64,000 bases of DNA from Pseudomonas sp. 8O (GTDB taxonomy: Bacteria; Pseudomonadota; Gammaproteobacteria; Pseudomonadales; Pseudomonadaceae), in contig NZ_LR733265.1 in NCBI RefSeq assembly GCF_902506495.1, positions 560,098 through 624,097 of the forward strand. The letters are read 5' to 3'. Position 1 is the first letter of the stretch. Each line of letters opens with the position of its first letter. This document shows positions 1 through 64,000 of the stretch, piece after piece. The notes beneath the pieces are model-generated. The model saw only the letters and a program-made list of their open reading frames with translations, made no database searches and had not been told where the DNA came from. Position numbers and translations under genes: made by a program.

Positions 1-1
1 A

Positions 2-187
2 CACAGAATAATTGACAAAAATCTTGATATTAGAGGAAGTGCTTTGAGCGCACTGGTGCAAATATGCATAAGTAACGGCGGAAAGTTGCCGAAAGTAGCG
101 CGAGATAAATTTAAGGACTGTGTTCCTGATTCATATTTCGATTATATCGAAGTCGTAGCCAGGGATGTTCTTCAGTCGAGTCGTTAG
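2..187 (+). CDS. C-terminal end of an unknown protein (5' partial)
   Basis: An open frame enters from the left edge and reads 61 residues to a TAG at 185-187. The visible part is hydrophilic and predicted helical, beginning around RIIDKNLDIRGSALSAL and ending DVLQSSR. I do not recognise the family, and without the N-terminal part no function can be given. Codon use is AT-rich like the rest of the island. It is the only convincing frame in the first 190 bases. Confidence 0.45.
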   Translation, partial: HRIIDKNLDIRGSALSALVQICISNGGKLPKVARDKFKDCVPDSYFDYIEVVARDVLQSSR

Positions 188-492
188 TTTTTGTAATGGC
201 CAACCATGAGGCCCTGAATTTTCTACACTGCCTAATGCTAATTCCTGCTAGATAATTAGATAGGCGGCGCATCCAAGAGTGCTCCATGCCAGATAACAAG
301 GCCCTCAAATGCGTAATAGCACTCCAAGGAGTCAAATACCGTCCTTGTGGACGGTCGGCGTATGTCGTGAAAACAGCTTTCCTGCCCAAACCTGTTATAT
401 AACGGCATCTATCAAACTTGGGGTCCAACAATTTCCAATGGCGCTAGGTTGCGTGAGGTTCATAAGGAGCTCGCAGTGCTCAGCAATGGCCA
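188..492. other. No recognisable gene
   Basis: About 300 bases of AT-rich sequence with frequent stops on both strands. I see no start site with a ribosome binding site, no strong hairpin and no protein family. It is best read as decayed island DNA. Confidence 0.4.
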
Positions 493-603
493 TCAATCAT
501 GGATCCACGCGTATTCCGCTGATGGTTCAGTGATTACCACATAGACCCGCCGTTCTTCTCCCTTGCCAATGACCAGGCACTTCAGCGCGTAGACTTCGGG
601 CAT
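493..603 (-). CDS. Very small hypothetical protein or gene fragment
   Basis: A 36-residue frame starts MPEVYALKCLVIG and ends ITEPSAEYAWIHD. The composition looks protein-like, but a stop lies just upstream in frame and there is no clear ribosome binding site. It may be the tail of a decayed gene rather than an active one. No family is recognised. Confidence 0.25.
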   Translation of the reverse strand: MPEVYALKCLVIGKGEERRVYVVITEPSAEYAWIHD

Positions 604-729
604 GTCGAACTAGTGCGATGGCCGGTTTTCGCTCTTTTCCGACATTCCTTTTACCTGCAGCGTTGGACATGCCGAGCGCACGGCGGGGGATGTACTTTGC
701 CCAGCCACCGGCGTCCACAGTGCTGTATT

Positions 730-959
730 TCGCCCAGCCTCTTCGCTTCGCACCAGTGTCAGAGGTATGGGGCCTAGGCCATCGCTCGGCGAGCTAAGCT
801 CGCGGCCCTCAATATCTTCGCCGCTTGGGATCTAGCGCGGTTCGATACCAGCACTCTACGAAAGACGTTCGATGTCACGATGGAACGCACGGTACGTTAG
901 CTACGGTGTGAACTGCACCGTCTTCAACGAGGGATGGGGCACCACCGGTGGCGAAGACT
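730..959 (+). pseudogene. umuC-like translesion polymerase remnant
   Basis: Two frame-shifted stretches together read like the middle of a Y-family polymerase UmuC. First comes PVSEVWGLG (about 745-775), then KLAALNIFAAWDLARF and LRKTFDVTMERTVR (about 790-900). These match the conserved UmuC segments of the form WGVGRR..AKL.ALNI.TAWDLA and TLERTVRELRG. A TAG at 898-900 sits where UmuC has the Glu of RELRG, and at least one frameshift is needed between the two blocks. It cannot make a functional polymerase. Between here and 1101 no intact gene is seen, although a short open stretch at about 945-1066 (ELLWPKAGGKVV) may be further debris. Confidence 0.55.
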
Positions 960-1100
960 GAGCTGCTCTGGCCCAAGGCGGGTGGAAAGGTGGTTCACGG
1001 GGAGAAGCTGCCAAAGAAAAAGCGGTTGAAGTGGTGCCTCTCTGGTGCCTATATTGGGGGCGTATGAGAGGCGTCACCACCTACGTAGGTAAATGAAACC

Positions 1101-1613
1101 ATGAACCGCCCTAAACCCAACAACACAGCCATTGAGGAGAGTATCCATGCTACTCCGGCTGAGTCCTGGGGCGAAAAGGAGGTAGCCCGCGAGATTGCGC
1201 TGCTCGAAGCGCATGTTCATCAGGACAAGATTCATCGACTAATCGACGAAGCGCTAGTTGCAACACAGTCCGAGAAGTCAGGAGGACGCTACGGTCCGAG
1301 CAAAGCAGCACTTCTAACCGACATTGAGGACGAGCTACAAGAGAGCTATCTGGATTATGCGATGAGCGTAATCGTAAGTAGATCTTTATCTAGTCTCGAT
1401 GCCATTGACACTATTCGCACCCTCTCGCGTAGGGGGATGTCTATATTCTCAGGCTTTGTACATGGCCTTTCAGCTGCCATTGCTATCTATCGCCTGCAGC
1501 GAGAAAGCCTCACCTTCATGAACCTCAGCAAAGCTGCTGAGATCGCTTGTAACCGAGTTCCTCTCTTTGCCTATGGTCCAGAACTCAGCGAGTTCAGGCA
1601 CCGGCTCCGCTAA
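1101..1613 (+). CDS. Unknown protein containing a GyrA N-terminus-like segment
   Basis: 170 residues. Residues 73-96 (TDIEDELQESYLDYAMSV then IVSRSL) closely match the first conserved block of DNA gyrase subunit A, which runs roughly IEDELK.SYLDYAMSVIVGRAL. The gyrase homology stops there: the following DGLKPVHRR block and the catalytic Tyr are absent. The N-terminal 70 residues are charged and helical. Residues 97-170 are unrelated to gyrase and include a hydrophobic stretch (GFVHGLSAAIAIY). Codon choice differs from the usual Pseudomonas gyrA pattern, so this is not a fresh copy of the chromosomal gene. The start ATG has only a weak upstream AGGT. The gene is followed after 54 bases by a Cys/His-rich gene, probably in the same operon. 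Function unknown; a decoy or gyrase-binding role is speculation. Confidence 0.6.
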   Translation: MNRPKPNNTAIEESIHATPAESWGEKEVAREIALLEAHVHQDKIHRLIDEALVATQSEKSGGRYGPSKAALLTDIEDELQESYLDYAMSVIVSRSLSSLDAIDTIRTLSRRGMSIFSGFVHGLSAAIAIYRLQRESLTFMNLSKAAEIACNRVPLFAYGPELSEFRHRLR

Positions 1614-1667
1614 GACCCGCCACTTTAAAAAGATTTTCTACATCTTTTCTAAGAGGAGGGGTCAATC

Positions 1668-2015
1668 ATGACTACCCGTATTACTTCGGCTGAGTATGAA
1701 TCGGCTGGCACTATACGCTGCGCACATTCTTGGGATCATTACGCTACGCATGTTGAGGTTTCGCATACTCATGATCATGATCCGACTGAGCATATTGTTG
1801 TGTGTGTTGATTGCGCGCGCCTTGCGGGGCTTTTACAGTGCAACGCCTGCTTCGATGAGAAACTGATGGTACGTGCAGGCCCGGCTTCTTGTCACATGAC
1901 ACCGGTGTACGCCCCGAATGAGCTCGTTGATGGCTGCTGTGCCAAGCATGTATCGCTGCGTCTTCAGCGTGCGTTGACAGATGATTTGTCTTCACTAAAG
2001 GCTCGTGCTGGCTGA
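1668..2015 (+). CDS. Small Cys/His-rich, probably zinc-binding protein
   Basis: 115 residues with nine cysteines and several histidines: C18, C46 and C49 (CVDC), C58 and C61 (CNAC), C75-H76, C90-C91 and H94, plus a His-rich stretch SHTHDHD. The paired CxxC motifs suggest one or two zinc-ribbon-like sites. Family not recognised. A strong AGGAGG lies a few bases before the ATG, and a clear hairpin terminator follows, so the gene is probably expressed, most likely together with the gene at 1101. No transmembrane or signal segment is visible. Confidence 0.65.
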   Translation: MTTRITSAEYESAGTIRCAHSWDHYATHVEVSHTHDHDPTEHIVVCVDCARLAGLLQCNACFDEKLMVRAGPASCHMTPVYAPNELVDGCCAKHVSLRLQRALTDDLSSLKARAG

Positions 2016-2035
2016 GGCCGATAAAGCCTAGACGG

Positions 2036-2064
2036 AAGGTCGCCTGTTCAGGCGACCTTTGTTG
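2036..2064 (+). terminator. Rho-independent terminator
   Basis: The inverted repeat AGGTCGCCTG / CAGGCGACCT is followed by TTTGTT, 20 bases after the stop of the Cys/His-rich gene. It closes the 1101-2015 transcription unit. Confidence 0.75.
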
Positions 2065-2103
2065 ATGCGTCCACGCTCAATCCACCGAAAGCAAGGAGGC
2101 TAA

Positions 2104-3363
2104 GTGATACTTACGACTAAGGCACACGTCCATTGGAAGTCAAAAGGGAAGAAAGCTAAAAAACAAATTAGACTTATCTCTCCTTATCTGACCGGTAAAA
2201 CAGCAGAGTCCGTACTTGGGGATTCAGTTAAGGGAAGCGTTTATACCGTATTTGATGTTGAAATTTTTGCTTCAGGTGCCTCAGATATCTTTGTCTTCAA
2301 GAGGCTAATGGAGAGGGGGCACCAGCTATTTCATTTAGAGGGACTGCACGCCAAGGTAGTTATTGGATCAGATGGCTTTGCCACCTTGGGAAGCCAAAAT
2401 ATAACTTCAAAAGGTGAGCGTAACCTTGAATTAAGTGCGCTGTATACAGACGCAATTTCTGTCTCTAAAGTGAATAAAATAATCTCTCCTTGGCTAGAGA
2501 GGGCAATTCCCATCACCATAAACATGATAGCTGAAATGGAATTGTTGATAGAGCCTCTTAAGAAACAGTACGAAGAGTTTAAGCATGCATGCAGCGTTGT
2601 TCAAAATAAAATTGATAGAGCTGCTAAGGAAGCCCGAATTCTCCTCGAAAAGGAGGACATAAATCGTGAGCAGGAAGAGTTAAGAGCAGAGATAAAGCGG
2701 GCTATCGAAGCTGCCCCGATTTCTGAGGACTGGTCCCGGGGATTGGTAAAATATCGTGCTTACTCTGTTGAAACCACACTGCTCAGTGAAACAAAGAGCT
2801 TGCTCTATTGGATGGTGAATGGAGTTCCGCTAAGTCTCGTAAGGCTATCAAGGTACTTGTGCGTTACTGATACTGGAGAGATTGGCTGGGCTAGAGTCGC
2901 GCAGACTCGCATTTCTATGATTGGTAGAGGCGTTGACTTCAGTGGAAAAGTAATAGCTGAGTGCCCTACTTGGCGGATTGAGGTTGAGTCAAGGAAAAAC
3001 TATACGGGCGATCTACCGAAGGGGGCAAATATGCTTATCCTCGTCAAGGAACACGGGCATCCGCTATGTATAGTCCCGATGCGGTTTGCCCTTTCTTCAT
3101 ATAAAACATACTCGCCCCGTCCGGTGCTAAATTCAAGCGCTTCAAACGCATTGAGCAAGCAAGCACGAACATGGATTGGCGAAAATAGAGCTTCTTTTGA
3201 AAAGCAGGTGATTTATCGAATCACCAGAGCATTTAAGTACAGCTCAAATTTACTTGGAGACGACGCTAAATTTTTCGGTAAGGTGGGAAGTTACCACGTA
3301 ATTAGGATTGCAATAATTGACGGGAATCCTATTCTAGTCGTGAAATCAGGCTTTTGGCCTTAG
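2104..3363 (+). CDS. Phospholipase-D-like (HKD) domain protein
   Basis: 419 residues starting at GTG; AGGAGG at 2094-2099 fixes this start. An HKD-type active site is visible at residues 82-99: H82-A-K84, then D90, then GSQN at 96-99, with ERNLEL following. This is one HxK motif, as in the single-domain PLD nucleases, which dimerise to build the active site. A charged coiled-coil-like stretch (about 160-210) separates it from a C-terminal half of unknown fold. PLD-superfamily proteins of this size on mobile islands are often nucleases in restriction or phage defence, but nothing here proves the substrate. It stands alone between two terminated units. Codon use is AT-rich, consistent with transfer. 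Confidence 0.75.
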   Translation: MILTTKAHVHWKSKGKKAKKQIRLISPYLTGKTAESVLGDSVKGSVYTVFDVEIFASGASDIFVFKRLMERGHQLFHLEGLHAKVVIGSDGFATLGSQNITSKGERNLELSALYTDAISVSKVNKIISPWLERAIPITINMIAEMELLIEPLKKQYEEFKHACSVVQNKIDRAAKEARILLEKEDINREQEELRAEIKRAIEAAPISEDWSRGLVKYRAYSVETTLLSETKSLLYWMVNGVPLSLVRLSRYLCVTDTGEIGWARVAQTRISMIGRGVDFSGKVIAECPTWRIEVESRKNYTGDLPKGANMLILVKEHGHPLCIVPMRFALSSYKTYSPRPVLNSSASNALSKQARTWIGENRASFEKQVIYRITRAFKYSSNLLGDDAKFFGKVGSYHVIRIAIIDGNPILVVKSGFWP

Positions 3364-3493
3364 GTCTGCCCGCTATAGGCCATTAGCCCTCGGATACGGT
3401 GCTCAGCCACATCTTATAGTGTTGATAATTGATGGATCAGTAACAGGGGCAGGTTTTTGCCAGTTGTTTCCACATGGCGAGCTTTCAATAGGA

Positions 3494-4537
3494 TTACTTT
3501 GCCCACCAAATAAGTGCCATAATAATTATTATTGCCCAAGGCAGATTATGTTGGAAAGCTGATTTATTACTTGCAGTGCGCCCCGATTCTTTCGTGGCTG
3601 CCTGGCTGTGTTTCAGACTATTTAATTCATGCGATAAATGATGGATTTGGTTTCGCTGTTGCTGCAGGTGGTTTTCGAAGCTGTTACTCAGGCTTGAAAT
3701 TTCGTTCAGTTGATCCCGAATGTGCGTCCCAGCAGCAGATGGAACTGGAGCTGAATAGTCGCAGACTAAGTCCGCCATCAAGGTGTTCGCGCTGTGGCCG
3801 AGTCCGAGGACTCGATAACCAGGATAGGCGGCTAGTGCTTCGAGCAGCTGCGGATCATTAAATGGTGCAAAATCGCTTTCGCTACCACCGCCCCTGATTA
3901 TCACCAACACATCACCCGCGCTCGACTTGATTGCCTTAGCAATCGCCTCTGCCGAAGAGATTTTCACCGGAATGCATTGGATTTCGCAGCGGCTGTTTAC
4001 AGGTGCTAGCGCTTTTCTGAAGTCTTCATCTACGAGTGCACTGGATGCGGATGAATGAATGAGCGAAATGCTTAACGTGTCCTTGATGGGGAAGCTATGT
4101 CTGCCGGGTTGCAGAGCTCGGAGGTACTCAAAGTCCCGGACAACTCGTCTGGTCTGCTCTACTAGGGCTTCCCCCTCGAAATGGCGAATCTCCACGAGCT
4201 CAAGCTTAAAGCTCAGCCTGCTATTAAAGACTTTGGCAGTAGGGAAGCCGACGATCTCGACCAGGTCGCCGTCCCGGAACCCACTGATCAGAGATCGTGG
4301 AGCATCCATGACGATGGTGCCCTCACTCTCCAGCTGGAAAGCATAGACCTTAGACCAGCCATTGCTTTCTGCTGTTTTGCGCTTATCGTCCAGCTGCCTT
4401 AGCGATCCCCATGCCCGGACAAGTATGCTGGAATCCCTCCAACCATCGAGTTTCCGATTGGCGATATTATTCAGAAATTGGTCGAGCGCCCCAGCATTAG
4501 GGATGCCAATAGGTTTGGCGTGTTCTGTAGCATCCAT
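3494..4537 (-). CDS. Exonuclease VII large-subunit (XseA)-like protein with C-terminal membrane anchor
   Basis: 347 residues. Residues about 35-125 resemble the OB-fold DNA-binding part of XseA. Residues 155-270 carry the catalytic-domain signatures: D170 in SALVDED, RGGGSESDF at 215-223, and GHSANTLMADLVCD from 247 followed by SAPVPSAA. Canonical XseA has H-E-T-D in the GHETD motif, and that last Asp is one of the residues reported as essential in E. coli; here it is N251, while the Asp, Arg and His equivalents are kept. The long C-terminal coiled coil of about 150 residues is shortened to roughly 45 (280-325) and is followed by a membrane segment (NLPWAIIIIMALIWW, 331-345) ending AK. No XseB partner is adjacent. 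It is probably not housekeeping ExoVII; it may be a membrane-tethered, altered or inactive nuclease with a defence-like role. The start ATG has a weak binding site. Confidence 0.75.
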   Translation of the reverse strand: MDATEHAKPIGIPNAGALDQFLNNIANRKLDGWRDSSILVRAWGSLRQLDDKRKTAESNGWSKVYAFQLESEGTIVMDAPRSLISGFRDGDLVEIVGFPTAKVFNSRLSFKLELVEIRHFEGEALVEQTRRVVRDFEYLRALQPGRHSFPIKDTLSISLIHSSASSALVDEDFRKALAPVNSRCEIQCIPVKISSAEAIAKAIKSSAGDVLVIIRGGGSESDFAPFNDPQLLEALAAYPGYRVLGLGHSANTLMADLVCDYSAPVPSAAGTHIRDQLNEISSLSNSFENHLQQQRNQIHHLSHELNSLKHSQAATKESGRTASNKSAFQHNLPWAIIIIMALIWWAK

Positions 4538-4669
4538 GCGACTAAGATACTCGTGGTTAAGTCATTTAGATCCCTACGCATAAGATGATTCTCGTGCATA
4601 TGGGGGTAAAGTTTGGTAGTAAGCGCACCCAAGTTTCAGAGGCGAAACACGCCAGAAGCGGAGTAAAGC

Positions 4670-4697
4670 AAAGAGCCAAGCATAGCTTGGCTCTTTA
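4670..4697 (-). terminator. Terminator downstream of the MvaT-like gene
   Basis: The perfect hairpin AGAGCCAAGC / GCTTGGCTCT with a three-base loop lies 22 bases after the stop of the silencer gene. Read on the minus strand it is followed by a T-rich run. Confidence 0.7.
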
Positions 4698-4718
4698 TCC
4701 GGCGTATTGAGTACGGGC

Positions 4719-5069
4719 TTATTGCAACCAAGCGTCCACGGTTGCGGCGCCGTATTGCTCTTTCCAGGACTTCAGGACTTTGTGATTGCCACCTTTAGTT
4801 TCTACCACCTCACCAGTCTCCGGATTTTTATAGACCTTCAGTCGGCGCTCTCGACGTGTGGAAGGGACTACGGAATTATCTTGGGGCTGGGGATCAAGAA
4901 GAGAAATGATAGCGCGCAAAGAAACACCGTACTCGGCCATGAGGCCACGGAGTTTTTCCTCAAATTCGATCTCGCGTTTCAGTTCACTATCGTTCTTCAG
5001 AGCATCAAGCTGTTTCAGTTGAGCTGCAAGTAGTGCTTCAAGTGCTTTGAATTCGGCAATTTTGGACAT
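4719..5069 (-). CDS. MvaT-family H-NS-like DNA-binding protein
   Basis: 116 residues. It has the MvaT/MvaU plan: an N-terminal oligomerisation coiled coil (about 1-60, with ELKREIEFEEKLRGLM and SLRAIISLLDP), a basic linker (RRERRLKVYKNP), and the C-terminal DNA-binding module with TGEVVETKGGNHKVLKSW and a final W. MvaT proteins coat AT-rich DNA and silence foreign genes in pseudomonads. The chromosome should encode its own MvaT and MvaU, so this is an extra island-borne copy. It could keep the AT-rich cargo quiet or modify the host network by mixed oligomers. A single-gene unit with its own terminator. Confidence 0.9.
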   Translation of the reverse strand: MSKIAEFKALEALLAAQLKQLDALKNDSELKREIEFEEKLRGLMAEYGVSLRAIISLLDPQPQDNSVVPSTRRERRLKVYKNPETGEVVETKGGNHKVLKSWKEQYGAATVDAWLQ

Positions 5070-5190
5070 AGGTCAGCCTGTATGACGGGAGGGGTGTTCC
5101 ATTATGGCAATGTTTGGCTATAGGTAGCCACGGCTAATGAGCAATGCACGTAGGTCGTGTTCCACAACTTCGACCAGTGGAAGTTCTGGA

Positions 5191-5601
5191 TCAACGGTGT
5201 AATGAAGCTTCTCTACTTGGCTCAACCTCTCCGTCTCGGACAGCAACGAGCTCACCACTATCAGATGCTTGCTTGGGAGTAGGGGATGGCAGGGCCTGGT
5301 AAGGTACAAGTCCCGGGGCCTCTGCTTCAGATTCACTAGGTTCTTTTGGAGGGGGCGCTTTCGGCAAGGGGTGAAAACCACGATACACCCATTCCAATGA
5401 GCTTAAAAAGGCAAAGATAACTCCAGCCGGAACCGTGGTCATGAGCAACAACGCGAACATCATCTGACCGGGTGTAAGCGGCGTCCTGACTGCCTCTGCC
5501 TCTAGTGCGGGGATCCCAACAGACGCCGACCACACCCCAACGCCAATGGCCGTAAGCCACTTTAGCAATTCCCATAACCTGCGCCACCCTTCTGCGTACA
5601 T
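5191..5601 (-). CDS. Small membrane protein, possibly frameshifted near its end
   Basis: 136 residues. Two hydrophobic segments (about 12-32 and 45-68) form a hairpin in the membrane, followed by a proline-rich cytoplasmic or periplasmic tail. Family not recognised. AGGAC lies upstream of the ATG. In a neighbouring frame the stretch 5118-5260 reads LSQVEKLHYTVDPELPLVEV and ends LLISRGYL, which looks more protein-like than the last 20 residues of this frame. The original gene may therefore have been about 20 residues longer, with a one-base shift near 5255. Function unknown. Confidence 0.55.
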   Translation of the reverse strand: MYAEGWRRLWELLKWLTAIGVGVWSASVGIPALEAEAVRTPLTPGQMMFALLLMTTVPAGVIFAFLSSLEWVYRGFHPLPKAPPPKEPSESEAEAPGLVPYQALPSPTPKQASDSGELVAVRDGEVEPSREASLHR

Positions 5602-5720
5602 AACGAGGTTGTCCTGTTAAATGTGCCGGATCTTATGGCTTTTCTATTTAGTCTTATGGAGTTGGCCTGCTACCGAGACAGCAGAATGAACCTTAAACCT
5701 CATCTGAAGCGGCTCCGGTG

Positions 5721-8528
5721 TTAGAAATGATATTTGTCTAGTCGACGCTTAAAGGCTTCCTCAGATCCCTCCATGATGTCCAACACTGCGGTGGCTGTAT
5801 CAGCTCTGTCCAAACCACCTGACGCAAGCATCACGCCTAGACCAAGGTCAACCTCTAATGCGTACACTAGGTCGGTGTCGGCATTCACTGGTAGGTTGGC
5901 ATTGTGCGTGGCCAGGATCAATTGACGCTGGTTTTTGATCTTGCGCAGTAATGGCACGAGCTCGCGGTAGATAAACTTGGAGTCCAGTTCGTCCTCAGGT
6001 TGGTCAATGACGATAGGCCCCTCTCCCTTGGCCAGCAGCAAGTTCAGGACGGCTGTGTTGCGCTGACCTTCCGACAGAGCCTTGCTCTGTACACTACCGA
6101 CCAACGTCCTGTCGGCCCGGTACAGCTCGATGTCTACGCGCTCCTCAACACGAGTTAGCCGAGCGTTTCGCCAAGCGTCTTTCTGAGATATGAGGTAGAG
6201 CTTCAGCTCATCTCTGTATTCCAGCAGGGATCGTGGAAAATCTCGCCGCTCAGCTAGCACTTCACGAATGTGAAGCCAGGGTGAGCCTGCCTCTTGCTTG
6301 TACCCAGAAAAGCTCTCATAAAGATGCTTGCCGATGTGTTCCCAGGCTCTTCCAAGGCGACTGCGGCCGTCTGGTGCAATTCCGTTCCATGCCTGGATGA
6401 AGCCCGCCGCATCTGCCATTTTCTGAATGACTAGGCGTATTGAGCCTTGTGCCCTGTCATTGATCTCAAGGGCTGCTTGATGGCGAACATTAAATTGCTG
6501 CTCCCATAGCGTGTTCATTTCCTCCATCGCGGTGTTCAAGCGCTCTTGCTGTGGTGAAAGAATGCCCAGGCGTTCCTCCTTCTGCTGCAGCAATTGCATC
6601 TTTGCTTGGCGTGCCCTATCGATCTCCTGCAGTCGTGCCACGTCCTGTGGCTGAAGGCCTCGTTCGCTGCATGCCAGAAGAAACGCACCCTTTGTGCCCT
6701 CAAGCTCCTGTGAAATTTGTTCCCAACCGCCACCATGTTGAAAGAGCTTGGTCGCTTCTTGCTGGAGCTGAATTGCCAGCTCGGCTGCCTTCGCCCGATA
6801 TACCTCCCTTAGCTTGGCCGCTTCCTGAGTAAACGCATTGAACCACTCTGACCTAGGCCAAACTTCTACCTGGCCGCTGTTGAGTGCGCCTCGAGAAGAC
6901 AGGTCGTCGGCCAGTAGGGAGAAGCGCCGGATGTCTTCATTGATTTGCGTTTGGATCTGCTCAAAATAGCGCCGAGCTGCCTCCGCGTACTGGTATTGTT
7001 GTGCCTCCGCTTGAACCTCGCTCCGAGCCTGCCACTGCCGGTTTAGCTCCTGGAGCTCCTGCTTGAGGACGTTGATCTCGTCGGTCAAAGATTCAATTTG
7101 ATCGACGCCAGCAAAAAGCTGGTGGATCTCCGCACGAAGCGTACTTTCCTGGCCCTTTAGGCCCTGAAGTTCAGCTGAACAAGCCTCGTCGATCATTGCC
7201 AGCAACCTGTCGCCGCCATCTACGTCCGTGAGTTCACTGAGCTGCTGTTGACTATAGAACTGCACCGGAAGCTGCCGAAGAAAGACGTCAAGATCGTGTG
7301 CTTCTCCATGGAGTAATACGTGACCTTCCAGTGGTCTAAGCGAGATGACATCTACCTGGCCAGGAATACTCTCCCAGCCGACCTGAACCTCTGCTTCTTC
7401 GGTAAAAGTTGCCCGTACGCGATCAAATTTCGCCTTGGTGGAGGCAGAGAATGTATCTCCTCGGTCACGGCCGAATGCGAACCGAAGGAGCTCAAGTACT
7501 GTGGATTTCCCTGTGCCCCTTCCGCCGATTAAGGTGTTGAGGTTCGGAGAGAAAAAGATCTCTTGGTCAGCGAGAAACTTGAAGCCTCGGCATTTCAGAA
7601 AAACGATTCTAGGGTGTGTCTGCTGATCTGAGGGGCGGGCCGGCTGGAGTCGAAGCCGTGATTTGCCATCGAGGAAGGCTTGGCGCAGTGAGTTGATCGA
7701 GGGCTTTGATGACTTAACCCAGGTGTGGCGATAGCCCAGAGCATTCGCTAGAGGAACACCAGCCGCGTCTACTTTCAGCGACTTTGCGTCCGAGGACTGG
7801 ACGTATGCTGGCTGTCGTCCATTACGCGACCAGTTTCTATCTTTCCCTTCCAAGATCGAGCTGTATCTTGGAGGCATTGGGTAGGTGGTTACCTCTACCG
7901 CCAGCAGCCCTGGCAGTTTGTAGTCATCCATATTGCGGCCGGCAGCAAGCAAACCATCCTCTTGATCAGCGTGCGCCGCAATGACGATGCCACCATGATC
8001 TTTCTGAACGACATCCAGTAGGGTCTTGAGACTGACGGGCTCGTCACCGCGGCGCAGGGCGTTGGGCATCCCGCCCCTGAACCGCTGATTTTCTGCCAGG
8101 CCCAGCTTGATCAGGATCATATTGACGCGCCGCAGGTGGCTCACCTTCGTAGCTGGCTCAAACAAGCACAGCACGTGGTAGCCGAGATCTACCTCGAAAC
8201 CGGGGAAAATGAAAATAGGCGCTCGGCCAAGCTCTTTGGCGACAGTTTTGTTCTGTTCAACAAGGTGGGTGAGAAACCAGTCTCGCGGTTCAGTTTTCTC
8301 AGAGAAATTGTGGTCAGTGATCCCTATAGCCTCGAGCTCTAACTCGTGGCATCGATGGAGAAAGCGCTTTGCCTTGGCTTGAATATCGCGCTCGTCAGGT
8401 TCGCCATTCTGTATAGGGCGGCGCGGGTTCTGTAGACGCAGGTCGTCATCTGCCCAGTGCCTGTTGTCTTCCGGTGTCTGGACCTGAAAATCCATTTTGA
8501 ACCAGCGCATACCTTGATACTCGGCCAC
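5721..8528 (-). CDS. PHP-domain/ABC-type ATPase (TrlF family, Ppl-type defence protein)
   Basis: 935 residues. The N-terminal third is a PHP phosphoesterase domain with metal-binding motifs: TDHN at 71-74, HAD at 186-188 and SSDAK at 245-249. The rest is an SMC/RecN-like ATPase: Walker A GGRGTGKST at 335-343, a long coiled coil (about 450-760), the signature ALSEGQRN, Walker B PIVIDQPEDELD and the H-loop ATHNANLP. This PHP-plus-ATPase design is annotated TrlF family and corresponds to the single-gene phage-defence protein Ppl. The start is GTG; AGGAGG sits five bases upstream, whereas a nearby ATG is out of frame. It stands alone and is divergent from the membrane-protein gene at 8989. Probable role: nucleic-acid cleavage or processing on phage attack, inferred from family. 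Confidence 0.85.
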   Translation of the reverse strand: MAEYQGMRWFKMDFQVQTPEDNRHWADDDLRLQNPRRPIQNGEPDERDIQAKAKRFLHRCHELELEAIGITDHNFSEKTEPRDWFLTHLVEQNKTVAKELGRAPIFIFPGFEVDLGYHVLCLFEPATKVSHLRRVNMILIKLGLAENQRFRGGMPNALRRGDEPVSLKTLLDVVQKDHGGIVIAAHADQEDGLLAAGRNMDDYKLPGLLAVEVTTYPMPPRYSSILEGKDRNWSRNGRQPAYVQSSDAKSLKVDAAGVPLANALGYRHTWVKSSKPSINSLRQAFLDGKSRLRLQPARPSDQQTHPRIVFLKCRGFKFLADQEIFFSPNLNTLIGGRGTGKSTVLELLRFAFGRDRGDTFSASTKAKFDRVRATFTEEAEVQVGWESIPGQVDVISLRPLEGHVLLHGEAHDLDVFLRQLPVQFYSQQQLSELTDVDGGDRLLAMIDEACSAELQGLKGQESTLRAEIHQLFAGVDQIESLTDEINVLKQELQELNRQWQARSEVQAEAQQYQYAEAARRYFEQIQTQINEDIRRFSLLADDLSSRGALNSGQVEVWPRSEWFNAFTQEAAKLREVYRAKAAELAIQLQQEATKLFQHGGGWEQISQELEGTKGAFLLACSERGLQPQDVARLQEIDRARQAKMQLLQQKEERLGILSPQQERLNTAMEEMNTLWEQQFNVRHQAALEINDRAQGSIRLVIQKMADAAGFIQAWNGIAPDGRSRLGRAWEHIGKHLYESFSGYKQEAGSPWLHIREVLAERRDFPRSLLEYRDELKLYLISQKDAWRNARLTRVEERVDIELYRADRTLVGSVQSKALSEGQRNTAVLNLLLAKGEGPIVIDQPEDELDSKFIYRELVPLLRKIKNQRQLILATHNANLPVNADTDLVYALEVDLGLGVMLASGGLDRADTATAVLDIMEGSEEAFKRRLDKYHF

Positions 8529-8707
8529 CCATGCCTCCTTGCGTTACAGAGTTGAGATCGTCACGGCAGTCAGCAGACTAGGCTGCGTGGTTCTCCCCTA
8601 TCAGGGTCAGGTGCCGTGACTCTACACCGTCTCTAGCCTGCCTTGATAGCGCCCGCTTTGGGCCTGATGCGGACTGCTCTCTACCTCGTGCACATGTGCC
8701 CGGCTAG

Positions 8708-8902
8708 GTGTTTGATTCGGCTCTAACTGAGCCAGAGCGATCCGGGCTGCAGCATATCTCGGGGATTGATGCCCAAGATCCTAAACCGAACAAGGTATCC
8801 CGTAAGCTCCCTGCCATGAAGCTCAGCGAAGCCGAAAAAGCCAAGGCCTTTATGAGTTACATCAACGCTGTAGCACCGCCACCTAAGCCGAAACGGCCCT
8901 GA
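8708..8902 (+). CDS. Possible small basic protein
   Basis: 64 residues from a GTG with no convincing binding site, or 28 residues from an internal ATG at 8816. The C-terminal part is Lys/Pro-rich (KLSEAEKAKAFMSYINAV, then PPPKPKRP). It precedes the membrane protein gene by 86 bases and points the same way, so it may be its small upstream partner. No family recognised; it may be non-coding. Confidence 0.35.
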   Translation: MFDSALTEPERSGLQHISGIDAQDPKPNKVSRKLPAMKLSEAEKAKAFMSYINAVAPPPKPKRP

Positions 8903-8988
8903 TAAGGTGCTTTATAATCGCGCTGGAGATAGCTCCATTCGCAAACTTAAAGCGTCAATTTAACGGAATAGCTAATAAGGATCACCTG

Positions 8989-10611
8989 ATGAACCCGGCT
9001 GGCATCGACACCAGTACGCTACTCACTATGCTCGGCTTGATTGCTGCGGTATGGTCTATGGTGCCAAACTCAACCAAGCTCAGCTTCCGTTTGAGCCTTA
9101 GCTGGTTCGATTGGTTGGTCATCTGGGCCGCGCTGCTCATCATCCATGGGTTGTTCTTCCAGCCGGTACTTACCGCACTAGGTTTTCCTACCTTCGGTCC
9201 CTGGTTGTGGGGCTTCGACAAGAGCGCTACTCAGTACCTGCTGTTCTTACTGCTCGCTACGTTCGTTTATTGGCGGTCGCGCAGAACCAGGCTGACGAGA
9301 TGGAATCTCGGGCTGTTCGATGATCTCACCTCATCGCTATTGCACGCTGGAAAGCTAGAGGAGCTCACTGAGCTACTGCAGCTTCACCTTTCATCGGCGT
9401 TGAACCTAGCGGCGTCGGAAAGCGTTCGAAGCCGTCTTGCCAGCGCCATCCGGCCACCACATCCCAGCTTGCAGGTCGTCTTCCGAGACGATGGATCCAT
9501 CTCGCTAGGGGAGGCAGCTTCGACGGACTGGCTCTCCCGCAAGTGGTTTAGCTTCCGCGAATGGCTTGCTGATCTAATTGGTCCTTCGCAGCGGGTGCAG
9601 CGCCGTGCTGCTATAGTCGTGACGCGGCTGCTCTCATCTCGCCCCTTGGTCGGCTATCTCGCCATTGCTCGGCCATACCTCTGTATTGAGGTCATGGAGC
9701 GTGCAACGCGTTTTGTTGATGATTTCCAAGACGAATTTTTCGAGGCCCTATTAGCCAACGATGCTAGCGTCTTCTACAGCGAGCTAAAGAACAACGACAA
9801 CTTCGGTGGTGGCGGGCATCGTCTAGTGTTGCCTGATGAGAATCGCCTCGTAAGGTTCTACTGCAGCGACGTTAATGTGGCCGCCCGACTCGGGGTTTAC
9901 CGGTCTGTCGGTGAGGCTGTTTTAGCGCGTATCGACGGAGATGAGGCGCTTGAGAAGAAGCTCAATGGACGGTTACTGACCTTTCAAGATGTCGGTAAGC
10001 ATCGTGATCCGGTTTATACGGGCATCTGGTTTTTCAGGGTCATGGTTCTGGAGGGCCTACATCAGAGGATTGCCGACCATTTGTGGCTCCACTACATGCC
10101 TTATTTTGCGAGCCGCCTAGTTGATCGAGCACGTGAAGTTCGACTTGAAGATGAGAACCATGAATTCCCAACGCCGCTGTGTTACCTCCTGTACGAAGTC
10201 GTTAACACTACTGCAGTGTGGATCAGAGATGCTGAGTCTTTGACAGCGCCGGGTGAAGCGGTGCATGCCGTTCAGATGCAAGGCAATCACATTTACATTT
10301 CCTTCGAAGCTGCGGAGGCCATTGGCCGAGTTATCCACCCCACTCTAATGTCATCTCGCATATCCCGTCGGCTCAAGGAAGAACTGCTGGGTGTGGCGCT
10401 AAGTACCCTGCGAGACTTGGAGATTCGAAAGCATCTGGCTTCGTTGGCCGCTGTGATGCGACGGCATCTTATCGAGCCATACGGTTACAGAGAGCGGAAC
10501 AACTACCTGCATATCTTGAAGGAGTGCTTCGATAGTCAGGATCATGTGCTTCGGGCTCACTTGGGGCGTTTTAAAGCGGATCTTGATGCTGCTCTTGAAG
10601 CTGCGTTCTGA
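8989..10611 (+). CDS. Large membrane-anchored protein of unknown function
   Basis: 540 residues. Three hydrophobic segments occupy the first 105 residues (about 10-25, 38-58 and 78-95), ending with a positive cluster RSRRTRLTRW that should face the cytoplasm. The remaining 430 residues are a soluble, mostly helical domain without motifs I recognise; conspicuous pieces are NNDNFGGGGHRLVLPDENRL (about 266-285) and a helical C-terminus. AAGGA lies nine bases before the ATG. Its position beside the PHP-ATPase suggests a defence-related or phage-sensing role, but nothing in the sequence shows this. Confidence 0.7.
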   Translation: MNPAGIDTSTLLTMLGLIAAVWSMVPNSTKLSFRLSLSWFDWLVIWAALLIIHGLFFQPVLTALGFPTFGPWLWGFDKSATQYLLFLLLATFVYWRSRRTRLTRWNLGLFDDLTSSLLHAGKLEELTELLQLHLSSALNLAASESVRSRLASAIRPPHPSLQVVFRDDGSISLGEAASTDWLSRKWFSFREWLADLIGPSQRVQRRAAIVVTRLLSSRPLVGYLAIARPYLCIEVMERATRFVDDFQDEFFEALLANDASVFYSELKNNDNFGGGGHRLVLPDENRLVRFYCSDVNVAARLGVYRSVGEAVLARIDGDEALEKKLNGRLLTFQDVGKHRDPVYTGIWFFRVMVLEGLHQRIADHLWLHYMPYFASRLVDRAREVRLEDENHEFPTPLCYLLYEVVNTTAVWIRDAESLTAPGEAVHAVQMQGNHIYISFEAAEAIGRVIHPTLMSSRISRRLKEELLGVALSTLRDLEIRKHLASLAAVMRRHLIEPYGYRERNNYLHILKECFDSQDHVLRAHLGRFKADLDAALEAAF

Positions 10612-10710
10612 ACGCTAGCATGGCGACAACTGGATCATGTCTGGGCGGTTGTTTTAGAGGTGCATGGACTCGCTAGCAGAATAGCTGCGCTCAACGCCTT
10701 GGAGGTGGCG

Positions 10711-11043
10711 ATGAAAGAGGGGGCGCCTCGTGAGCCGGTTCCAGCCAATACTGCTATAATTTTGCCTGGACATTACAAGCCCGGAGTATCGAGGTCTCTG
10801 GCCTCAAGGTTACGAGCCTTGGTCTGCAGATCTTGAGGTGTTTCACAATCCATTTGCGCAGCATCCGTTTCCCCGAACTCTTTTGCCTGAAGCTACTCAC
10901 TGGTTCCAGCAGGGGGACAATATTGAGTGCTCGTCACACTACGAGACGGCAATCCTTAGCTCCCAGACCTTGGTTCTGCCAAAAGGCAAACCGATCCCTA
11001 GTCCTGATGAAATCCGCACTATGGCTGCCAAGACTGAATCATG
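10711..11043 (+). pseudogene. Frameshifted small hypothetical gene
   Basis: A GGAGGT site precedes the ATG at 10711, which opens MKEGAPREPVPANTAIILP. After about 10767 the protein-like sequence continues in another frame: YRGLWPQGYEPWSADLEVF, then TLLPEATHWFQQGD, ending DEIRTMAAKTES at 11043. One single-base indel would join them into a protein of about 110 residues. The second half alone can only start from a GTG without a binding site. Family unknown. It lies 100 bases downstream of the membrane protein gene. Confidence 0.45.
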
Positions 11044-11120
11044 ATGTCTTGGGCTCCTACTGACCCGCAGGTTTACCTACTCGGGTCTGTTGAGGGCAGC
11101 TCCACGGCCTGCTCACCAGA

Positions 11121-12104
11121 TTACGGGTGTATTCGGACGCTGTTGGCCCCATGTCGCCGCTTCAGTTCCTGATCGATCTCTGTTACGAATTGTTGAGGCT
11201 TTTGGGTGAGCTTTTGGCCAGTAAGCTTATGCACACCGACAACGGTCTCGGCCCGAATGGATTGGTTACTGTTCAACTGAATTGTCAGCACTAAGTTCGA
11301 TTCAGATAGAAAGTCACCTAGCAGCTTGAACTGCGTTTCGATCTCGCGCTCGACTCGTTCTATCTCTGCGATGCCTGCAAATGTCGTTTCCGCGTGATCG
11401 ATCTCGGAGTCATTTAGCTGCTTGTTCACTGGGATCTTGCGTAGTTCCTTTCTGAAGTCACTGATCAGCTCTGCATACCTCTGGCCCTTCAATTGGAGCC
11501 ATAGGCCAAGTCCTTGGAGCTTTCCATAGGTGCTCGGGTACCAAGAACGCTCAACGGTCTTCTTGCCGTTCTCGTCGAGTCCTTCCTTGATGATCTGGTA
11601 GTCCCAGATGACATCAAGGCGGCCACCCTTCCAACGCTCTGTCAGCTTGCTCATTACTTCGTGCGGAAGGGCATCGCGTATGGACGAGACTTGGCTCTGA
11701 AGCTCACTGTGTCTCGTGTGGAGCGTTTCGGCCCGGTTTTCGAGGGAATCACGCTGCTTAAGCATGGATTCGACTCTTCGGCGCCTGCTCGCAAGACGCT
11801 CCTCTGCCTCGAGCTCCTTAAAGCCCTTTCTTACCGTTGTATCGTCAAGACTGAGGTGGTTGTAAGCGCAGCAATGCCCAATCAGAACCACCGCTTCGTC
11901 CTTTCTCTGCACGACAAATCCCACCTGGTGGGCCTGGGAGCATTGCTTGCCGTTTTTCTCATACTGGCAATTAGCTTCCGCTCTGTAGAGGCGGTAAGGC
12001 CAGATCCCGTGGCTGAAATTCTCGTGGTTTAGCACCATGTCGGGCGCAATATCGAAGCGTTTCTGGATATCTTCTAGCGTCTTGAACTCCATCGATTCAG
12101 ACAT
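11121..12104 (-). CDS. Unknown protein with Cys cluster and coiled coil
   Basis: 327 residues. The N-terminal 85 residues hold a possible zinc site (C46, C55, H77-C78-C79) in CQYEKNGKQC and LIGHCCAYNHL. Residues about 95-150 form a strongly charged coiled coil (KELEAEERLASRRRRVESML). The C-terminal half contains another helical region and ends near RRHGANSVRIHP. AAAGGAG lies a few bases before the ATG. I do not recognise the family. It is oriented towards the unknown-membrane-protein block and away from the phosphatase gene at 12331. Confidence 0.7.
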   Translation of the reverse strand: MSESMEFKTLEDIQKRFDIAPDMVLNHENFSHGIWPYRLYRAEANCQYEKNGKQCSQAHQVGFVVQRKDEAVVLIGHCCAYNHLSLDDTTVRKGFKELEAEERLASRRRRVESMLKQRDSLENRAETLHTRHSELQSQVSSIRDALPHEVMSKLTERWKGGRLDVIWDYQIIKEGLDENGKKTVERSWYPSTYGKLQGLGLWLQLKGQRYAELISDFRKELRKIPVNKQLNDSEIDHAETTFAGIAEIERVEREIETQFKLLGDFLSESNLVLTIQLNSNQSIRAETVVGVHKLTGQKLTQKPQQFVTEIDQELKRRHGANSVRIHP

Positions 12105-12330
12105 GGACGCTCCTTTTGGCCTGGTGTCTGGATAAGGGAACTCTTGGGGTTCTGTATGAATATCCAGTTTACTCTAAAACAACTTGAGGAGAGGCTGAAG
12201 TGGCTAGTAGCGCAGACAGATGGTGCGCTGGGGTGAGTCTGCAGTCGGCGATGGGAGTTATATCTGCCCGCGGTCGCATGAAAAAGAGATTAGTCTTGAT
12301 GAGGTGATCTACGCACGTAGAGGGTGCCTT

Positions 12331-13134
12331 ATGAGCTTCGTTGGCTTGCTTGATCCTGCCGTCGGTAGCGTAATTTCCGCTGGGAAACTGCTGGCTTCAG
12401 AGTGGTATCGCATAGGCGGTCCCCGAGGTCAGGGAGATAAAGCGGAGATCGATTCTGAAATCGAAGTACAGCTGCGTTCAGATCTGCTCGATCTCCTGGC
12501 ATGTGACTTCTGGGGGGAGGAGACGGGCGCCCACTTAACGGGCCACGAATATTGCTGGGTTGTTGATCCCAATGATGGAACCGGAGATTTTTTACAAGGG
12601 CGAGCGGGATCTGCAGTTTCAGTGGGGCTGCTTCGCAATGGCGTCCCGGTTTTAGGGGTGGTTCACGCGCCTGTTACTTCAGACCGTGGAGCGGACTGTA
12701 TCTCTTGGGCTGTAGGCCTGCCGAATGTTATTCGCAATGGGCAAGCAGTCCCCAGGGTACTCGAGCAGCTCGCACTGCAGGGTAGTTCCGTTCTGGTGAG
12801 CACCTCGGCTGCCAGTAAGCCAGAACTAAATGCGGAGCTATGTGCTCCGGCGAGCTTCATCCCGATGCCGAGTATCGCTTATCGCCTGGCACGTGTTGCA
12901 ACTGGTGATGCGGTTGTCGGCATGTCACTTGTCCCTGTGTCAGCCCATGATGTTGTGGGCGGCCATGCCTTGCTGATCGGCGCGGGTGGTGTGCTACTCG
13001 ATCAAGACGGAATGCTAGTTTCGTACAACACCGAAGAGCGGATGAGGACGGTGTCGTCGCGCTGCTTTGGCGGTGCGCCAGAGGCATGTCGTGATATGGC
13101 TGCGCGAGACTGGGGACGCATTTTCCAAGGGTAG
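12331..13134 (+). CDS. Inositol-monophosphatase-fold enzyme (IMPase / CysQ-like)
   Basis: 267 residues from the ATG at 12331 (GAGGG upstream). The open frame extends further left, but the added residues do not fit the family. The metal-binding motifs of the lithium-sensitive phosphatase family are visible: WGEE at 61-64, WVVDPNDGTGDF at 76-87, and SAHDVVGGHALLIGAGG near 210-226. Substrates in the family include inositol phosphates, 3'-phosphoadenosine nucleotides and fructose bisphosphate; which applies here is unclear. The usual WDxAAG is altered to AHDVVG, and the usual Ile of DPIDGT is Asn. The location among defence-like genes suggests a nucleotide-related job. A possible 26-codon frame lies upstream at 12156. 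Confidence 0.75.
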   Translation: MSFVGLLDPAVGSVISAGKLLASEWYRIGGPRGQGDKAEIDSEIEVQLRSDLLDLLACDFWGEETGAHLTGHEYCWVVDPNDGTGDFLQGRAGSAVSVGLLRNGVPVLGVVHAPVTSDRGADCISWAVGLPNVIRNGQAVPRVLEQLALQGSSVLVSTSAASKPELNAELCAPASFIPMPSIAYRLARVATGDAVVGMSLVPVSAHDVVGGHALLIGAGGVLLDQDGMLVSYNTEERMRTVSSRCFGGAPEACRDMAARDWGRIFQG

Positions 13135-13178
13135 CGCTACAGATTTGCCTGGTGTGAAGACGTTTTCATTCGCAACTT

Positions 13179-13367
13179 TTAGTGAGGCGCACAGGCCCTG
13201 CCGTTCGGGCTGACTGGTGACGCGTTAATGATGCGATCTAGGTACCCTTGCGCCGTCTCAGCTTTGCTTTCGCCTAGTGGGGCCGGCGTGTGGTTAAGCC
13301 GTCCCCACTGAATATGGGAGCAGTCGCCGGCAATCAACGTTGCCTTGCCCTCAATCGCACATGACAT
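13179..13367 (-). pseudogene. Gene fragment abutting the IS3-family element
   Basis: An open frame with a protein-like stretch (LIAGDCSHIQWGRLNH, then AETAQGYLDRIIN) ends at 13179. It is cut at its upstream side by the left end of the insertion sequence at 13383. No continuation is found on the far side of the element, so flanking DNA was probably lost. Family unknown. Confidence 0.35.
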
Positions 13368-13446
13368 AAGCAGCGATTTGATTGGTCTGTCCCGGGCTGA
13401 GTGGACACTGACTTAAGGTGGATAATGTCCACCGCAAGGAGTTTTC

Positions 13447-13740
13447 ATGACCCAGACCAGACGACGTTTTCCCGAATCTTTCAAACGTGAAGCGGCAGAC
13501 CAGGTACTTTTCGGCACACCGCTTCGTCATGTAGCCGAGACGCTCGGCATCGCTGAAAGCCTGCTGGGCAAATGGAAGCGCCAGTACGAACAGCAAGGTG
13601 ACGATGCCTTTCCGGGCAATGGCAAGCAGCGCGGTGAGAGTGCGGAGCTGCGTCGGCTACGCCAGCAACTGGCTCAGGTCACCATGGAGCGCGATGTTTT
13701 AAAAAAGGCGCTCGCCATCTTCTCGCAGCCCACGAAGTGA
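13447..13740 (+). CDS. IS3-family transposase OrfA
   Basis: 97 residues. An N-terminal helix-turn-helix of the HTH_Tnp_1 type (RRRFPESFKREAADQVL, then HVAETLGIAESLLGKWKRQY) is followed by a leucine-zipper-like segment (SAELRRLRQQLAQ, ERDVLKKALAIF). GGAG lies upstream of the ATG. A run of six As followed by G at 13701 near the end is the usual site of the minus-one shift that makes OrfAB in this family. Confidence 0.9.
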   Translation: MTQTRRRFPESFKREAADQVLFGTPLRHVAETLGIAESLLGKWKRQYEQQGDDAFPGNGKQRGESAELRRLRQQLAQVTMERDVLKKALAIFSQPTK

Positions 13741-14569
13741 AGTTCCGCGCTATCGAGGCGTTGGCCGGTCGCTATCCCGCAGCGGCTTCTATGCCTGGCA
13801 GCAGCGGCCACCTTCGGCGAGAGAGATGGCGAATCGGCGTCTGAGCAAGGAGATCCGCACCATCCACCATGAGGTGAATGGGATCTATGGCCATCGCCGC
13901 ATCAAGGCCGAGTTGGCGGCCATGGGGCATGCGTGTGGTCGACACCGGGTTGCTAGACTGATGCGCGAAGCCGGTCTGCGCGTTCGCTCGCGCAAGCGCT
14001 GGCGGCTGGTTTCCAGCAGTCGTCATGCTCTGCCGATGGCCCCGAACCACCTGGATCGCCAGTTCGCCTCGGATCGCGCCAATCGGCACTGGGTCTCGGA
14101 CATGACCTACGTGCGGACGGCCCAAGGCTGGCTGTATCTGGCCGTCGTGCTCGATCTCTATTCACGCGCCGTTGTCGGTTGGGCGATGCACCACCGCATG
14201 CAGCAGGACTTGGTACACGCCGCGCTGGAGATGGCCGTGGCACGCCGACAGCCGAAAGAAGAGGTGCTGCTGCACTCGGATCGTGGCAGCCAATACTGCG
14301 CGTACGACTACCAGGCCTTGCTTCGGCGCCATCGCATCGTGCCCAGCCATTCACGTCCGGGGAACTGCTGGGACAACGCCGCGATGGAGAGCTTTTTCCG
14401 TTCGCTGAAGGCCGAGCGGGTGTACCTGACGCGCTACGCCAGTTACCAGGAGGCAAAAACCGACCTGTTCGACTACATCCGCTTTTACAATCACCGTCGG
14501 CGCCACTCGACGTTGGGCTATCTCAGTCCGATGGAATTTGAGCGGCGAAATGCGAGCAGTAGCTCTTAA
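13737..14569 (+). pseudogene. IS3-family transposase OrfB, frameshifted
   Basis: orfB begins at a GTG overlapping the orfA stop, in the expected minus-one frame, and reads KFRAIEALAGRYP. At about 13775 the frame changes: the next family block SRSGFYAWQQRPPSARE is in a different frame, and the roughly ten residues that normally lie between are missing. This is consistent with a short deletion. The rest of the DDE integrase domain is intact: D in HWVSDMTYV, D in HSDRGSQY, E in WDNAAMESFF. Without a compensating event no full OrfB or OrfAB is made. Confidence 0.8.
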
Positions 14570-14599
14570 CTACCTGTCCACCAGTTCCGGGGCAGACCA

Positions 14600-15173
14600 G
14601 CTCTGTGCGTATCACGCGCCCAGTACACCGCTCTTGGCAGATGGCACAGATAAGCGTGCAGCAGCGGCGCGCTACAAGTCAGGAGTTCGCCAGAAAGAAC
14701 AATTCGACAAGGCCGTGAACCGCCTTCTAACCAAGGAGGTGACGGAATTCCATGAGGGTTTATTCACCCCTGCTGTGCTTTTCCCCGAGCAGGGCATTGC
14801 TGCCTGGTTGGCTGAGCGCCGCCCATCGCTCTGGCAATTGCTTGGCGAGCGGCAGCAGGAGCTCAACGATGGTAATGCGGTAGGCATGCTGCTTGATCTA
14901 CTGCACAGTCCTGACGGCCTATCGCCCAAGGCCTATCAGATTTACCGGCAGATCAATCGGCACCTGCAAGAACATCCGCTTCTGATTTGGCCAATGCTTA
15001 TACGGGCCGAGGGGTGGCATCGGTGTCGAGAAAAGGTGCGGGGACAATGGGGCGGCAAGCGTTCTGGTGCAGGGCGCCCCGTGCAGCCAGCCATCGAGCC
15101 GCCAGCTACTTCGTCATGTACCGATCAACAACCGGGCGCAGCTCACGGTTGCGCTGACCATAAGTTTCAATGA
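14600..15173 (+). pseudogene. Hypothetical gene truncated at its 5' end by the IS element
   Basis: The frame is open from inside the right end of the insertion sequence and continues about 190 residues. It includes RQKEQFDKAVNRLLTKEV, ERRPSLWQLLGERQQEL and a Gly/Arg-rich tail (WGGKRSGAGRPVQP). The natural start has been lost. The last 20 codons overlap the convergent gene at 15106. Family not recognised. Confidence 0.45.
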
Positions 15174-15411
15174 CCTGCCGATAGACCTTCACGTCCGAGC
15201 CCGGTAACGAATACTGCACGTCGAATACCTCCTGATCCAAGGTTTCCCACTCGGCGATCAGGGCAGCATTTGGCCGTGACTGCTGGCTCTCTGCATAGAT
15301 CAGATAGGTCAGGCTGGAGGTCAGAAAATCTAGCGTGTCCTCAGCACTTTCCAGTAGTTCGAGGCATTGTTTGTGGGTCATTCCCAGTGCTTCGGCTCCA
15401 GGCAAAAGCAT
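15106..15411 (-). CDS. Small hypothetical helical protein
   Basis: 101 residues, acidic and helical (THKQCLELLESAEDTLDFL near the N-terminus, RNRELRPVVDRYM at the end). GGAGA is well placed before the ATG at 15411. No family recognised. It runs convergently with the truncated gene to its left, overlapping by 68 bases. Confidence 0.55.
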   Translation of the reverse strand: MLLPGAEALGMTHKQCLELLESAEDTLDFLTSSLTYLIYAESQQSRPNAALIAEWETLDQEVFDVQYSLPGSDVKVYRQVIETYGQRNRELRPVVDRYMTK

Positions 15412-15605
15412 TACGTATCTCCGTTCAGGAGATCCTTCAAGCCAGCATTAGCAGTTGCTGCTTATTGGCGATAGCCACCGATCTATCGCCGCTAAGAGCA
15501 GCATTAACAGTGTTTAAAGCTACGAGAAATAGTGATCTGTTACAGCCTACGCGATTATAGAAGCGTCGTCCCTGGGGCACCGCAATAGCCCGGAGGATGG
15601 CAACG

Positions 15606-16850
15606 TCATCCAGTTTCTATTGCAGAGCGACGTGCGCGCAGTAGCCCAAAAACAGCAATTGCTATGACCTGTGCTGCCATGAGTATCAGTCCGAGCGCAG
15701 TCATCGGCACATAATGGCTTAACGCGGTAACGAGCGCCGCCCCCAATGCCGCCCCTGACATCTGCAAGAAACCAAGCATCGCCGATGCGGAGCCTGCCTG
15801 GGCTGCAAAGGGCACAAGTGCCAGGGCTGTGCTAAGTGGATTGACCATGCCCATACCAAACAGAAACACGCTGATCGCGGCCGCAAAGGTAATCAGGTCG
15901 CCAGGGTTGCAAGCAGCGGCTGCCCAGACGAGGAACCCTCCCGCTAGAGCCACAAACAGCCCGATATAAACTGTGCGCTCTGTCCCCAGGTAATGCGCAA
16001 TTCGCGGGCCAAGGAGGCCTGCCGCAAACACCACGAGCACAGTTCCCGCAAAAAACACCCCAAAACCCAGTGAGCTGAGCCCCAACCCCTCAAGCAAGAT
16101 GACGGGTGCAGCAGTGAAAAAGCCGAAAAGACCACCGGTAACGCAAGCGACCACTACTGCCGGCCCGACAAAGCGTGCGTCGAGCAGTAGCTTTCCATAG
16201 CCCTTGAAAATCGAAGTCGCAGACAGGGGCGTCCGCCGGGAGGTGGAATGCGTCTCCGCAAGGCGCATTGCATACCAGAACACTAGGGCAAGCCCCAGGG
16301 AACTGACGCCCATGAAGGTCATACGCCATCCGATGAATTTTTCCGCAGCGCTACCCAGAAGCGGGGAAAAACCCGGAGCGGCAGCCATGGCGACCATGAT
16401 CATTGCCAGTACCCGCGCGAGCGCTTCGCCTTCGAATAGGTCGCGTGCCAGGGCTCGTGCCAGCACGGATGCAGCGCACACCCCAGCAGCTTGTATGGCC
16501 CGCCCCAGTACCAGCATCGAGACATCAGTGGCCTGCGCGCACACCACTCCACCTACGCAAAATACCAACAGCCCTCCCACTATCAGCTTACGCCGCCCAT
16601 AGGAGTCCGAGAGCGGCCCGACCACAAGCTGACCCAGCGCAAAAACAGCGAAAAACACGCTGAGGGTCAAGCCAAGTTCCACGCTGGATGCGCCCAAGTC
16701 CGCAGCAATAATGGGAAATAGCGGCAGAATGATATTGGTCGAGAGAGCCCCTATTGCAGCCAAAGCAGCAAGCAAGGGAAGTATCCCGCGTACTGACGGT
16801 GATCCACGGTCATGTGCAGGTTTTGGCACCTCGATTCGTACGCCGTTCAT
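15606..16850 (-). CDS. Bcr/CflA-type MFS drug efflux transporter
   Basis: 414 residues with twelve predicted membrane helices. MFS motif A is present after helix 2 (GPLSDSYGRRK), and the family motif in helix 5 region (SPLLGSAAEKFIGWR) is visible. Bcr/CflA members expel small hydrophobic drugs such as chloramphenicol or bicyclomycin by proton antiport; the substrate here is unknown. It overlaps by four bases with the upstream HxlR-type regulator, so the two are co-transcribed and the regulator probably controls the pump. Confidence 0.85.
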   Translation of the reverse strand: MNGVRIEVPKPAHDRGSPSVRGILPLLAALAAIGALSTNIILPLFPIIAADLGASSVELGLTLSVFFAVFALGQLVVGPLSDSYGRRKLIVGGLLVFCVGGVVCAQATDVSMLVLGRAIQAAGVCAASVLARALARDLFEGEALARVLAMIMVAMAAAPGFSPLLGSAAEKFIGWRMTFMGVSSLGLALVFWYAMRLAETHSTSRRTPLSATSIFKGYGKLLLDARFVGPAVVVACVTGGLFGFFTAAPVILLEGLGLSSLGFGVFFAGTVLVVFAAGLLGPRIAHYLGTERTVYIGLFVALAGGFLVWAAAACNPGDLITFAAAISVFLFGMGMVNPLSTALALVPFAAQAGSASAMLGFLQMSGAALGAALVTALSHYVPMTALGLILMAAQVIAIAVFGLLRARRSAIETG

Positions 16851-17305
16851 TTGGGCAAAACCACTTGGAGTTCACGCTTCCCGATTTCGGCACCTGTTTC
16901 GGCATCGATCACGATGGGCCTGACATCGGTTCCAGTCTCGGCATCCTTAAACCACATCAGCTTGCCATCACCGCGATGTTTTCGCCCCCAAGCCGCAATC
17001 GCGAAGAGCACAGGCCAATAGTCCCGCCCTGCCTCCGTCAGCACGTACTCGTCGCGCGGGGGACGTTCTGAATAGCGGCGTTTTTCGAGCAGCTTCTCTT
17101 CGGTCAGCGTGTCGAGCCGCTTGGTCAACATGGTCGGGGCGATGCCGAGGCTTTTCCTGAACTGGTCGAAGCGCGTCAGCCCTGAATTGGCATCACGCAG
17201 AATCAGCATCGACCAGGTATCGCCTAGGACAGAGAGGCTCCGTGCAATGGGACAGGTGCTCGCTGGGGAATCTTTATGGTTCATATCATTTCCGTATTGA
17301 CTCAC
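16847..17305 (-). CDS. HxlR-family winged-helix regulator
   Basis: 152 residues. It has the HxlR core: CPIARSLSVLGDTWSMLILR (about 18-37), TRFDQFRKSLGIAPTMLTKR (about 44-63), and the wing YSERPPRDEYVLTEAGRD. C18 lies at the position of the redox- or aldehyde-sensing Cys in several HxlR proteins. Members sense electrophiles such as aldehydes and quinones and control adjacent detoxification genes. Start may be ATG at 17305 or seven codons later. It faces a divergent dehydrogenase gene and overlaps the MFS gene. Confidence 0.85.
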   Translation of the reverse strand: MSQYGNDMNHKDSPASTCPIARSLSVLGDTWSMLILRDANSGLTRFDQFRKSLGIAPTMLTKRLDTLTEEKLLEKRRYSERPPRDEYVLTEAGRDYWPVLFAIAAWGRKHRGDGKLMWFKDAETGTDVRPIVIDAETGAEIGKRELQVVLPK

Positions 17306-17505
17306 TACTGAAACGATACTAGCATTTCCCTTGTGGCCAGTCCAGTTGTAGGTCTACGGATCGCCAAATGAGCAGTTGGCGCACGCTGCAACCTTCACAA
17401 GCACGTAATTCGGTATGGGTAGAGCATCAACGAGGTCGCTTGCACGCAAGCCGTGGCCTGACCGCATTACAGAAACGAACCTTTCTGAGCGTTGGAATTA
17501 ATGAA
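17306..17505. promoter_or_regulatory. Divergent intergenic region, probable HxlR control region
   Basis: A 200-base AT-rich gap between the divergent regulator and dehydrogenase genes. It must hold both promoters and probably the regulator's operator. A short open extension of the dehydrogenase frame covers part of it but lacks family similarity. I cannot place the operator precisely. Confidence 0.4.
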
Positions 17506-18312
17506 ATGAAAAAAACAGTTCTAATTACAGGGGCATCATCCGGTTTTGGATTGATGCTGGCTAATAACCTTCATCAACAAGGCTTCAATGTTATTGGCAC
17601 CAGCCGTACACCCGAAAAATATAAAGGTAAACTGCCGTTCAAATTGCTTGCACTGGATGTCAGTGACGACAGTTCAATCAAATACTTTACCGAGAAACTG
17701 TTCCAGCACACCAAGCAGCTGGATGTGCTGGTCAACAATGCCGGGTACATGGTCACTGGGATTGCCGAGGAAACCCCTGTGGAACTCGGTCGGCAGCAGT
17801 TCGAAACTAATTTTTGGGGTACGGTCAAGGTAACCAATGCCTTACTTCCCTATTTCAGGCGGCAAAAGCAGGGTCAGATTATTACCGTTAGCTCTATTGT
17901 CGGCTTGATCGGCCCGCCGAACCTGTCCTATTACACGGCCTCTAAGCATGCGGTGCAAGGCTACTTCAAAGCCCTGCGCTTTGAACTGGATCAATTCAAT
18001 ATCAAGGTCAATATGGTTGAGCCGGTCTGGTTCAAAACCAATCTTGGCCACAATGCCGTTTCTGCAACCAATAACAAGATTTCCGACTACGACGCATATC
18101 GGAAGAAAGTCGACGCGGCTACGCAAAAGGGCATGGACGATGCAGAGGAACCCGATGCTGTAGTTAAGGCAATTGGCAAACTTATCGAACACAAAAAGCC
18201 GAAATTCAGCAACCCCGTTGGGAAAATGACCGGCATGATTCTTTTCCTGCAAAACTATGCACCCAAGATATTTGAAGGATCGATACTAAAGAGCGTGCAG
18301 TCAGCAAAATAA
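17506..18312 (+). CDS. Short-chain dehydrogenase/reductase
   Basis: 268 residues from the ATG at 17506 (MKKTVLITGASSGFG). The upstream in-frame extension to 17368 does not fit the family. Classical SDR motifs: TGASSGFG cofactor loop, NNAGY at about 85, catalytic Ser in TVSSIVG and YYTASK with Tyr and Lys. Arg-containing TSRTPEK after beta-2 suggests NADP(H). The substrate is unknown, likely a carbonyl compound. First gene of a rightward set (SDR, SnoaL-like, YciI-like, SDR) beside the HxlR/MFS pair. AT-richer codon use than its neighbour at 19420 points to different origins. Confidence 0.85.
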   Translation: MKKTVLITGASSGFGLMLANNLHQQGFNVIGTSRTPEKYKGKLPFKLLALDVSDDSSIKYFTEKLFQHTKQLDVLVNNAGYMVTGIAEETPVELGRQQFETNFWGTVKVTNALLPYFRRQKQGQIITVSSIVGLIGPPNLSYYTASKHAVQGYFKALRFELDQFNIKVNMVEPVWFKTNLGHNAVSATNNKISDYDAYRKKVDAATQKGMDDAEEPDAVVKAIGKLIEHKKPKFSNPVGKMTGMILFLQNYAPKIFEGSILKSVQSAK

Positions 18313-18396
18313 CATGCCATCTGCCGCCTCGGCATAAATGGTGTGCCGTTCAATAAATACAACTTCCGCGAAAAATGTTCGTGACTGGAGATTCAA

Positions 18397-18849
18397 ATGA
18401 ATACAGTTATCCCACACGCTACACATGACACTCAAACAGCTACACCGCATGCAGCGGCGCAGTCTGGAATCCAAGAGTGGCATCGCATCGTTGCCGATTC
18501 GGATTGGGAAAAACTTTCAGACCTACTCGCTGACGATGTTGTTTTCCGCAACCCGTCGACGTTCGAGCCCTACCAAGGCAAAGGCCCAATGCAGGCAATC
18601 CTGCCCGCAGTATTTAGCGTGCTTGAGGATTTCAAGTATCTCCGCCACTTCGGCAGTGCGGCCGGCTATGTTCTTGAGTTCAGTGCAAGCATCGGTGATG
18701 AGCAGGTAATGGGTGTCGATCTTGTTGAGTTCAATGATGACGGCAAGATCATCGACTTCATGGTAATGATGCGGCCCGCAAGCGTTGTGCTGACATTGTC
18801 CGCCGAAGTGGGCAAGCGTATTGCTGCTGCTCAGGCATCGGCAAAGTAA
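18397..18849 (+). CDS. SnoaL-like / NTF2-fold protein
   Basis: 150 residues. The C-terminal 125 residues have the NTF2-like pattern: IQEWHRIVADSDWEKLSDLL, ADDVVFRNPSTFEPYQGK, VLEFSASIGDEQVMGVDLVEF and DDGKIIDFMVMMRP. Members are small cone-shaped isomerases, cyclases or ligand-binding proteins. The active-site residues cannot be assigned from sequence alone. It lies in the middle of the dehydrogenase cluster and may act on the same substrate. Confidence 0.75.
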   Translation: MNTVIPHATHDTQTATPHAAAQSGIQEWHRIVADSDWEKLSDLLADDVVFRNPSTFEPYQGKGPMQAILPAVFSVLEDFKYLRHFGSAAGYVLEFSASIGDEQVMGVDLVEFNDDGKIIDFMVMMRPASVVLTLSAEVGKRIAAAQASAK

Positions 18850-19013
18850 GTTCCTCAGCCAAACTCTGAGCGCTGAGCAAGCACTCATTGGAATGACGGC
18901 AAAAATAAAAACCAGCTGATATAAGCAGCCCGCTGCAAACGCACTTAATAAACTTCAGTGCGCCCATGCGCTCGGCCTTATAAAACGGTATTCCGTAATT
19001 TTGAGGTGTAAAG

Positions 19014-19310
19014 ATGAAATATTATCTGTGCAAATTCATACCGCCGCGCACTGATTTTTTGGCAACCATGTCTGCCAGCGAGCGGGAATGGATGAAACAG
19101 CATGGTGCATACCTAAACAACCTGCTTAATCAAGGACTGATAGTCGCCCATGGCCCAGTAATTGATGAGTCGGGTGGTTATGGCGTCTCGCTCTTTCAAC
19201 TGCCTGATGATCAAGATGTCGCTGCACTGACATCGGAAGACCCCATCATCAAGAACGGCGTTGGCCATTATGAGCACTACACCATGCTGCACCTGACATC
19301 TCGCGCGTGA
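19014..19310 (+). CDS. YciI-like protein
   Basis: 98 residues with the YciI/DGPF-type alpha-beta sandwich pattern (MKYYLCKFIPPR, MKQHGAYLNNLLNQGLIVAHGP, SEDPIIKNG). The conserved His and Asp of the family appear as HGP and EDP. GAGGTG precedes the ATG. Family members are small accessory enzymes in catabolic operons, with poorly known reactions. Part of the dehydrogenase cluster. Confidence 0.75.
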   Translation: MKYYLCKFIPPRTDFLATMSASEREWMKQHGAYLNNLLNQGLIVAHGPVIDESGGYGVSLFQLPDDQDVAALTSEDPIIKNGVGHYEHYTMLHLTSRA

Positions 19311-19419
19311 TACGGCCATAGATAGCGCGCTGGCGCTATCCAGGTACGCCCGTTCAATATTTAAATAATAAGTTTGCGGTGGCGGCATTCGCTACCGCAA
19401 ACCTTATAAGGAGTCTCTT

Positions 19420-20199
19420 ATGACAACTGCTCTTATTACAGGTGCTTCAAGTGGTATCGGTGCAGTTTATGCACGCCGCTTGGCTGTACGTGGCCACAAC
19501 CTTGTACTTGTCGCTCGCGCAACTGATCGGCTCAACTCTCTTGCTTCTGAGTTGCGCGATGCGCATGGTATTTCGGTCGAGGTCATCACTGCCGACCTGA
19601 CCGATACCAGCCAACTTGAACTGGTTTTGCAGCGCCTACACGCTGAGCCCTCGATTGACATTCTGGTCAACAACGCAGGAGCAGCACTGGTCGGCGACTT
19701 TGCTAGCGCGGATCCGGCCAAGATGGAAACACTGCTGAGCCTCAACGTCGTTGCCCCGACCCTGCTCGCATCTGCCGTCCTCGATAGCATGGTGGCGCGT
19801 GGCAATGGCGCGATCATTAACATCGCTTCGGTGCTCGCGCTGTTGCCCGAATACTCTCGCGGGATCTATGCAGCCACCAAAGCCTATGTGCTGACACTGT
19901 CGCAGAGCCTGGCTGCCGAGGTTTCAGCCAAAGGCGTGTATGTGCAGGCCGTGCTACCTGCGGCCACGCGCACAGAAATCTATGAGCGCGCGGGAGGCGA
20001 CATCAGCAAAGTGCCCGATGTCATGGAAGTAGAAGCTCTCGTCGATGCAGCATTGGTCGGTTTTGACCGCCGAGAGCTAGTGACAATCCCGCCCGTACCT
20101 GATGCAGCAGCCTGGGAAGCCTTTGAGCATGCGCGCGGTGTTCTAGCCTTAGGCTTCAGTAACTCCGAGCCAGCAGCACGCTATCGATCGTCTGTATAA
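19420..20199 (+). CDS. Short-chain dehydrogenase/reductase
   Basis: 259 residues. Motifs: TGASSGIG at 7-14, NNAGAALVG near 87, catalytic Ser in NIASVLA, and YAATK with Tyr and Lys. VARATDRL after beta-2 favours NADP(H). AAGGAG sits before the ATG. It resembles the DltE/SDR group of short-chain enzymes with unknown substrate. Last gene of the rightward cluster. Confidence 0.85.
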   Translation: MTTALITGASSGIGAVYARRLAVRGHNLVLVARATDRLNSLASELRDAHGISVEVITADLTDTSQLELVLQRLHAEPSIDILVNNAGAALVGDFASADPAKMETLLSLNVVAPTLLASAVLDSMVARGNGAIINIASVLALLPEYSRGIYAATKAYVLTLSQSLAAEVSAKGVYVQAVLPAATRTEIYERAGGDISKVPDVMEVEALVDAALVGFDRRELVTIPPVPDAAAWEAFEHARGVLALGFSNSEPAARYRSSV

Positions 20200-20222
20200 A
20201 TGAGGTAGAACCCTCTTGCTCT

Positions 20223-20331
20223 GGGTCAGAGTCATCAGCGCGGTGGATCATAATCACTGGAATGGCTGGGTCAGAACCTCCAGCGCGGGAGGGTCACAAT
20301 CGCTGGAATTGGGTGTCAGCATCACTGGAAT
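20223..20331. repeat. Tandem 45-bp repeats, likely IS-end remnant
   Basis: Two and a half copies of a 45-base unit starting at 20223, 20268 and 20313, each with GGGTCAG, CAGCGCGG and ATCNCTGGAAT elements. Multiple short repeats of this sort form the ends of IS21-family elements, so this may be a relic of such an end. No matching transposase gene is adjacent. Confidence 0.55.
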
Positions 20332-20366
20332 ACACAGATTATGCGCTTAATGACTTAATCGGCAGA

Positions 20367-21314
20367 CTATCGATGTCTTCTCACTATACAGTCGATATCG
20401 CAATCGCCGTCATAGATAACATCGGGAATTAACTTTCTGTAATACATGTCGCTCCACAAAATATTGACTGCGTACTCCTGCTCCTCCCCCCACTCGATAT
20501 GCTCGTGCTGATTGATCATGGAAACCATGCCAACGGCATGAATCTTATTTTTCCGACTATTAACGAAATACTCCTGCAGCTTTAGCACTCGATCTCTTTC
20601 ATTCTTAAGCTCAGAAAGCATCGACTCTATGCCGTAATACCCGTCACTGTCTTCCCGGTCGGGAACATCCTTAATTCCGAGATGCAAATGCAAGTGGTTC
20701 TCGTATTGCTCCCCCAGGAAAGTTAAATGCCCACTCTTAAAGCAAACATTCCAAATATCCACTAACGATTCATCATACAAGCCCGACTCATCGCCCAGAA
20801 CCCCAAGATTGTACGAGAGGGATCTGCAACCTTCGTACGGACAAGCTATTTTGCTCTGATTGTTATAATCGTCATAATAATTCTTTAGATCTTCGAATTC
20901 ATGCAGGAAACTCTTGACGAGTTTGAAATCGTTTTCGATGAAAACGATATTTTCAAAGTGAGAATACGCCCTTTGCGACCAATTAAAGCTCCCGGTTATA
21001 ACGACTCTATTATCTACAACGCAGAATTTGTTATGCATTAGCGAGTTATAGAATCTCCCCCTGACCGGATACAGCACCACACTGTGATCCGGACTAACAA
21101 AATTCCTTCGATTGATATGATCATCATTATACAACACCTCAATGCGAACACCCTTCCGTGCTAGCTCATTGAAGATGGGGTTGTAATCTGACCATCTTAT
21201 CCATGCAACGCAGATTTTGATTGACGACTTGGCTTTCCTGAGCTCATTTTTCAGATGATACCCAATATCTTCGAAGTGCGAGCTATTCATTATTTTGGGG
21301 TTATTCTGGTACAT
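20367..21314 (-). CDS. Phospholipase-D-like nuclease-family protein
   Basis: 315 residues; a start eight codons downstream (MNSSHFEDIG) is also possible. One clean HKD motif: H94-N-K96, D101, GSFN at 108-111, E121. The preceding 90 residues form the usual PLD fold (KSSIKICVAWIRWSDYNP). A second part (about 150-315) has several Cys and His (CPYEGC, HLHLHLG, WGEEQEY) and no recognised fold. Single-HKD proteins of this type are generally dimeric nucleases. It is strongly AT-rich, the most so in the window, hence transferred recently or silenced. It is the second PLD-like gene on the island, unrelated in detail to that at 2104. Confidence 0.75.
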   Translation of the reverse strand: MYQNNPKIMNSSHFEDIGYHLKNELRKAKSSIKICVAWIRWSDYNPIFNELARKGVRIEVLYNDDHINRRNFVSPDHSVVLYPVRGRFYNSLMHNKFCVVDNRVVITGSFNWSQRAYSHFENIVFIENDFKLVKSFLHEFEDLKNYYDDYNNQSKIACPYEGCRSLSYNLGVLGDESGLYDESLVDIWNVCFKSGHLTFLGEQYENHLHLHLGIKDVPDREDSDGYYGIESMLSELKNERDRVLKLQEYFVNSRKNKIHAVGMVSMINQHEHIEWGEEQEYAVNILWSDMYYRKLIPDVIYDGDCDIDCIVRRHR

Positions 21315-21404
21315 TCAGGCTTGCGCCCCCATCTGCTTTTTGAATTACAGAGCAAACTTGCTCTTCCCTCCTAATAGCTACCTCTCGACAGCTATCTATT
21401 AAGT

Positions 21405-21509
21405 TTATCCTACCGCACCGGACAACTCGGCTTCGAACCAAAAAAGCATCTGCTTTATGTGCTTGATCGCTTCTATCTTGAATTCTTCGGGGTGACTCTG
21501 GTTGCTCAT
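21405..21509 (-). pseudogene. 5' fragment of an IS3-family orfA
   Basis: The first 18 residues, MSNQSHPEEFKIEAIKHI, are the typical start of an IS3-family OrfA. After this the similarity ends, and a stop follows at 21405. It is a short relic between the PLD-like gene and the recombinase operon. Confidence 0.5.
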
Positions 21510-21569
21510 GGCACATCCTGGTGGGCCTTATTATGAGGCTTGGAGGTGTCTACGAAAGTAGGGGGCGAT

Positions 21570-21965
21570 TCACTTCTTTTGAAGCTGTGAAACCGGTCGC
21601 TCCAACATCGATTGCGTTAGCCCATGCATATCCGCATTGGCTTGCCAGATCAAAAAGCGGCTACGCATATCTCGAACAGCAGCTAACAGTTTCTGATTGG
21701 TCGCTGTCAGTTTCTCAATGTGCTCGTTGGCTGCCTGAATATCGCTAATCCAGCCCGGCTTCAGCGTCTGAGCCTTCAATGCCGCCTTGCAATTTTTCAT
21801 CGCTAAATTCACGGCAGGTAGATTCATCAGGGACTGGCGAGCACGACTGATACCCAGTTTTTCTTTGCAGGCCTCAACGAGCAAAGGCCAGGTCAACTTC
21901 GGTTCTGACCATTCCTCAATTAGTTTAATGATGCGTTTCTCATCCTTTGGCGTTAAATGCCCCAT
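21570..21965 (-). CDS. ginD: Small GInt recombination protein (GinD-like)
   Basis: 131 residues; charged, helical, with a central coiled coil (IQAANEHIEKLTATNQKLL). The N-terminal part (KDEKRIIKLIEEWSEPKLTW, ARQSLMNLPAV) could be a helix-turn-helix. It starts three bases after the stop of the third recombinase, with translation probably coupled. A small protein of this size as fourth gene of the operon fits GinD, which GInt islands require for recombination; it also recalls the TnpC proteins of Tn554-like elements. Assignment rests mainly on context. Confidence 0.6.
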   Translation of the reverse strand: MGHLTPKDEKRIIKLIEEWSEPKLTWPLLVEACKEKLGISRARQSLMNLPAVNLAMKNCKAALKAQTLKPGWISDIQAANEHIEKLTATNQKLLAAVRDMRSRFLIWQANADMHGLTQSMLERPVSQLQKK

Positions 21966-21967
21966 CT

Positions 21968-24202
21968 TTAATCCTCAATCTCATCCAGGAAAGCCAAGAC
22001 GTCATCCAGCGATGGTAACGCCTCTTGCGTCTGGTTCTCCTCAATGACTTTGACTTCGATCAGCCCCGACATTGCGGCGGCGTTCTTGGCCAGCGTCCAA
22101 CCGCTATCGGCGTTCCACACAATGGCACCGTTTTCGAGTTCGGGGGTTTCCAGCGTTTGGATGAGCGCCTCGCACTTATAGAGCTTCTCACCCAGTTTTT
22201 GGGCCGACTCCGATGCCCCAAAAAAACCCCGAGAATGCGCATCCAGGGCTTTATCGAGGCGGAGTTTAAGGTCGTCGCGTTCCTCCATGAGGTTACCAAG
22301 CTTCACGTCATCCCCTTTGACGCAACCGAGCAGCCCGCAGTCCAAACAGGCTCCCATTTTCGGGCAGGGCTCGGAAGCAAAGTTGTGCACACAGACGCCG
22401 AGATGGGTTTGATGGATGATGCGATCCTGCTCACCCTCGCGCAACTCCCTCACTTCAACCAGGCTCAGCGGCTGATTGGTTTTGACCTTTTCCAGACGCT
22501 GAGCAGCGGTGCTGTACTTCGTTTTGGGGTGGTAAGCCGCAACCCCTTGAGTGCGTTCCTCGATGGTTTCATGGTTGTAGACCGATCCCATCGTCGTGCG
22601 CCCGGAGAAGGCGTCAATCAGGAGTTGCGACAGGCCGGCCTGGTGCATCCGCGTGTTTAATTCGTGCCGAAACGCATGCGTGTTGACCTTGACGCCGGGG
22701 TAGCCATGGCGCTCGAACAGGCTTTTCGTTTGCAGGTTGTTCGTACCGCCTAATTGCACATTCAATCGGCCAGTGTTCGCCGCGATCTCCACGCCAAACC
22801 CGTGTTTCACCGCAACGTGACCTGAGTCTTCAGTCAGTGCTCCAGTGCGCACGGTGAACAACGCATCACGGTACTTCACACGAGCTTTGCCCTCGGTGTA
22901 CTGCGTGGTGTATGGGAAATCCTTTGGAAGATACTTCTCCCGCAACAGCACATTGAGCTTGCGCAGCGTGATTACACACTGGTCGTCAAGTTCAACACCC
23001 TGGACTCCTGGCCTGCCCTCGACGAAGATCTTCTTCCTTGGGGTTTTCCACCCGTCACGGATCTCGGCCAAGACGGCCTGGGCGGTGGGGCTGAGCGCCT
23101 TTTGCTTCTCCAAGGATTTCAGGAACTTGGCATAGAATACTTGTCGCGGACTGTAGTCCCTAGAAACTGTGAGTTTCAGCGCTGCACAGGCTTCGATGTA
23201 CGTGAGCGGTTCATCAGGCTCCTTGGGTGGTCGTCCTTTATGGGACGGAAACTCATCGGGGTGATCTTCCAGCCAGGCGGCGTAAGCCCGCGCCTCATCA
23301 GTGATCGGTTTTAGTAACGTGATGGCCCGCTCGACGACCTGCTCCATCTCAGGCTTAACGACGGGCTTCAGCGTCACCTGGTTTTTCTTTTCCGCATACC
23401 AGCGCAGGAACATGCGCCGATTGCCCTGGGTATCCTCTTTGAATACTAGGCAATCCAATTCAACATCCGCCAATTCACCCACGCGACTGGGTGCACTCAG
23501 CAACAGTGCACAGGCGGATGTCACAACGATATCAAGGGGGCGGGTCAATTCGTTAGTGAAAACTTGCCCGAGGGCTCTGATCGCGTCGGGGCTGGGCAGC
23601 TTTTGTTCCCGATCCGCTTTTTGCTGCTTGAGCGTGCCACGCGGCCTCAGCGTCAGCGGAGTGGTCCACCGGAAATCCGACTTGAGCAGTTTTTTGGTCC
23701 GCATCAGGGTGATGAGGGCCTCAAGTGCCCGGCCGTGCTGGTATGCGGTGTCGCCTTTTGTCCAGTGACGGTTCATGTGCTCGCACGCTTTATTACAGAC
23801 AGCGGCGGACACCCGCGTCACATCCCGCGTACCGGTCAACTCGAACAGGGCGACTTCCAGCGCCTTCAGGGCATTCAGCACGTTGTTAAGTGATTTTTTC
23901 TTCAAATACACCCGCCGGTACACCACCATGGCTTTGGCAAACTCCGTGAAGGGTGCCTGCATCGCCTTTGGGGCTGCTATGGTCGATCCGTGCGCCGTGA
24001 AGCTACAGGCATGGACGCCATGCTGGTGCCAACTGCCGTCTTCCCAGCGAATACTCGCGTGCACTCGATTGGGAATGCCTTTGGGCAGGGTCTGCTTTGC
24101 CCATTCGATAAACGCCGCGAGCTGAGCCTCCGCAGCCAGTTGGCTCCTGGGCTTAAAATCGACAATGTTGTTCGTCGGTTCAAAATGAAACGCATCGGTC
24201 AT
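21968..24202 (-). CDS. ginC: GInt tyrosine recombinase (GinC-like)
   Basis: 744 residues from an ATG with GGGAGG upstream; the longer frame to 24235 lacks a good site. The catalytic domain is in the middle: first Arg in LLLSAPSRVGELADVELD, then HAFRHELNTRMHQAG and the nucleophile region MGSVYNHETIEERTQ. After it comes a Cys/His cluster (CVHNFASEPCPKMGACLDC), a possible zinc site, and a C-terminal coiled-coil tail of about 110 residues. The start overlaps the end of the second recombinase by 23 bases. Such large tyrosine recombinases act together with the two upstream ones in integration and excision. Confidence 0.75.
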   Translation of the reverse strand: MTDAFHFEPTNNIVDFKPRSQLAAEAQLAAFIEWAKQTLPKGIPNRVHASIRWEDGSWHQHGVHACSFTAHGSTIAAPKAMQAPFTEFAKAMVVYRRVYLKKKSLNNVLNALKALEVALFELTGTRDVTRVSAAVCNKACEHMNRHWTKGDTAYQHGRALEALITLMRTKKLLKSDFRWTTPLTLRPRGTLKQQKADREQKLPSPDAIRALGQVFTNELTRPLDIVVTSACALLLSAPSRVGELADVELDCLVFKEDTQGNRRMFLRWYAEKKNQVTLKPVVKPEMEQVVERAITLLKPITDEARAYAAWLEDHPDEFPSHKGRPPKEPDEPLTYIEACAALKLTVSRDYSPRQVFYAKFLKSLEKQKALSPTAQAVLAEIRDGWKTPRKKIFVEGRPGVQGVELDDQCVITLRKLNVLLREKYLPKDFPYTTQYTEGKARVKYRDALFTVRTGALTEDSGHVAVKHGFGVEIAANTGRLNVQLGGTNNLQTKSLFERHGYPGVKVNTHAFRHELNTRMHQAGLSQLLIDAFSGRTTMGSVYNHETIEERTQGVAAYHPKTKYSTAAQRLEKVKTNQPLSLVEVRELREGEQDRIIHQTHLGVCVHNFASEPCPKMGACLDCGLLGCVKGDDVKLGNLMEERDDLKLRLDKALDAHSRGFFGASESAQKLGEKLYKCEALIQTLETPELENGAIVWNADSGWTLAKNAAAMSGLIEVKVIEENQTQEALPSLDDVLAFLDEIED

Positions 24203-25784
24203 TCGGCTTCCTCCCTGATTGGAGCATGGCCTCACAATCCAGAATCACCTTGCGGCAAGCCAGAATGGCCCGATCCCAGAGCACGCCGGTCGTTTTATCC
24301 GTGACAATGGTTTGTGCCCGACGACGTTCTAATCGCTCAAGGACCGCGCGGTGATTGGCGTACAGAAGGGGTTGGAACTTTCCGCATGCGTAACAGGTGT
24401 ACGGCGCATCGAGATGGCAGGCGGCAGTGGCACCGCATACTGCCACATCCTCGATTTGTCGATCCGCTCGATCCCCGTTTTTCGCTGAGGTGCGATCCGT
24501 GACGATGACCCCGGTGAACGCATTCACAACCAAGGCCAGATGGTCGCTCACCTTCGCGTCGATCAACTCCAGCAACTCCGGCGACACGGCTCGGTACTTT
24601 CGCACTGTCCGAGTATTTTTGTGCATCAATGCGCGGGCCATCGTCCACTCATCCAGCCCCGCATTGGAAAGATCCGTGCCGAGGGTGTGCCTGAACCGGT
24701 GCCCCCGCGTCACTTTCAGCGGCTGATGGGTGCGAGGCGAAATCGGAAAGCCCTCCATCTGCTCGATGCACCTAAGCCAATACTTGATCGCGTCTGATCC
24801 GACATGAAATATCGGCTGTGGCGCGTCTTCGAGGCCTTTTTGAAGGGGGCTGTCGAGCAAAACAGGGGGATTCACTCGCTCCCAAGGTTCTGCATCATCA
24901 TCCAGCTTCCGACGAAAGAGGGGCACATTCTCAATGGCTGCATTCCAGTCGGCACCGTCTGGATACGTTTGCCAGAGTTGCGCCAGAACCATTGCCTTGT
25001 AGGCCTGCACGGTGTTGTAGAGATCCTCATCTAGACTGAATGTTTCGGACTTTGCTCGCCAACCCGTCTCGTCGTCTCTTTGCTTTGCCCAATGAAACCT
25101 GACCTTGCAGCCCTGATCGCTCTTCGTGAAATCACCAAAAATCATCATTCGCACCTGAGCACCACGCTGTCCGTAAATCATCAACATGCGCAGGTAAAGG
25201 AACTGCTCGAAATCTAGCTGCCCGTGACAAAACTGCTCATGTATCCATTGGTGCAGAGCGTCTTGCTCCACCTGCGTGAACGGGCCTTTTTCGGGGTCCA
25301 GGCTGAGGATCACATCGTTGCTGGAATGCTTTTTCCTGGGCAGTGCCTGGTAGGCATCGATCAGGGGTTGCGAGGGGCGCTGTTCGAGGGATTCGCAGTC
25401 GTGCCAAAACGCCATGCAAGCGGCAATGGCACTAAACTCAGAACTGTTCAAGCGCTCCCGCAGAGCGATCAGGTGATCCTCGTTGAGCGGGTCAATCCCG
25501 GCCTGAGCAGCCCGCGACAATGCACTTGTCGTGTTAGCAACCGTACCCGCTTCCAGATCGGCCATTCGGTACGCCAGGGCGGCGTGCAACCAGGGCTGCC
25601 AATCCGGCGAGACGCAGGCAATAGCCGCTTCCCAGTTGACTGAGTGATTAGCCGATTTATCCGGTTTCCACATGGGGTGAGTCGGTGTGAAAACTTCCCC
25701 GCACTTGGCCAGGCGAGGCGTGTTCAGCCATGCATCGAGGCTGTCCTTCGTGGGTGCCTGAAGTGCTTCGACGGCGATGTTCAC
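24180..25784 (-). CDS. ginB: GInt tyrosine recombinase (GinB-like)
   Basis: 534 residues from a GTG that overlaps the stop of the first recombinase (GTGA), with AGGAGG seven bases upstream. The open frame extends further into the first gene, but this is overlap only. Catalytic features: Arg in MIYGQRGAQVRMM, then GHRFRHTLGTDLSNAG, KNTRTVRKY with the likely nucleophilic Tyr, and a C-terminal CYACG..F Cys motif. Middle member of the recombinase trio. Confidence 0.75.
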   Translation of the reverse strand: MNIAVEALQAPTKDSLDAWLNTPRLAKCGEVFTPTHPMWKPDKSANHSVNWEAAIACVSPDWQPWLHAALAYRMADLEAGTVANTTSALSRAAQAGIDPLNEDHLIALRERLNSSEFSAIAACMAFWHDCESLEQRPSQPLIDAYQALPRKKHSSNDVILSLDPEKGPFTQVEQDALHQWIHEQFCHGQLDFEQFLYLRMLMIYGQRGAQVRMMIFGDFTKSDQGCKVRFHWAKQRDDETGWRAKSETFSLDEDLYNTVQAYKAMVLAQLWQTYPDGADWNAAIENVPLFRRKLDDDAEPWERVNPPVLLDSPLQKGLEDAPQPIFHVGSDAIKYWLRCIEQMEGFPISPRTHQPLKVTRGHRFRHTLGTDLSNAGLDEWTMARALMHKNTRTVRKYRAVSPELLELIDAKVSDHLALVVNAFTGVIVTDRTSAKNGDRADRQIEDVAVCGATAACHLDAPYTCYACGKFQPLLYANHRAVLERLERRRAQTIVTDKTTGVLWDRAILACRKVILDCEAMLQSGRKPNDRCVSF

Positions 25785-27046
25785 TCTGATCCTCCTTGTG
25801 TCGTGCCGACCCTCTGACGGTTGGCGGTAAACCGCTCGGCCCGTTTCTGTATCGCTTTGTCTGCCTCTTCCTTCCAGAATTTCGCGCCGTAGAGGCCGGG
25901 CATGTTCGATTCGGGACTCCAGCCGAACATCCATGTGAGGGTCTTTTGAACTTGCGTGGTGCGATCCTCCGGCGTGAGCACTGCCAATTCCTCACGCATG
26001 CTCTCCAGCATCGTGTAGACCGCGTCATGCCTCAGAATATGTGGGTGCACATGAGCCAGTTCCGGCGCTATTTCTCGGACCTTGGACAGAACACCATCCA
26101 CTGCCTTGATGGTCAGAGGTCCGCCCTCATTTCGCTTGTGCGCCACCAGCAAAAACGGATGCCTTCTCGCCCGCGATGAGCCGTTACGGGGCTTTCTGTG
26201 GCGATATTTCGATTCGTACTCAGTGATTGCGTCATATAGGTCATCGGTCATCACCAGCATGCGCTCGTGTGTTTTGAATTGCGGGGCCATGGTTCGTGGA
26301 TCGAGGCTCTCATCCTCTAGGTTGACCACCGCTAGTTGACGACTGTGCCAGTGAATGTCGCTGGTCTTGATCAGCAGCATCTCGGAGCGTCGCAGCCCCA
26401 TGTCGAGACCCAGCAGCAAAATGATGTAGTTACGCAGCCTGATGGCTTCATCTGAAAAGGGGTTCTCGGCGCTATCCGGATGCATGATTTCCAGCAATCG
26501 AGTTCGCTCCTGACTCGTAAGCCCTTTCATTTCGTCCGTTCGCGTTTTTTTCCACGCAGGGCTGGTCGCTTTGATCTTGCGGTTGATGCGCTTCTTCAGA
26601 TCGTCAACCGCCTCATATCGTTTTGAGTGATCACCCAACTTGTCATAGAGGAAGGCCAGATAGTCGCGTACCGCCTCGATTCGTTGCCGCGCATGGACTT
26701 TGCCGACGGATTTGTAGGCAGTCGGATGCAAACGCACCCCCGCATACTTCTTGGCCAAGGTTTCCTTGCTAAACCCTGCGTCCGACACAAACCTAGAAAG
26801 CTCACTGTCTGTCAGGTATTGGCTGTGAGGGCGCTGTTCGAGGTGAGAAATCAGATCAATGGAGGAAAAAGCCAGAAACTCCTCAAACACAGCCAGATGC
26901 TCAAGGTACTTCTTGGTCGTTTCGAGGGCTCTGCCCGAGTGCTCCATGGTGATGTATAGGTTGGGGTAGTAGACCGGGATGTAGTCTTGCACCAGCACCT
27001 TTCTTCTAGCAGCATTCACCACCTGTTCTATGACCTGAAAACCCAT
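25781..27046 (-). CDS. ginA: GInt tyrosine recombinase (GinA-like)
   Basis: 421 residues. N-terminal SAM-like core-binding domain (about 30-150), then the catalytic domain: first Arg in LLLGLDMGLRRSEMLL, HPHILRHDAVYTML with His and Arg, WMFGWSPESN, and the likely nucleophile in MPGLYGAKFW. First gene of the operon, reading inward from the island edge, about 150 bases from ettA. This position and the sizes of the three recombinases fit GInt islands. An alternative comparison is with the Tn554-type or the gamma-mobile-trio recombinases. Confidence 0.75.
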   Translation of the reverse strand: MGFQVIEQVVNAARRKVLVQDYIPVYYPNLYITMEHSGRALETTKKYLEHLAVFEEFLAFSSIDLISHLEQRPHSQYLTDSELSRFVSDAGFSKETLAKKYAGVRLHPTAYKSVGKVHARQRIEAVRDYLAFLYDKLGDHSKRYEAVDDLKKRINRKIKATSPAWKKTRTDEMKGLTSQERTRLLEIMHPDSAENPFSDEAIRLRNYIILLLGLDMGLRRSEMLLIKTSDIHWHSRQLAVVNLEDESLDPRTMAPQFKTHERMLVMTDDLYDAITEYESKYRHRKPRNGSSRARRHPFLLVAHKRNEGGPLTIKAVDGVLSKVREIAPELAHVHPHILRHDAVYTMLESMREELAVLTPEDRTTQVQKTLTWMFGWSPESNMPGLYGAKFWKEEADKAIQKRAERFTANRQRVGTTQGGSE

Positions 27047-27092
27047 GTTGCTCCCTCATAAAACATAACTTTTCTAAGTATAGTCAGGGGTG

Positions 27093-27150
27093 TCAGACAG
27101 TCAGCGCAAAACTTAACGTTTTCTTTTCCTGAATTTAAGCGCCTGTCTCT
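27093..27150. other. Candidate recombination/attachment region at the island's right end
   Basis: Between ginA and ettA lies an imperfect inverted repeat: AGACAG (27095-27100), GCGC and TTAA on the left, mirrored by TTAA, GCGC and CTGTCT (27143-27148) on the right, flanking an AT-rich centre. Such a structure next to the first recombinase gene is a plausible binding and crossover site. The matching left end is not in the window, so this cannot be confirmed. Confidence 0.35.
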
Positions 27151-27194
27151 ACCCTCAAAACACTGAAAATAAAGGATTAAAGGCGAATAAAACC

Positions 27195-28886
<1,692 letters not shown>

Positions 28887-28888
28887 GG

Positions 28889-28952
28889 TGGGTTAGCGGC
28901 GCCAAGCACGTCATTGGTTGTTTTCACGAGCAGAGTGCGCCGCGTAACCCAA
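28889..28952. repeat. Dispersed inverted repeat (GGGTGGGTTAGCGGCG type)
   Basis: GTGGGTTAGCGGCG and CGCCGCGTAACCCA form the arms of an inverted repeat directly after ettA. It belongs to the short palindromic repeats common in pseudomonad intergenic gaps. Confidence 0.55.
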
Positions 28953-28982
28953 CATGCGATATCCCGGTGTTACGCCGGGATG

Positions 28983-29012
28983 AAAAAACGGAGCCTGCGG
29001 GCTCCGTTTTTT
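28983..29012. terminator. Rho-independent terminator after ettA
   Basis: Strong hairpin ACGGAGCC / GGCTCCGT with a TGCG loop, preceded by six As and followed by six Ts. It can work in both directions. Confidence 0.85.
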
Positions 29013-29069
29013 GTTGTGGGCGCCGGTCATCTGCAGGAGCGGCGCCCCACGAAAGGTTGCTTTGGTTTC

Positions 29070-29128
29070 GTAGGGTGCGCCGTGCGCACCGGTTACGCTG
29101 GAATATCGGTGCGCACAGCGCACCCTAC
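29070..29128. repeat. Dispersed inverted repeat (TAGGGTGCGCCGTGCGCACC type)
   Basis: Arms GTAGGGTGCGCCGTGCGCACC and its mirror ending in CGCACCCTAC enclose a short loop. It ends two bases before the stop codon of the PilZ gene. Related copies or half copies lie at 36476, 45092 and 53926. Confidence 0.8.
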
Positions 29129-29129
29129 T

Positions 29130-29462
29130 TCAGAGCCTGGCCAGCAGGCTTTCCAGCGCCTTGGCCTGGTCCTCGGCCAGATCGATGATATGAAAACCGG
29201 CCCAGCAATGCTGGCCGTCGGCACCGGGGCGGCTCCACAGGCAGTCGGCGCCCAGGCGCACTTCTTGTACCGAATCGCTACCTGAGGTGCACACCAGGCG
29301 GCATTCCAGCACCGCGTCGGCGGTGTGGGGGGTGTCGCTGAACAGCATGAAACCATCGGCAGACAGGTCGACTATACGGCCCAGGCGCTGTCCGCTGTTC
29401 AGGTCGAAGACCTCCAGCTGCATTTCGGTACCATGGCGGCTGTGTTGACGACGCTCTTCCAT
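29130..29462 (-). CDS. PilZ-domain protein
   Basis: 110 residues forming a single PilZ domain. The cyclic-di-GMP-binding motifs are present: RRQHSR at 4-9 and DLSADGF around residue 34. PilZ proteins bind c-di-GMP and pass the signal to motility, biofilm or secretion targets. It lies ten bases downstream of the DUF1631 gene in the same orientation, so the two are probably co-transcribed. Confidence 0.85.
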   Translation of the reverse strand: MEERRQHSRHGTEMQLEVFDLNSGQRLGRIVDLSADGFMLFSDTPHTADAVLECRLVCTSGSDSVQEVRLGADCLWSRPGADGQHCWAGFHIIDLAEDQAKALESLLARL

Positions 29463-29471
29463 GGGAATTCC

Positions 29472-31796
29472 TCAGCGGGGTTCGGCCGTGCGCCCAGTGA
29501 AGCGCTGCAGCACACGGTAAATGGCAGTCAGCGCGCGATCCACCAGTGGCGTCGCGCGTTCGGGTGTCACGATGCGGGCCAGGCCCTTTTCCATCTCGCT
29601 GGCCAGCAGGGTCAGCGGCTTGATCGCCACGCGTTGGCCGCTGTGGTCGACGAACATGTAGTTGTGCGTGGTCGGGCTGAACCAGGAAAGCTTGAGTACG
29701 CGGCTCTTGTCGCCCTCGACGAACTCGAACCAGGTGCCGAATTCGACGCTGGCCAATTCCTTGGCCAGGGCTTGTGCATGTACCGAGAGCTTGCTGCGCG
29801 AAGGTGCCTGGCGAGCCAGATCGGCATCCTCTCCGAGCATGGCGCCCAGAGGGCTTTCTGGCAGGGTGGGTTTGAGTTGGTCGGCCAACTGCGGTTGTTT
29901 GGCTTGCACCGCATGCTGGCAGGCCACCAGGTCCTGCAGCAGGCGACGGATGCCATCCTCATGGTAGCCGCCGAGCAATTCCAGGCCCTTGCGCAGGTCG
30001 CTGAGCATGGGCACGCGCTGTTCCTGCAATTGCAGCACCTCGGCCTCGCCAAGCGGTGTGCCGCTCCAGGCCAGCTGTTCGGCCACTTCGCAGGAGCGCT
30101 TCCACTCCGTGCTCTGCTCGCCATGGCGCAGCAAGACGAAAACCAGGACGTCGGCCCAGGTCAGCTCGAGGAAGTTGCGGATGATTGTCGGCAGGTTGCG
30201 TTGCCCGACGCATCGCTGAACCACCTCAAGCGCCTGCTCGCGAGCCCCAAGCAGGCGGTCACGGCCCTTGGCAGCCTCTATCGCGCGGCGTTCGCGCAGT
30301 TCGACCTTGTGGCGCAGGGTCTCGACATATTCGTTGAACTCCTCGATCAGACTGTCGAACAGCGCCAGGTCACCGCTGAAGCCGTGAATCACCCGTTCGA
30401 CCACCCATTGCATCTTGGCCAGCAGGCTGCGTTCGTCACCTTCGCTGCCGTACAGCACGCCAGCCTGGGCCATGGTGTTGAGCAGGCGTCGCGCCGGATG
30501 GTGGTGCTGGGTGAACAGCGCCTTGTCCTGCAGCGCAATTTTCAGGTAGGGCGTATGCAGGTGCGAAAGTGCGGTCTTGCAGGCGTCCGGCAGGTTCTCG
30601 TCATCGAGGATGAAGTCGAACAGCATGCCAACCAGGTCGATCACGTCGGCTTCCTGATCGGACACCTTGCTGTCGCCCGGCAGGCTGCTGTGCGATTCCA
30701 ATTGCTGCTGCAGGTCGGCCTTGAGGCCTTCAACGGCTTGCGGTTGGTGCAGGCGTTGGGCCAGTTCGTGGGCCGACTGCTGTTGCATGCGGTTGAGCGC
30801 AGCGAGCAATTCGCTGGCGCTGTAGGTGCGGCTGGCCTCGCGCGGCGAGAAGCTGATGATGCTCCGTGTACCGCCCAGGAGCGGGGCGTCCGGGTGGCTC
30901 TGGCGGTGCTCGCCGAGCAGGCTGGACAGGCCGCTGAACAGCGCCGCCGGATCGCTCGGCGGCGGTGCGCTGAGATCGAGGTCGAACAGCGCCGGTTCCA
31001 CGGGGGCAGACGTTGCGCCCGGTCTGCCCGGTGCTTGTTGTTGGGGTGTCGGGGCTTCTGCCTGAGGCGCATCGGGGCGGCTGACGCTTTGATTGATCTG
31101 CGCGCTGTACTTGAGGTTGGGAAGCACGCCGGCATCGATCAGGCGCTGGTTGAGTGCAGCATAGAGTGAATCGAGGCTCTGCATCACATGGCGATCGAAG
31201 AGCATGTACAGGATGGTCTTGATCTGCAGCGGGAAGGGGCAGGGCGCCAGCGCATCGCGAAACGCCTGGGCAATGGCCTGTGGGCCGAAAGGGTTGCTGT
31301 CCTCGCCGAGCTTCTGGCCGTTGTTGAGCAGCGCCAGGCGCTGCTCCAGAGCGAACAGCGGCTGGGTGCAGCGTGCCTTGACCCGGCTGACCATATTGGT
31401 GACTTGCAGGGTTTCTTCGTAATCCTCGTTCTGCACCAGGGCCAACTGCTCGGGGTCCACTTCGGCCGGCGTCTGATCCTGCAGCTTGCCGTCGAGGAAA
31501 TCGGAAAAATTGTTGGCGATGGCCTGGTGGTAGCTGCGCTCGATCTGTGGACGCTGGCGGCGGATCTCGCGCATGTTGTCGAAGAACAACGTCTGCACCT
31601 TGTTGTTCTCGGCTTTCTCGGCGCACTCGAACAGGGTGTCATCGACTTGGCCGAATACACCGCTCAGATGCTCCGCCAGTCGATTCATCACCAGTTTGCG
31701 GCAGGCTTGTACCAGATCGCTGAAGCGCGGCTGTATACCGCGGCTGGCGAGGCTGACCACCTTGGGGTGAATGGGGGGCTTGTCCTGGTTGCTCAT
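29472..31796 (-). CDS. DUF1631 family protein
   Basis: 774 residues. It has the DUF1631 pattern: N-terminal helical region (LVQACRKLVMNRLAEHLSGV, FDNMREIRRQRPQIERSYH), a variable linker around 245-340, a conserved middle (DVIDLVGMLFDFILDDENLP, HHPARRLLNTMAQAG) and a C-terminal beta-rich part (GTWFEFVEGDKSRVLKLSW, YMFVDHSGQRVAIK) that looks PilZ-like. The family is widespread in pseudomonads; its biochemical role is not established. It is followed by a PilZ gene and is paralogous to the gene at 46425. Confidence 0.85.
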   Translation of the reverse strand: MSNQDKPPIHPKVVSLASRGIQPRFSDLVQACRKLVMNRLAEHLSGVFGQVDDTLFECAEKAENNKVQTLFFDNMREIRRQRPQIERSYHQAIANNFSDFLDGKLQDQTPAEVDPEQLALVQNEDYEETLQVTNMVSRVKARCTQPLFALEQRLALLNNGQKLGEDSNPFGPQAIAQAFRDALAPCPFPLQIKTILYMLFDRHVMQSLDSLYAALNQRLIDAGVLPNLKYSAQINQSVSRPDAPQAEAPTPQQQAPGRPGATSAPVEPALFDLDLSAPPPSDPAALFSGLSSLLGEHRQSHPDAPLLGGTRSIISFSPREASRTYSASELLAALNRMQQQSAHELAQRLHQPQAVEGLKADLQQQLESHSSLPGDSKVSDQEADVIDLVGMLFDFILDDENLPDACKTALSHLHTPYLKIALQDKALFTQHHHPARRLLNTMAQAGVLYGSEGDERSLLAKMQWVVERVIHGFSGDLALFDSLIEEFNEYVETLRHKVELRERRAIEAAKGRDRLLGAREQALEVVQRCVGQRNLPTIIRNFLELTWADVLVFVLLRHGEQSTEWKRSCEVAEQLAWSGTPLGEAEVLQLQEQRVPMLSDLRKGLELLGGYHEDGIRRLLQDLVACQHAVQAKQPQLADQLKPTLPESPLGAMLGEDADLARQAPSRSKLSVHAQALAKELASVEFGTWFEFVEGDKSRVLKLSWFSPTTHNYMFVDHSGQRVAIKPLTLLASEMEKGLARIVTPERATPLVDRALTAIYRVLQRFTGRTAEPR

Positions 31797-31914
31797 GGAC
31801 TGTCCTGACTGGCGTCGTCGGCTGGCGCGTCCTGCGTCGTGCCGCAGTTCGATGAAACATATAGTAGTCCATGGCTTGCCTGCAAAGCATTGTCATAAAA
31901 GCAGTTTGCAGGGG

Positions 31915-31942
31915 TTGACAGGGAAATTTTGCTACGTAAAAT
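31915..31942 (+). promoter_or_regulatory. Promoter of the tRNA cluster
   Basis: TTGACA (31915-31920), a 16-base spacer and TAAAAT (31937-31942), followed by a GC-rich GGCGCGCC discriminator typical of stringently controlled stable-RNA promoters. It lies about 60 bases before the first tRNA. Confidence 0.7.
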
Positions 31943-32002
31943 GGCGCGCCTCTGAAGCGGTAAAGCGAAAGCCGAAGCGCAGCAGAGCTGGAAGACCGAA
32001 GT

Positions 32003-32078
32003 TCCGCGATAGCTCAGTCGGTAGAGCAAATGACTGTTAATCATTGGGTCCCTGGTTCGAGTCCAGGTCGCGGAGCCA
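32003..32078 (+). tRNA. tRNA-Asn (anticodon GTT)
   Basis: 76 bases. Acceptor TCCGCGA pairs with TCGCGGA, discriminator G and encoded CCA. D-arm AGCTCAGTCGGTAGAGC, anticodon GTT at 32036-32038 and GTTCGAGTCC T-arm are all present. First of three tandem tRNAs. Confidence 0.95.
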
Positions 32079-32087
32079 ACTTCCTAT

Positions 32088-32164
32088 CGGGGTATAGCGC
32101 AGTCCGGTAGCGCGCTTGCTTTGGGAGCAAGATGTCGGGAGTTCGAATCCCCCTACCCCGACCA
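32088..32164 (+). tRNA. tRNA-Pro (anticodon TGG)
   Basis: 77 bases. Acceptor CGGGGTA pairs with TACCCCG, discriminator A and encoded CCA. Anticodon TGG at 32122-32124 sits in the CTTTGGG loop. The start CGGGG is typical of bacterial tRNA-Pro. Confidence 0.95.
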
Positions 32165-32169
32165 TTTTT

Positions 32170-32245
32170 GGGTCGTTAGCTCAGTTGGTAGAGCAGTTGG
32201 CTTTTAACCAATTGGTCGTAGGTTCGAATCCTACACGACCCACCA
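32170..32245 (+). tRNA. tRNA-Lys (anticodon TTT)
   Basis: 76 bases. Acceptor GGGTCGT pairs with ACGACCC, encoded CCA. Anticodon TTT at 32203-32205 in the CTTTTAA loop. Last of the cluster, before a terminator. Confidence 0.95.
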
Positions 32246-32257
32246 CCACAACGAACA

Positions 32258-32282
32258 AGCCCGCCTAGTGCGGGCTTTTTCG
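32258..32282 (+). terminator. Terminator of the tRNA cluster
   Basis: Hairpin AGCCCGC / GCGGGCT followed by TTTTTCGTTTTT. Confidence 0.85.
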
Positions 32283-32420
32283 TTTTTGCGTGTTTGGTTT
32301 TTGCGACGCGGCTCGAATGCGGCCCGGGGCGGCTGTTCTGTATCGAGAGCGTCCCGGATTTCATCCGGGCTACGCATCTGCTCGTCTCCCCCTGTCCCGC
32401 CCTGCGTCCGCTTCTAGCTC

Positions 32421-32492
32421 GTAGGGTGGGCTTTAGCCCACCAGCGGGGGTGAGAGGTGGGCTGAAGCGGATCGCCGCCCGGCCCACCCTAC
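32421..32492. repeat. Dispersed inverted repeat (GTAGGGTGGGC type)
   Basis: Arms GTAGGGTGGGC and GCCCACCCTAC, with internal GGCTTTAGCCCACC and GGTGGGCTGAAGC. It lies just after the ndh stop codon, between ndh and the tRNA terminator. Confidence 0.65.
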
Positions 32493-32511
32493 AACGCCTG
32501 TTTCCGCTGCT

Positions 32512-33813
32512 TCAGTGCAGCTTCAGACGCGGCTCGGTGCTGCGCCCGATGCGATCACTGAGCATCAGCAGCAGGGTGCGTGGCACGCCATACAGGGCCA
32601 TCTGGTGCATGCGGTACAGCGACACGTAGAACACCCGTGCCAGCCAGCCTTCGAGCATGACGCTGCCGGTCAGATTACCCATCAGGTTACCGACCGCTGA
32701 GAAGCTCGACAGCGAGATCAGCGAGCCGTAGTCGCGATAGTGGTATTCCGGCAGCGGCTGGGCGCTGATCTTCAAGCGTAGCGACTTGGCCAGCAGCGAT
32801 GCCTGCTGATGCGCTGCCTGGGCGCGTGGCGGCACGTTGCGGCCTTCGGTGCCGGGCTGTGGACAGGCTGCGCAGTCGCCAAAGGCGAACACGTCGTCAT
32901 CGAGCGTCGTTTGCAGGGTCGGACGAACCTGCAACTGGTTGATACGGTTGCTCTCCAGACCATCGAGATCCTTGAGAAAACCGGGGGCGCGGATGCCGGC
33001 AGCCCAGACTTTCAGGCTGGCCGGGATGAAGTTGCCGTCGGCGGTTTTCAGGCCATCGGCAGTCACTTCACTGACGGCGGCGCCGGTCAGTACGGTGACG
33101 CCGAGCTTCTCCAGGGTCTTATGCACCGGACGCGCGATGCGCTCGGGCAGGGCAGGCAGTACACGCGGCCCGGCTTCGATCAGGGTGATGCGCATATCTT
33201 CGGGGCGAATGCGATTCAGGCCATAGGCAGCCAGTTGCTTGGCGGCGTGGTGCAGTTCCGCTGCCAGCTCGACCCCTGTGGCACCAGCGCCGACGATGGC
33301 AATGTCGATCTTCGAGCCGTCTTCGCTCTCGTTGGCGTGCGCGCGCAGGTAGTGGCTGAGCATACGGCGATGGAAGCGCTCAGCCTGCGCGCGAGTGTCG
33401 AGGAAAATGCAGTGCTCGGCGGCGCCAGGCGTGCCGAAGTCATTGGTGGTGCTGCCAACGGCAATGACCAGGCTGTCGTAGGTGATCCGACGCTCAGGCA
33501 TCAGCACCTGGCCGTCGTCATCCAGAGTCGGTGCCAGGGTAATGCTCTTGCCGGCACGGTCGAGGTCGGACATGCGCCCGAGCTGGAACTCGAAATGATT
33601 CCACTTGGCCTGGGCCACGTAGTTCAGTTCGTCTTCCGAGGAGTTCAGCGAGCCGGCGGCCACTTCGTGCAGCAGGGGCTTCCAGATATGGGTGAGGTTG
33701 GCGTCGACCAAAATGATGCGGGCGGCGCCACTCTTGCCCAGTTTTCTACCCAGACGGGTGGCCAGCTCCAAACCGCCGGCGCCTCCGCCGACAATCACGA
33801 TGCGATGGGACAT
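32512..33813 (-). CDS. ndh: Type II NADH dehydrogenase (NDH-2)
   Basis: 433 residues. Two Rossmann motifs: FAD-binding IVIVGGGAGGLELATRLG at 5-22 and NAD-binding IAIVGAGATGVELAAEL around 172-188. The FAD-contact motif VFAFGDCAAC near 310 and a hydrophobic C-terminus for membrane attachment (VMLEGWLARVFYVSLYRMHQ) are present. It passes electrons from NADH to ubiquinone without pumping protons. Length is normal. Followed at its 5' side by the small membrane gene at 33877, in the usual Pseudomonas order. Confidence 0.92.
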   Translation of the reverse strand: MSHRIVIVGGGAGGLELATRLGRKLGKSGAARIILVDANLTHIWKPLLHEVAAGSLNSSEDELNYVAQAKWNHFEFQLGRMSDLDRAGKSITLAPTLDDDGQVLMPERRITYDSLVIAVGSTTNDFGTPGAAEHCIFLDTRAQAERFHRRMLSHYLRAHANESEDGSKIDIAIVGAGATGVELAAELHHAAKQLAAYGLNRIRPEDMRITLIEAGPRVLPALPERIARPVHKTLEKLGVTVLTGAAVSEVTADGLKTADGNFIPASLKVWAAGIRAPGFLKDLDGLESNRINQLQVRPTLQTTLDDDVFAFGDCAACPQPGTEGRNVPPRAQAAHQQASLLAKSLRLKISAQPLPEYHYRDYGSLISLSSFSAVGNLMGNLTGSVMLEGWLARVFYVSLYRMHQMALYGVPRTLLLMLSDRIGRSTEPRLKLH

Positions 33814-33876
33814 GGATATTGCTCACAAGGCTTTGAAAAATGCGGTGTGAGTGCGAGAGGGCGAGCGCAAGGCAGC

Positions 33877-34050
33877 TCATAGCACCAGTCGACTCAGAAG
33901 GCGGCTCAGCAGGCCCAGGCCAATGGTCACGACCATGACTACCGCCAGTAGACGCCAGACGCGAAATGGCTGACGTTCGACCTGATGCTGCGGTGCGCTC
34001 AGGTAGTGGTCGACTTTCTGCTGGTCTTCGGGGCTCAGGCGACTGGTCAT
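33877..34050 (-). CDS. Small DUF3094-type membrane protein
   Basis: 57 residues. A cytoplasmic start (MTSRLSPEDQQKVDHYLSAP) is followed by one membrane helix (LLAVVMVVTIGLGLLSRLL). This small gene beside ndh is conserved in pseudomonads; its function is unknown, possibly related to the dehydrogenase. Confidence 0.75.
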   Translation of the reverse strand: MTSRLSPEDQQKVDHYLSAPQHQVERQPFRVWRLLAVVMVVTIGLGLLSRLLSRLVL

Positions 34051-34074
34051 GGGCGGGCCTCTGCTTGAATGCCG

Positions 34075-34623
34075 CTATTCTAGGCGTGCCCGCCAGCCTT
34101 GGCGAGCGTCGTTGTCCTGCGGGTCAGATAATGGGTCAAGGATTTCAACGCTTACGGCGTCCTCCAGGCGGATGATGCCGCCTTCGATCACGCGAGCGGT
34201 AATGCCGCCATGGCCACGCATGGCCTGGAAGGTGCCGCGACCAAGGCGTTCCTCCAGACGGGCACAGGGTTGGCACCAGCCGGTGGTTTCCAGCAGCGCC
34301 TGGCCAATGCGAAAACGCCGGCCCTTGAGGCTGAACAGATTGATGCCGGCGACCGCGATATTACGGCGCAGCTCGCTGGGCTGCATGGGCGCATCGCGAC
34401 CGAGCAGGGCAGCGACGACGGCCAGGTGTTCCCACTGGATCAGCGTGACCTGCCGCGCATTGCGTGGCCCGGGGCGGCTGTGATCGCCGGTCAGGCCGGC
34501 TTCACGCCGGGCTTCCACGACTTCGACTTCGAGCATTGCCTCACGTGCCTTGGGGCGTACGCCTAGCCAGCGCACCTGGCCGACCTGCGGTACATCGGCC
34601 AGCAATTCCTGCAAGGGGCTCAT
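34075..34623 (-). CDS. MOSC-domain protein
   Basis: 182 residues from the ATG that overlaps the upstream stop (ATGA). The longer open frame does not fit. The MOSC sulfur-carrier features are visible: ARREAGLTGDHSRPGPRNARQ, NIAVAGINLFSLKGRRF, and the reactive Cys in ETTGWCQPCARL. MOSC proteins transfer activated sulfur in molybdenum-cofactor or thiol metabolism; the partner here is unknown. Translationally coupled to the DUF1780 gene. Confidence 0.85.
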   Translation of the reverse strand: MSPLQELLADVPQVGQVRWLGVRPKAREAMLEVEVVEARREAGLTGDHSRPGPRNARQVTLIQWEHLAVVAALLGRDAPMQPSELRRNIAVAGINLFSLKGRRFRIGQALLETTGWCQPCARLEERLGRGTFQAMRGHGGITARVIEGGIIRLEDAVSVEILDPLSDPQDNDARQGWRARLE

Positions 34624-35249
34624 AGGCCGATACCGATGTCGAACAGCAGGCTGCGTCCGAGATTTTGCCGCAGAAAGTCCGGCGCGTCCGGGTGAGCGAA
34701 CAGCACACGGGCGAAGCGCGGACCGACCAGCGACAACGAGCGCCAGCCCTGGCGCAGGTATTCGGTGGGTGGCGGGAAGTGGCTGTTGCAATCGAGCACG
34801 GCGCGCTTGAGGCTGACGAAGGCGACCAGGTCGAGTTCGCCGAGGTCGATGCCGCGCTCGCGGTAGTTATGCGCCTTCTTGCGCAAGGTCGGCGCCAGCC
34901 TCGCCTGCATCTCGCTGGCTGGAATGCGTTTGGGGCGTGCTTCGCGGCGTACCAGCTGGCTCAGGGAAAAGGCGCTGCGTCGCCGCTCCAGCTCGGCGCG
35001 CCACTCGTCATTCAGGCGCCGGCCTTCATCGAGCACGAAAAACACTTCGAAATTGGCATCGCGAAACAGCACGTCCGGCGGCTCCTGGCCGCTGGGCGTG
35101 AAGTCATCGCTGTGGTGACGCACGTTCAGCGCTTGCAGCAGGCGCTGACAAACCCAACGCTCACGCTCCCATTTCTTGGCGTTGGAGAGGAAGGCATTGG
35201 CTTGTTCGGCCTGGTGCGTCAGCAGGCGCAGATAGTCGGAATCGTCCAT
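34620..35249 (-). CDS. DUF1780 family protein
   Basis: 209 residues, soluble. Conserved pieces include WERERWVCQRLLQALNV, PPDVLFRDANFEVFFVLDEG and REARPKRIPASEMQ. The central EPPDVLFRDANFEVFF pattern recalls restriction-endonuclease-like folds, but the function is not established. First gene of a two-gene unit with the MOSC gene. Confidence 0.8.
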   Translation of the reverse strand: MDDSDYLRLLTHQAEQANAFLSNAKKWERERWVCQRLLQALNVRHHSDDFTPSGQEPPDVLFRDANFEVFFVLDEGRRLNDEWRAELERRRSAFSLSQLVRREARPKRIPASEMQARLAPTLRKKAHNYRERGIDLGELDLVAFVSLKRAVLDCNSHFPPPTEYLRQGWRSLSLVGPRFARVLFAHPDAPDFLRQNLGRSLLFDIGIGL

Positions 35250-35457
35250 GTCCGAAGCTTAGCTGCAGCGCAGGCTGGCTTGCCAGTGCCGGCAACTCCA
35301 GTCGTTCCAGTGAGCGTGGAAATCCAGCTGGGCTTTGTTGGCTGTTGTCGATCAATGGCAGGGCAGTCGCCATTGCAGTTGCTCTGCCGGCAAAATCAAA
35401 TCCGAGTGCCGGTGTAGACTCCCTGGCACGGCGATGAATGAAGAGAAGGGTGTGCGC

Positions 35458-36147
35458 ATGATCGCTTCCAATCTACTGGCTTTCTCCACCTTGTTGGGCG
35501 GCTGGCTGGTCTATGGGCTGGCGCTGCTCTGGGCGATAACACGGGCGCCGTGGGTCGAGCTGTTCAGTGACCTGCGCCGCCAGCATCTGCTGTTCGGCAC
35601 CATGCTCGCGCTGTTTCTGCTATGGCTGGTGCGCCGCGATTTCGACTCCGGGCTTTCCTATCACTTCATCGGCATGACCGCCGTAACCCTGCTGCTCGAC
35701 TGGCCACTTGCCGTGCTGGCGGGCCTGGCGGCGCAGCTTGGCCTGCTGGCTATCGGTCGCATGGACCTGGCCTCGCTCGGCATCAACGGCGTGCTGCTGG
35801 TGCTGATTCCGGTGCTGATCACCGAGCTGTGCGCGATCCGTGTCGAGCGCGCGCAGCCGCGTAACCTGTTCGTCTATATCTTCTTCTGCGGTTTCTTTCC
35901 GGCAGCGCTGGCTACGCTGATGACGCTGCTCGGCGGCCTTGCCCTGTTGTGGATGGACGGGCTGTTCCCCATGCCACCCTGGCTGGACGACTTTGCCGGC
36001 TACCTGTGGTTGGTGGCGTTCCCCGAAGCCTTTATCAACGGCACCATCGTCACCGCGCTCGTGGTGTTCTACCCGGACTGGCTGGAAACCTTCAATCGCA
36101 GCCGCTATCTGCAGGCGCCCTGGAAGGAGGGTGATCGCGGTGAGTGA
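35458..36147 (+). CDS. Integral membrane protein, energy-coupling-factor (CbiM-like) permease type
   Basis: 229 residues from the ATG at 35458, chosen because GAAGGG lies eight bases upstream. Six or seven hydrophobic segments, including LLAFSTLLGGWLVYGLALLW and GVLLVLIPVLITELCAI. Pseudomonas homologues are named energy-coupling factor transporter permease, which would import a metal or vitamin, but the typical N-terminal His of CbiM is not visible. Substrate unknown. Confidence 0.65.
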   Translation: MIASNLLAFSTLLGGWLVYGLALLWAITRAPWVELFSDLRRQHLLFGTMLALFLLWLVRRDFDSGLSYHFIGMTAVTLLLDWPLAVLAGLAAQLGLLAIGRMDLASLGINGVLLVLIPVLITELCAIRVERAQPRNLFVYIFFCGFFPAALATLMTLLGGLALLWMDGLFPMPPWLDDFAGYLWLVAFPEAFINGTIVTALVVFYPDWLETFNRSRYLQAPWKEGDRGE

Positions 36148-36254
36148 ATGGCGCTGTATTGGCCGATTGAATGGCGCTGCCGGGATTGATCCTGATCAAG
36201 GCTCGGAGCGGGCCTGCCGGCATGCTGTGACAAACGCCTGCGAGGGATTTGAAC

Positions 36255-36470
36255 ATGAGTATTCACAGTTGGGCCAGAAGTGCTCTGCACGATGATTTGC
36301 GCGACGCCGAGGCGCAGGGTTTCGAGCGCCTGATGGCATTGCGTGCGCTGCTGGCGGAAATCGTGCAGCAGAACAAGGCGCTGCGCGACGCTCAGGAACT
36401 GGCTGGCGAACTGCAGTTTCTCGCCGACAACCTCGACGATGATCGCGATTACGCCTTCATGCGCCCCTGA
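36255..36470 (+). CDS. Small conserved hypothetical protein
   Basis: 71 residues from the ATG at 36255 (MSIHSWARSALHDD), with GAGGG upstream. A helical acidic protein (ERLMALRALLAEIVQQNKAL) without known function. It stands between the permease and yacG, as in related Pseudomonas genomes. Confidence 0.65.
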   Translation: MSIHSWARSALHDDLRDAEAQGFERLMALRALLAEIVQQNKALRDAQELAGELQFLADNLDDDRDYAFMRP

Positions 36471-36475
36471 GCCCC

Positions 36476-36497
36476 GTAGGGTGCGCCGTGCGCACCG
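36476..36497. repeat. Half copy of the GTAGGGTGCGCCGTGCGCACC repeat
   Basis: One arm of the dispersed repeat, directly after the small hypothetical gene. A second type of half repeat (TGTAGGAGCGGCTTCAGCCG) follows at 36534. The gap holds no gene. Confidence 0.6.
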
Positions 36498-36563
36498 CCT
36501 GCGCGCATGATGCTGATGGTCTTCCGTAGGCGCTGTAGGAGCGGCTTCAGCCGCGAACGCTCG

Positions 36564-36758
36564 TCAATGCGGCCTGGTCGGCAGCTCGCCGCTGAACATC
36601 TCGTCTTCCAGGTCGTTGCCGGGAATCGCGTGCTCTTCGGCAGCCCAGGCGCCCAGATCGATCAGCTTGCAGCGCTCGCAGCAGAAGGGGCGGTAGGTGT
36701 TTTCGGCTTTCCACTCGACGGGCGCGCTACAGGTTGGGCATTGAACGGTAATGGTCAT
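36564..36758 (-). CDS. yacG: DNA gyrase inhibitor YacG
   Basis: 64 residues. A single zinc site of four cysteines: CPTC at 7-10 and CCERC at 26-30, followed by [10 protein letters not shown]. YacG binds GyrB and blocks DNA binding by gyrase. It overlaps coaE by four bases, the common arrangement in gammaproteobacteria. Confidence 0.92.
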
Positions 36759-37363
36759 GGCTGGCCTCCACGCAGGGTCAGATAGAAGTTGTGCAGGCGC
36801 TCGACCTCCGCGTCCAGCCAGGCCATATCACGATCATTGATCAGCACGTCGTGAGCATGACGCAGGCGCTCTTCGCGGCTGGCCTGGGCCTGCATGATGG
36901 CGCGCACCTGTTCTTCCGAACTCTGGTCGCGCGCGATGGTGCGTTGCACCTGCAGCTCGGCAGGCGTGTCGACGACCAATATGCGTTGGGTCATCTGCCG
37001 CTGGCCGGACTCGACCAGCAGTGGCGACACCAGAATGGCATAGGGCGATTCTGCGCGCGCCAGCACCTGAACGATCTCCTGACCGATCAGCGGATGCAGC
37101 AGGCTTTCCAGCCAGCGGCGTTGCTCGGGGGCGGCAAATATCAGTTTGCGCAGTGCGGCGCGGTCCAGCTCGCCATTGGCTTGCAGTACGCCCTCGCCGA
37201 AATGCTCGACGATCCTGGTCAGCGCCGGACGTCCCGGTTCGACCACCCAGCGCGCCGCATGATCGGCGTCCACCACGTGCACGCCACGCTCGATAAAGCC
37301 TTGCGCCACCGCGCTCTTGCCGCTGCCAATGCCGCCAGTCAGGCCGAGTATCCAGGGTTTCAT
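36755..37363 (-). CDS. coaE: Dephospho-CoA kinase
   Basis: 202 residues. P-loop [17 protein letters not shown] at 7-23, then [14 protein letters not shown] and the LID region. It phosphorylates dephospho-CoA in the last step of coenzyme A synthesis. Part of the pilB-pilC-pilD-coaE-yacG series. Confidence 0.95.
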
Positions 37364-37447
37364 AACGCCAATGTGGCCTCGTTACTGCTCAAGGCCGCGA
37401 TTGTAGGGGGGAATTGGATGCGATGCGAACCGCGTGTGGCCGCGATC

Positions 37448-37526
37448 CGTCATCCCCGCGAATGCGGGGACCCAGCTTGTGGAGTCAGGATGACTCCTGG
37501 ACTCCCGCCTTCGCGGGAGTGACGAG
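37448..37526. repeat. Palindromic repeat pair (CCCGCGAATGCGGGG / CCCGCCTTCGCGGGA)
   Basis: Two hairpins, CATCCCCGCGAATGCGGGGA and ACTCCCGCCTTCGCGGGAGT, face each other around AGTCAGGATGACT. This is the widespread CGTCATTCCCGCG-type repeat, filling the 178-base gap between coaE and pilD. Confidence 0.75.
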
Positions 37527-37541
37527 TGTTGCTGGATTAGC

Positions 37542-38408
37542 TCAAAAACCGGCGAACTTCAGATAACTGCCGGTAATCACATCACCCCACAGCAGGGCGA
37601 TCCACCCGGCAATCGCCAGATAAGGGCCAAAGGGAATCGGCGTGCCGGAGTCGCTGCCACGCATGCGCAGCAGAATCACGCCGAGCACCGCCCCGACCAG
37701 CGACGACAGCAGAATGGTCAGCGGCAGAATCTGCCAGCCACCCCAGGCGCCGAGCATCGCCAGCAGCTTGAAATCACCGTAACCCATGCCTTCCTTGCCG
37801 GTGATCAGCTTGAACAGCCAGTACACCGACCACAGGCTCAGGTAACCGGCAATCGCTCCCCAGAGCGCGTCTTCCAGGCTGGTGAACAGCCCGAAGTAAT
37901 TGACGATCAAGCCCAGCCACAACAGTGGCAGCACCAGCACATCCGGCAGAATCTGGTGATCGGCATCGATCAGGCTCATCGCCAGCAGTCCCCAGGCCAG
38001 CACCAGCATGGCGCCTGCCTGCCAGGTAAACCCGAAATGCCAGGCGACGTAAGCGGAGAGCAAGCCGCAGGCCAGTTCGACGATGGGGTAACGCTTGCTG
38101 ATAGGAGTCTTGCAGTTCGAACACTTGCCGCGCAAAAACAGATAGCTGATGACCGGGATGTTCTCCCAGGGCTTTATCTCATGACCGCAATCAGGGCATG
38201 AAGAGTTGGGCAGAAGGAGATTGAAGGTTTCTGCTGGTGCGGTGGGCGGTAACTCCAGTACCTCCCGCGCCTGGCCTTGCCAGTCGCGCTGCAGCATCAG
38301 CGGTAGGCGATAAACCACGACATTGAGGAAGCTGCCGATCAGTAGGCCGAAAATCGCACAGATAAAAACAAAGGCCGACAGATTGTCGGCCATAAAGTCG
38401 AACGCCAT
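37542..38408 (-). CDS. pilD: Type IV prepilin peptidase / N-methyltransferase PilD
   Basis: 288 residues, integral membrane. The four-Cys motif is present (CPDC around 73 and CSNC around 98), the aspartyl-protease Asp in MSLIDADHQILPD, and GMGYGDFKLL. PilD cuts pilin leaders after the Gly and methylates the new N-terminal Phe. It would process both short pilins at 41565 and 42311 and type II secretion pseudopilins. Confidence 0.95.
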   Translation of the reverse strand: MAFDFMADNLSAFVFICAIFGLLIGSFLNVVVYRLPLMLQRDWQGQAREVLELPPTAPAETFNLLLPNSSCPDCGHEIKPWENIPVISYLFLRGKCSNCKTPISKRYPIVELACGLLSAYVAWHFGFTWQAGAMLVLAWGLLAMSLIDADHQILPDVLVLPLLWLGLIVNYFGLFTSLEDALWGAIAGYLSLWSVYWLFKLITGKEGMGYGDFKLLAMLGAWGGWQILPLTILLSSLVGAVLGVILLRMRGSDSGTPIPFGPYLAIAGWIALLWGDVITGSYLKFAGF

Positions 38409-38411
38409 GTT

Positions 38412-39632
38412 TTAGCCAACCACCGAACCGAGTTGGAAGATGGGGAGATACATGGCGATGATCAGGCCGCCGACCAGCACACCGAGCACGGACATGATCA
38501 GTGGCTCCATCAGCGTGGTGAGGTTATCCACCGCGTTGTCCACTTCTTCTTCATAGTAACCGGCGGTTTTGTCCAGCATTTCATCCAGAGAACCGGCCTC
38601 TTCACCGATGGCGGTCATCTGTACGGCCATGGTTGGAAAAATGCCGGTGTTGCGCATGGAGAAGTTGAGCTGCGAGCCCGATGAGACATCATTCTTGATG
38701 CGGTTGACCGCATTGCGAAACACCACGTTGCCGGTCGCGCCCGCGACAGAGTCCAGCGCGTCAACCAGTGGTACGCCAGCAGCAAACGTGGTTGCCAGGG
38801 TTCGAGCAAAGCGCGCGACTACAGCCTTGTACAGAATGGGGCCAACGATGGGGGCTTTGAGCAGCGCTCGGTCTAGCGAATCGCGGAACTTCTCCGAGCG
38901 TTTGTATGCCTGGCCGAAGCTGTAGAACGAAATAAATAACGCGAAAACTACCAGGAACCACCACTCCTGCAGCCATCTGGAAAGGTTGACCACCACCATC
39001 GTAAAGGCCGGCAACTGCGCACCGAAACCTTCGAATACGCTCTCGAACTGCGGTACGACCTTGATCAACAGAATCGCCGTGACGATCACGGCAACCACGA
39101 CTACCGCAATAGGGTAGGTCATGGCCTTCTTGATCTTGGCTTTCAACGCTTCGGTTTTTTCCTTGTAGGTGGCGACCCTGTCGAGCAAGGTTTCCAGGGC
39201 GCCGGACTGTTCGCCCGAGTCGACCAGGTTGCAGTACAGGTCATCGAAGTACATCGGCTTCTTGCGTAGCGAGGCGGCGAAGCTGTTGCCCGCAGCTACT
39301 TCCTGCTTGATCTCATCGATCAGCTTGCGCATGTTCGGGTTGTCGAAACCTTCGGCAATGATGTCGAACGACTGCAGCAGTGGCACACCAGCTTTCATCA
39401 TGGTGGCCATCTGGCGGGTGAACAAGGCGATATCCATCGGCTTGATCTTCTTGCCCGCGCTGAAAAGGGAAACTGCCTTTTTACGCACCTTGAGCGGGTT
39501 GATGCCCTGCTTGCGCAGTTGGGCCTTGACCAGTGCGGGAGATTGGCCGGAGATCTCTCCTTTGATCTTGCCGCCTTTTCTGTCGGTACCTTCCCAGGCG
39601 AATACGCTGGTTTTCAGTGCTTTTTCCGCCAT
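38412..39632 (-). CDS. pilC: Type IV pilus inner-membrane platform protein PilC
   Basis: 406 residues with two T2SSF domains (about 65-190 and 270-395) and three membrane helices. Motifs include ALFTRQMATMMKAGVPLLQS and FARTLATTFAAGVPLVDAL. PilC couples the PilB and PilT motors to pilin insertion. Three bases separate it from both neighbours. Confidence 0.95.
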   Translation of the reverse strand: MAEKALKTSVFAWEGTDRKGGKIKGEISGQSPALVKAQLRKQGINPLKVRKKAVSLFSAGKKIKPMDIALFTRQMATMMKAGVPLLQSFDIIAEGFDNPNMRKLIDEIKQEVAAGNSFAASLRKKPMYFDDLYCNLVDSGEQSGALETLLDRVATYKEKTEALKAKIKKAMTYPIAVVVVAVIVTAILLIKVVPQFESVFEGFGAQLPAFTMVVVNLSRWLQEWWFLVVFALFISFYSFGQAYKRSEKFRDSLDRALLKAPIVGPILYKAVVARFARTLATTFAAGVPLVDALDSVAGATGNVVFRNAVNRIKNDVSSGSQLNFSMRNTGIFPTMAVQMTAIGEEAGSLDEMLDKTAGYYEEEVDNAVDNLTTLMEPLIMSVLGVLVGGLIIAMYLPIFQLGSVVG

Positions 39633-39635
39633 GGA

Positions 39636-41336
39636 TTAGTCCTTGGTCACACGGTTGACTTCTTCCAGGCTGGTGATGCCCTGCATCGCCTTGAACAGCC
39701 CGGAAGTTCGGAGGTCATTGAAGCCGTCGGCTTTCGCCTGCGCGGCGATTTCGATGGAGTTGCCTTCTTCCATGATAATGCGTTGCAGGGAGGGCGTGAT
39801 TTTAACTACTTCATAAATCCCCACCCTTCCTTTATAGCCGCCTTTGCAATTGTCACAGCCATTGGGGGCGAACAGCTTGAAGCTGCCAATCTTGCTTTCA
39901 GGGAAGCCTTCTTTGAGCAAGGCCTCGCGCGGCAGTGTTACTTCCTTCTTGCAGCTGCAGAGTTTGCGCGCCAGGCGCTGGGCGATGATCAGGTTCACCG
40001 AGGTGGCGATGTTGAATGCCGGCACGCCCATGTTGCGCAGGCGGGTCAGGGTTTCCGCGGCGCTGTTGGTGTGCAGGGTGGACATCACCATATGCCCGGT
40101 CTGCGCGGCCTTGATGGCGATTTCGGCCGTTTCCAGGTCGCGAATCTCACCGACCATGATCACGTCCGGGTCCTGGCGCAGGAAGGCGCGCAGGGCCTGG
40201 GCGAAATCCATGCCGTGCTTCGGGTTGACGTTGACCTGGTTGATGCCTTCCAGGTTGATTTCCACCGGATCTTCCGCGGTGGAAATATTGATGTCCGTGG
40301 TGTTGAGGATATTCAGGCCGGTATAAAGCGATACCGTTTTGCCCGAGCCGGTTGGGCCGGTCACCAGAATCATGCCCTGCGGCTGCTTCAGAGCTGTCAT
40401 GTACAGCTCTTTCTGTTCTTCTTCATAGCCCAGCGCATCGATGCCCATCTGCGCGCTGGTGGGGTCGAGAATCCGCATCACGATCTTCTCGCCCCAGAGG
40501 GTGGGCAGGGTGTTGACGCGAAAGTCGATGGCCTTGGTCTTGGAGACCTTCATCTTGATCCGGCCATCCTGCGGCTTACGCCGCTCGGAGATATCCAGTT
40601 GCGCCATGACCTTGAGGCGGGCGGAAAGACGGCTGGCCAGCTGGATGGGCGGGCGGGCTACCTCATGCAGCATGCCGTCGGTACGAAAACGTACGCGGTA
40701 GGCTTTTTCGTAGGGCTCGAAGTGCAGGTCGGACGAGCCGCCCTTGATGGCGTCCAGCAGCATCTTGTTGATGAAACGCACCACTGGCGCATCGTCAGAA
40801 TCGTTACCGGCGCCAGCATCGTCCGCTTCGTCGCTGACGGCTTCGACATCAAGCCCGTCCAGATCGACGTCAGCCAGTTCTTCCATGCCGGTGTTGCCTG
40901 TATCGAAGAACTTGTCCAGTGCATCGCCCAGCTTGTCGTCTTCGACCAGTAGCGCTTCGGTGCTGATGCCGGTGCTGAACTGAACATCGGTAAGGGCCTG
41001 GTGATTGGTCGGGTCGGACAGGGCGATGAACAGCTTGTTGCCGCGACGGTAGAGCGGCAATACGCGGTGCTGGCGGCACAGTTTCTCGCTGACGAGATCC
41101 TTCGGCTGGTGCTCCTTGTCTACCGCGCTGAGGTCGAAGTAGGGCACGCCGAACTGTTCAGCGGCGATCTCGGCCACGGCACGGCTCGAGGCCAGCTTGT
41201 TCTGTACCAGATAGGACACCAGCGGAATCTTGTTGCGCAGTGCCTGGGCAAAGGCCTGGCTGGCGGTGCGTTCGTCGATAAGGCTGGCATTGACCAGTTG
41301 GCGGGCGAGGCCGGTGAGTTGGGCGGTATCGCTCAT
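39636..41336 (-). CDS. pilB: Type IV pilus extension ATPase PilB
   Basis: 566 residues. N-terminal MshEN-type domain, then the secretion ATPase: Walker A GPTGSGKT around 326, Asp box, Walker B VGEIRDLETAEIA, His box TLHTNSAAETL, and the tetracysteine zinc site (CSCKKE, CDNCKGGY). PilB powers pilus extension. Divergent from the short pilin gene, as in the classical pilA-pilB arrangement. Confidence 0.95.
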   Translation of the reverse strand: MSDTAQLTGLARQLVNASLIDERTASQAFAQALRNKIPLVSYLVQNKLASSRAVAEIAAEQFGVPYFDLSAVDKEHQPKDLVSEKLCRQHRVLPLYRRGNKLFIALSDPTNHQALTDVQFSTGISTEALLVEDDKLGDALDKFFDTGNTGMEELADVDLDGLDVEAVSDEADDAGAGNDSDDAPVVRFINKMLLDAIKGGSSDLHFEPYEKAYRVRFRTDGMLHEVARPPIQLASRLSARLKVMAQLDISERRKPQDGRIKMKVSKTKAIDFRVNTLPTLWGEKIVMRILDPTSAQMGIDALGYEEEQKELYMTALKQPQGMILVTGPTGSGKTVSLYTGLNILNTTDINISTAEDPVEINLEGINQVNVNPKHGMDFAQALRAFLRQDPDVIMVGEIRDLETAEIAIKAAQTGHMVMSTLHTNSAAETLTRLRNMGVPAFNIATSVNLIIAQRLARKLCSCKKEVTLPREALLKEGFPESKIGSFKLFAPNGCDNCKGGYKGRVGIYEVVKITPSLQRIIMEEGNSIEIAAQAKADGFNDLRTSGLFKAMQGITSLEEVNRVTKD

Positions 41337-41412
41337 GATGCAGGCGCTTGGTCCGAGGATTGATCCTGCTTATATAGCCCATATTACGTCTCGGCCCAAG
41401 CGTAGTTATCTG

Positions 41413-41433
41413 ATGTGACCAAATGCGTCACAT
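41413..41433. promoter_or_regulatory. Palindrome upstream of the short-pilin promoter
   Basis: ATGTGAC and GTCACAT arms with a seven-base spacer, about 90 bases upstream of the sigma-54 promoter and 77 bases from pilB. The position suits an activator such as PilR or a divergent regulator. The spacing is too long for a CRP/Vfr site. Confidence 0.45.
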
Positions 41434-41503
41434 GCTGCCGAATTCCTGTGAGGTGAATTGGGCCGGTATGCTGGATATCCTTGAAAAAGCGGTATTTCAG
41501 AGT

Positions 41504-41519
41504 TGGCACGCGACCTGCT
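41504..41519 (+). promoter_or_regulatory. Sigma-54 promoter of the short-pilin operon
   Basis: TGGCACGCGACCTGCT agrees with the RpoN consensus TGGCAC-N5-TTGCW at all but one position, with GG and GC ten bases apart. It lies 46 bases before the pilin ATG. Pseudomonas pilA is known to use RpoN with PilR, so this placement supports the short pilin being the functional replacement for pilA. Confidence 0.8.
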
Positions 41520-41564
41520 ATGTACTTCGCAGGTCGCTGACCTTAACCACATAGGAGTTAATCC

Positions 41565-41750
41565 ATGAAGTCTCTGAAGAAGCAAAAAGGTTTTACCCTG
41601 ATCGAGCTGATGATCGTCGTTGCGATCATCGGTATTCTGGCTGCCATCGCCATTCCGCAGTTCAACGAGTATCGCGCAAAGGCGAACGACTCCACTGCTC
41701 AGGCTGACACCAAGAATGGTATCAGCGTAATGACCGCTGCTCAGCGCTAA
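41565..41750 (+). CDS. Short type IVa pilin consisting of leader and N-terminal helix (PilA-N-like)
   Basis: 61 residues. Leader MKSLKKQKG, PilD cleavage after Gly, then [20 protein letters not shown] and [20 protein letters not shown]; the mature chain is 52 residues. E5 and P22 of the pilin helix are kept, as are F1, F24 and Y27. The entire C-terminal globular domain with the disulfide loop, normally about 90 residues, is absent. There is no sign of truncation by frameshift: the stop is clean, and a separate secreted gene follows 18 bases later. The plan matches Geobacter PilA-N. AGGAG precedes the ATG and a sigma-54 promoter lies upstream. It probably forms the fibre core, alone or with the product at 41769. 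Confidence 0.9.
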
Positions 41751-41768
41751 TTAATAGGGGAATTTGAT

Positions 41769-42233
41769 ATGAAGAACAATCTGCTGGGTTTGATTGCAGC
41801 TGTTGCATTCGGTTTTTCGGTTTCCACTGTTGCGGCTCCAACTGCAATCACTGGCGCCGTGATTACCGGCGGTACTGCTGGTGCGTGTACTGTTCTTGGC
41901 GAAGATGTGAAGGTTAACCTGTCGAAGGGTGTCAAGGGGTCTTATGACTGCTTCGAGGGAACTAACTCTATTAATATCGGCGCTTGCCATGAGGCCGGTA
42001 GTCGTAGCAATCAGCTGGTTTGTGCTCAGACTGGTATTAATGGTCAGGGTGCTGCCACATACAACAACGCTGCCTGTAACGACGATAACGTTGGTGACAC
42101 CATTACGCTTAGTGCTGGCCTGAGTTATCGTGGGTATCGAGCCAGCACTACCGGTGGCTCGGTTGCAACTCAGTCGCTCAGCGCAGCATGCACTGACGGC
42201 ACTGTGCAAGAATTGGTTAATCAGCAGCAATAA
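41769..42233 (+). CDS. Exported six-cysteine protein, candidate pilin head (PilA-C-like)
   Basis: 154 residues. Sec signal peptide MKNNLLGLIAAVAFGFSVST with probable cleavage in TVAAP. The mature part of about 130 residues is Gly/Ala/Thr/Asn-rich and has six Cys (GACTVLG, YDCFEG, IGACHEAG, LVCAQTG, AACNDD, SAACTDG), suiting three disulfides. No membrane anchor. AGGGGA precedes the ATG, 18 bases after the short pilin stop, and a terminator follows, so the two form a bicistronic unit. In Geobacter the split-off C-terminal part of the pilin is encoded in the same position. I infer that this protein is the separated head domain that binds or caps the short pilin. No clear sequence family is recognised. 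Confidence 0.7.
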   Translation: MKNNLLGLIAAVAFGFSVSTVAAPTAITGAVITGGTAGACTVLGEDVKVNLSKGVKGSYDCFEGTNSINIGACHEAGSRSNQLVCAQTGINGQGAATYNNAACNDDNVGDTITLSAGLSYRGYRASTTGGSVATQSLSAACTDGTVQELVNQQQ

Positions 42234-42248
42234 TTAGATGTGTTGGCT

Positions 42249-42280
42249 AGGGGAGGGTTCTGCTCTCCCCTTTCTTTTTT
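42249..42280 (+). terminator. Terminator after the split-pilin pair
   Basis: Hairpin AGGGGAG / CTCCCCT with the run TTCTTTTTT. It separates the pilin pair from the second short pilin and the ABC module. Confidence 0.8.
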
Positions 42281-42310
42281 GTGGTTTTCAATGTGCGGGT
42301 ATCATTTTTT

Positions 42311-42493
42311 ATGAAGAGCACCGCGGGCGGCTTTACTCTTATTGAATTGATGATTGTGGTTGCTATTATTGCTGTGCTTGCTGCGATTGCGATACCTCAA
42401 TTCAATGAGTATCGAGCTCGTAGTAATGATTCAAGTGCGCAGGCTGATGTGAGTAACGCAATTAAAGTTTTTTCGGTTGATATACGGCGTTGA
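42311..42493 (+). CDS. Second short type IVa pilin
   Basis: 60 residues: seven-residue leader MKSTAGG, then [20 protein letters not shown] and [20 protein letters not shown], ending VFSVDIRR. The mature 53 residues are nearly identical to the first short pilin up to residue 39 and then diverge. The DNA uses different, more AT-rich codons, so the duplication is not recent or came from elsewhere. No ribosome binding site is evident before the ATG, suggesting low translation and a minor-pilin role. It follows the terminator by about 30 bases and precedes the ABC permease gene by 38. Confidence 0.85.
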
Positions 42494-42531
42494 TATTTTG
42501 TTTCTGGTTTTTATTTGATTAAGCGTTTTCA

Positions 42532-43341
42532 ATGCAAATACTTTCTGAGCTGTGCGTGGGGGTTCGCTTATCTGTCAGGGCGGGCTTCTTATGGTTGGTT
42601 GGTATATCTGGTTTTGTATTATTTCTTATCGTCTGGATGGCCTCCGAGTTCAGTGGCCGCCAACCCGCAACCGTTGGGCTGGATGTTGGGTTGTCGGTGA
42701 TGCGCCTTATCCTGCCGCTGATCATGGTGCTGATGGTGCAGGAACTGCTCTCGCGCGAGTTCGACAGGCGTTATTTCCTTTCCTCCCTGACGTACCCGCG
42801 TGCCCGGCAGGGTTTGCTGCTGGGGCGCTTCGCGTCGGTTGTCGTCTTGATGTCGTGCGTGCTGATCGTGATGGCGGTTGCGCTCGGCCTGCTGGTTGCC
42901 TGGATCGGTGAAGACTACGCCCAGGCCACCGGCGTTTCGCTGGGCTGGCCTTATGTCGCGACCGTGGCGCTGATTGGGCTGGATCTGCTGGTGCTGACGG
43001 CGCTGGCTGTCTTCCTGGCCATGGTCGCCTCCACGCCCAGTTTCGTGCTGATCGGTACGCTGGGCTTCATGCTGATGGCGCGCTCCTTCGCGGCGATCAT
43101 CGAACTGCTGACGCGCGAATCCTGGGTCGTCGAGGGCGCGGAAAGCTACCGAGCCGGCGTCGGTGTGCTCGGCTACCTGCTGCCCGACCTGGGCTCCCTC
43201 GACATCCGCATGACGGCCCTTTATGGCCGCATGGAGTTCCTGCCCAGTGATCTGGGTGTGCTGGTGCTCAGCTGCCTGGCCTATGCCTTCGCCTTCCTCT
43301 GGTTGGCGGTGTGGGTATTGCAGCGCAAGCGTTTCGCCTGA
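42532..43341 (+). CDS. ABC-2 type transporter permease
   Basis: 269 residues with six predicted membrane helices (for example LWLVGISGFVLFLIVWMA and VVVLMSCVLIVMAVALGLLV). It has the ABC-2 permease plan, with a cytoplasmic loop containing EFDRRYFLSSLTYPRARQ. It would pair with the ATPase at 44180. The substrate is not evident; linkage to the split pilins suggests a surface or periplasmic component. GC content rises sharply after the pilin genes. Confidence 0.8.
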   Translation: MQILSELCVGVRLSVRAGFLWLVGISGFVLFLIVWMASEFSGRQPATVGLDVGLSVMRLILPLIMVLMVQELLSREFDRRYFLSSLTYPRARQGLLLGRFASVVVLMSCVLIVMAVALGLLVAWIGEDYAQATGVSLGWPYVATVALIGLDLLVLTALAVFLAMVASTPSFVLIGTLGFMLMARSFAAIIELLTRESWVVEGAESYRAGVGVLGYLLPDLGSLDIRMTALYGRMEFLPSDLGVLVLSCLAYAFAFLWLAVWVLQRKRFA

Positions 43342-43343
43342 TC

Positions 43344-44183
43344 ATGTTCAAGCGCTCCTTGAGTCTTCTGCTCGCTCTTGCCGGTTTCGCGGCATTCGTG
43401 GCTGCGGTGCTGTGGCGCAGTGGTCAGCCGATCGTCTTTCACAATGCTACGGTCAAGGACCGTGTTGTGGTGTCAGCCCCGGTCCTGACCGCGCTTTATG
43501 CGGGTGATCGCTTTCTCGCTGCGAACATGGAGGCCATACGCCTTTCTGCCACGGCTGTGGACCAGGGGCAGGCCGACATTCATTACCTGGTGCGGGCGCA
43601 GGTGGTCGTGGCCCAGCTCAATGCCTGCCACGAAGACAACTACTACCTTGCCAACGGTTTGCTGACCTGGGGTGGCGCGGTTGCCGAGGGTAACGAGGTA
43701 TTGCGCCGAGCCATGGATTGCCGTTTCTGGGACGGTATCCCGCCCTTCTTCTATGGGGTCAATCTGGCCTTTTTCGAGAAGGACAAGACGCAGGCGGTGC
43801 AGGCCCTGGAGTTGTCTGCAGAGCGCTGGCCGGAGAACGCTGTCACCTTGCGACGCATGGCAATCATGTTGCGAGCCGAGGCGCTGGCAGATGAGCGTTT
43901 GGCAGTCAATTACCTGATGCAGCAGCGTGATACGACTCATGACCCCAAACTGCGTGAGATGCTCGACAAACGGGTGATACGACTGCAGGGGTTGATCGAT
44001 CTGCGGGCTGCCCAGCGTCGCTACGAGGAGGCTCATGGCCCTTTGCAGAACTTTCAGCAGTTGGTCGACTCAGGGGAGATGGCTATGCTCCCGCAAGACC
44101 CGTTGAGACTGGGTTACGAGTTGCGTGACGGGCGTATCGAATTCAGAGAACTGAAAATTCCTGGTATGGAGAATCAGCAGTGA
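43344..44183 (+). CDS. Membrane-anchored periplasmic protein with TPR-like helices
   Basis: 279 residues from the ATG at 43344, three bases after the permease stop. One N-terminal membrane helix (LSLLLALAGFAAFVAAVLW), then a helical periplasmic part with TPR-like repeats (YYLANGLLTWGGAVAEGNEVL, AVQALELSAERWPENAVTLR, ALADERLAVNYL). C-terminal segment includes EEAHGPLQNFQQLVDSGEM. Three Cys. It lies between the permease and ATPase genes, overlapping the ATPase start, so it is probably the third subunit of the exporter. Family not recognised. Confidence 0.7.
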   Translation: MFKRSLSLLLALAGFAAFVAAVLWRSGQPIVFHNATVKDRVVVSAPVLTALYAGDRFLAANMEAIRLSATAVDQGQADIHYLVRAQVVVAQLNACHEDNYYLANGLLTWGGAVAEGNEVLRRAMDCRFWDGIPPFFYGVNLAFFEKDKTQAVQALELSAERWPENAVTLRRMAIMLRAEALADERLAVNYLMQQRDTTHDPKLREMLDKRVIRLQGLIDLRAAQRRYEEAHGPLQNFQQLVDSGEMAMLPQDPLRLGYELRDGRIEFRELKIPGMENQQ

Positions 44184-45091
44184 GTGCTGTGCTGGAGTTC
44201 AAGAACGTCAGCCAGACGTTTCGCGTCAAGGGCAAAGAGGTTCGGGCGCTGAAGGACATCAGCTTCGCGCTAACAGAGGGCGAAGTCTTCGGTTTTGTCG
44301 GGCCTAATGGCGCCGGCAAGTCCACGACGATCAAGGTGATGCTCGACATCATCAACGACTATCAGGGCCAGGTGAGCATCTATGGTGTGGATGCGCACAA
44401 TGCTTCGGCCCGTGCGCCCCTGGCCTACGTGCCCGAAACGCCGGCTCTGTACGAGCAGTTCACGCCGTTGGAAATCCTGCGCATGGGGCTTTCCATGTAC
44501 GGGATCAGGGGGGGCGATGCAGATGCCAGATGCATGCACTGGCTGGAGCGTTTCTCCGTCGATATGAATGCCAAGCGGCGGATTCGTGAGCTGTCCAAGG
44601 GTAATGTTCAGCGTGTGGCGCTGGCCCATGCGATGGTCGTGCAGCCCAAGTTGCTGGTGCTGGACGAGCCGCTTTCCGGTCTTGATCCAGTCGGGCGCAA
44701 GGATGTGGTGGAGATCCTCACCGAGTTCAAGCAACAGGGTGGGGCGATCTTCTTCACCTCACATGTGCTGCATGACGTGGAGCGTATTGCCGACCGCTTC
44801 GGCTTTATCAACAAGGGTGAGTTGCTGACCGTGCGCTCGCCGCGCGAACTGGCTGCCGAGCGTGCTGACGATATGCTGGTGCGTTATCACGCTGCGCAGC
44901 CGATAGGTGAGCCGCTACGTGTGCTGCGTGAGGGTGAGTTCGAGTGTGAAGTGCAGCAGGCCGAGCTGCCTGCCTTCATTGCACAGCTGAACCAGGTGGG
45001 CGGTCATCTTCTGACGGTCAAGCCAGCCGTTTCGTTGGAGACGGTGTTCTTCAATATCCTTGATGGCGCTGCTCGAAAGACGAGTGCCTGA
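44180..45091 (+). CDS. ABC transporter ATP-binding protein
   Basis: 303 residues starting at GTG that overlaps the previous stop. Walker A VGPNGAGKSTTIKVML around 38, Q-loop region YVPETPALYEQFTPLE, signature LSKGNVQRVALAHAM, Walker B LLVLDEPLSGLDPVGR and H-loop FFTSHVLHDV. It is of the CcmA/NatA class that drives ABC-2 exporters. Last gene of the module. Confidence 0.88.
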   Translation: MSAVLEFKNVSQTFRVKGKEVRALKDISFALTEGEVFGFVGPNGAGKSTTIKVMLDIINDYQGQVSIYGVDAHNASARAPLAYVPETPALYEQFTPLEILRMGLSMYGIRGGDADARCMHWLERFSVDMNAKRRIRELSKGNVQRVALAHAMVVQPKLLVLDEPLSGLDPVGRKDVVEILTEFKQQGGAIFFTSHVLHDVERIADRFGFINKGELLTVRSPRELAAERADDMLVRYHAAQPIGEPLRVLREGEFECEVQQAELPAFIAQLNQVGGHLLTVKPAVSLETVFFNILDGAARKTSA

Positions 45092-45114
45092 CGTAGGGTG
45101 CGCCGTGCGCACCG
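45092..45114. repeat. Half copy of the GTAGGGTGCGCCGTGCGCACC repeat
   Basis: One arm of the repeat begins one base after the stop of the ATPase gene, marking the edge of the pilin locus on the nadC side. Confidence 0.6.
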
Positions 45115-45172
45115 ACTGCTTGCTGCGATCTCTCCCGCCCCTGTAGCAGCCGCTCTTGGGACTGGCGTTGTT

Positions 45173-46021
45173 TTACAACGCCAATCTCATCGACAAATCC
45201 ACCGCCTTCACATCCTTGGTCAGTGTCCCCAGCGAGATGTAGTCCACGCCCGTCTCGGCGACCGTGCGCAAGGTGCTGTCATTGATTCCGCCCGAAGCTT
45301 CGAGCTTGGCGCGGCCGGCGGTGAGTCTTACGGCTTCGCGCATATCCTCGAGTGACAGTTCGTCGAGCATGACGATATCGGCGCCCGCTTCCAGCGCTTC
45401 GCGCAGTTCTTCCAGGCTTTCCACTTCGACTTCCACCGGCTTGCCCGGGGCGATCTGGTGGGCGGCGTTGATGGCCTGGGAGATGCCGCCGCAGGCGGCG
45501 ATGTGGTTTTCCTTGATCAGGAAAGCGTCGTACAAACCGATGCGGTGGTTATGGCAGCCGCCGCAGGTCACGGCGTACTTCTGCGCCAGACGCAGGCCCG
45601 GCAGGGTTTTGCGGGTATCCAGCAGTTTTACCTGGGTGCCTCCAACCAGGTCGGCATAGTGACGGCAGCGGGTGGCGACGGCAGACAGGGTCTGCAGGAA
45701 GTTCAGGGCGCTGCGCTCGCCACTGAGCAGGGCACGGGCCGGGCCTTCGAGGCGGAACAGGGTCTGGTCGGCGCTGACCTTGTCGCCATCCTGCACCTGC
45801 CAATGCACTGCGACGCGCGGGTCGAGCTGGCGAAATACCGCATCGACCCACGCTGTGCCGCAAATTACCGCCTCTTCACGCGTGATCACGCGGGCGCTGG
45901 CCAGGCGCTCGGCCGGAATCAGCTGAGCCGTGATGTCGCCGCTGCCAATGTCTTCGGCCAGGGCGCGGCGGACGTTGGCTTCGATTTCGCTGCTGAGGTC
46001 GGCGAGTGTCAGGTTGGGCAT
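45173..46021 (-). CDS. nadC: Nicotinate-nucleotide pyrophosphorylase (carboxylating)
   Basis: 282 residues from the ATG at 46021. The upstream in-frame extension is not part of the family. Quinolinate phosphoribosyltransferase motifs: [50 protein letters not shown] and LEASGGIN. It converts quinolinate and PRPP to nicotinate mononucleotide in NAD synthesis. It is the conserved flank of the pilA locus. Confidence 0.95.
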
Positions 46022-46424
46022 GATCGGCTCCGGTGTAGGCGAGCGGCGATTATAGAGGCAGGCAGGGGGAGGGCAATGGGTTGGAGTGTGCTCGGAACCA
46101 CCGCGGGGCAAAAGGATTCGCTGCGGGTCGCAGCGCCTGAAAAGGCGGGCGCGGCCCGACCAGCGGGGCAGCGTCACAGGGCTGTCAGCGTTACGCTGTA
46201 AAGATACGGCTGTCGTGTATGGGCTACCGTCTGGAGGTGGCGTGTGGCTATCTGTGATCTGGGTCATGTCTGTAGGAAAAATTGGCTTGGTATGGCGCGC
46301 GGCCTCCCTATAATGGCTTTACTTTTTTCATTATTGACGCCAGGCCTTTGACGTTACGGACGACGCTCGGTTGACGCTGTGCAGACCAGGAAGCTCGAGT
46401 TCGGGCAGTCTGCGGGAGACTAGA
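46022..46424 (+). promoter_or_regulatory. Divergent gap nadC / DUF1631 with a sigma-70 promoter
   Basis: About 400 bases without a gene. TTGGTA (46287-46292), a 16-base spacer and TATAAT (46309-46314) form a good promoter 110 bases before the DUF1631 start. An open frame across part of the gap is only an extension of nadC and lacks similarity. Confidence 0.6.
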
Positions 46425-48725
46425 ATGAAGACCGACGCGAACGTGGTGCACCTGAACAAGGCCACCGCAGAGCAATCGCCAACTTCGCCGGTAGGAAGAC
46501 TGCCCGTGGCGCTGATTCAGGTGCGTGACAAAGCGGCGCAACAGCTCAAGCAGAACCTGCAGAGCCTGTTCGACAACGCGGACGATACCCTCTTCGAGAT
46601 GGCGGATCGGGCGACCAGCAATGCCGAGCAGAATGCGTTCTTCGAGGCCATGCGCGACCTGCGTCTGAAGCGCAAGAACATCGAGCGCGGCTTTCTGCAG
46701 AAGGTGTTCGAGTCCTTCGCCAATCTCAATCAGTACGAAATCGGCAAGCCTCAGCCAGCCCTGGATGCCGTGTCGTTCGACAGCCTGAGCCTGGTGCAGA
46801 ACGATGAGCTGGAAGAGACCGTGGCGCTGGACGCCATGGTGGCCAAGGTGATGAGCCGAGACGCTGTTGCCTTGGGCCATCTCACCACGCGCCTCAATGC
46901 GGTGATCAGCAAGAAGCTGGACGACAAGAGCAACCCGCTCGGCCCGACCCTGCTCAGTGAATACTTCCTCGACGCGTGCAGCAGCCTGGGTGTGGAGATC
47001 AAGGTCAAGCTGATCATCCTCAAGCTGTTCGAAAAGTACGTGCTCGGCAGTTGCGACACTCTTTACGCCGAGGCCAATCAGGCGCTGGTCAGCGCGGGCG
47101 TGCTGCCTGAACTGAAATCCGCACCGCCGCGCCGTCAGCAGCGCCCGGCAGCTTCCGCTTATGTCCAGTCGTCCGGCGAGGAAGGCATTCCCTTGCTCGA
47201 AGGCGCCGATCAGGGTGTGCAGGAAGTGTTCGGTGCGCTGCAGGATCTGCTCTCGCAAGTGCGCGGCACGGCGATGCCACGCCGGGCTCAGGCAGCCGAT
47301 GCAATGCCGATCACCAGCAGCGACCTGATGCGTCTGTTATCGCATATGCAGCAGCGGGCTCCGGCGCAGGTCAGCGTCGAGGATTTCGATCTTCGCGACC
47401 AGCTGGAGCGATTGCTCGAACGTGCCAGTGCCAAGAGTGGCAAGGCGCGGGTGGTGGGCGAGGTCGACGAAGATGTGATCAATCTGGTGTCGATGCTGTT
47501 CGAGTTCATTCTCGATGACCGCACCTTGCCGGATTCGCTCAAGGCACTGATTGGCCGTCTGCAGATCCCGATGCTCAAGGTAGCGGTGCTGGACAAGACC
47601 TTCTTCAGTCGTGGCAGCCATCCGGCGCGCCGCTTGCTCAACGAAATCGCCTCTGCCGCGCTGGGGTGGGTCGATCAGGACGATGCGCAGCGTGACAGCC
47701 TCTATCAGAAGATCGAACAGGTGGTTCAGCGCCTGCTGAACGATTTCGTCGATGATCCGGCGATCTTCTCCGAGCTGCTGGCCGAGTTCATGGCGTTCAC
47801 GGGCGATGAGCGTCGTCGCAGCGAACTGCTCGAGCAGCGTACCCGCGACGCCGAGGAAGGCAGCGCCAAGGCCGAGCTGGCCCGCCGCCAGGTCGAACAT
47901 GCACTGAACGAGCGGCTGCTGGGCAAGACCCTGCCGGAAGTGGTAGTGCGCCTGCTGCAGGAAGCCTGGAGCAAGGTGTTGATGCTCACCTGCCTCAAGC
48001 ATGGCGTGGATTCGGACGAGTGGCAGGCTGCGCTGCAAACCATGGACGACCTGGTCTGGAGCGTCGCCCCGCATGAAGATCCCGAGGCGCGTCTGCGTTT
48101 GCTGGAGCTGGTGCCGGGCTTGCTCAAGGCGCTGCGTGAAGGCATGGCCAGTGCTGCGTTCGATCCGTTCTCTACCAGCGAATTCTTCAGTCAATTGGAA
48201 GTGCTGCATGTGCAGGCCTTCCAGCGCTTCAAGCGCGCGGTGCCTGAAGCCGAGACGGTCGTTGCCGAGGATGCTGTGCACACCGATCCGAGTGAAGCCG
48301 GCATCGAGCTGCCAATGCTGGAGCTGCCGGCGGCCGAAGAGGTCGAGGACGCTCCGGCGATGGTCGAGGTGGTCGAAGAGATCATCCTGCTCGCGCCGGG
48401 CCAGACCCGTCCGCAGGAGCCGGACGTGGTGCTCCCGGACGACGACGAAGCGTTGCTGCAGGTGGACAGCCTGCGCGTGGGTAGCTGGGTGGAAATCCAG
48501 GAAGATGAAGAGCACAAGCTGCGCTGCAAGCTGGCGGCCATCATCAAACCCACTGGCAAGTACGTGTTCGTCAATCGCACCGGCATGAAGGTGCTGGAGA
48601 AGACACGCAACGCGCTGGCGGTGGAGTTCCGCCGCAACGCTGTGCGCCTGCTTGACGATGCGCTGCTGTTCGACCGCGCTCTGGAGTCGGTCATCGGTAA
48701 TCTGCGCAAGCTGAAGAACGCCTGA
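46425..48725 (+). CDS. DUF1631 family protein (second paralogue)
   Basis: 766 residues from the ATG at 46425, with GGGAG upstream. It shares the family layout with the protein at 29472: VRDKAAQQLKQNLQSLFDNA, LSLVQNDELEETVALDAMV, DDKSNPLGPTLL, SMLFEFILDDRTLP, GSHPARRLLNEIASA, and the C-terminal SLRVGSWVEIQEDEEHKLRC with YVFVNRTGMKVLEK, which looks PilZ-like. It has an acidic linker near 620-690. Role unknown. Confidence 0.85.
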   Translation: MKTDANVVHLNKATAEQSPTSPVGRLPVALIQVRDKAAQQLKQNLQSLFDNADDTLFEMADRATSNAEQNAFFEAMRDLRLKRKNIERGFLQKVFESFANLNQYEIGKPQPALDAVSFDSLSLVQNDELEETVALDAMVAKVMSRDAVALGHLTTRLNAVISKKLDDKSNPLGPTLLSEYFLDACSSLGVEIKVKLIILKLFEKYVLGSCDTLYAEANQALVSAGVLPELKSAPPRRQQRPAASAYVQSSGEEGIPLLEGADQGVQEVFGALQDLLSQVRGTAMPRRAQAADAMPITSSDLMRLLSHMQQRAPAQVSVEDFDLRDQLERLLERASAKSGKARVVGEVDEDVINLVSMLFEFILDDRTLPDSLKALIGRLQIPMLKVAVLDKTFFSRGSHPARRLLNEIASAALGWVDQDDAQRDSLYQKIEQVVQRLLNDFVDDPAIFSELLAEFMAFTGDERRRSELLEQRTRDAEEGSAKAELARRQVEHALNERLLGKTLPEVVVRLLQEAWSKVLMLTCLKHGVDSDEWQAALQTMDDLVWSVAPHEDPEARLRLLELVPGLLKALREGMASAAFDPFSTSEFFSQLEVLHVQAFQRFKRAVPEAETVVAEDAVHTDPSEAGIELPMLELPAAEEVEDAPAMVEVVEEIILLAPGQTRPQEPDVVLPDDDEALLQVDSLRVGSWVEIQEDEEHKLRCKLAAIIKPTGKYVFVNRTGMKVLEKTRNALAVEFRRNAVRLLDDALLFDRALESVIGNLRKLKNA

Positions 48726-48747
48726 GAGCAACTCCGCTGCTGATATC

Positions 48748-48818
48748 TGTAGGAGCCGGCTTGCTGGCGATGGTCCTTGTCAGGCGAGCGTATGATCGCC
48801 ACCAAGCTGGCTCCTACA
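48748..48818. repeat. Dispersed inverted repeat (TGTAGGAGCCGGCTTGCTGG type)
   Basis: Arms TGTAGGAGCCGGCTTGCTGG and CCAAGCTGGCTCCTACA around a 30-base loop, following the DUF1631 gene. A closely related copy is at 63023. The remaining bases up to ampD show no gene. Confidence 0.8.
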
Positions 48819-48980
48819 AACTCCCGTCTGCGTTTGGTTGATTGGTATCGCCCACCCGCTGACGTTTGCCACTCTTCGTTTTAGCGTGAGATTTTCCCGT
48901 CTTTGCACATCCTGTTGCGGCCTCGCTCTTGGCCGCCGTAGCCACCTGCTCTAGAGTGGTGACACGTTCAGGAGTGCCAC

Positions 48981-49532
48981 ATGCAGCTCGACCCTTCCAC
49001 TGGCTGGTTCCAGGGCATCCCTCACTGCCCATCGCCGAATTTCAACGCGCGTCCCGGTGGCGAAATCTCCCTGCTGGTGGTGCATAACATCAGCCTGCCA
49101 CCTGGGCAGTTCGGTACCGGCAAGGTGCAGACGTTCTTTCAGAACCGCTTGCCCGTGCATGAGCATCCTTTCTTCGCCGAGATCGCGTCCCTGCAGGTTT
49201 CCGCGCATTTCTTCATCGAGCGTGATGGCGGGCTGACGCAATTCGTCTCCTGTCTGGATCGTGCCTGGCACGCCGGGATTTCCTGGTTCGAGGGGCGCGA
49301 CAACTGCAATGATTTTTCGCTGGGCGTGGAGCTGGAAGGGACGGATGATCTGCCCTACACCGACGCTCAGTACGCCAGGTTGGCCGAGCTGACGCGACAG
49401 TTGTTGGACGCCTACCCGGCGCTATCGACGCAACGTATCCGTGGCCACAGCGATATCGCACCTGGGCGCAAGACCGACCCGGGGGCAGCGTTCGACTGGT
49501 CGCGTCTGCACGCCGAATTGAAGGAGAGGTAG
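48981..49532 (+). CDS. ampD: 1,6-anhydro-N-acetylmuramyl-L-alanine amidase AmpD
   Basis: 183 residues, cytoplasmic. Zinc ligands are visible: His in LLVVHNISLPPG (about 35), His and Asp in RGHSDIAPGRKTDPG; catalytic Glu region FSLGVELEGTDD. It cleaves anhydro-muropeptides during wall recycling and thereby keeps ampC beta-lactamase uninduced. AGGAG before the ATG; ampE follows after two bases. Confidence 0.95.
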   Translation: MQLDPSTGWFQGIPHCPSPNFNARPGGEISLLVVHNISLPPGQFGTGKVQTFFQNRLPVHEHPFFAEIASLQVSAHFFIERDGGLTQFVSCLDRAWHAGISWFEGRDNCNDFSLGVELEGTDDLPYTDAQYARLAELTRQLLDAYPALSTQRIRGHSDIAPGRKTDPGAAFDWSRLHAELKER

Positions 49533-49534
49533 CA

Positions 49535-50368
49535 ATGAGTTTTCTGGTGATTCTGCTGGTGCTGTGGGTCGAGAAATTTTCCGCCTGGCGTCTGCGCATC
49601 CAGCAGGACGGCCCCTGGTTGGCGCAACTGCAGCGCCTGCAACAAGGCGGTCTGCAGCAGGCTCCGTGGCTGTGCCTGGCTATTCTGGTGCTGTTGCCGG
49701 TATTGGCGTTGGGGCTGGTGCTGCTGATCCTCAAGCCTCTGGCCTACGGCTGGCTGGCTTTGCCCGTGCATTTGCTGGTGCTGATCTACAGCCTGGGGCG
49801 TGGTGATCTGCTTGCGGCGTTGGGGCCGTTTCGCGATGCCTGGCGCCGTGGTGACGGTCAGGCGGCTTACCATGTGGCTGAGCGTGATCTTTCGTTGCAG
49901 GCGGAGGAGGGCGCCGAGCTGCTGCAGCAGGTTCAGGGGCATCTGCTATGGCAGGCCTATCAAAGCTTCTTCGCCGTTATCTTCTGGTATCTGCTGCTCG
50001 GGCCCATGGCGGCGCTGGCTTATCGCTTGCTGGCCTTGAGCGCCGAGCATGCGCAGCAAGTCGCCCTGCGTGAACGCGCCGTGCAACTGCGCCACGCCTT
50101 CGATTGGCTGCCGGCGCGGGTACTGGCTTCCAGTTTCGCGCTGGTCGGCAACTTCGTCGCCGTCAGCCGCGCTTTGCTGCATGAGCTGCTGAGCTGGGAC
50201 ATTTCTGCTGCGCAGCTGGTGATCAAGGCCGGGCGTGCGGCCGGTGAGATGCCGCCGCCGGTGATGGGCGAGGAAGGCGTCGAGACCCTGGATCAGCTGT
50301 GGCAACTGCTGATCCGTGCTGCGGTGGTCTGGTACGCCGGTTACGCGGTCTGGGTGTTGTTCATCTAG
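49535..50368 (+). CDS. ampE: Regulatory membrane protein AmpE
   Basis: 277 residues with four hydrophobic regions (including APWLCLAILVLLPVLALGLV and FFAVIFWYLLLGPMAALAYR). CobD/CbiB-like fold of the AmpE family. Proposed to assist AmpD in beta-lactamase control. Co-transcribed with ampD. Confidence 0.92.
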   Translation: MSFLVILLVLWVEKFSAWRLRIQQDGPWLAQLQRLQQGGLQQAPWLCLAILVLLPVLALGLVLLILKPLAYGWLALPVHLLVLIYSLGRGDLLAALGPFRDAWRRGDGQAAYHVAERDLSLQAEEGAELLQQVQGHLLWQAYQSFFAVIFWYLLLGPMAALAYRLLALSAEHAQQVALRERAVQLRHAFDWLPARVLASSFALVGNFVAVSRALLHELLSWDISAAQLVIKAGRAAGEMPPPVMGEEGVETLDQLWQLLIRAAVVWYAGYAVWVLFI

Positions 50369-50751
50369 AGATCCTGCCCAAGCGGTATGCAGGGCGGGGG
50401 CAGCCTGCTGTCACGCACAGTGGCGGGTTGCACCCGCCCTACGTGCTGGCTTTGTGGAAGCCGCGCCCTGCGGCGAATGGCGAAAACAGCATTCGCCCCA
50501 CCTGCATGGCCTTGGCTGGACTCTCTGGGCGCGCGTTTAACCTTAAGTTACAGAGGCGCGTGTCGATAAGGGGTATAAGGAGGCCGTAGTCGACCCTGTT
50601 TGGTGATTTTCGTCACATTTATCTGCCTGTATTCGCCGTATGGATCGGCGCGCCGCAGGTCGGTCGACAGAGGACGCCGTGATCAGCCCGTGAGAGGCTC
50701 GGCGGCGATCCAAGCGATACCTATAACAATAATGGCAACTGGAGACGTCTA
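50369..50751 (+). promoter_or_regulatory. Gap with candidate sigma-28 (FliA) promoter for the chemoreceptor
   Basis: About 380 bases without a gene. TTAAGTTA (50543-50550), 11 bases, GTCGATAA (50562-50569) fits the FliA consensus TAAAGTTT-N11-GCCGATAA. It would give a leader of about 175 bases. A half repeat GGCGGGTTGCACCCGCCCTA lies near 50424. Chemoreceptor genes in pseudomonads commonly depend on FliA. Confidence 0.55.
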
Positions 50752-52782
50752 GTGAAGACCGTGTTGTATCCGGCCATCGCGCTGATGAATCGCCTCAGCT
50801 TCGGCATGAAGTTCAGCCTGATCAGCGTTTTATTCTTCCTGCCCATGCTCGTCACCAACTTCTATCTGGTGCGCGACTCCTATCGTCAGTTCGTCGGCAC
50901 CCAGACTGCCCTGGAAAGCCTCGAGCTACTCGGCAGCAGCCTGCAGCTGCGCCGTGATCTTGAAAGCCTCAACGATCTGGTGCAGATCAACTCGATGATC
51001 GGTCAGTCCGGTCAGGCGGGGGATCTGGAGGGGCGTATAGATCAACTGCAGCAGTCGCTCAATGCCGGCCTGCAAGGGCTGCAGCCGGTGACCAGCGATA
51101 CCGAGCAGGCAGCGGAGTTCGTCGCCAAGCGCGACGAATTGCTGGCCGAGCTGAAAGGCGCAGAGGCCGAGACCTCTTTGCAGAGCAAGACCGTCATCGT
51201 CGAGAAGTTGCTGGGGTCTTCCCAGGTCTTCATCAAACTGGTGGCCAGTCAGGCGGGGTTGAGCCAGGACCCGCAACGCCAGGTGCGGCAGATCACCGAG
51301 CTGATCACCAACGTCACCCCGCAGATCACCGATGTGCTCAGTCAAGGCCGTGCCATCGGCGCCTATTCCCTGGGGCAGGGTTTTCTCAATTCCGCAGCCA
51401 GCACCCAGTTCGATGACCTGCTGCTGCAGCTGGAGAAGCTGCACGCCGAGTACGGCCTGAATCTGCAGGAGGCACTGGCCGGTAACGTCGCTGCGCAGAA
51501 CGGGCTGGGCAGTCTGGCCGAAGCCAGTCGCCAGAGTCTGAAGGACAGCGGCGTGCTGTTCGAGGATCAGGTGATCATCGCCGACAGCCTGGATACGCCC
51601 TGGGCTCAGTTCTACGATCAGGTCAGCCAGGAAATGGCCAAGACCTACGCCTTCAACGACGGCCTGCTGGCGTTCCTCGACAGCCAGTTGAGCGAGCGGC
51701 TGGCCGAGAACCGTGCGCAGATGGTGTTGCTGGTGGTGGCGCTGGTGGTGGTGTTCCTGCTGATCGTCTACCTCTACAGCGGCTTCTACGTGTCCACCCG
51801 CTCGACCCTGAAAAACCTCGGCAAGGTGATGGACAGGGTTGCCGCAGGCGATATGACGGCCAACTTCCAGGCGCAGAGCCGAGACGAGCTGGGCGAGCTG
51901 GGGCAGGTATTCAACCAGACTGTGTTGCGCATTCATGATCTGATCGAACGCGTCGGGCATACGGTGGGCGAGGTCGGCGGCCAGGCGGATCGCGTCGAGC
52001 TGGTTTCAGGCGAGAGCAACCAGGCGGTGGCCGGTCAGCGTGCACAGATCGAGCAGGTGGCCACGGCGATGAACCAGATGTCCGCCACTGCCCAGGAGGT
52101 GGCGCGCAGCGCTGCCGCAGCGGTCGGTAGCGCGCAGAGCGTGAATCAGGAAACAGTCAGCGGCCGCGCGTTGGTCGAGCAGCAGGTCGGTGCGATCCAG
52201 CGTCTTGCCGGTGAAATCGACCAGTCGGTGGCGGTGATCAATCAGTTGGCCAGTGACAGTGCGGCGATCAGCCAGGTGCTCGATGTGATCAAGGGCATCG
52301 CCGAGCAGACCAATCTGCTGGCGCTCAATGCTGCCATCGAGGCGGCGCGTGCGGGTGAGCAGGGGCGCGGTTTCGCTGTGGTGGCTGACGAGGTGCGCAA
52401 CCTGGCCAAGCGCACGCAGCAGTCCACCGAGGAGATCGAGGCGATGATCGCCAAGCTGCAGGGCGGTGTGGGGGCGGCGGTGAAGGCGATGAACGCCAGT
52501 CACCAGATGGCGGATGGCACGGTCAGCCAGTCGGCCAAGGTGCAGCAGGCCCTGGAAAATATCCTCGGTGCGGTGGGCATGATCGTCGACCAGAACCAGC
52601 AGATCGCTGCAGCGGCCGAGCAGCAGACGGCGGTGGCGCACGATATCGACCAGAACATCGTCGAGATCAACCATGCGGGTGAGCGCACTGCTGTCGGTGC
52701 CAGCCAGACAGAACAGGCCAGCCGCGAACTGAGCGAGCTGGTTTCGCGTCTCAAGCAGTTGATCGGCGCATTTCGGGTCTGA
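50752..52782 (+). CDS. Methyl-accepting chemotaxis protein
   Basis: 676 residues from GTG with GGAG upstream. Membrane helix 1 at about 18-36, a large periplasmic helical sensor domain (about 40-320), membrane helix 2 ([20 protein letters not shown]), HAMP domain, then the cytoplasmic signalling bundle with the hairpin [20 protein letters not shown] and [11 protein letters not shown]. It signals through CheW/CheA. The ligand is unknown; the all-helical sensor of roughly 280 residues resembles the helical-bimodular class. Confidence 0.92.
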
Positions 52783-52789
52783 TCGCACC

Positions 52790-52847
52790 GTGGGAGGGGC
52801 TTCAGCGGCGATGCTTTTGTAGTCGTCGCGGCTAAAGCCCCTCCCAC
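52790..52847. repeat. Dispersed inverted repeat (GTGGGAGGGGCTTCAGC type)
   Basis: Arms GTGGGAGGGGCTTCAGC and GCTAAAGCCCCTCCCAC just after the chemoreceptor stop codon. A related half repeat (GGGGCGGGGCTCCTACGA) lies at about 52920. Confidence 0.75.
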
Positions 52848-52977
52848 AGCATTCCGGCGACCATCGCGAGCGGCGTCCCGCCGCGAATTTGGGCGACATG
52901 CTCTGGATACATTCGCCCCGGGGCGGGGCTCCTACGAACGGCTGTGTGGGGGTGATCTTCCAGGCCATCCGTGCGGT

Positions 52978-53757
52978 CTATGCCCAGCCGAACAACTCAT
53001 CTGCATTTCGGCTGCTGGCCGCCGCCAGCTCCTCGGCTGTAACGCCACGTAGCGCTGCCAGCTCGGCACAGATTGCCGCCAGGTACTCCGGGCTGTTGCG
53101 CTGGTTCGGGTGCATGGCCGGTGCCATGTCCGGGGCGTCGGTTTCCAGCACGATGGCCTCCAGTGGCAGCCCTGCCACCACCTTGCGCAATCGATTGGCC
53201 TGCGGCCAGGTGGCGGCGCCGCCGAGGCCGAGGCGAAAGCCCAGTTTGATGTACTCGCGCGCTTCCTCATGGCTGCCGGCAAAGGCGTGGATGATGCCGC
53301 CGCGCGCCAGGCGAAAGCGCTTGAGTGTGGCGATGGTCGCGGCATGGGCACGGCGCACGTGCAGCAGCGCCGGCAGTTCGAACTCGGCGGCCAGTTGCAG
53401 CTGCGCTTCGAACAGCGCCTGCTGGCGCTGCCGGTCCAGGTGTTCCAGGTAATAATCCAGACCGAACTCACCGATGGCGCACAGCTGGCGGTGCCCGGCC
53501 AGTTTGCCCAGCCAGTCGCGCAGCTCAGGGAGATGCTGCGGGTGATGATCTTCCAGATAGACCGGATGCAGGCCGAACGCGGCATGCAGGTTTTCGTTGG
53601 CCTCGACCAACTGCCACAGCCGCTGCCAGTTGGCCTGGTAGACGCCGAGCACCACCATGCGCTGCACGCCCAGCGCGCGGCTGCGCGCGAGTACTTCGTC
53701 GCGGTCGGCGTCGAAGTCGGGGAAGTCCAGGTGTGTATGGGTGTCGATCAGGCGCAT
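52978..53757 (-). CDS. TatD-family metal-dependent hydrolase
   Basis: 259 residues from the ATG at 53757 (MRLIDTHTHLDFPDF); a GTG four codons upstream is possible. Metal-binding residues: HTHLD, Glu in CAIGEFGLDYY, His in LPALLHVRRAH, IIHAFAG, and LETDAPDM. The family includes 3'-5' exodeoxyribonucleases and D-aminoacyl-tRNA deacylase-like enzymes. Located beside fruR. Confidence 0.88.
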   Translation of the reverse strand: MRLIDTHTHLDFPDFDADRDEVLARSRALGVQRMVVLGVYQANWQRLWQLVEANENLHAAFGLHPVYLEDHHPQHLPELRDWLGKLAGHRQLCAIGEFGLDYYLEHLDRQRQQALFEAQLQLAAEFELPALLHVRRAHAATIATLKRFRLARGGIIHAFAGSHEEAREYIKLGFRLGLGGAATWPQANRLRKVVAGLPLEAIVLETDAPDMAPAMHPNQRNSPEYLAAICAELAALRGVTAEELAAASSRNADELFGWA

Positions 53758-53925
53758 CGGTCTGCTCACCAGCGGGCGTTCAGAATCAGCTATTTTCCCC
53801 TTTCACGCCAGAACAAGGGAGCGTTGGCGAATCTTTTCAGCCGTATGCAGATGGACGGAGTTCACTCGGGCAGTGAAATGCCGCAGAGGATTCAGGGTGG
53901 TTGGCAGGGGACATCAGAACGAGGT

Positions 53926-53984
53926 GTAGGGTGCGCTGCGCGCACCGAGCTTTTCCAGCAGTTGGTGCGCATGGCGCACCCTAC
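53926..53984. repeat. Dispersed inverted repeat overlapping the fruR stop
   Basis: Arms GTAGGGTGCGCTGCGCGCACC and GGTGCGCATGGCGCACCCTAC. The right arm includes the TAG stop codon of fruR, so the repeat forms the 3' end of that message. Confidence 0.8.
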
Positions 53985-54979
53985 CTCTGGGTTCGGTCCT
54001 TGAAGCTGCGGCCGATGGCCTCGATGCCGGGCTGATAGTCGTTGTGTTCCACCGCCCGCAGTGTCCAGGTCAGCACGCGCTCGGCGATGCGTTCATGCTG
54101 CTGGCTCATGGAGTTGACCCGCAGCGGCAGAAAGTCCAGCAACTGGGTATCGCCGAAGGTAGCCAGGCGCACTGAGGGCCATTGTCCGCTGCCCTGTTCA
54201 CGCAGAGCGTCGAACACCCCTTCGAGCAGCACGTAGGCGGTGGTCAGCAGCGCATCCGGCGAGCCGACTTCCTCTAGCAGTGTTTGCATCTGTCGGTAGC
54301 CGCAAGCGCGACTGAACAGCTCGCCGTGATAAACGCTGATGCGCCCGTCGAAGCCAGCCAGTGCCGAATGGAAGCCGCGTTCGCGCGCTTGGCTGATGAC
54401 CAGCTCCGCGCGCGCGCCGAGCAGGGCGATATGCCGGGGTTTGGGCGTCAGCAGGCTTTCGGTCAGGGTGTGCCCGGCCTGCTCGTCATCGCTGACCACC
54501 GAGCGAATGTGAGTGGGCGACAGCGCGCGGTCCACGGCCACGACCGGCAGGCCGGCGGCGACGATGGCCGGATACAGCGGATCGTCCGCAGGCAGGCAAC
54601 TGGCGACGATCAGCGCCTCGCAGCGGCGTGAGCGGAACAGCTCGAGCAACTGGCGCTCGCTGCTCGGGTCATCGTCGGAACTGGCGATCAGCAACTGATA
54701 GCCGGCGGCGCGGGCCTTCTGTTCGAGCAGCTTGGCCAGGCGCGCATAACTGGGGTTTTCCAGGTCCGGCAGGATGAAACCCAGGCAGCGGCTTTGCCCG
54801 CGGCGCAGGCTGGCGGCCTGCTGATCCGGGCGATAGCCATGTTCCTCGACCACTGCCAGTACCCTGGCCACGGTGGCAGGGCTGATGCGCCGACGTTCGG
54901 CCTGACCGTTGATCACGTAGCTGGCGGTGGTCACCGAGACCTGGGCCAGGCGGGCGATGTCGCTGAGTTTCACGGGCAC
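53981..54979 (-). CDS. fruR: LacI-family fructose repressor FruR (Cra)
   Basis: 332 residues; GTG at 54979, or GTG at 54973 which gives MKLSDIARLAQ as in relatives. LacI-type helix-turn-helix KLSDIARLAQVSVTTASYVIN with hinge, then a periplasmic-binding-like effector domain (LGFILPDLENPSYARLAKLL, VVAVDRALSP, ALLTTAYVLLEGVF). In pseudomonads FruR mainly controls the neighbouring fru operon and responds to fructose 1-phosphate. Divergent from fruB. Confidence 0.92.
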   Translation of the reverse strand: MPVKLSDIARLAQVSVTTASYVINGQAERRRISPATVARVLAVVEEHGYRPDQQAASLRRGQSRCLGFILPDLENPSYARLAKLLEQKARAAGYQLLIASSDDDPSSERQLLELFRSRRCEALIVASCLPADDPLYPAIVAAGLPVVAVDRALSPTHIRSVVSDDEQAGHTLTESLLTPKPRHIALLGARAELVISQARERGFHSALAGFDGRISVYHGELFSRACGYRQMQTLLEEVGSPDALLTTAYVLLEGVFDALREQGSGQWPSVRLATFGDTQLLDFLPLRVNSMSQQHERIAERVLTWTLRAVEHNDYQPGIEAIGRSFKDRTQR

Positions 54980-55091
54980 AGCACCATGCAGGGAAGAGTT
55001 TTCGAGCGTGCGAGCGCGGCGAGTCTACACCGACTCGACGACGACCGGGCTTCAAGGATTACTCATTATCGGATAAGGTGCCAGCGCTTGA

Positions 55092-55103
55092 TGAATCGTT
55101 TCA
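55092..55103. promoter_or_regulatory. Candidate FruR operator
   Basis: TGAATCGTTTCA is a near-perfect palindrome resembling the FruR/Cra site TGAAACGTTTCA, in the fruR-fruB gap 53 bases before the fruB start. TGATTCATCGA at 55110 may be a second, weaker half site. Confidence 0.6.
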
Positions 55104-55155
55104 GCAATGTGATTCATCGACTAGTCTTAGCCAAAACAATAAGCCGGAGACCACC

Positions 55156-58017
55156 ATGCTCGAACTCGATGCCAGCCAAATCCAGATGGGCCGGGCGGCG
55201 GCGAACAAGGGCGAAGCCCTGGCCATGCTCGGCGATGCGCTGGCCAGTGCCGGCCTGGCCACTGCGGCTTACCTCGAAGGCCTGCAGGCACGCGAAGCTC
55301 AGGGTTCGACCTTTCTCGGCCAGGGCATCGCCATTCCCCATGGCACACCGCAGACCCGCGATGAGGTGCTGCGCACCGGCGTCAGCCTGATCCAGTTCCC
55401 CGCGGGCGTGGACTGGGGCAACGGCCAGCAGGTCTACCTGGCCATCGCCATTGCCGCGCAATCCGACGAACACCTGCACCTGCTGCAATTGCTGACCCGC
55501 GCCCTGGGCGAAGGCGATCTGAGCCAGGCGCTGCGCGAAGCCCGCGAGCCGGCGCAGATACTCGAACTGCTGCAGGGCGCACCGCAGGCGCTGGCGCTGG
55601 ACGGTCAACTGGTGGCGCTGGCGCAGCCGGCTGAAGACTTCGATGAATTGCTCTGGCAGGGCGCGCGCCTGTTGCGCCAGGCCGGCTGTGCCCGCAGCGG
55701 CTTCGCCCTCGGGCTGGCGCGGGGCGAGCCGCTGCCGTTGGGCGATGGTCTGTGGTGGCTGCACAGCGAGGCCAGCGTCGAGCGGCCCGGCCTGGCCTTC
55801 GTTACGCCAGCGCAGCCGCTGACTTTTCGCGGTGAGGCGCTGCGCGGTCTGTTCTGCCTGGCCAGCCAGGGCGAGGCGCACCGTCAGGCGTTGGAGCGGT
55901 TGTGCGATGTGCTGATCGGTGGTCGCGCGGCCGCGTTCAGCGAAGCCAGCGACAGCCGCCAGGTGATCGAGGCGCTGGGCGGTGAGGTGCCGCCGGACTG
56001 GCCCAGCCTCAGCGTGCCGCTGCTCAATGCCCATGGTCTGCATGCGCGCCCGGCCAAGGCGCTGAGCGAGCTGGCACAGGGCTTCGCCGGTGAGACCCGC
56101 GTGCGCCTGCTCGGTGACACGGGCGCCGGGGTCTCGGCCAAGAGCCTCAGCCGCCTGCTGGCGTTGGGCGCGCGGCGTGGTCAGATGCTCGAATTCAGCG
56201 CCGAACCGGCGATTGCCGACAGTGCACTGCCGGCCATTCGCGCCGCGCTGGAAAGTGGCCTGGGTGAAACGGTCGAGCCGCTGAGCTACGCGCTGCCCGA
56301 AGTCGCTGCGCAGCTGGAACCTGTCGAAGCGGTTGCTCCCGTTGCCGGTAGCCGTCTGCAGGCGGTCGGTGCCTCGCCCGGCATCGCCATCGGCCCGGCG
56401 TTGGTGCGCACGCCGCCGGCGTTTCATTTCGCTGAGCAAGGCCAGGGTGTCGAGCAGGAGCGCGCGCGCCTGGATGCAGCCCTGACTGCTGTCGCTGCGC
56501 AGATCCAGCGCCTGGTCGATGGCGCCGGTGTGGCGAGCATCCGGGAAATCTTCAGTGCCCACCTGGCCATGCTCGCCGATCCGGCGCTGCGCGAAGACGT
56601 CGAGGCGCGCCTGGGCAAGGGTGCAAGCGCCGAAGCAGCCTGGCAGGTCGAAGTCGAGGCAGCTGCCAAGCGTCAGGAAGCGCTGCATGATCCATTGCTG
56701 GCCGAGCGGGCGGCTGACCTGCGTGATATCGGCAACCGTGTACTTGCCCATCTGTGTGGCATCGAGCTGCTCAGCGAGCCGAACGAGCCCTACATCCTGG
56801 TGATGGCTGAAGTCGTGCCGTCGGACGTCGCCGGTCTCGACCGTCAGCGTGTGGCCGGCATCCTGACCGCCCAGGGTGGCGCCACCGCGCACAGTGCGAT
56901 CATTGCCCGCGCCCTGGGGATTCCCGCCGTGGTTGGTGCCGGCGATGGCGTGCTGGCGCTGGCGCAAGGTACGCCGCTGCTGCTCGATGGCGACAGCGGC
57001 CTGCTGCGCATCGCTCCGGATGCGGCCGAGCGCGACCAGGCGCTGCATGAACGTGAGACGGCGCAGCAGCGTCGCGAGCAGGCGCATGCCAAGCGCTTCA
57101 ACGATGCGCAGACGCGCGATGGCGTGCGTGTGGAAGTGGCCGCCAATATCGGCGCCAGCGGCGAAACCGCCGACGCCGTGGAACTGGGCGCGGAAGCCGT
57201 GGGCCTGCTGCGCACCGAGCTGGTGTTCATGGAGCATGCCCAGGCGCCGGATCACGCTGCGCAGGAGCGCGAGTACAGGCGCGTGCTCGATGCGCTGGAT
57301 GGGCGCCCGCTGGTGGTGCGCACGCTGGATGTTGGCGGCGACAAACCCCTGCCGTACTGGCCGATGCCGGCCGAAGAAAATCCTTTCCTGGGTGTGCGTG
57401 GCATTCGCCTGAGCCTGCAGCGCCCGGACATTCTGGAAACCCAGTTGCGCGCCTTGCTTGCCTCGGCCGATGGCCGCCCGCTGCGGATCATGTTCCCCAT
57501 GGTCGGTTCGGTGGAGGAGTGGCGTGCGGCGCGTGACATGGTGCAGCGCCTGCGCGAAGAGATCGACGTGCGCGACCTGCAAGTTGGCATCATGATCGAA
57601 GTGCCCTCGGCGGCGCTGCTGGCGCCGGTGCTGGCGCGCGAGGTGGACTTCTTCAGTATCGGCACCAATGACCTGACTCAGTACTGCCTGGCCATCGACC
57701 GTGGCCATCCGCAGCTGTCGGCGCAGGCCGATGGCTTGCACCCGGCCGTGCTGCGCCTGATCGAGATGACCGTGACCGCTGCCCATGCACAGGGCAAGTG
57801 GGTCGGCATCTGCGGCGAACTGGCCAGCGACCGCCTGGCCGTGCCGCTGCTGGTTGGCCTCGGCGTGGACGAACTGAGCGTCACGCCGCGTTCGATTGCC
57901 CTGGTCAAGGCGCGCGTGCGTGAGCTGGACAGCCGCCAGGCGCGAACCCTGGCCGACCGCGCCCTGACCCTGGACAGCGCCAGCGCCGTGCGCGCGCTGG
58001 TGGCGGAGATGCACTGA
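55156..58017 (+). CDS. fruB: Fructose PTS multiphosphoryl transfer protein (EIIA-HPr-EI)
   Basis: 953 residues from the ATG at 55156 (GGAGA upstream). Three fused phosphocarriers: EIIA(Fru) 1-145 with H62 in AIPHGT, a linker domain, HPr about 285-370 with H296 in HGLHARPAKAL, and enzyme I from about 400 with the active His in GGATAHSAIIARALG and the PEP-binding barrel (ARIRLSLQ-like GVRGIRLSLQRPD, IGTNDLTQYCLAIDR). It carries phosphate from PEP to FruA. Overlaps fruK by one base. Confidence 0.95.
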   Translation: MLELDASQIQMGRAAANKGEALAMLGDALASAGLATAAYLEGLQAREAQGSTFLGQGIAIPHGTPQTRDEVLRTGVSLIQFPAGVDWGNGQQVYLAIAIAAQSDEHLHLLQLLTRALGEGDLSQALREAREPAQILELLQGAPQALALDGQLVALAQPAEDFDELLWQGARLLRQAGCARSGFALGLARGEPLPLGDGLWWLHSEASVERPGLAFVTPAQPLTFRGEALRGLFCLASQGEAHRQALERLCDVLIGGRAAAFSEASDSRQVIEALGGEVPPDWPSLSVPLLNAHGLHARPAKALSELAQGFAGETRVRLLGDTGAGVSAKSLSRLLALGARRGQMLEFSAEPAIADSALPAIRAALESGLGETVEPLSYALPEVAAQLEPVEAVAPVAGSRLQAVGASPGIAIGPALVRTPPAFHFAEQGQGVEQERARLDAALTAVAAQIQRLVDGAGVASIREIFSAHLAMLADPALREDVEARLGKGASAEAAWQVEVEAAAKRQEALHDPLLAERAADLRDIGNRVLAHLCGIELLSEPNEPYILVMAEVVPSDVAGLDRQRVAGILTAQGGATAHSAIIARALGIPAVVGAGDGVLALAQGTPLLLDGDSGLLRIAPDAAERDQALHERETAQQRREQAHAKRFNDAQTRDGVRVEVAANIGASGETADAVELGAEAVGLLRTELVFMEHAQAPDHAAQEREYRRVLDALDGRPLVVRTLDVGGDKPLPYWPMPAEENPFLGVRGIRLSLQRPDILETQLRALLASADGRPLRIMFPMVGSVEEWRAARDMVQRLREEIDVRDLQVGIMIEVPSAALLAPVLAREVDFFSIGTNDLTQYCLAIDRGHPQLSAQADGLHPAVLRLIEMTVTAAHAQGKWVGICGELASDRLAVPLLVGLGVDELSVTPRSIALVKARVRELDSRQARTLADRALTLDSASAVRALVAEMH

Positions 58018-58937
58018 TGGCCCGAATCCTGACCCTGACCCTGAACCCGGCGCTGGACCTGACCCTGCGTCTCGACCGCTTGCAGCCCGGCGCGATCAAC
58101 CGCTGCCATGAGCTGCGCAGCCACGCCGCCGGCAAGGGCCTGAACGTCGCCCAGGTGCTGGCCGATCTTGGCCATACCTTGAGCGTGGGTGGCTTTCTCG
58201 GCCGCGCCAATGCCGCGCCGTTCGAGAACCTGATACACAAGCGTGGTTTTCACGACCTGTTCGTCCGCGTGCCGGGCGAGACGCGCAGCAATATCAAGCT
58301 GGCCGAGGCCGATGGCTGCATCACCGACCTCAACGGTCCCGGCCCGCAGGTCGAGGCCGAGCACCTGCAACGCCTGGAGGCCGAGCTGGAGCCGCTGCTC
58401 GCCGGGCATGACGCCGTGGTGGTCGCCGGCAGCCTGCCACGTGGCGTCACCCCGCAGTGGTTCGCCGGTCTGTTGCGGCGCATCAGGGCCAGCGGCGTAC
58501 CGCTGGCGGTAGACAGCAGTGGTGCGGCCCTGCAAGCGGCCCTGGGCGTCGCGCCCTGGCTGATCAAACCCAACGAGCAAGAGCTGGCCGAGGTGTGCGG
58601 CAGCGACCTTTCTGCTGCCGTGCAGACACTGCGCGCGCAGGGCATCGAGCATGTACTGCTGTCGCGTGGTGCAGAGGGCGTCGACTGGCATGGGCCGGAC
58701 ATCGCCCTGCGCGCCGTACCGCCGCGCGTCGAAGTCGCCAGCACGGTCGGTGCCGGCGACTCGCTGCTGGCGGCCAGCCTGCATGGCCTGCTCGAAGGCT
58801 GGCCGGCTGAGCGTACCTTGCGTCTGGCCACGGCGGTGGCGGCGCAGGCGGTCACCCAGATCGGCTTTGGTATCCATGATCGCGAGCAGTTGGCCCGTCT
58901 CGAAGCGGCCGTGCAACTGCAGCCTTTAGAACAATAA
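58017..58937 (+). CDS. fruK: 1-phosphofructokinase
   Basis: 306 residues, PfkB family. Motifs: TLTLNPALDLTLRLDRLQPG, GKGLNVAQVLADLG, VAGSLPRGV and VGAGDSLLAASLHGL with the catalytic Asp. It converts fructose 1-phosphate to fructose 1,6-bisphosphate. Its start overlaps the fruB stop (TGATG). Confidence 0.95.
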   Translation: MARILTLTLNPALDLTLRLDRLQPGAINRCHELRSHAAGKGLNVAQVLADLGHTLSVGGFLGRANAAPFENLIHKRGFHDLFVRVPGETRSNIKLAEADGCITDLNGPGPQVEAEHLQRLEAELEPLLAGHDAVVVAGSLPRGVTPQWFAGLLRRIRASGVPLAVDSSGAALQAALGVAPWLIKPNEQELAEVCGSDLSAAVQTLRAQGIEHVLLSRGAEGVDWHGPDIALRAVPPRVEVASTVGAGDSLLAASLHGLLEGWPAERTLRLATAVAAQAVTQIGFGIHDREQLARLEAAVQLQPLEQ

Positions 58938-58949
58938 GAGGCACCCACC

Positions 58950-60677
58950 ATGAATCTGCTGATCGTCACTGCCTGCCCCAATGGCCAGGTCACCAGCGTG
59001 CTGTGTTCGCGCCTGTTGCAGGCTGCGGCCGAGCGCCTGGGCTGGCAAACCCGTGTCGAGGTGCATGACGCGCGTGCCATTGGCTCCCCGCTGAGCGAAG
59101 CCGAAATCGCCGCTGCCGACTGGGTGCTGGTGGTCAAGACCGGTGAGCTGCCGTTGGCGCGCTTTGCCGGCAAGCGCCTGCTGCAGGCCACACCGGCCGA
59201 GGCATTGGCCGACCCGCAGCGTTTTCTGCGTGACGCCGCCGAGCGCGCTCAGCCCTATGGCGAAAGCAGCGAGCCTGCTGCGGGCAGTCGTCGCCGACTG
59301 GTCGCTGTGACCGCCTGCCCGACCGGTGTGGCGCATACCTTCATGGCTGCCGAGGCGCTGCAGCAGGCGGCGCTGCGCATGGGCATCGAGCTGCAGGTGG
59401 AAACCCGCGGCTCGGTCGGTGCGCGCAACCTGCTCGACGATGTCGCCATCGCTGCGGCCGATGCCGTGCTGCTGGCCACCGATATCGAGGTGGATACCAG
59501 CCGTTTCACCGGCAAGAAGGTCTACCGCTGCGGCACCGGCGTGGCACTGAAACAGCCGCAACAGACGCTCGAACGGGCGCTCAGCGAGGCGCGACCGCTG
59601 AGTGAAGCCACGCCTGCCGAGGGCAAGGCCGTCGCCAGTAGTGGCGAGAAAACCGGCCCCTACACGCACCTGCTCACTGGCGTGTCCTACATGCTGCCGA
59701 TGGTGGTGGCGGGCGGTCTGTTGATCGCCCTCTCGTTCGTCTTCGGTATCGAGGCATTCAAGGAGGAGGGCACCCTGGCCGCCGCGCTGATGAAGATTGG
59801 CGGCGAGAGCGCCTTTCAACTGATGGTGCCACTGCTGGCCGGCTACATTGCCTATTCCATCGCCGACCGCCCGGGCCTGGCACCGGGGATGATCGGCGGG
59901 CTGCTGGCCAGTTCGCTGGACGCCGGCTTCATCGGCGGCATCATCGCCGGTTTCCTTGCCGGCTATTCGGCCAAGGCCATCGCCCACTGGGTGCGCCTGC
60001 CGGCCAGCGTCGAGGCGCTCAAACCGATTCTGATCATCCCGCTGGTGGCCAGCCTGTTCACCGGGCTGGTGATGATCTATCTGGTCGGCAGTCCGGTGGC
60101 GGGCATGCTGGCGGGACTCACCGCCTTTCTCGATGGCATGGGCAGCACCAATGCGATCCTGCTGGGCGTGTTGCTCGGCGGCATGATGTGCGTCGATCTC
60201 GGCGGGCCGATCAACAAGGCGGCCTATGCCTTTTCCGTCGGCCTGCTGGCGTCGAGCAGTTATGCACCGATGGCGGCGACCATGGCAGCCGGCATGGTGC
60301 CGCCCATCGGCATGGCCATTGCCACCGTGCTGGCGCGGCGCAAGTTCGCCCAGAGCGAGCGCCAGGCCGGCAAGGCAGCCGGGGTGCTGGGGCTGTGCTT
60401 CATCTCCGAAGGGGCGATTCCCTTCGCCGCCAAGGACCCGCTGCGGGTGATCCCGGCCAGTATTGCCGGTGGTGCGCTGACCGGCGCGCTGTCGATGTAC
60501 TTCGGCTGCAAGCTGATGGCGCCGCACGGCGGTCTGTTCGTGCTGCTGATCCCCAATGCCATCAATCACGCGCTGCTGTACCTGCTCGCCATCGTCGCCG
60601 GCAGCCTGGTGACTGGGGTGCTCTATGCGCTGATCAAACAGCCCGAGGCGCAGCCGATGGTGGTCGTGACGCAATAA
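58950..60677 (+). CDS. fruA: Fructose PTS permease EIIBC
   Basis: 575 residues. Degenerate IIB' domain (1-95, with TACPNGQVTS), active IIB domain (about 115-215, Cys in TACPTGVAHTFMAAEAL), then a IIC membrane domain of about eight to ten helices (GVSYMLPMVVAGGLLIALSF, DLGGPINKAAYAFSVG). It imports fructose as fructose 1-phosphate. 12 bases after fruK. Confidence 0.95.
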   Translation: MNLLIVTACPNGQVTSVLCSRLLQAAAERLGWQTRVEVHDARAIGSPLSEAEIAAADWVLVVKTGELPLARFAGKRLLQATPAEALADPQRFLRDAAERAQPYGESSEPAAGSRRRLVAVTACPTGVAHTFMAAEALQQAALRMGIELQVETRGSVGARNLLDDVAIAAADAVLLATDIEVDTSRFTGKKVYRCGTGVALKQPQQTLERALSEARPLSEATPAEGKAVASSGEKTGPYTHLLTGVSYMLPMVVAGGLLIALSFVFGIEAFKEEGTLAAALMKIGGESAFQLMVPLLAGYIAYSIADRPGLAPGMIGGLLASSLDAGFIGGIIAGFLAGYSAKAIAHWVRLPASVEALKPILIIPLVASLFTGLVMIYLVGSPVAGMLAGLTAFLDGMGSTNAILLGVLLGGMMCVDLGGPINKAAYAFSVGLLASSSYAPMAATMAAGMVPPIGMAIATVLARRKFAQSERQAGKAAGVLGLCFISEGAIPFAAKDPLRVIPASIAGGALTGALSMYFGCKLMAPHGGLFVLLIPNAINHALLYLLAIVAGSLVTGVLYALIKQPEAQPMVVVTQ

Positions 60678-60805
60678 GCGCAGGGTTCGTAGCCTCGGTT
60701 ACACTGAGCTGAACAGGCCGGGCAAGTAAGAGTCTGTATACGCTGCGACAGCCCTCGGTTGGCTTCGTGGCGCAGTCGCCCTCACAAAGAAAGGACCTTC
60801 TGTAG

Positions 60806-62980
60806 ATGACTCAAGCTCTCGCGCATCGCTGGCGCTTCTTCCGTGCCGGCGGCTTCGATCAGGTGCAACTGGAAACGCCTGCCGACCTCGCCGCCTTGCG
60901 CAGCCTGGACCAGAAACTCTGGGCCAGCCTGGCCTGCCCGGTGAACAACCTGGAGCTGGATCGGCGCATGCTGCAGTACATCGACCTGAACAATGACGGT
61001 CGTATCCGCGCCCCGGAAATGCTCGATGTGGTCGATTGGACGCTGGCGCGCCTGGTCGACCCTGCCGTGCTGTTCCATGACGGTCCGCTGCAGTTGTCAT
61101 CGCTCACCGACGATGCCGTGGGTGCGCGGCTACGTCTGGCTGCGCAGCGCCTGCTGGGCGTGCTCGGTCGGCCCGATGGCGAGAGCCTGACGCCTGCCGA
61201 TACCGCTGATCTGGCGAAGCTGTTCCCGCCGCATGAGGCCAACGGCGACGGCCTGGTACCGGCGACCTTTACCGACGATGCCGAGCTCAAGGCCGCCATC
61301 GCCGACATCATCGCCAGCCTGGGTGCGCAGACCGACCGCAGTGGCGAGCCGGCCATCGGTGCCGAACAGATCACCACCTTCTTCGATCAGGCGCGTCAGC
61401 TGCACGCCTGGCATGCGCGTGCCGCCGAGCAGGGGCTGGATGCGTTCGGTGAGGGTACCGTGGCCGCCGTCGAGGCGCTGAGCGCCGTGCGCGCCAAGAT
61501 CGACGATTACTTCACCCGCGTGGCCATGGCCGAGTTCGACCCGCGCGCCGCCGCCCTGATGAACGCCAGGGAAGAGGAACTGGTGCGTCTGGCATCCTTG
61601 TCGCTGGCGGATGCCGGTGAAGTGGCTGGCCTGCCCCTGGCAACTGTGCAGCATGGCGACGAGCTGCCGCTGAGCAAGAGTCTCAACCCGGCCTGGCAGC
61701 CCGCCATCGACGCGTTCCGTCAGCGCGTGGTGGTGCCGGTGTATGGCGAGCAGGACAGCCTGTCGCGCGAGCAGTGGCAGCATCTGGTCGCGCTGTGCGG
61801 CAACTACCTGGCCTGGCGCGCCGAGACGCCGAACGTGGCGATTGCCGACGTGCTTGAGCGCGGACGCATTCTCGAGCTGGTGGAGCAGGGCGCCGAAGCG
61901 TGTCTGCTGGCGCTGGTGGAGGAGGACAAGACCGTGGCCGAAGCGGCGGACGGGCTGGTCGAGCTGGACAAGTTGATTCGCCTGCGTCACGGCCTGGTCA
62001 TGCTGCTTCGTAACTTCGTCTCTTTCCAGGCGTTCTATTCGCGTCAGGAAAAGGCCGTGTTCCAGGCGGGCGTGCTCTACATCGACGGCAAGAGCTGCGA
62101 GCTGGTGGTCGAGGTCGACAACGTCGAGGCCCACGCCAAGGTAGCGGCGGCCAGCGACTGCTTCCTGCTCTACTGCGCCTGCACCCGTCGCGGTGAGCCG
62201 GTGCGGGGCAAGGAAAGCCTGAATATCGTGGTGGCGGTGACTGCCGGTGGCGAGGGTGATCTGCAGGCAGGGCGCCACGGCCTGTTCTATGACCGCGAGG
62301 GCAACGACTGGGATGCCACCGTGGTCAAGGTGGTACAGCACGCGATCAGCATTCGCGAAGCGTTCTGGTCGCCGTATCGACGCGTTTCCAAGCTGGTATC
62401 CGATCAGGTGCAGAAGCTTGCGGCCAGTCGCGACGCCGACATGGTCAGCAAGACCGCAGCCAAGGTCGGCGAAACCGGGGCAGCCGCCACGCCTACCCCG
62501 GCCTTCGATATCGCCAAGTTTGCCGGTATCTTCGCGGCCATCGGCCTGGCGGTCGGCGCCCTGGGCACGGCGCTGGCGGCGGTGGTCACAGGGATTCTGT
62601 CGTTGGCCTTGTGGCAGGTTCCGCTGCTACTGCTCTGCGTGCTGCTGGCCATTTCCGGCCCGGCCATGCTGCTGGCCTGGTTCAAGCTGCGTCGTCGCAG
62701 CCTGGGGCCGATCCTCGATGGCAACGGCTGGGCGGTGAATGCCCAGGCGCGCATCAGCATTCCCTTCGGCACCGCGCTCACGCAGATGGCGGAACTGCCC
62801 GAGGGCAGCGACCGTGCATTGCGCGATCCCTATGCCAACAAATCGCTGGTGTGGCCCTGGATACTGGCGTTGCTGCTGGCGCTGGGCCTGGGTTACTACG
62901 CCTGGAGCAACGGCGTGTTCAGCCCGGAGCCAGAGGTGCCGGCCGAAGCGGCTGCGCCTGTCGACGCCGCGGCTGGCTGA
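60806..62980 (+). CDS. Large EF-hand and membrane-domain protein of unknown function
   Basis: 724 residues. A perfect EF-hand loop, DLNNDGRIRAPE at residues 60-71, with a degenerate second near 150 (EANGDGLV). A long soluble helical/mixed middle (about 170-560) has no motif I know. Three hydrophobic segments follow (about 570-600, 605-630, 680-700), then a Pro/Ala-rich acidic tail. AAAGGA lies upstream of the ATG. It sits downstream of fruA but is separated by 128 bases, so may be independent. Possibly a calcium-responsive membrane protein; function unknown. Confidence 0.75.
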   Translation: MTQALAHRWRFFRAGGFDQVQLETPADLAALRSLDQKLWASLACPVNNLELDRRMLQYIDLNNDGRIRAPEMLDVVDWTLARLVDPAVLFHDGPLQLSSLTDDAVGARLRLAAQRLLGVLGRPDGESLTPADTADLAKLFPPHEANGDGLVPATFTDDAELKAAIADIIASLGAQTDRSGEPAIGAEQITTFFDQARQLHAWHARAAEQGLDAFGEGTVAAVEALSAVRAKIDDYFTRVAMAEFDPRAAALMNAREEELVRLASLSLADAGEVAGLPLATVQHGDELPLSKSLNPAWQPAIDAFRQRVVVPVYGEQDSLSREQWQHLVALCGNYLAWRAETPNVAIADVLERGRILELVEQGAEACLLALVEEDKTVAEAADGLVELDKLIRLRHGLVMLLRNFVSFQAFYSRQEKAVFQAGVLYIDGKSCELVVEVDNVEAHAKVAAASDCFLLYCACTRRGEPVRGKESLNIVVAVTAGGEGDLQAGRHGLFYDREGNDWDATVVKVVQHAISIREAFWSPYRRVSKLVSDQVQKLAASRDADMVSKTAAKVGETGAAATPTPAFDIAKFAGIFAAIGLAVGALGTALAAVVTGILSLALWQVPLLLLCVLLAISGPAMLLAWFKLRRRSLGPILDGNGWAVNAQARISIPFGTALTQMAELPEGSDRALRDPYANKSLVWPWILALLLALGLGYYAWSNGVFSPEPEVPAEAAAPVDAAAG

Positions 62981-63022
62981 GGGACAACTGTAGGGGCCGC
63001 GCCCCGCGGGCTCCTAGCGTTG

Positions 63023-63086
63023 TTGTAGGAGCCGGCTTGCCGGCGATCCTGCATGACGCTGATCGCCAGCAAGCTGGCTCCTACAA
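63023..63086. repeat. Dispersed inverted repeat (TTGTAGGAGCCGGCTTGCCGG type)
   Basis: Arms TTGTAGGAGCCGGCTTGC and GCAAGCTGGCTCCTACAA, with CGGCGAT / ATCGCC continuing the pairing. It lies between the EF-hand gene and the sirtuin gene, which converge here, so it may also serve as terminator. Confidence 0.8.
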
Positions 63087-63098
63087 GGTCTGTGGCTC

Positions 63099-63806
63099 TT
63101 AGCTCGTCAACAGCTCCGCCACCCAGCGCGGTAGCTGTTCGGTAGCCGGGCCGTAGCGTTTTTCCGCGAACAGCGAATGGCCCTGGCTCGGCTCCAGATT
63201 GATCTCCAGCGTATGCGCGCCCGCGCGACGTGCCTGTTCGACGAAACCAGCCGCCGGGTAGACGTGCCCCGAGGTGCCGATGCTGACGAACAGCTCGCAC
63301 TGCTCCAGCGCATCGTAGATGCGCTCCATGTGATAGGGCATCTCGCCGAACCAGACAATATCCGGGCGTAAGGTGCCGACCAGCCCGCAGCATGTGCAGG
63401 GCTGCGTGACAGGCATGTCCTCCAGCAATGGAAAACGCTGCTGGCTGTTGCTGCAGAGCATCGATTGCAACTCACCATGCATGTGCAGCAGGCGTTTGGA
63501 ACCGGCGCGTTCGTGCAGGTTGTCGACGTTCTGCGTGACCAGCAGGAACTCGCCCTGCCAACCAGCCTCCAGCTCGGCCAGGGCCAGGTGCCCGGCATTG
63601 GGTGCTATGGCCGGGTCGCGCAACTGCGCGCGGCGCATGTCGTAGAAACGTTGCACCAGTGTCGGGTTGCGAGCGAAGCCTTCGGGCGTGGCCACCTCTT
63701 CGATGCGGTGGTCTTCCCAGAGGCCGTCGGCGGCGCGGAAGGTGCGGATTCCGCTCTCGGCGGAGATGCCGGCGCCAGTGAGGATGACGATATTGGGATG
63801 GGGCAT
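63099..63806 (-). CDS. NAD-dependent protein deacylase (class III sirtuin, CobB-type)
   Basis: 235 residues. Sirtuin motifs: [17 protein letters not shown] at 8-24, [12 protein letters not shown], catalytic His in [17 protein letters not shown] and the zinc Cys in CTCCG. The first zinc pair reads CSNS, with only one Cys, as in CobB. FYDMRR supplies the Tyr and Arg (YxxR) that mark desuccinylase/demalonylase activity. It removes acyl groups from lysines using NAD. Confidence 0.9.
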
Positions 63807-63842
63807 GTTGGCTCCGAAGCAGATCCCACTAGGTGCGGCGCT

Positions 63843-64000
63843 TCAGCAGGGCTTGCCGTTGGTGCGGTTGTCAGCTGGCTGTACGCACACCTGCTCAACG
63901 ATGGATTGAATCTGGGGGCTCTTGTCGCGAATGCTGCTGGTGAAGCTGCTGATAAAACGTTCGGCTGAAGCGGCATCGTCAAAGCGTCGCGCACCATTGA
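63843..64000 (-). CDS. C-terminal end of an unknown protein (5' partial)
   Basis: An open frame enters from the right edge and ends at 63843. The visible 52 residues include RRFDDAASAERFISSFTSSI, RDKSPQIQSIVEQVCVQP and a final NGKPC. No family is recognised from this short part. Confidence 0.55.
   Translation of the reverse strand, partial: NGARRFDDAASAERFISSFTSSIRDKSPQIQSIVEQVCVQPADNRTNGKPC

Follow-up and report, generated by a model that had tools for sequence, protein, structure and literature searches.

A candidate split major-pilin locus of Geobacter type in Pseudomonas, with an exported-looking head protein and a linked ABC gene set

The split major pilin of Geobacter, the closest described counterpart of the locus considered here, consists in G. 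sulfurreducens of PilA-N (61 aa) and PilA-C (104 aa), according to excerpts of PMC11046646, and the solved 7-8 nm Geobacter pilus contains PilA-C, as stated in excerpts of PMC12954529. Excerpts of PMC6060248 further describe the type IVa genes of Geobacter and its relatives as ordered, with exceptions, as in Myxococcus, in a cluster that counts pilG, pilH and pilI. Deletions of these three genes in Myxococcus are grouped with pili-less mutants in excerpts of PMC3724824, where the role cited for them is moving pilin across the inner membrane. Nearer to the present organism, in the cassettes of Pseudomonas aeruginosa the pilin is exchangeable, and a terminator separates it from the accessory genes linked to it (PMC11841053, in excerpt). 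Additionally, Shu et al. 2016 name Pseudomonas among the taxa with truncated pilins (PMC5174107); in the available excerpts of that paper the partner protein is described for Geobacter only, and the term "ABC transporter" is absent from its text. Truncated pilins in Pseudomonas are, then, already known, and we found no report in the open-licence literature of a paired head, an ABC set or cassette exchange in this genus.

The locus resembles Geobacter PilA-N/PilA-C (geopilin domains 1 and 2; PDB 9egp, 7tgg, 6vk9) in having a helix-only prepilin of about 60 aa and an adjacent, apparently exported and beta-rich partner, whose fold is the same by model. Unlike Geobacter, the Pseudomonas-type loci have mostly six-Cys heads, a pilB neighbour, a permease-TPR-ATPase set and, in some cases, a second short pilin. 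With the P. aeruginosa pilin-accessory cassettes (pilin groups I-V) it has in common a seemingly exchangeable pilin, linked accessory genes and a terminator-like element between them; however, two proteins stand here in place of the PF00114 pilin and an ABC set in place of TfpO/W/X/Y/Z. The likeness to Myxococcus xanthus PilG/PilH/PilI is one of gene content and linkage (an ABC ATPase, a permease and a third protein linked to the pilin genes), whereas the Myxococcus pilin is full-length.

Organization and distribution of the locus

The window, a stretch of 64,000 nucleotides from Pseudomonas sp. 8O, carries on its minus strand pilD (prepilin peptidase, 37542..38408, Peptidase_A24), pilC (38412..39632, T2SSF) and pilB (39636..41336, T2SSE and MshEN), so that pilBCD (37542-41336) is divergent from the block under study. 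This block lies between pilB and a minus-strand ORF (45173..46267) that we take to be nadC, and in the ORF listing it comprises, all on the plus strand, a short prepilin, a head, a hairpin, a second short prepilin, a permease, a TPR protein and an ATPase. The first prepilin gene, pilA1 (41565..41750, 61 aa), ends in a single TAA, and the gene for the six-Cys, exported-looking head (41769..42233, 154 aa) starts 18 bases on, in the pilA1 frame. Its signal-like part occupies 41769-41837 and the mature part begins at 41838, the cleavage site having been judged by eye; signal peptides of heads were in general called by eye together with the hydrophobicity pattern. A terminator-like hairpin with a 10-pair stem and a T tail (42249..42271) separates the head from pilA2 (42311..42493, 60 aa, ATG at 42311). 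The ABC-2 type permease (42532..43341), the TPR-like protein with an N-terminal helix (43344..44183, from an ATG at 43344 or a GTG at 43311) and the ABC ATPase (44180..45091) complete the block. The first-pass annotation had named a short pilin, a six-Cys ORF 18 bases further on, a second pilin and an ABC set, and each of these is present where it had been placed.

It had also suggested looking for the block in related genomes. The TPR protein was found in 22 further genomes of the genus, and the gene order recurs in every one of them, with a tblastn match to nadC past the ABC set, directly or after a gap, in 19 of the 22 loci. Among 74 named loci, located via the TPR protein, 69 have a prepilin of 56-65 aa followed by an exported-looking ORF; the prepilin motif was negative in L154, L173, L174, L176 and L177, of which L173 and L174 are short contigs. 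Since the order recurs both in the genus and in the named loci, the arrangement in the window is not due to chance. An exported-looking partner gene directly adjoins the short pilin in 23/23 genus loci, window included, and a second short pilin is found in seven of them. Outside the genus, the module occurs in Stutzerimonas, Thauera, Accumulibacter, Mariprofundus and others.

The ABC set is likewise part of the block in 23/23 genus loci, in keeping with the earlier call of an ABC-2 permease, a TPR-like anchor and an ATPase. While the ATPase matches ABC_tran strongly (E 4.8e-28), the permease has only a weak ABC-2 match (ABC2_membrane_4, E 5.5e-4, under the curated cut-off), and was recovered in 22/22 other genus loci. 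The third protein was assigned by alignment and by its AlphaFold model (pLDDT 79.2), whose structural matches are topped by TPR folds; Pfam returned, beyond single weak matches, only TPR models, in 2 of 19 proteins. With its N-terminal helix this protein is probably a membrane anchor.

Upstream of pilA1 lies a sigma-54-like -24/-12 element, TGGCAC-N5-CTGC (41504..41519, plus strand), with 9 of 10 consensus bases. Sites scoring at least 9 within 200 bp were found in 51/70 loci, as against 7/1400 base shuffles, and the minor pilin genes have next to them a sigma-54 response regulator, judged PilR-like from its location. Terminator-like sites at most 110 bases past the head were found in 29/70 loci as against 20/1400 base shuffles; a scan of the window region gave four such sites in all, with no excess over shuffles (4.1).

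The short pilins and the head protein

Both short prepilins clear the Pfam N_methyl cut-off (E 4.5e-12 for pilA1 and 2e-8 for pilA2). The pilA1 product finds as its top PDB matches the Geobacter geopilin domain 1 (PilA-N) chains, with E-values of 7.7e-17 and 1e-16. The window thus holds a relative of PilA-N, a helix-only prepilin some 61 aa long, and for the pilin half the earlier reading as a Geobacter-type split pilin is borne out by sequence. The pilin core is near-invariant across loci, and the heads are hypervariable. The mature window pilin has three aromatics (F1, F24, Y27), and across 69 loci the mature short pilins contain 3 to 5 F/Y/W/H residues, with a mean of 3.4.

A PDB search with the window head sequence by itself came back empty at E <= 10, and Pfam gave no family for the heads apart from single weak matches. 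A profile of 48 six-Cys-type heads, searched against 177,635 PDB sequences, ranks 9egp_B (Geopilin domain 2) first at E 0.0029; a separate profile of 23 heads with two to five Cys also does so at E 0.041, these E-values being marginal and the signal peptide being included in both searches. A profile of 47 heads without the signal again places 9egp_B first, at a similarly marginal E of 0.046. The AlphaFold model of the window head (pLDDT 90.0) has as its best structural match the same chain of the Geobacter metallireducens type IV pilus, with rmsd 2.8 over 74 of 92 residues and a Z of 6.1, which falls under the level that the tool calls safe; the match after it has Z 3.3. In a Foldseek search with this model, nothing in the PDB reached E <= 0.001, and the 50 matches listed did not include 9egp_B. 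In sum, three weak profile searches rank PilA-C first and the predicted fold agrees with them, so the head half of the earlier reading, homology to PilA-C, largely holds on marginal profile E-values and a structural match. A head-like match (E 3e-4) was additionally noted in genome G032 (locus L063).

Within the six-Cys comparison of 52 loci (L149, with runs of N, was left out, heads with fewer than six Cys were dropped, and L044 is a near-duplicate of L045), the sixth Cys could be aligned in just 26 of the 48 heads. In the genus, the four loci that diverge most have two-Cys heads and an ABC set only 34-45% identical, and Pseudomonas loci with two-Cys heads are mostly without the sigma-54-like site. 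Hence, the module can do without the six Cys and without that promoter. A cytochrome-like head can be ruled out, as the CXXCH motif occurs in 0/69 heads.

Exclusion of PF00114 pilins and the history of the module

A profile search of the genome recovered no PF00114 major pilin, including any full-length version of the Pseudomonas pilin groups, and none of the other prepilins over the cut-off resembles a major pilin. The remaining prepilins are minor or T2SS-like, among them an apparent T2SS pseudopilin set and a 153-aa PilE-like protein that is a ComP-type minor pilin adjoining pilY1; PilT, PilQ and the minor pilins with PilY1 are all present. The pattern extends to the genus: among 298 genomes, 23 carry the module, 249 a PF00114 pilin and none both (hypergeometric P 4e-21, relatedness ignored), with 26 carrying neither. 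The absence of a normal pilA, asserted from the window, is thereby extended to the whole genome, and the full-length major pilin elsewhere that would have told against the earlier reading was looked for and none was recognised.

The module had further been placed at the conserved pilA position. Replacement of a PF00114 pilin agrees with the data; the slot is the same in part of the genus only, because pilB-side placement is partial and nadC rare among PilA-type stretches. In PilA-type genomes, 26 of the 30 best PF00114 loci have the pilin next to pilB; in 20 hand-picked PilA-type regions it adjoins pilB in only ten and pilC in the others, and nadC is present in two.

An IleS tree of 30 genomes, picked by hand with small genomes preferred (14 of the 23 module and 16 of the 249 PF00114 genomes), puts the 14 module carriers together on the same side of a branch, a side they share with two PilA-type genomes, and forces three changes. 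The module looks old in this clade by these sequences and, with the two PilA-type genomes nested among its carriers, a recent import into the lineage of the window is unsupported. The window PilB is 74-81% identical to the full-length PilB of nine PilA-type genomes and 64% identical to the PilB near the Thiohalophilus locus. A PilB tree needs three label changes, one of them forced by strong branches; its 42 rows (among them G099, a 112-aa fragment, G198, with residues 229-566 only, and one long Stutzerimonas row) are restricted to Pseudomonas and Stutzerimonas, and it is therefore silent on the origin of pilB. A recent import of the whole pil cluster is likewise unsupported.

A proposed two-chain pilus and its alternatives

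We consider it very likely that the major pilin of this cell's type IVa pilus is encoded here, in split form, with a two-chain fibre as the product. The 61-aa prepilin would be processed by PilD and polymerised by PilB/PilC into a helical core; the head would be exported separately, fold in the periplasm into a beta-rich, disulfide-held domain and bind the C-terminal tail that the short pilin leaves exposed, giving two-chain subunits as in Geobacter PilA-N/PilA-C. Transcription would start at the sigma-54 promoter, and pilA2 and the ABC set would be expressed at a lower level owing to the terminator past the head, an arrangement like that of Pseudomonas pilin-accessory cassettes. For the ABC set itself, the likeliest role is to aid exit of pilin or head from the inner membrane, or their loading, as cited for Myxococcus PilG/H/I.

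The dispute over Geobacter supplies one alternative, namely that the short pilin alone forms a thin helix-only fibre, as in the e-pilus idea argued in the abstract of PMC9207759, with the exported protein acting as a chaperone or an unrelated secreted factor. The pilin is indeed of PilA-N type and the term "short pilin chaperone" exists in the literature, yet the modelled PilA-C fold of the head and the place of PilA-C in the solved Geobacter pilus (PMC12954529, in excerpt) make this improbable. Further, the 3 to 5 F/Y/W/H residues per mature pilin and the lack of CXXCH in 69 heads give no hint of conduction. It is a little less plausible still that the product of the locus is a pseudopilus, minor or secretory, and that the true pili were lost or are built from another pilin such as the PilE-like protein. 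Although the genome does hold that protein, other minor pilins and the T2SS-pseudopilin-like set, the module is never found with a PF00114 pilin in 298 genomes, adjoins pilB and has a sigma-54-like promoter, PilB, PilC, PilT and PilQ are kept, and the PilE-like protein is itself a ComP-type minor pilin by pilY1. Finally, the shared frame of pilA1 and head, with the head start 18 bases past a lone stop codon, could recall a normal pilA broken by that codon. We give this almost no credence: the head begins with a start codon and a signal-like sequence of its own, the spacing varies from 0 to about 50 bases with a variable frame, and the split is conserved in 23/23 genus and 69/74 named loci despite these changes, which rules out a broken full-length pilA.

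Returning to the two-chain subunit, variation in the pilin tail tracks that in the head, with a partial Mantel correlation of 0.65 when the TPR protein is allowed for and 0.64 when the permease and the third codon positions of the pilin core are allowed for (0/2000 permutations each); those codon positions themselves predict the head weakly (0.10, 49/2000), and some heads are nearest to heads from another class. Their co-variation could also arise from recombination that transfers both at once, given that the tail and the head are encoded side by side. We see about an even chance that the split is a head-exchange design, pairing an invariant helix and its co-adapted tail with a head that is disulfide-rich and hypervariable, in which tail and head move as a cassette between species and even classes (Pseudomonas/Thauera relatives), the conserved pilin core and ABC genes serve as flanking homology and one dedicated ABC set serves every head. 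Such exchange against a fixed assembly core would be possible because the join is, as proposed, non-covalent, and the pilus surface would then be swapped with the assembly core untouched.

The very different heads of relatives suggest a pilus with a constant core and an exchangeable outer surface, and their hypervariability may suggest pressure from pilus-binding phages or surfaces. Pili built from two chains appear to exist in a Pseudomonas clade and in various members of Stutzerimonas, a genus in which natural transformation is studied. The Geobacter dispute, short pilins alone versus short pilins with PilA-C, could be tested in pseudomonads, which are aerobic and easy to handle. The linked ABC set offers a way into the study of a pilus accessory transporter that is poorly understood.

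Architecture of the locus and identity of the two pilin halves

Re-reading of the ORFs confirmed that every gene named in the first-pass annotation is present: pilBCD is transcribed leftwards from 41336, while a module encoded rightwards occupies 41565-45091 and is followed by nadC. It comprises pilA1 (a 61-aa short prepilin), an exported-looking protein with six cysteines (the head) that begins 18 bases behind it, a 60-aa second short prepilin (pilA2), and an ABC set of permease, TPR protein (43344-44183) and ATPase. A sigma-54-like site lies 61 bases 5' of pilA1, with sites of equal quality in 51 of 70 loci as against 7 of 1400 shuffles; Pseudomonas loci whose heads have two cysteines mostly lack such a site. 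Between head and pilA2 lies a hairpin with a T tail that resembles a terminator (42249-42271), and terminator-like sites behind the head recur in 29/70 loci versus 20/1400 shuffles. Pseudomonas pilin cassettes are known to contain terminators, which are proposed to damp the accessory genes (PMC11841053). The second short pilin at times carries an N-terminal extension, as at two loci (L116:4791-5024 and L118:4872-5114) where it measures 77-80 aa as read, the start codon being uncertain.

The proposed kinship with the split Geobacter pilin is supported for both halves. In the PDB, pilA1 matches Geobacter geopilin domain 1 (PilA-N) chains best. The window head as a single query has no match in the PDB; however, three profiles of heads all rank 9egp_B, the Geobacter metallireducens PilA-C (Geopilin domain 2) chain, first in that database, at marginal E-values. 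One was built from 48 heads of the six-Cys type (six cysteines in 36, seven in eight, eight in two and four in two; E 0.0029), another from a disjoint set of 23 heads of the other type with two to five cysteines (E 0.041), and the third from 47 mature heads taken from both (E 0.046). The two head types align with an hhalign probability of 96.9, the aligned part including the signal peptide, and have a pattern around LSxNV and GGSV in common in the mature alignment. Four cysteines are invariant in the six-Cys type (48/48), a fifth is found in 46, and a sixth is aligned in 26. The AlphaFold model of the head is beta-rich (pLDDT 90.0, pTM 0.69); VIA-align matches it best to 9egp_B, chain B of the type IV pilus from Geobacter metallireducens (Z 6.1, 74 residues; the next match has Z 3.3), and Foldseek with this model returned nothing at E <= 0.001.

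Distribution and the full-length pilin

Scored by the TPR protein, the module is present in 23/298 genomes of the genus, including that of the window, and at class level in 9/369, again with the window's counted. PF00114, the full-length major pilin (PilA), is found in 249/298 genus genomes, none of them among the 23 (P 4e-21, assuming independent genomes), and 26/298 have neither. The block recurs at pilB in related genomes: in each of the 22 other genus loci, pilB is accompanied by a prepilin of 60-61 aa with an exported-looking ORF immediately downstream, and by the permease, TPR protein and ATPase genes. Across the 23 loci the head has six cysteines in 18, seven in one and two in four, and seven loci encode a second short pilin. 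A pattern-based scan of 84,980 species genomes yielded 74 loci from Pseudomonas, Stutzerimonas, Thauera, Pseudothauera, Thiohalophilus, Deefgea, Mariprofundus, Accumulibacter, Comamonadaceae and others, with a prepilin and exported-looking ORF in 69; since several of these are from genus-set genomes, the two counts overlap. Three loci (L154, L176, L177) have the TPR protein and no prepilin recognised within the stretch.

A normal pilA was sought elsewhere in the window's genome (5.2 Mb, 6 contigs, completeness rated 100%), and PF00114 matched nothing there. N_methyl gives 14 matches at E <= 1, ten of them above the cut-off; beyond the two short pilins, these fall in a region we take to be GspG-K-like from gene order, and in a cluster of minor pilin genes that includes pilY1 and encodes a PilE-like protein. 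By Pfam this cluster encodes PilW, PilX_N, PilY1, and GspH-type (FimU-like) and ComP-type minor pilins, along with PilV by NCBIfam, and a sigma-54 response regulator (Pfam) adjoins it. PilQ and four PilT-family ATPases (G000:C6:1461809-1463984, C5:1214431, C4:103754) exceed their cut-offs, curated for the latter. The PilE-like minor pilin beside pilY1 (L064:6630-7088, contig C6, minus strand) matches PF16732, the model of the ComP DNA-uptake-sequence receptor (E 2.1e-18), and the genome may therefore be transformable.

The claim that the module sits at the usual place of pilA stands for only part of the genus. PilA adjoins pilB in 26 and pilC in four of the 30 best PF00114 loci, and among 20 PilA-type regions of our choosing it adjoins pilB in ten and a pilC in ten; the place is therefore shared where PilA is pilB-flanked and not in the rest. 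The latter ten (L180, L181, L183, L184, L186-L189, L191, L198) have a divergent pilC, 41-45% identical, and no pilB match within the stretch. nadC lies within the stretch in two of the 20.

Variation and possible exchange

We picked 30 genomes (14 with the module, 16 with PilA) for a tree of IleS, in which one branch has all 14 module genomes on the same side, interspersed with two of PilA type. One of these two, G198 (L192), has an IleS 98% identical to the window's and a 157-aa PF00114 full-length pilin adjoining pilB. Its PilB shares 75% identity with that of the window within residues 1-230 and 89% beyond them; it looks recombinant near residue 230, as if a PilA cassette had entered together with part of pilB. 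The rows of the PilB tree are confined to Pseudomonas and Stutzerimonas.

Across 52 loci with heads of at least six cysteines, residues 1-28 of the mature pilin average 95% pairwise identity, the pilin tail 58% and the head 36%; the corresponding means of the TPR protein and the permease are 60% and 58%. Between the window and G099, the most closely related of the loci compared, DNA identity is 98.4% in pilB, 97.6% in the TPR and ATPase genes and 91.2% in the permease gene, dropping to 58.3% in the head and 60.1% in pilA2; at third codon positions, pilA1 is 82.3% identical, against 93.6-95.6% for the pilB, pilC, TPR and ATPase genes. Further, the nearest head often belongs to a distant locus. 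That of a Pseudomonas MAG (L120) is from Thauera, placed by NCBI in the Betaproteobacteria (L137; head 58%, TPR 53%), whereas its nearest TPR relative (93%) shares just 41% head identity; that of a Stutzerimonas (L123) is from Pseudothauera (L144; head 64%, TPR 49%). Thauera sp. Sel9 has two TPR-marked loci in one genome (L137, L139), with TPR proteins 98% and heads 41% identical. The co-variation of tail and head exceeds what can be accounted for by the TPR protein, the permease and the third codon positions of the pilin core. It fits either a contact of the tail with the head or a joint exchange of the two whose break points lie in the conserved core.

The ABC set and the standing of the locus

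At its N-terminus the TPR protein has a helix that resembles a membrane anchor; HEDNY is an invariant motif of its alignment, and its model is TPR-like (pLDDT 79.2). The C-terminal part (43944-44183) combines a long helix with a conserved P-x-DPL-x-x-GY motif and a predicted hairpin of two strands, an end that may resemble that of GspG-type pseudopilins. By analogy, the most likely role of the ABC set, at about an even chance, would be of the same kind as that of PilG, PilH and PilI of Myxococcus, which are cited as essential for pilin movement across the inner membrane (PMC3724824).

Shu et al. 2016 list Pseudomonas among the taxa with truncated pilins (PMC5174107), and in the open-licence literature we found no paper that describes, for this genus, the head or the ABC set or an exchange of these. 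The locus is best regarded as a split pilin like that of Geobacter, placed in a new setting and with new features.
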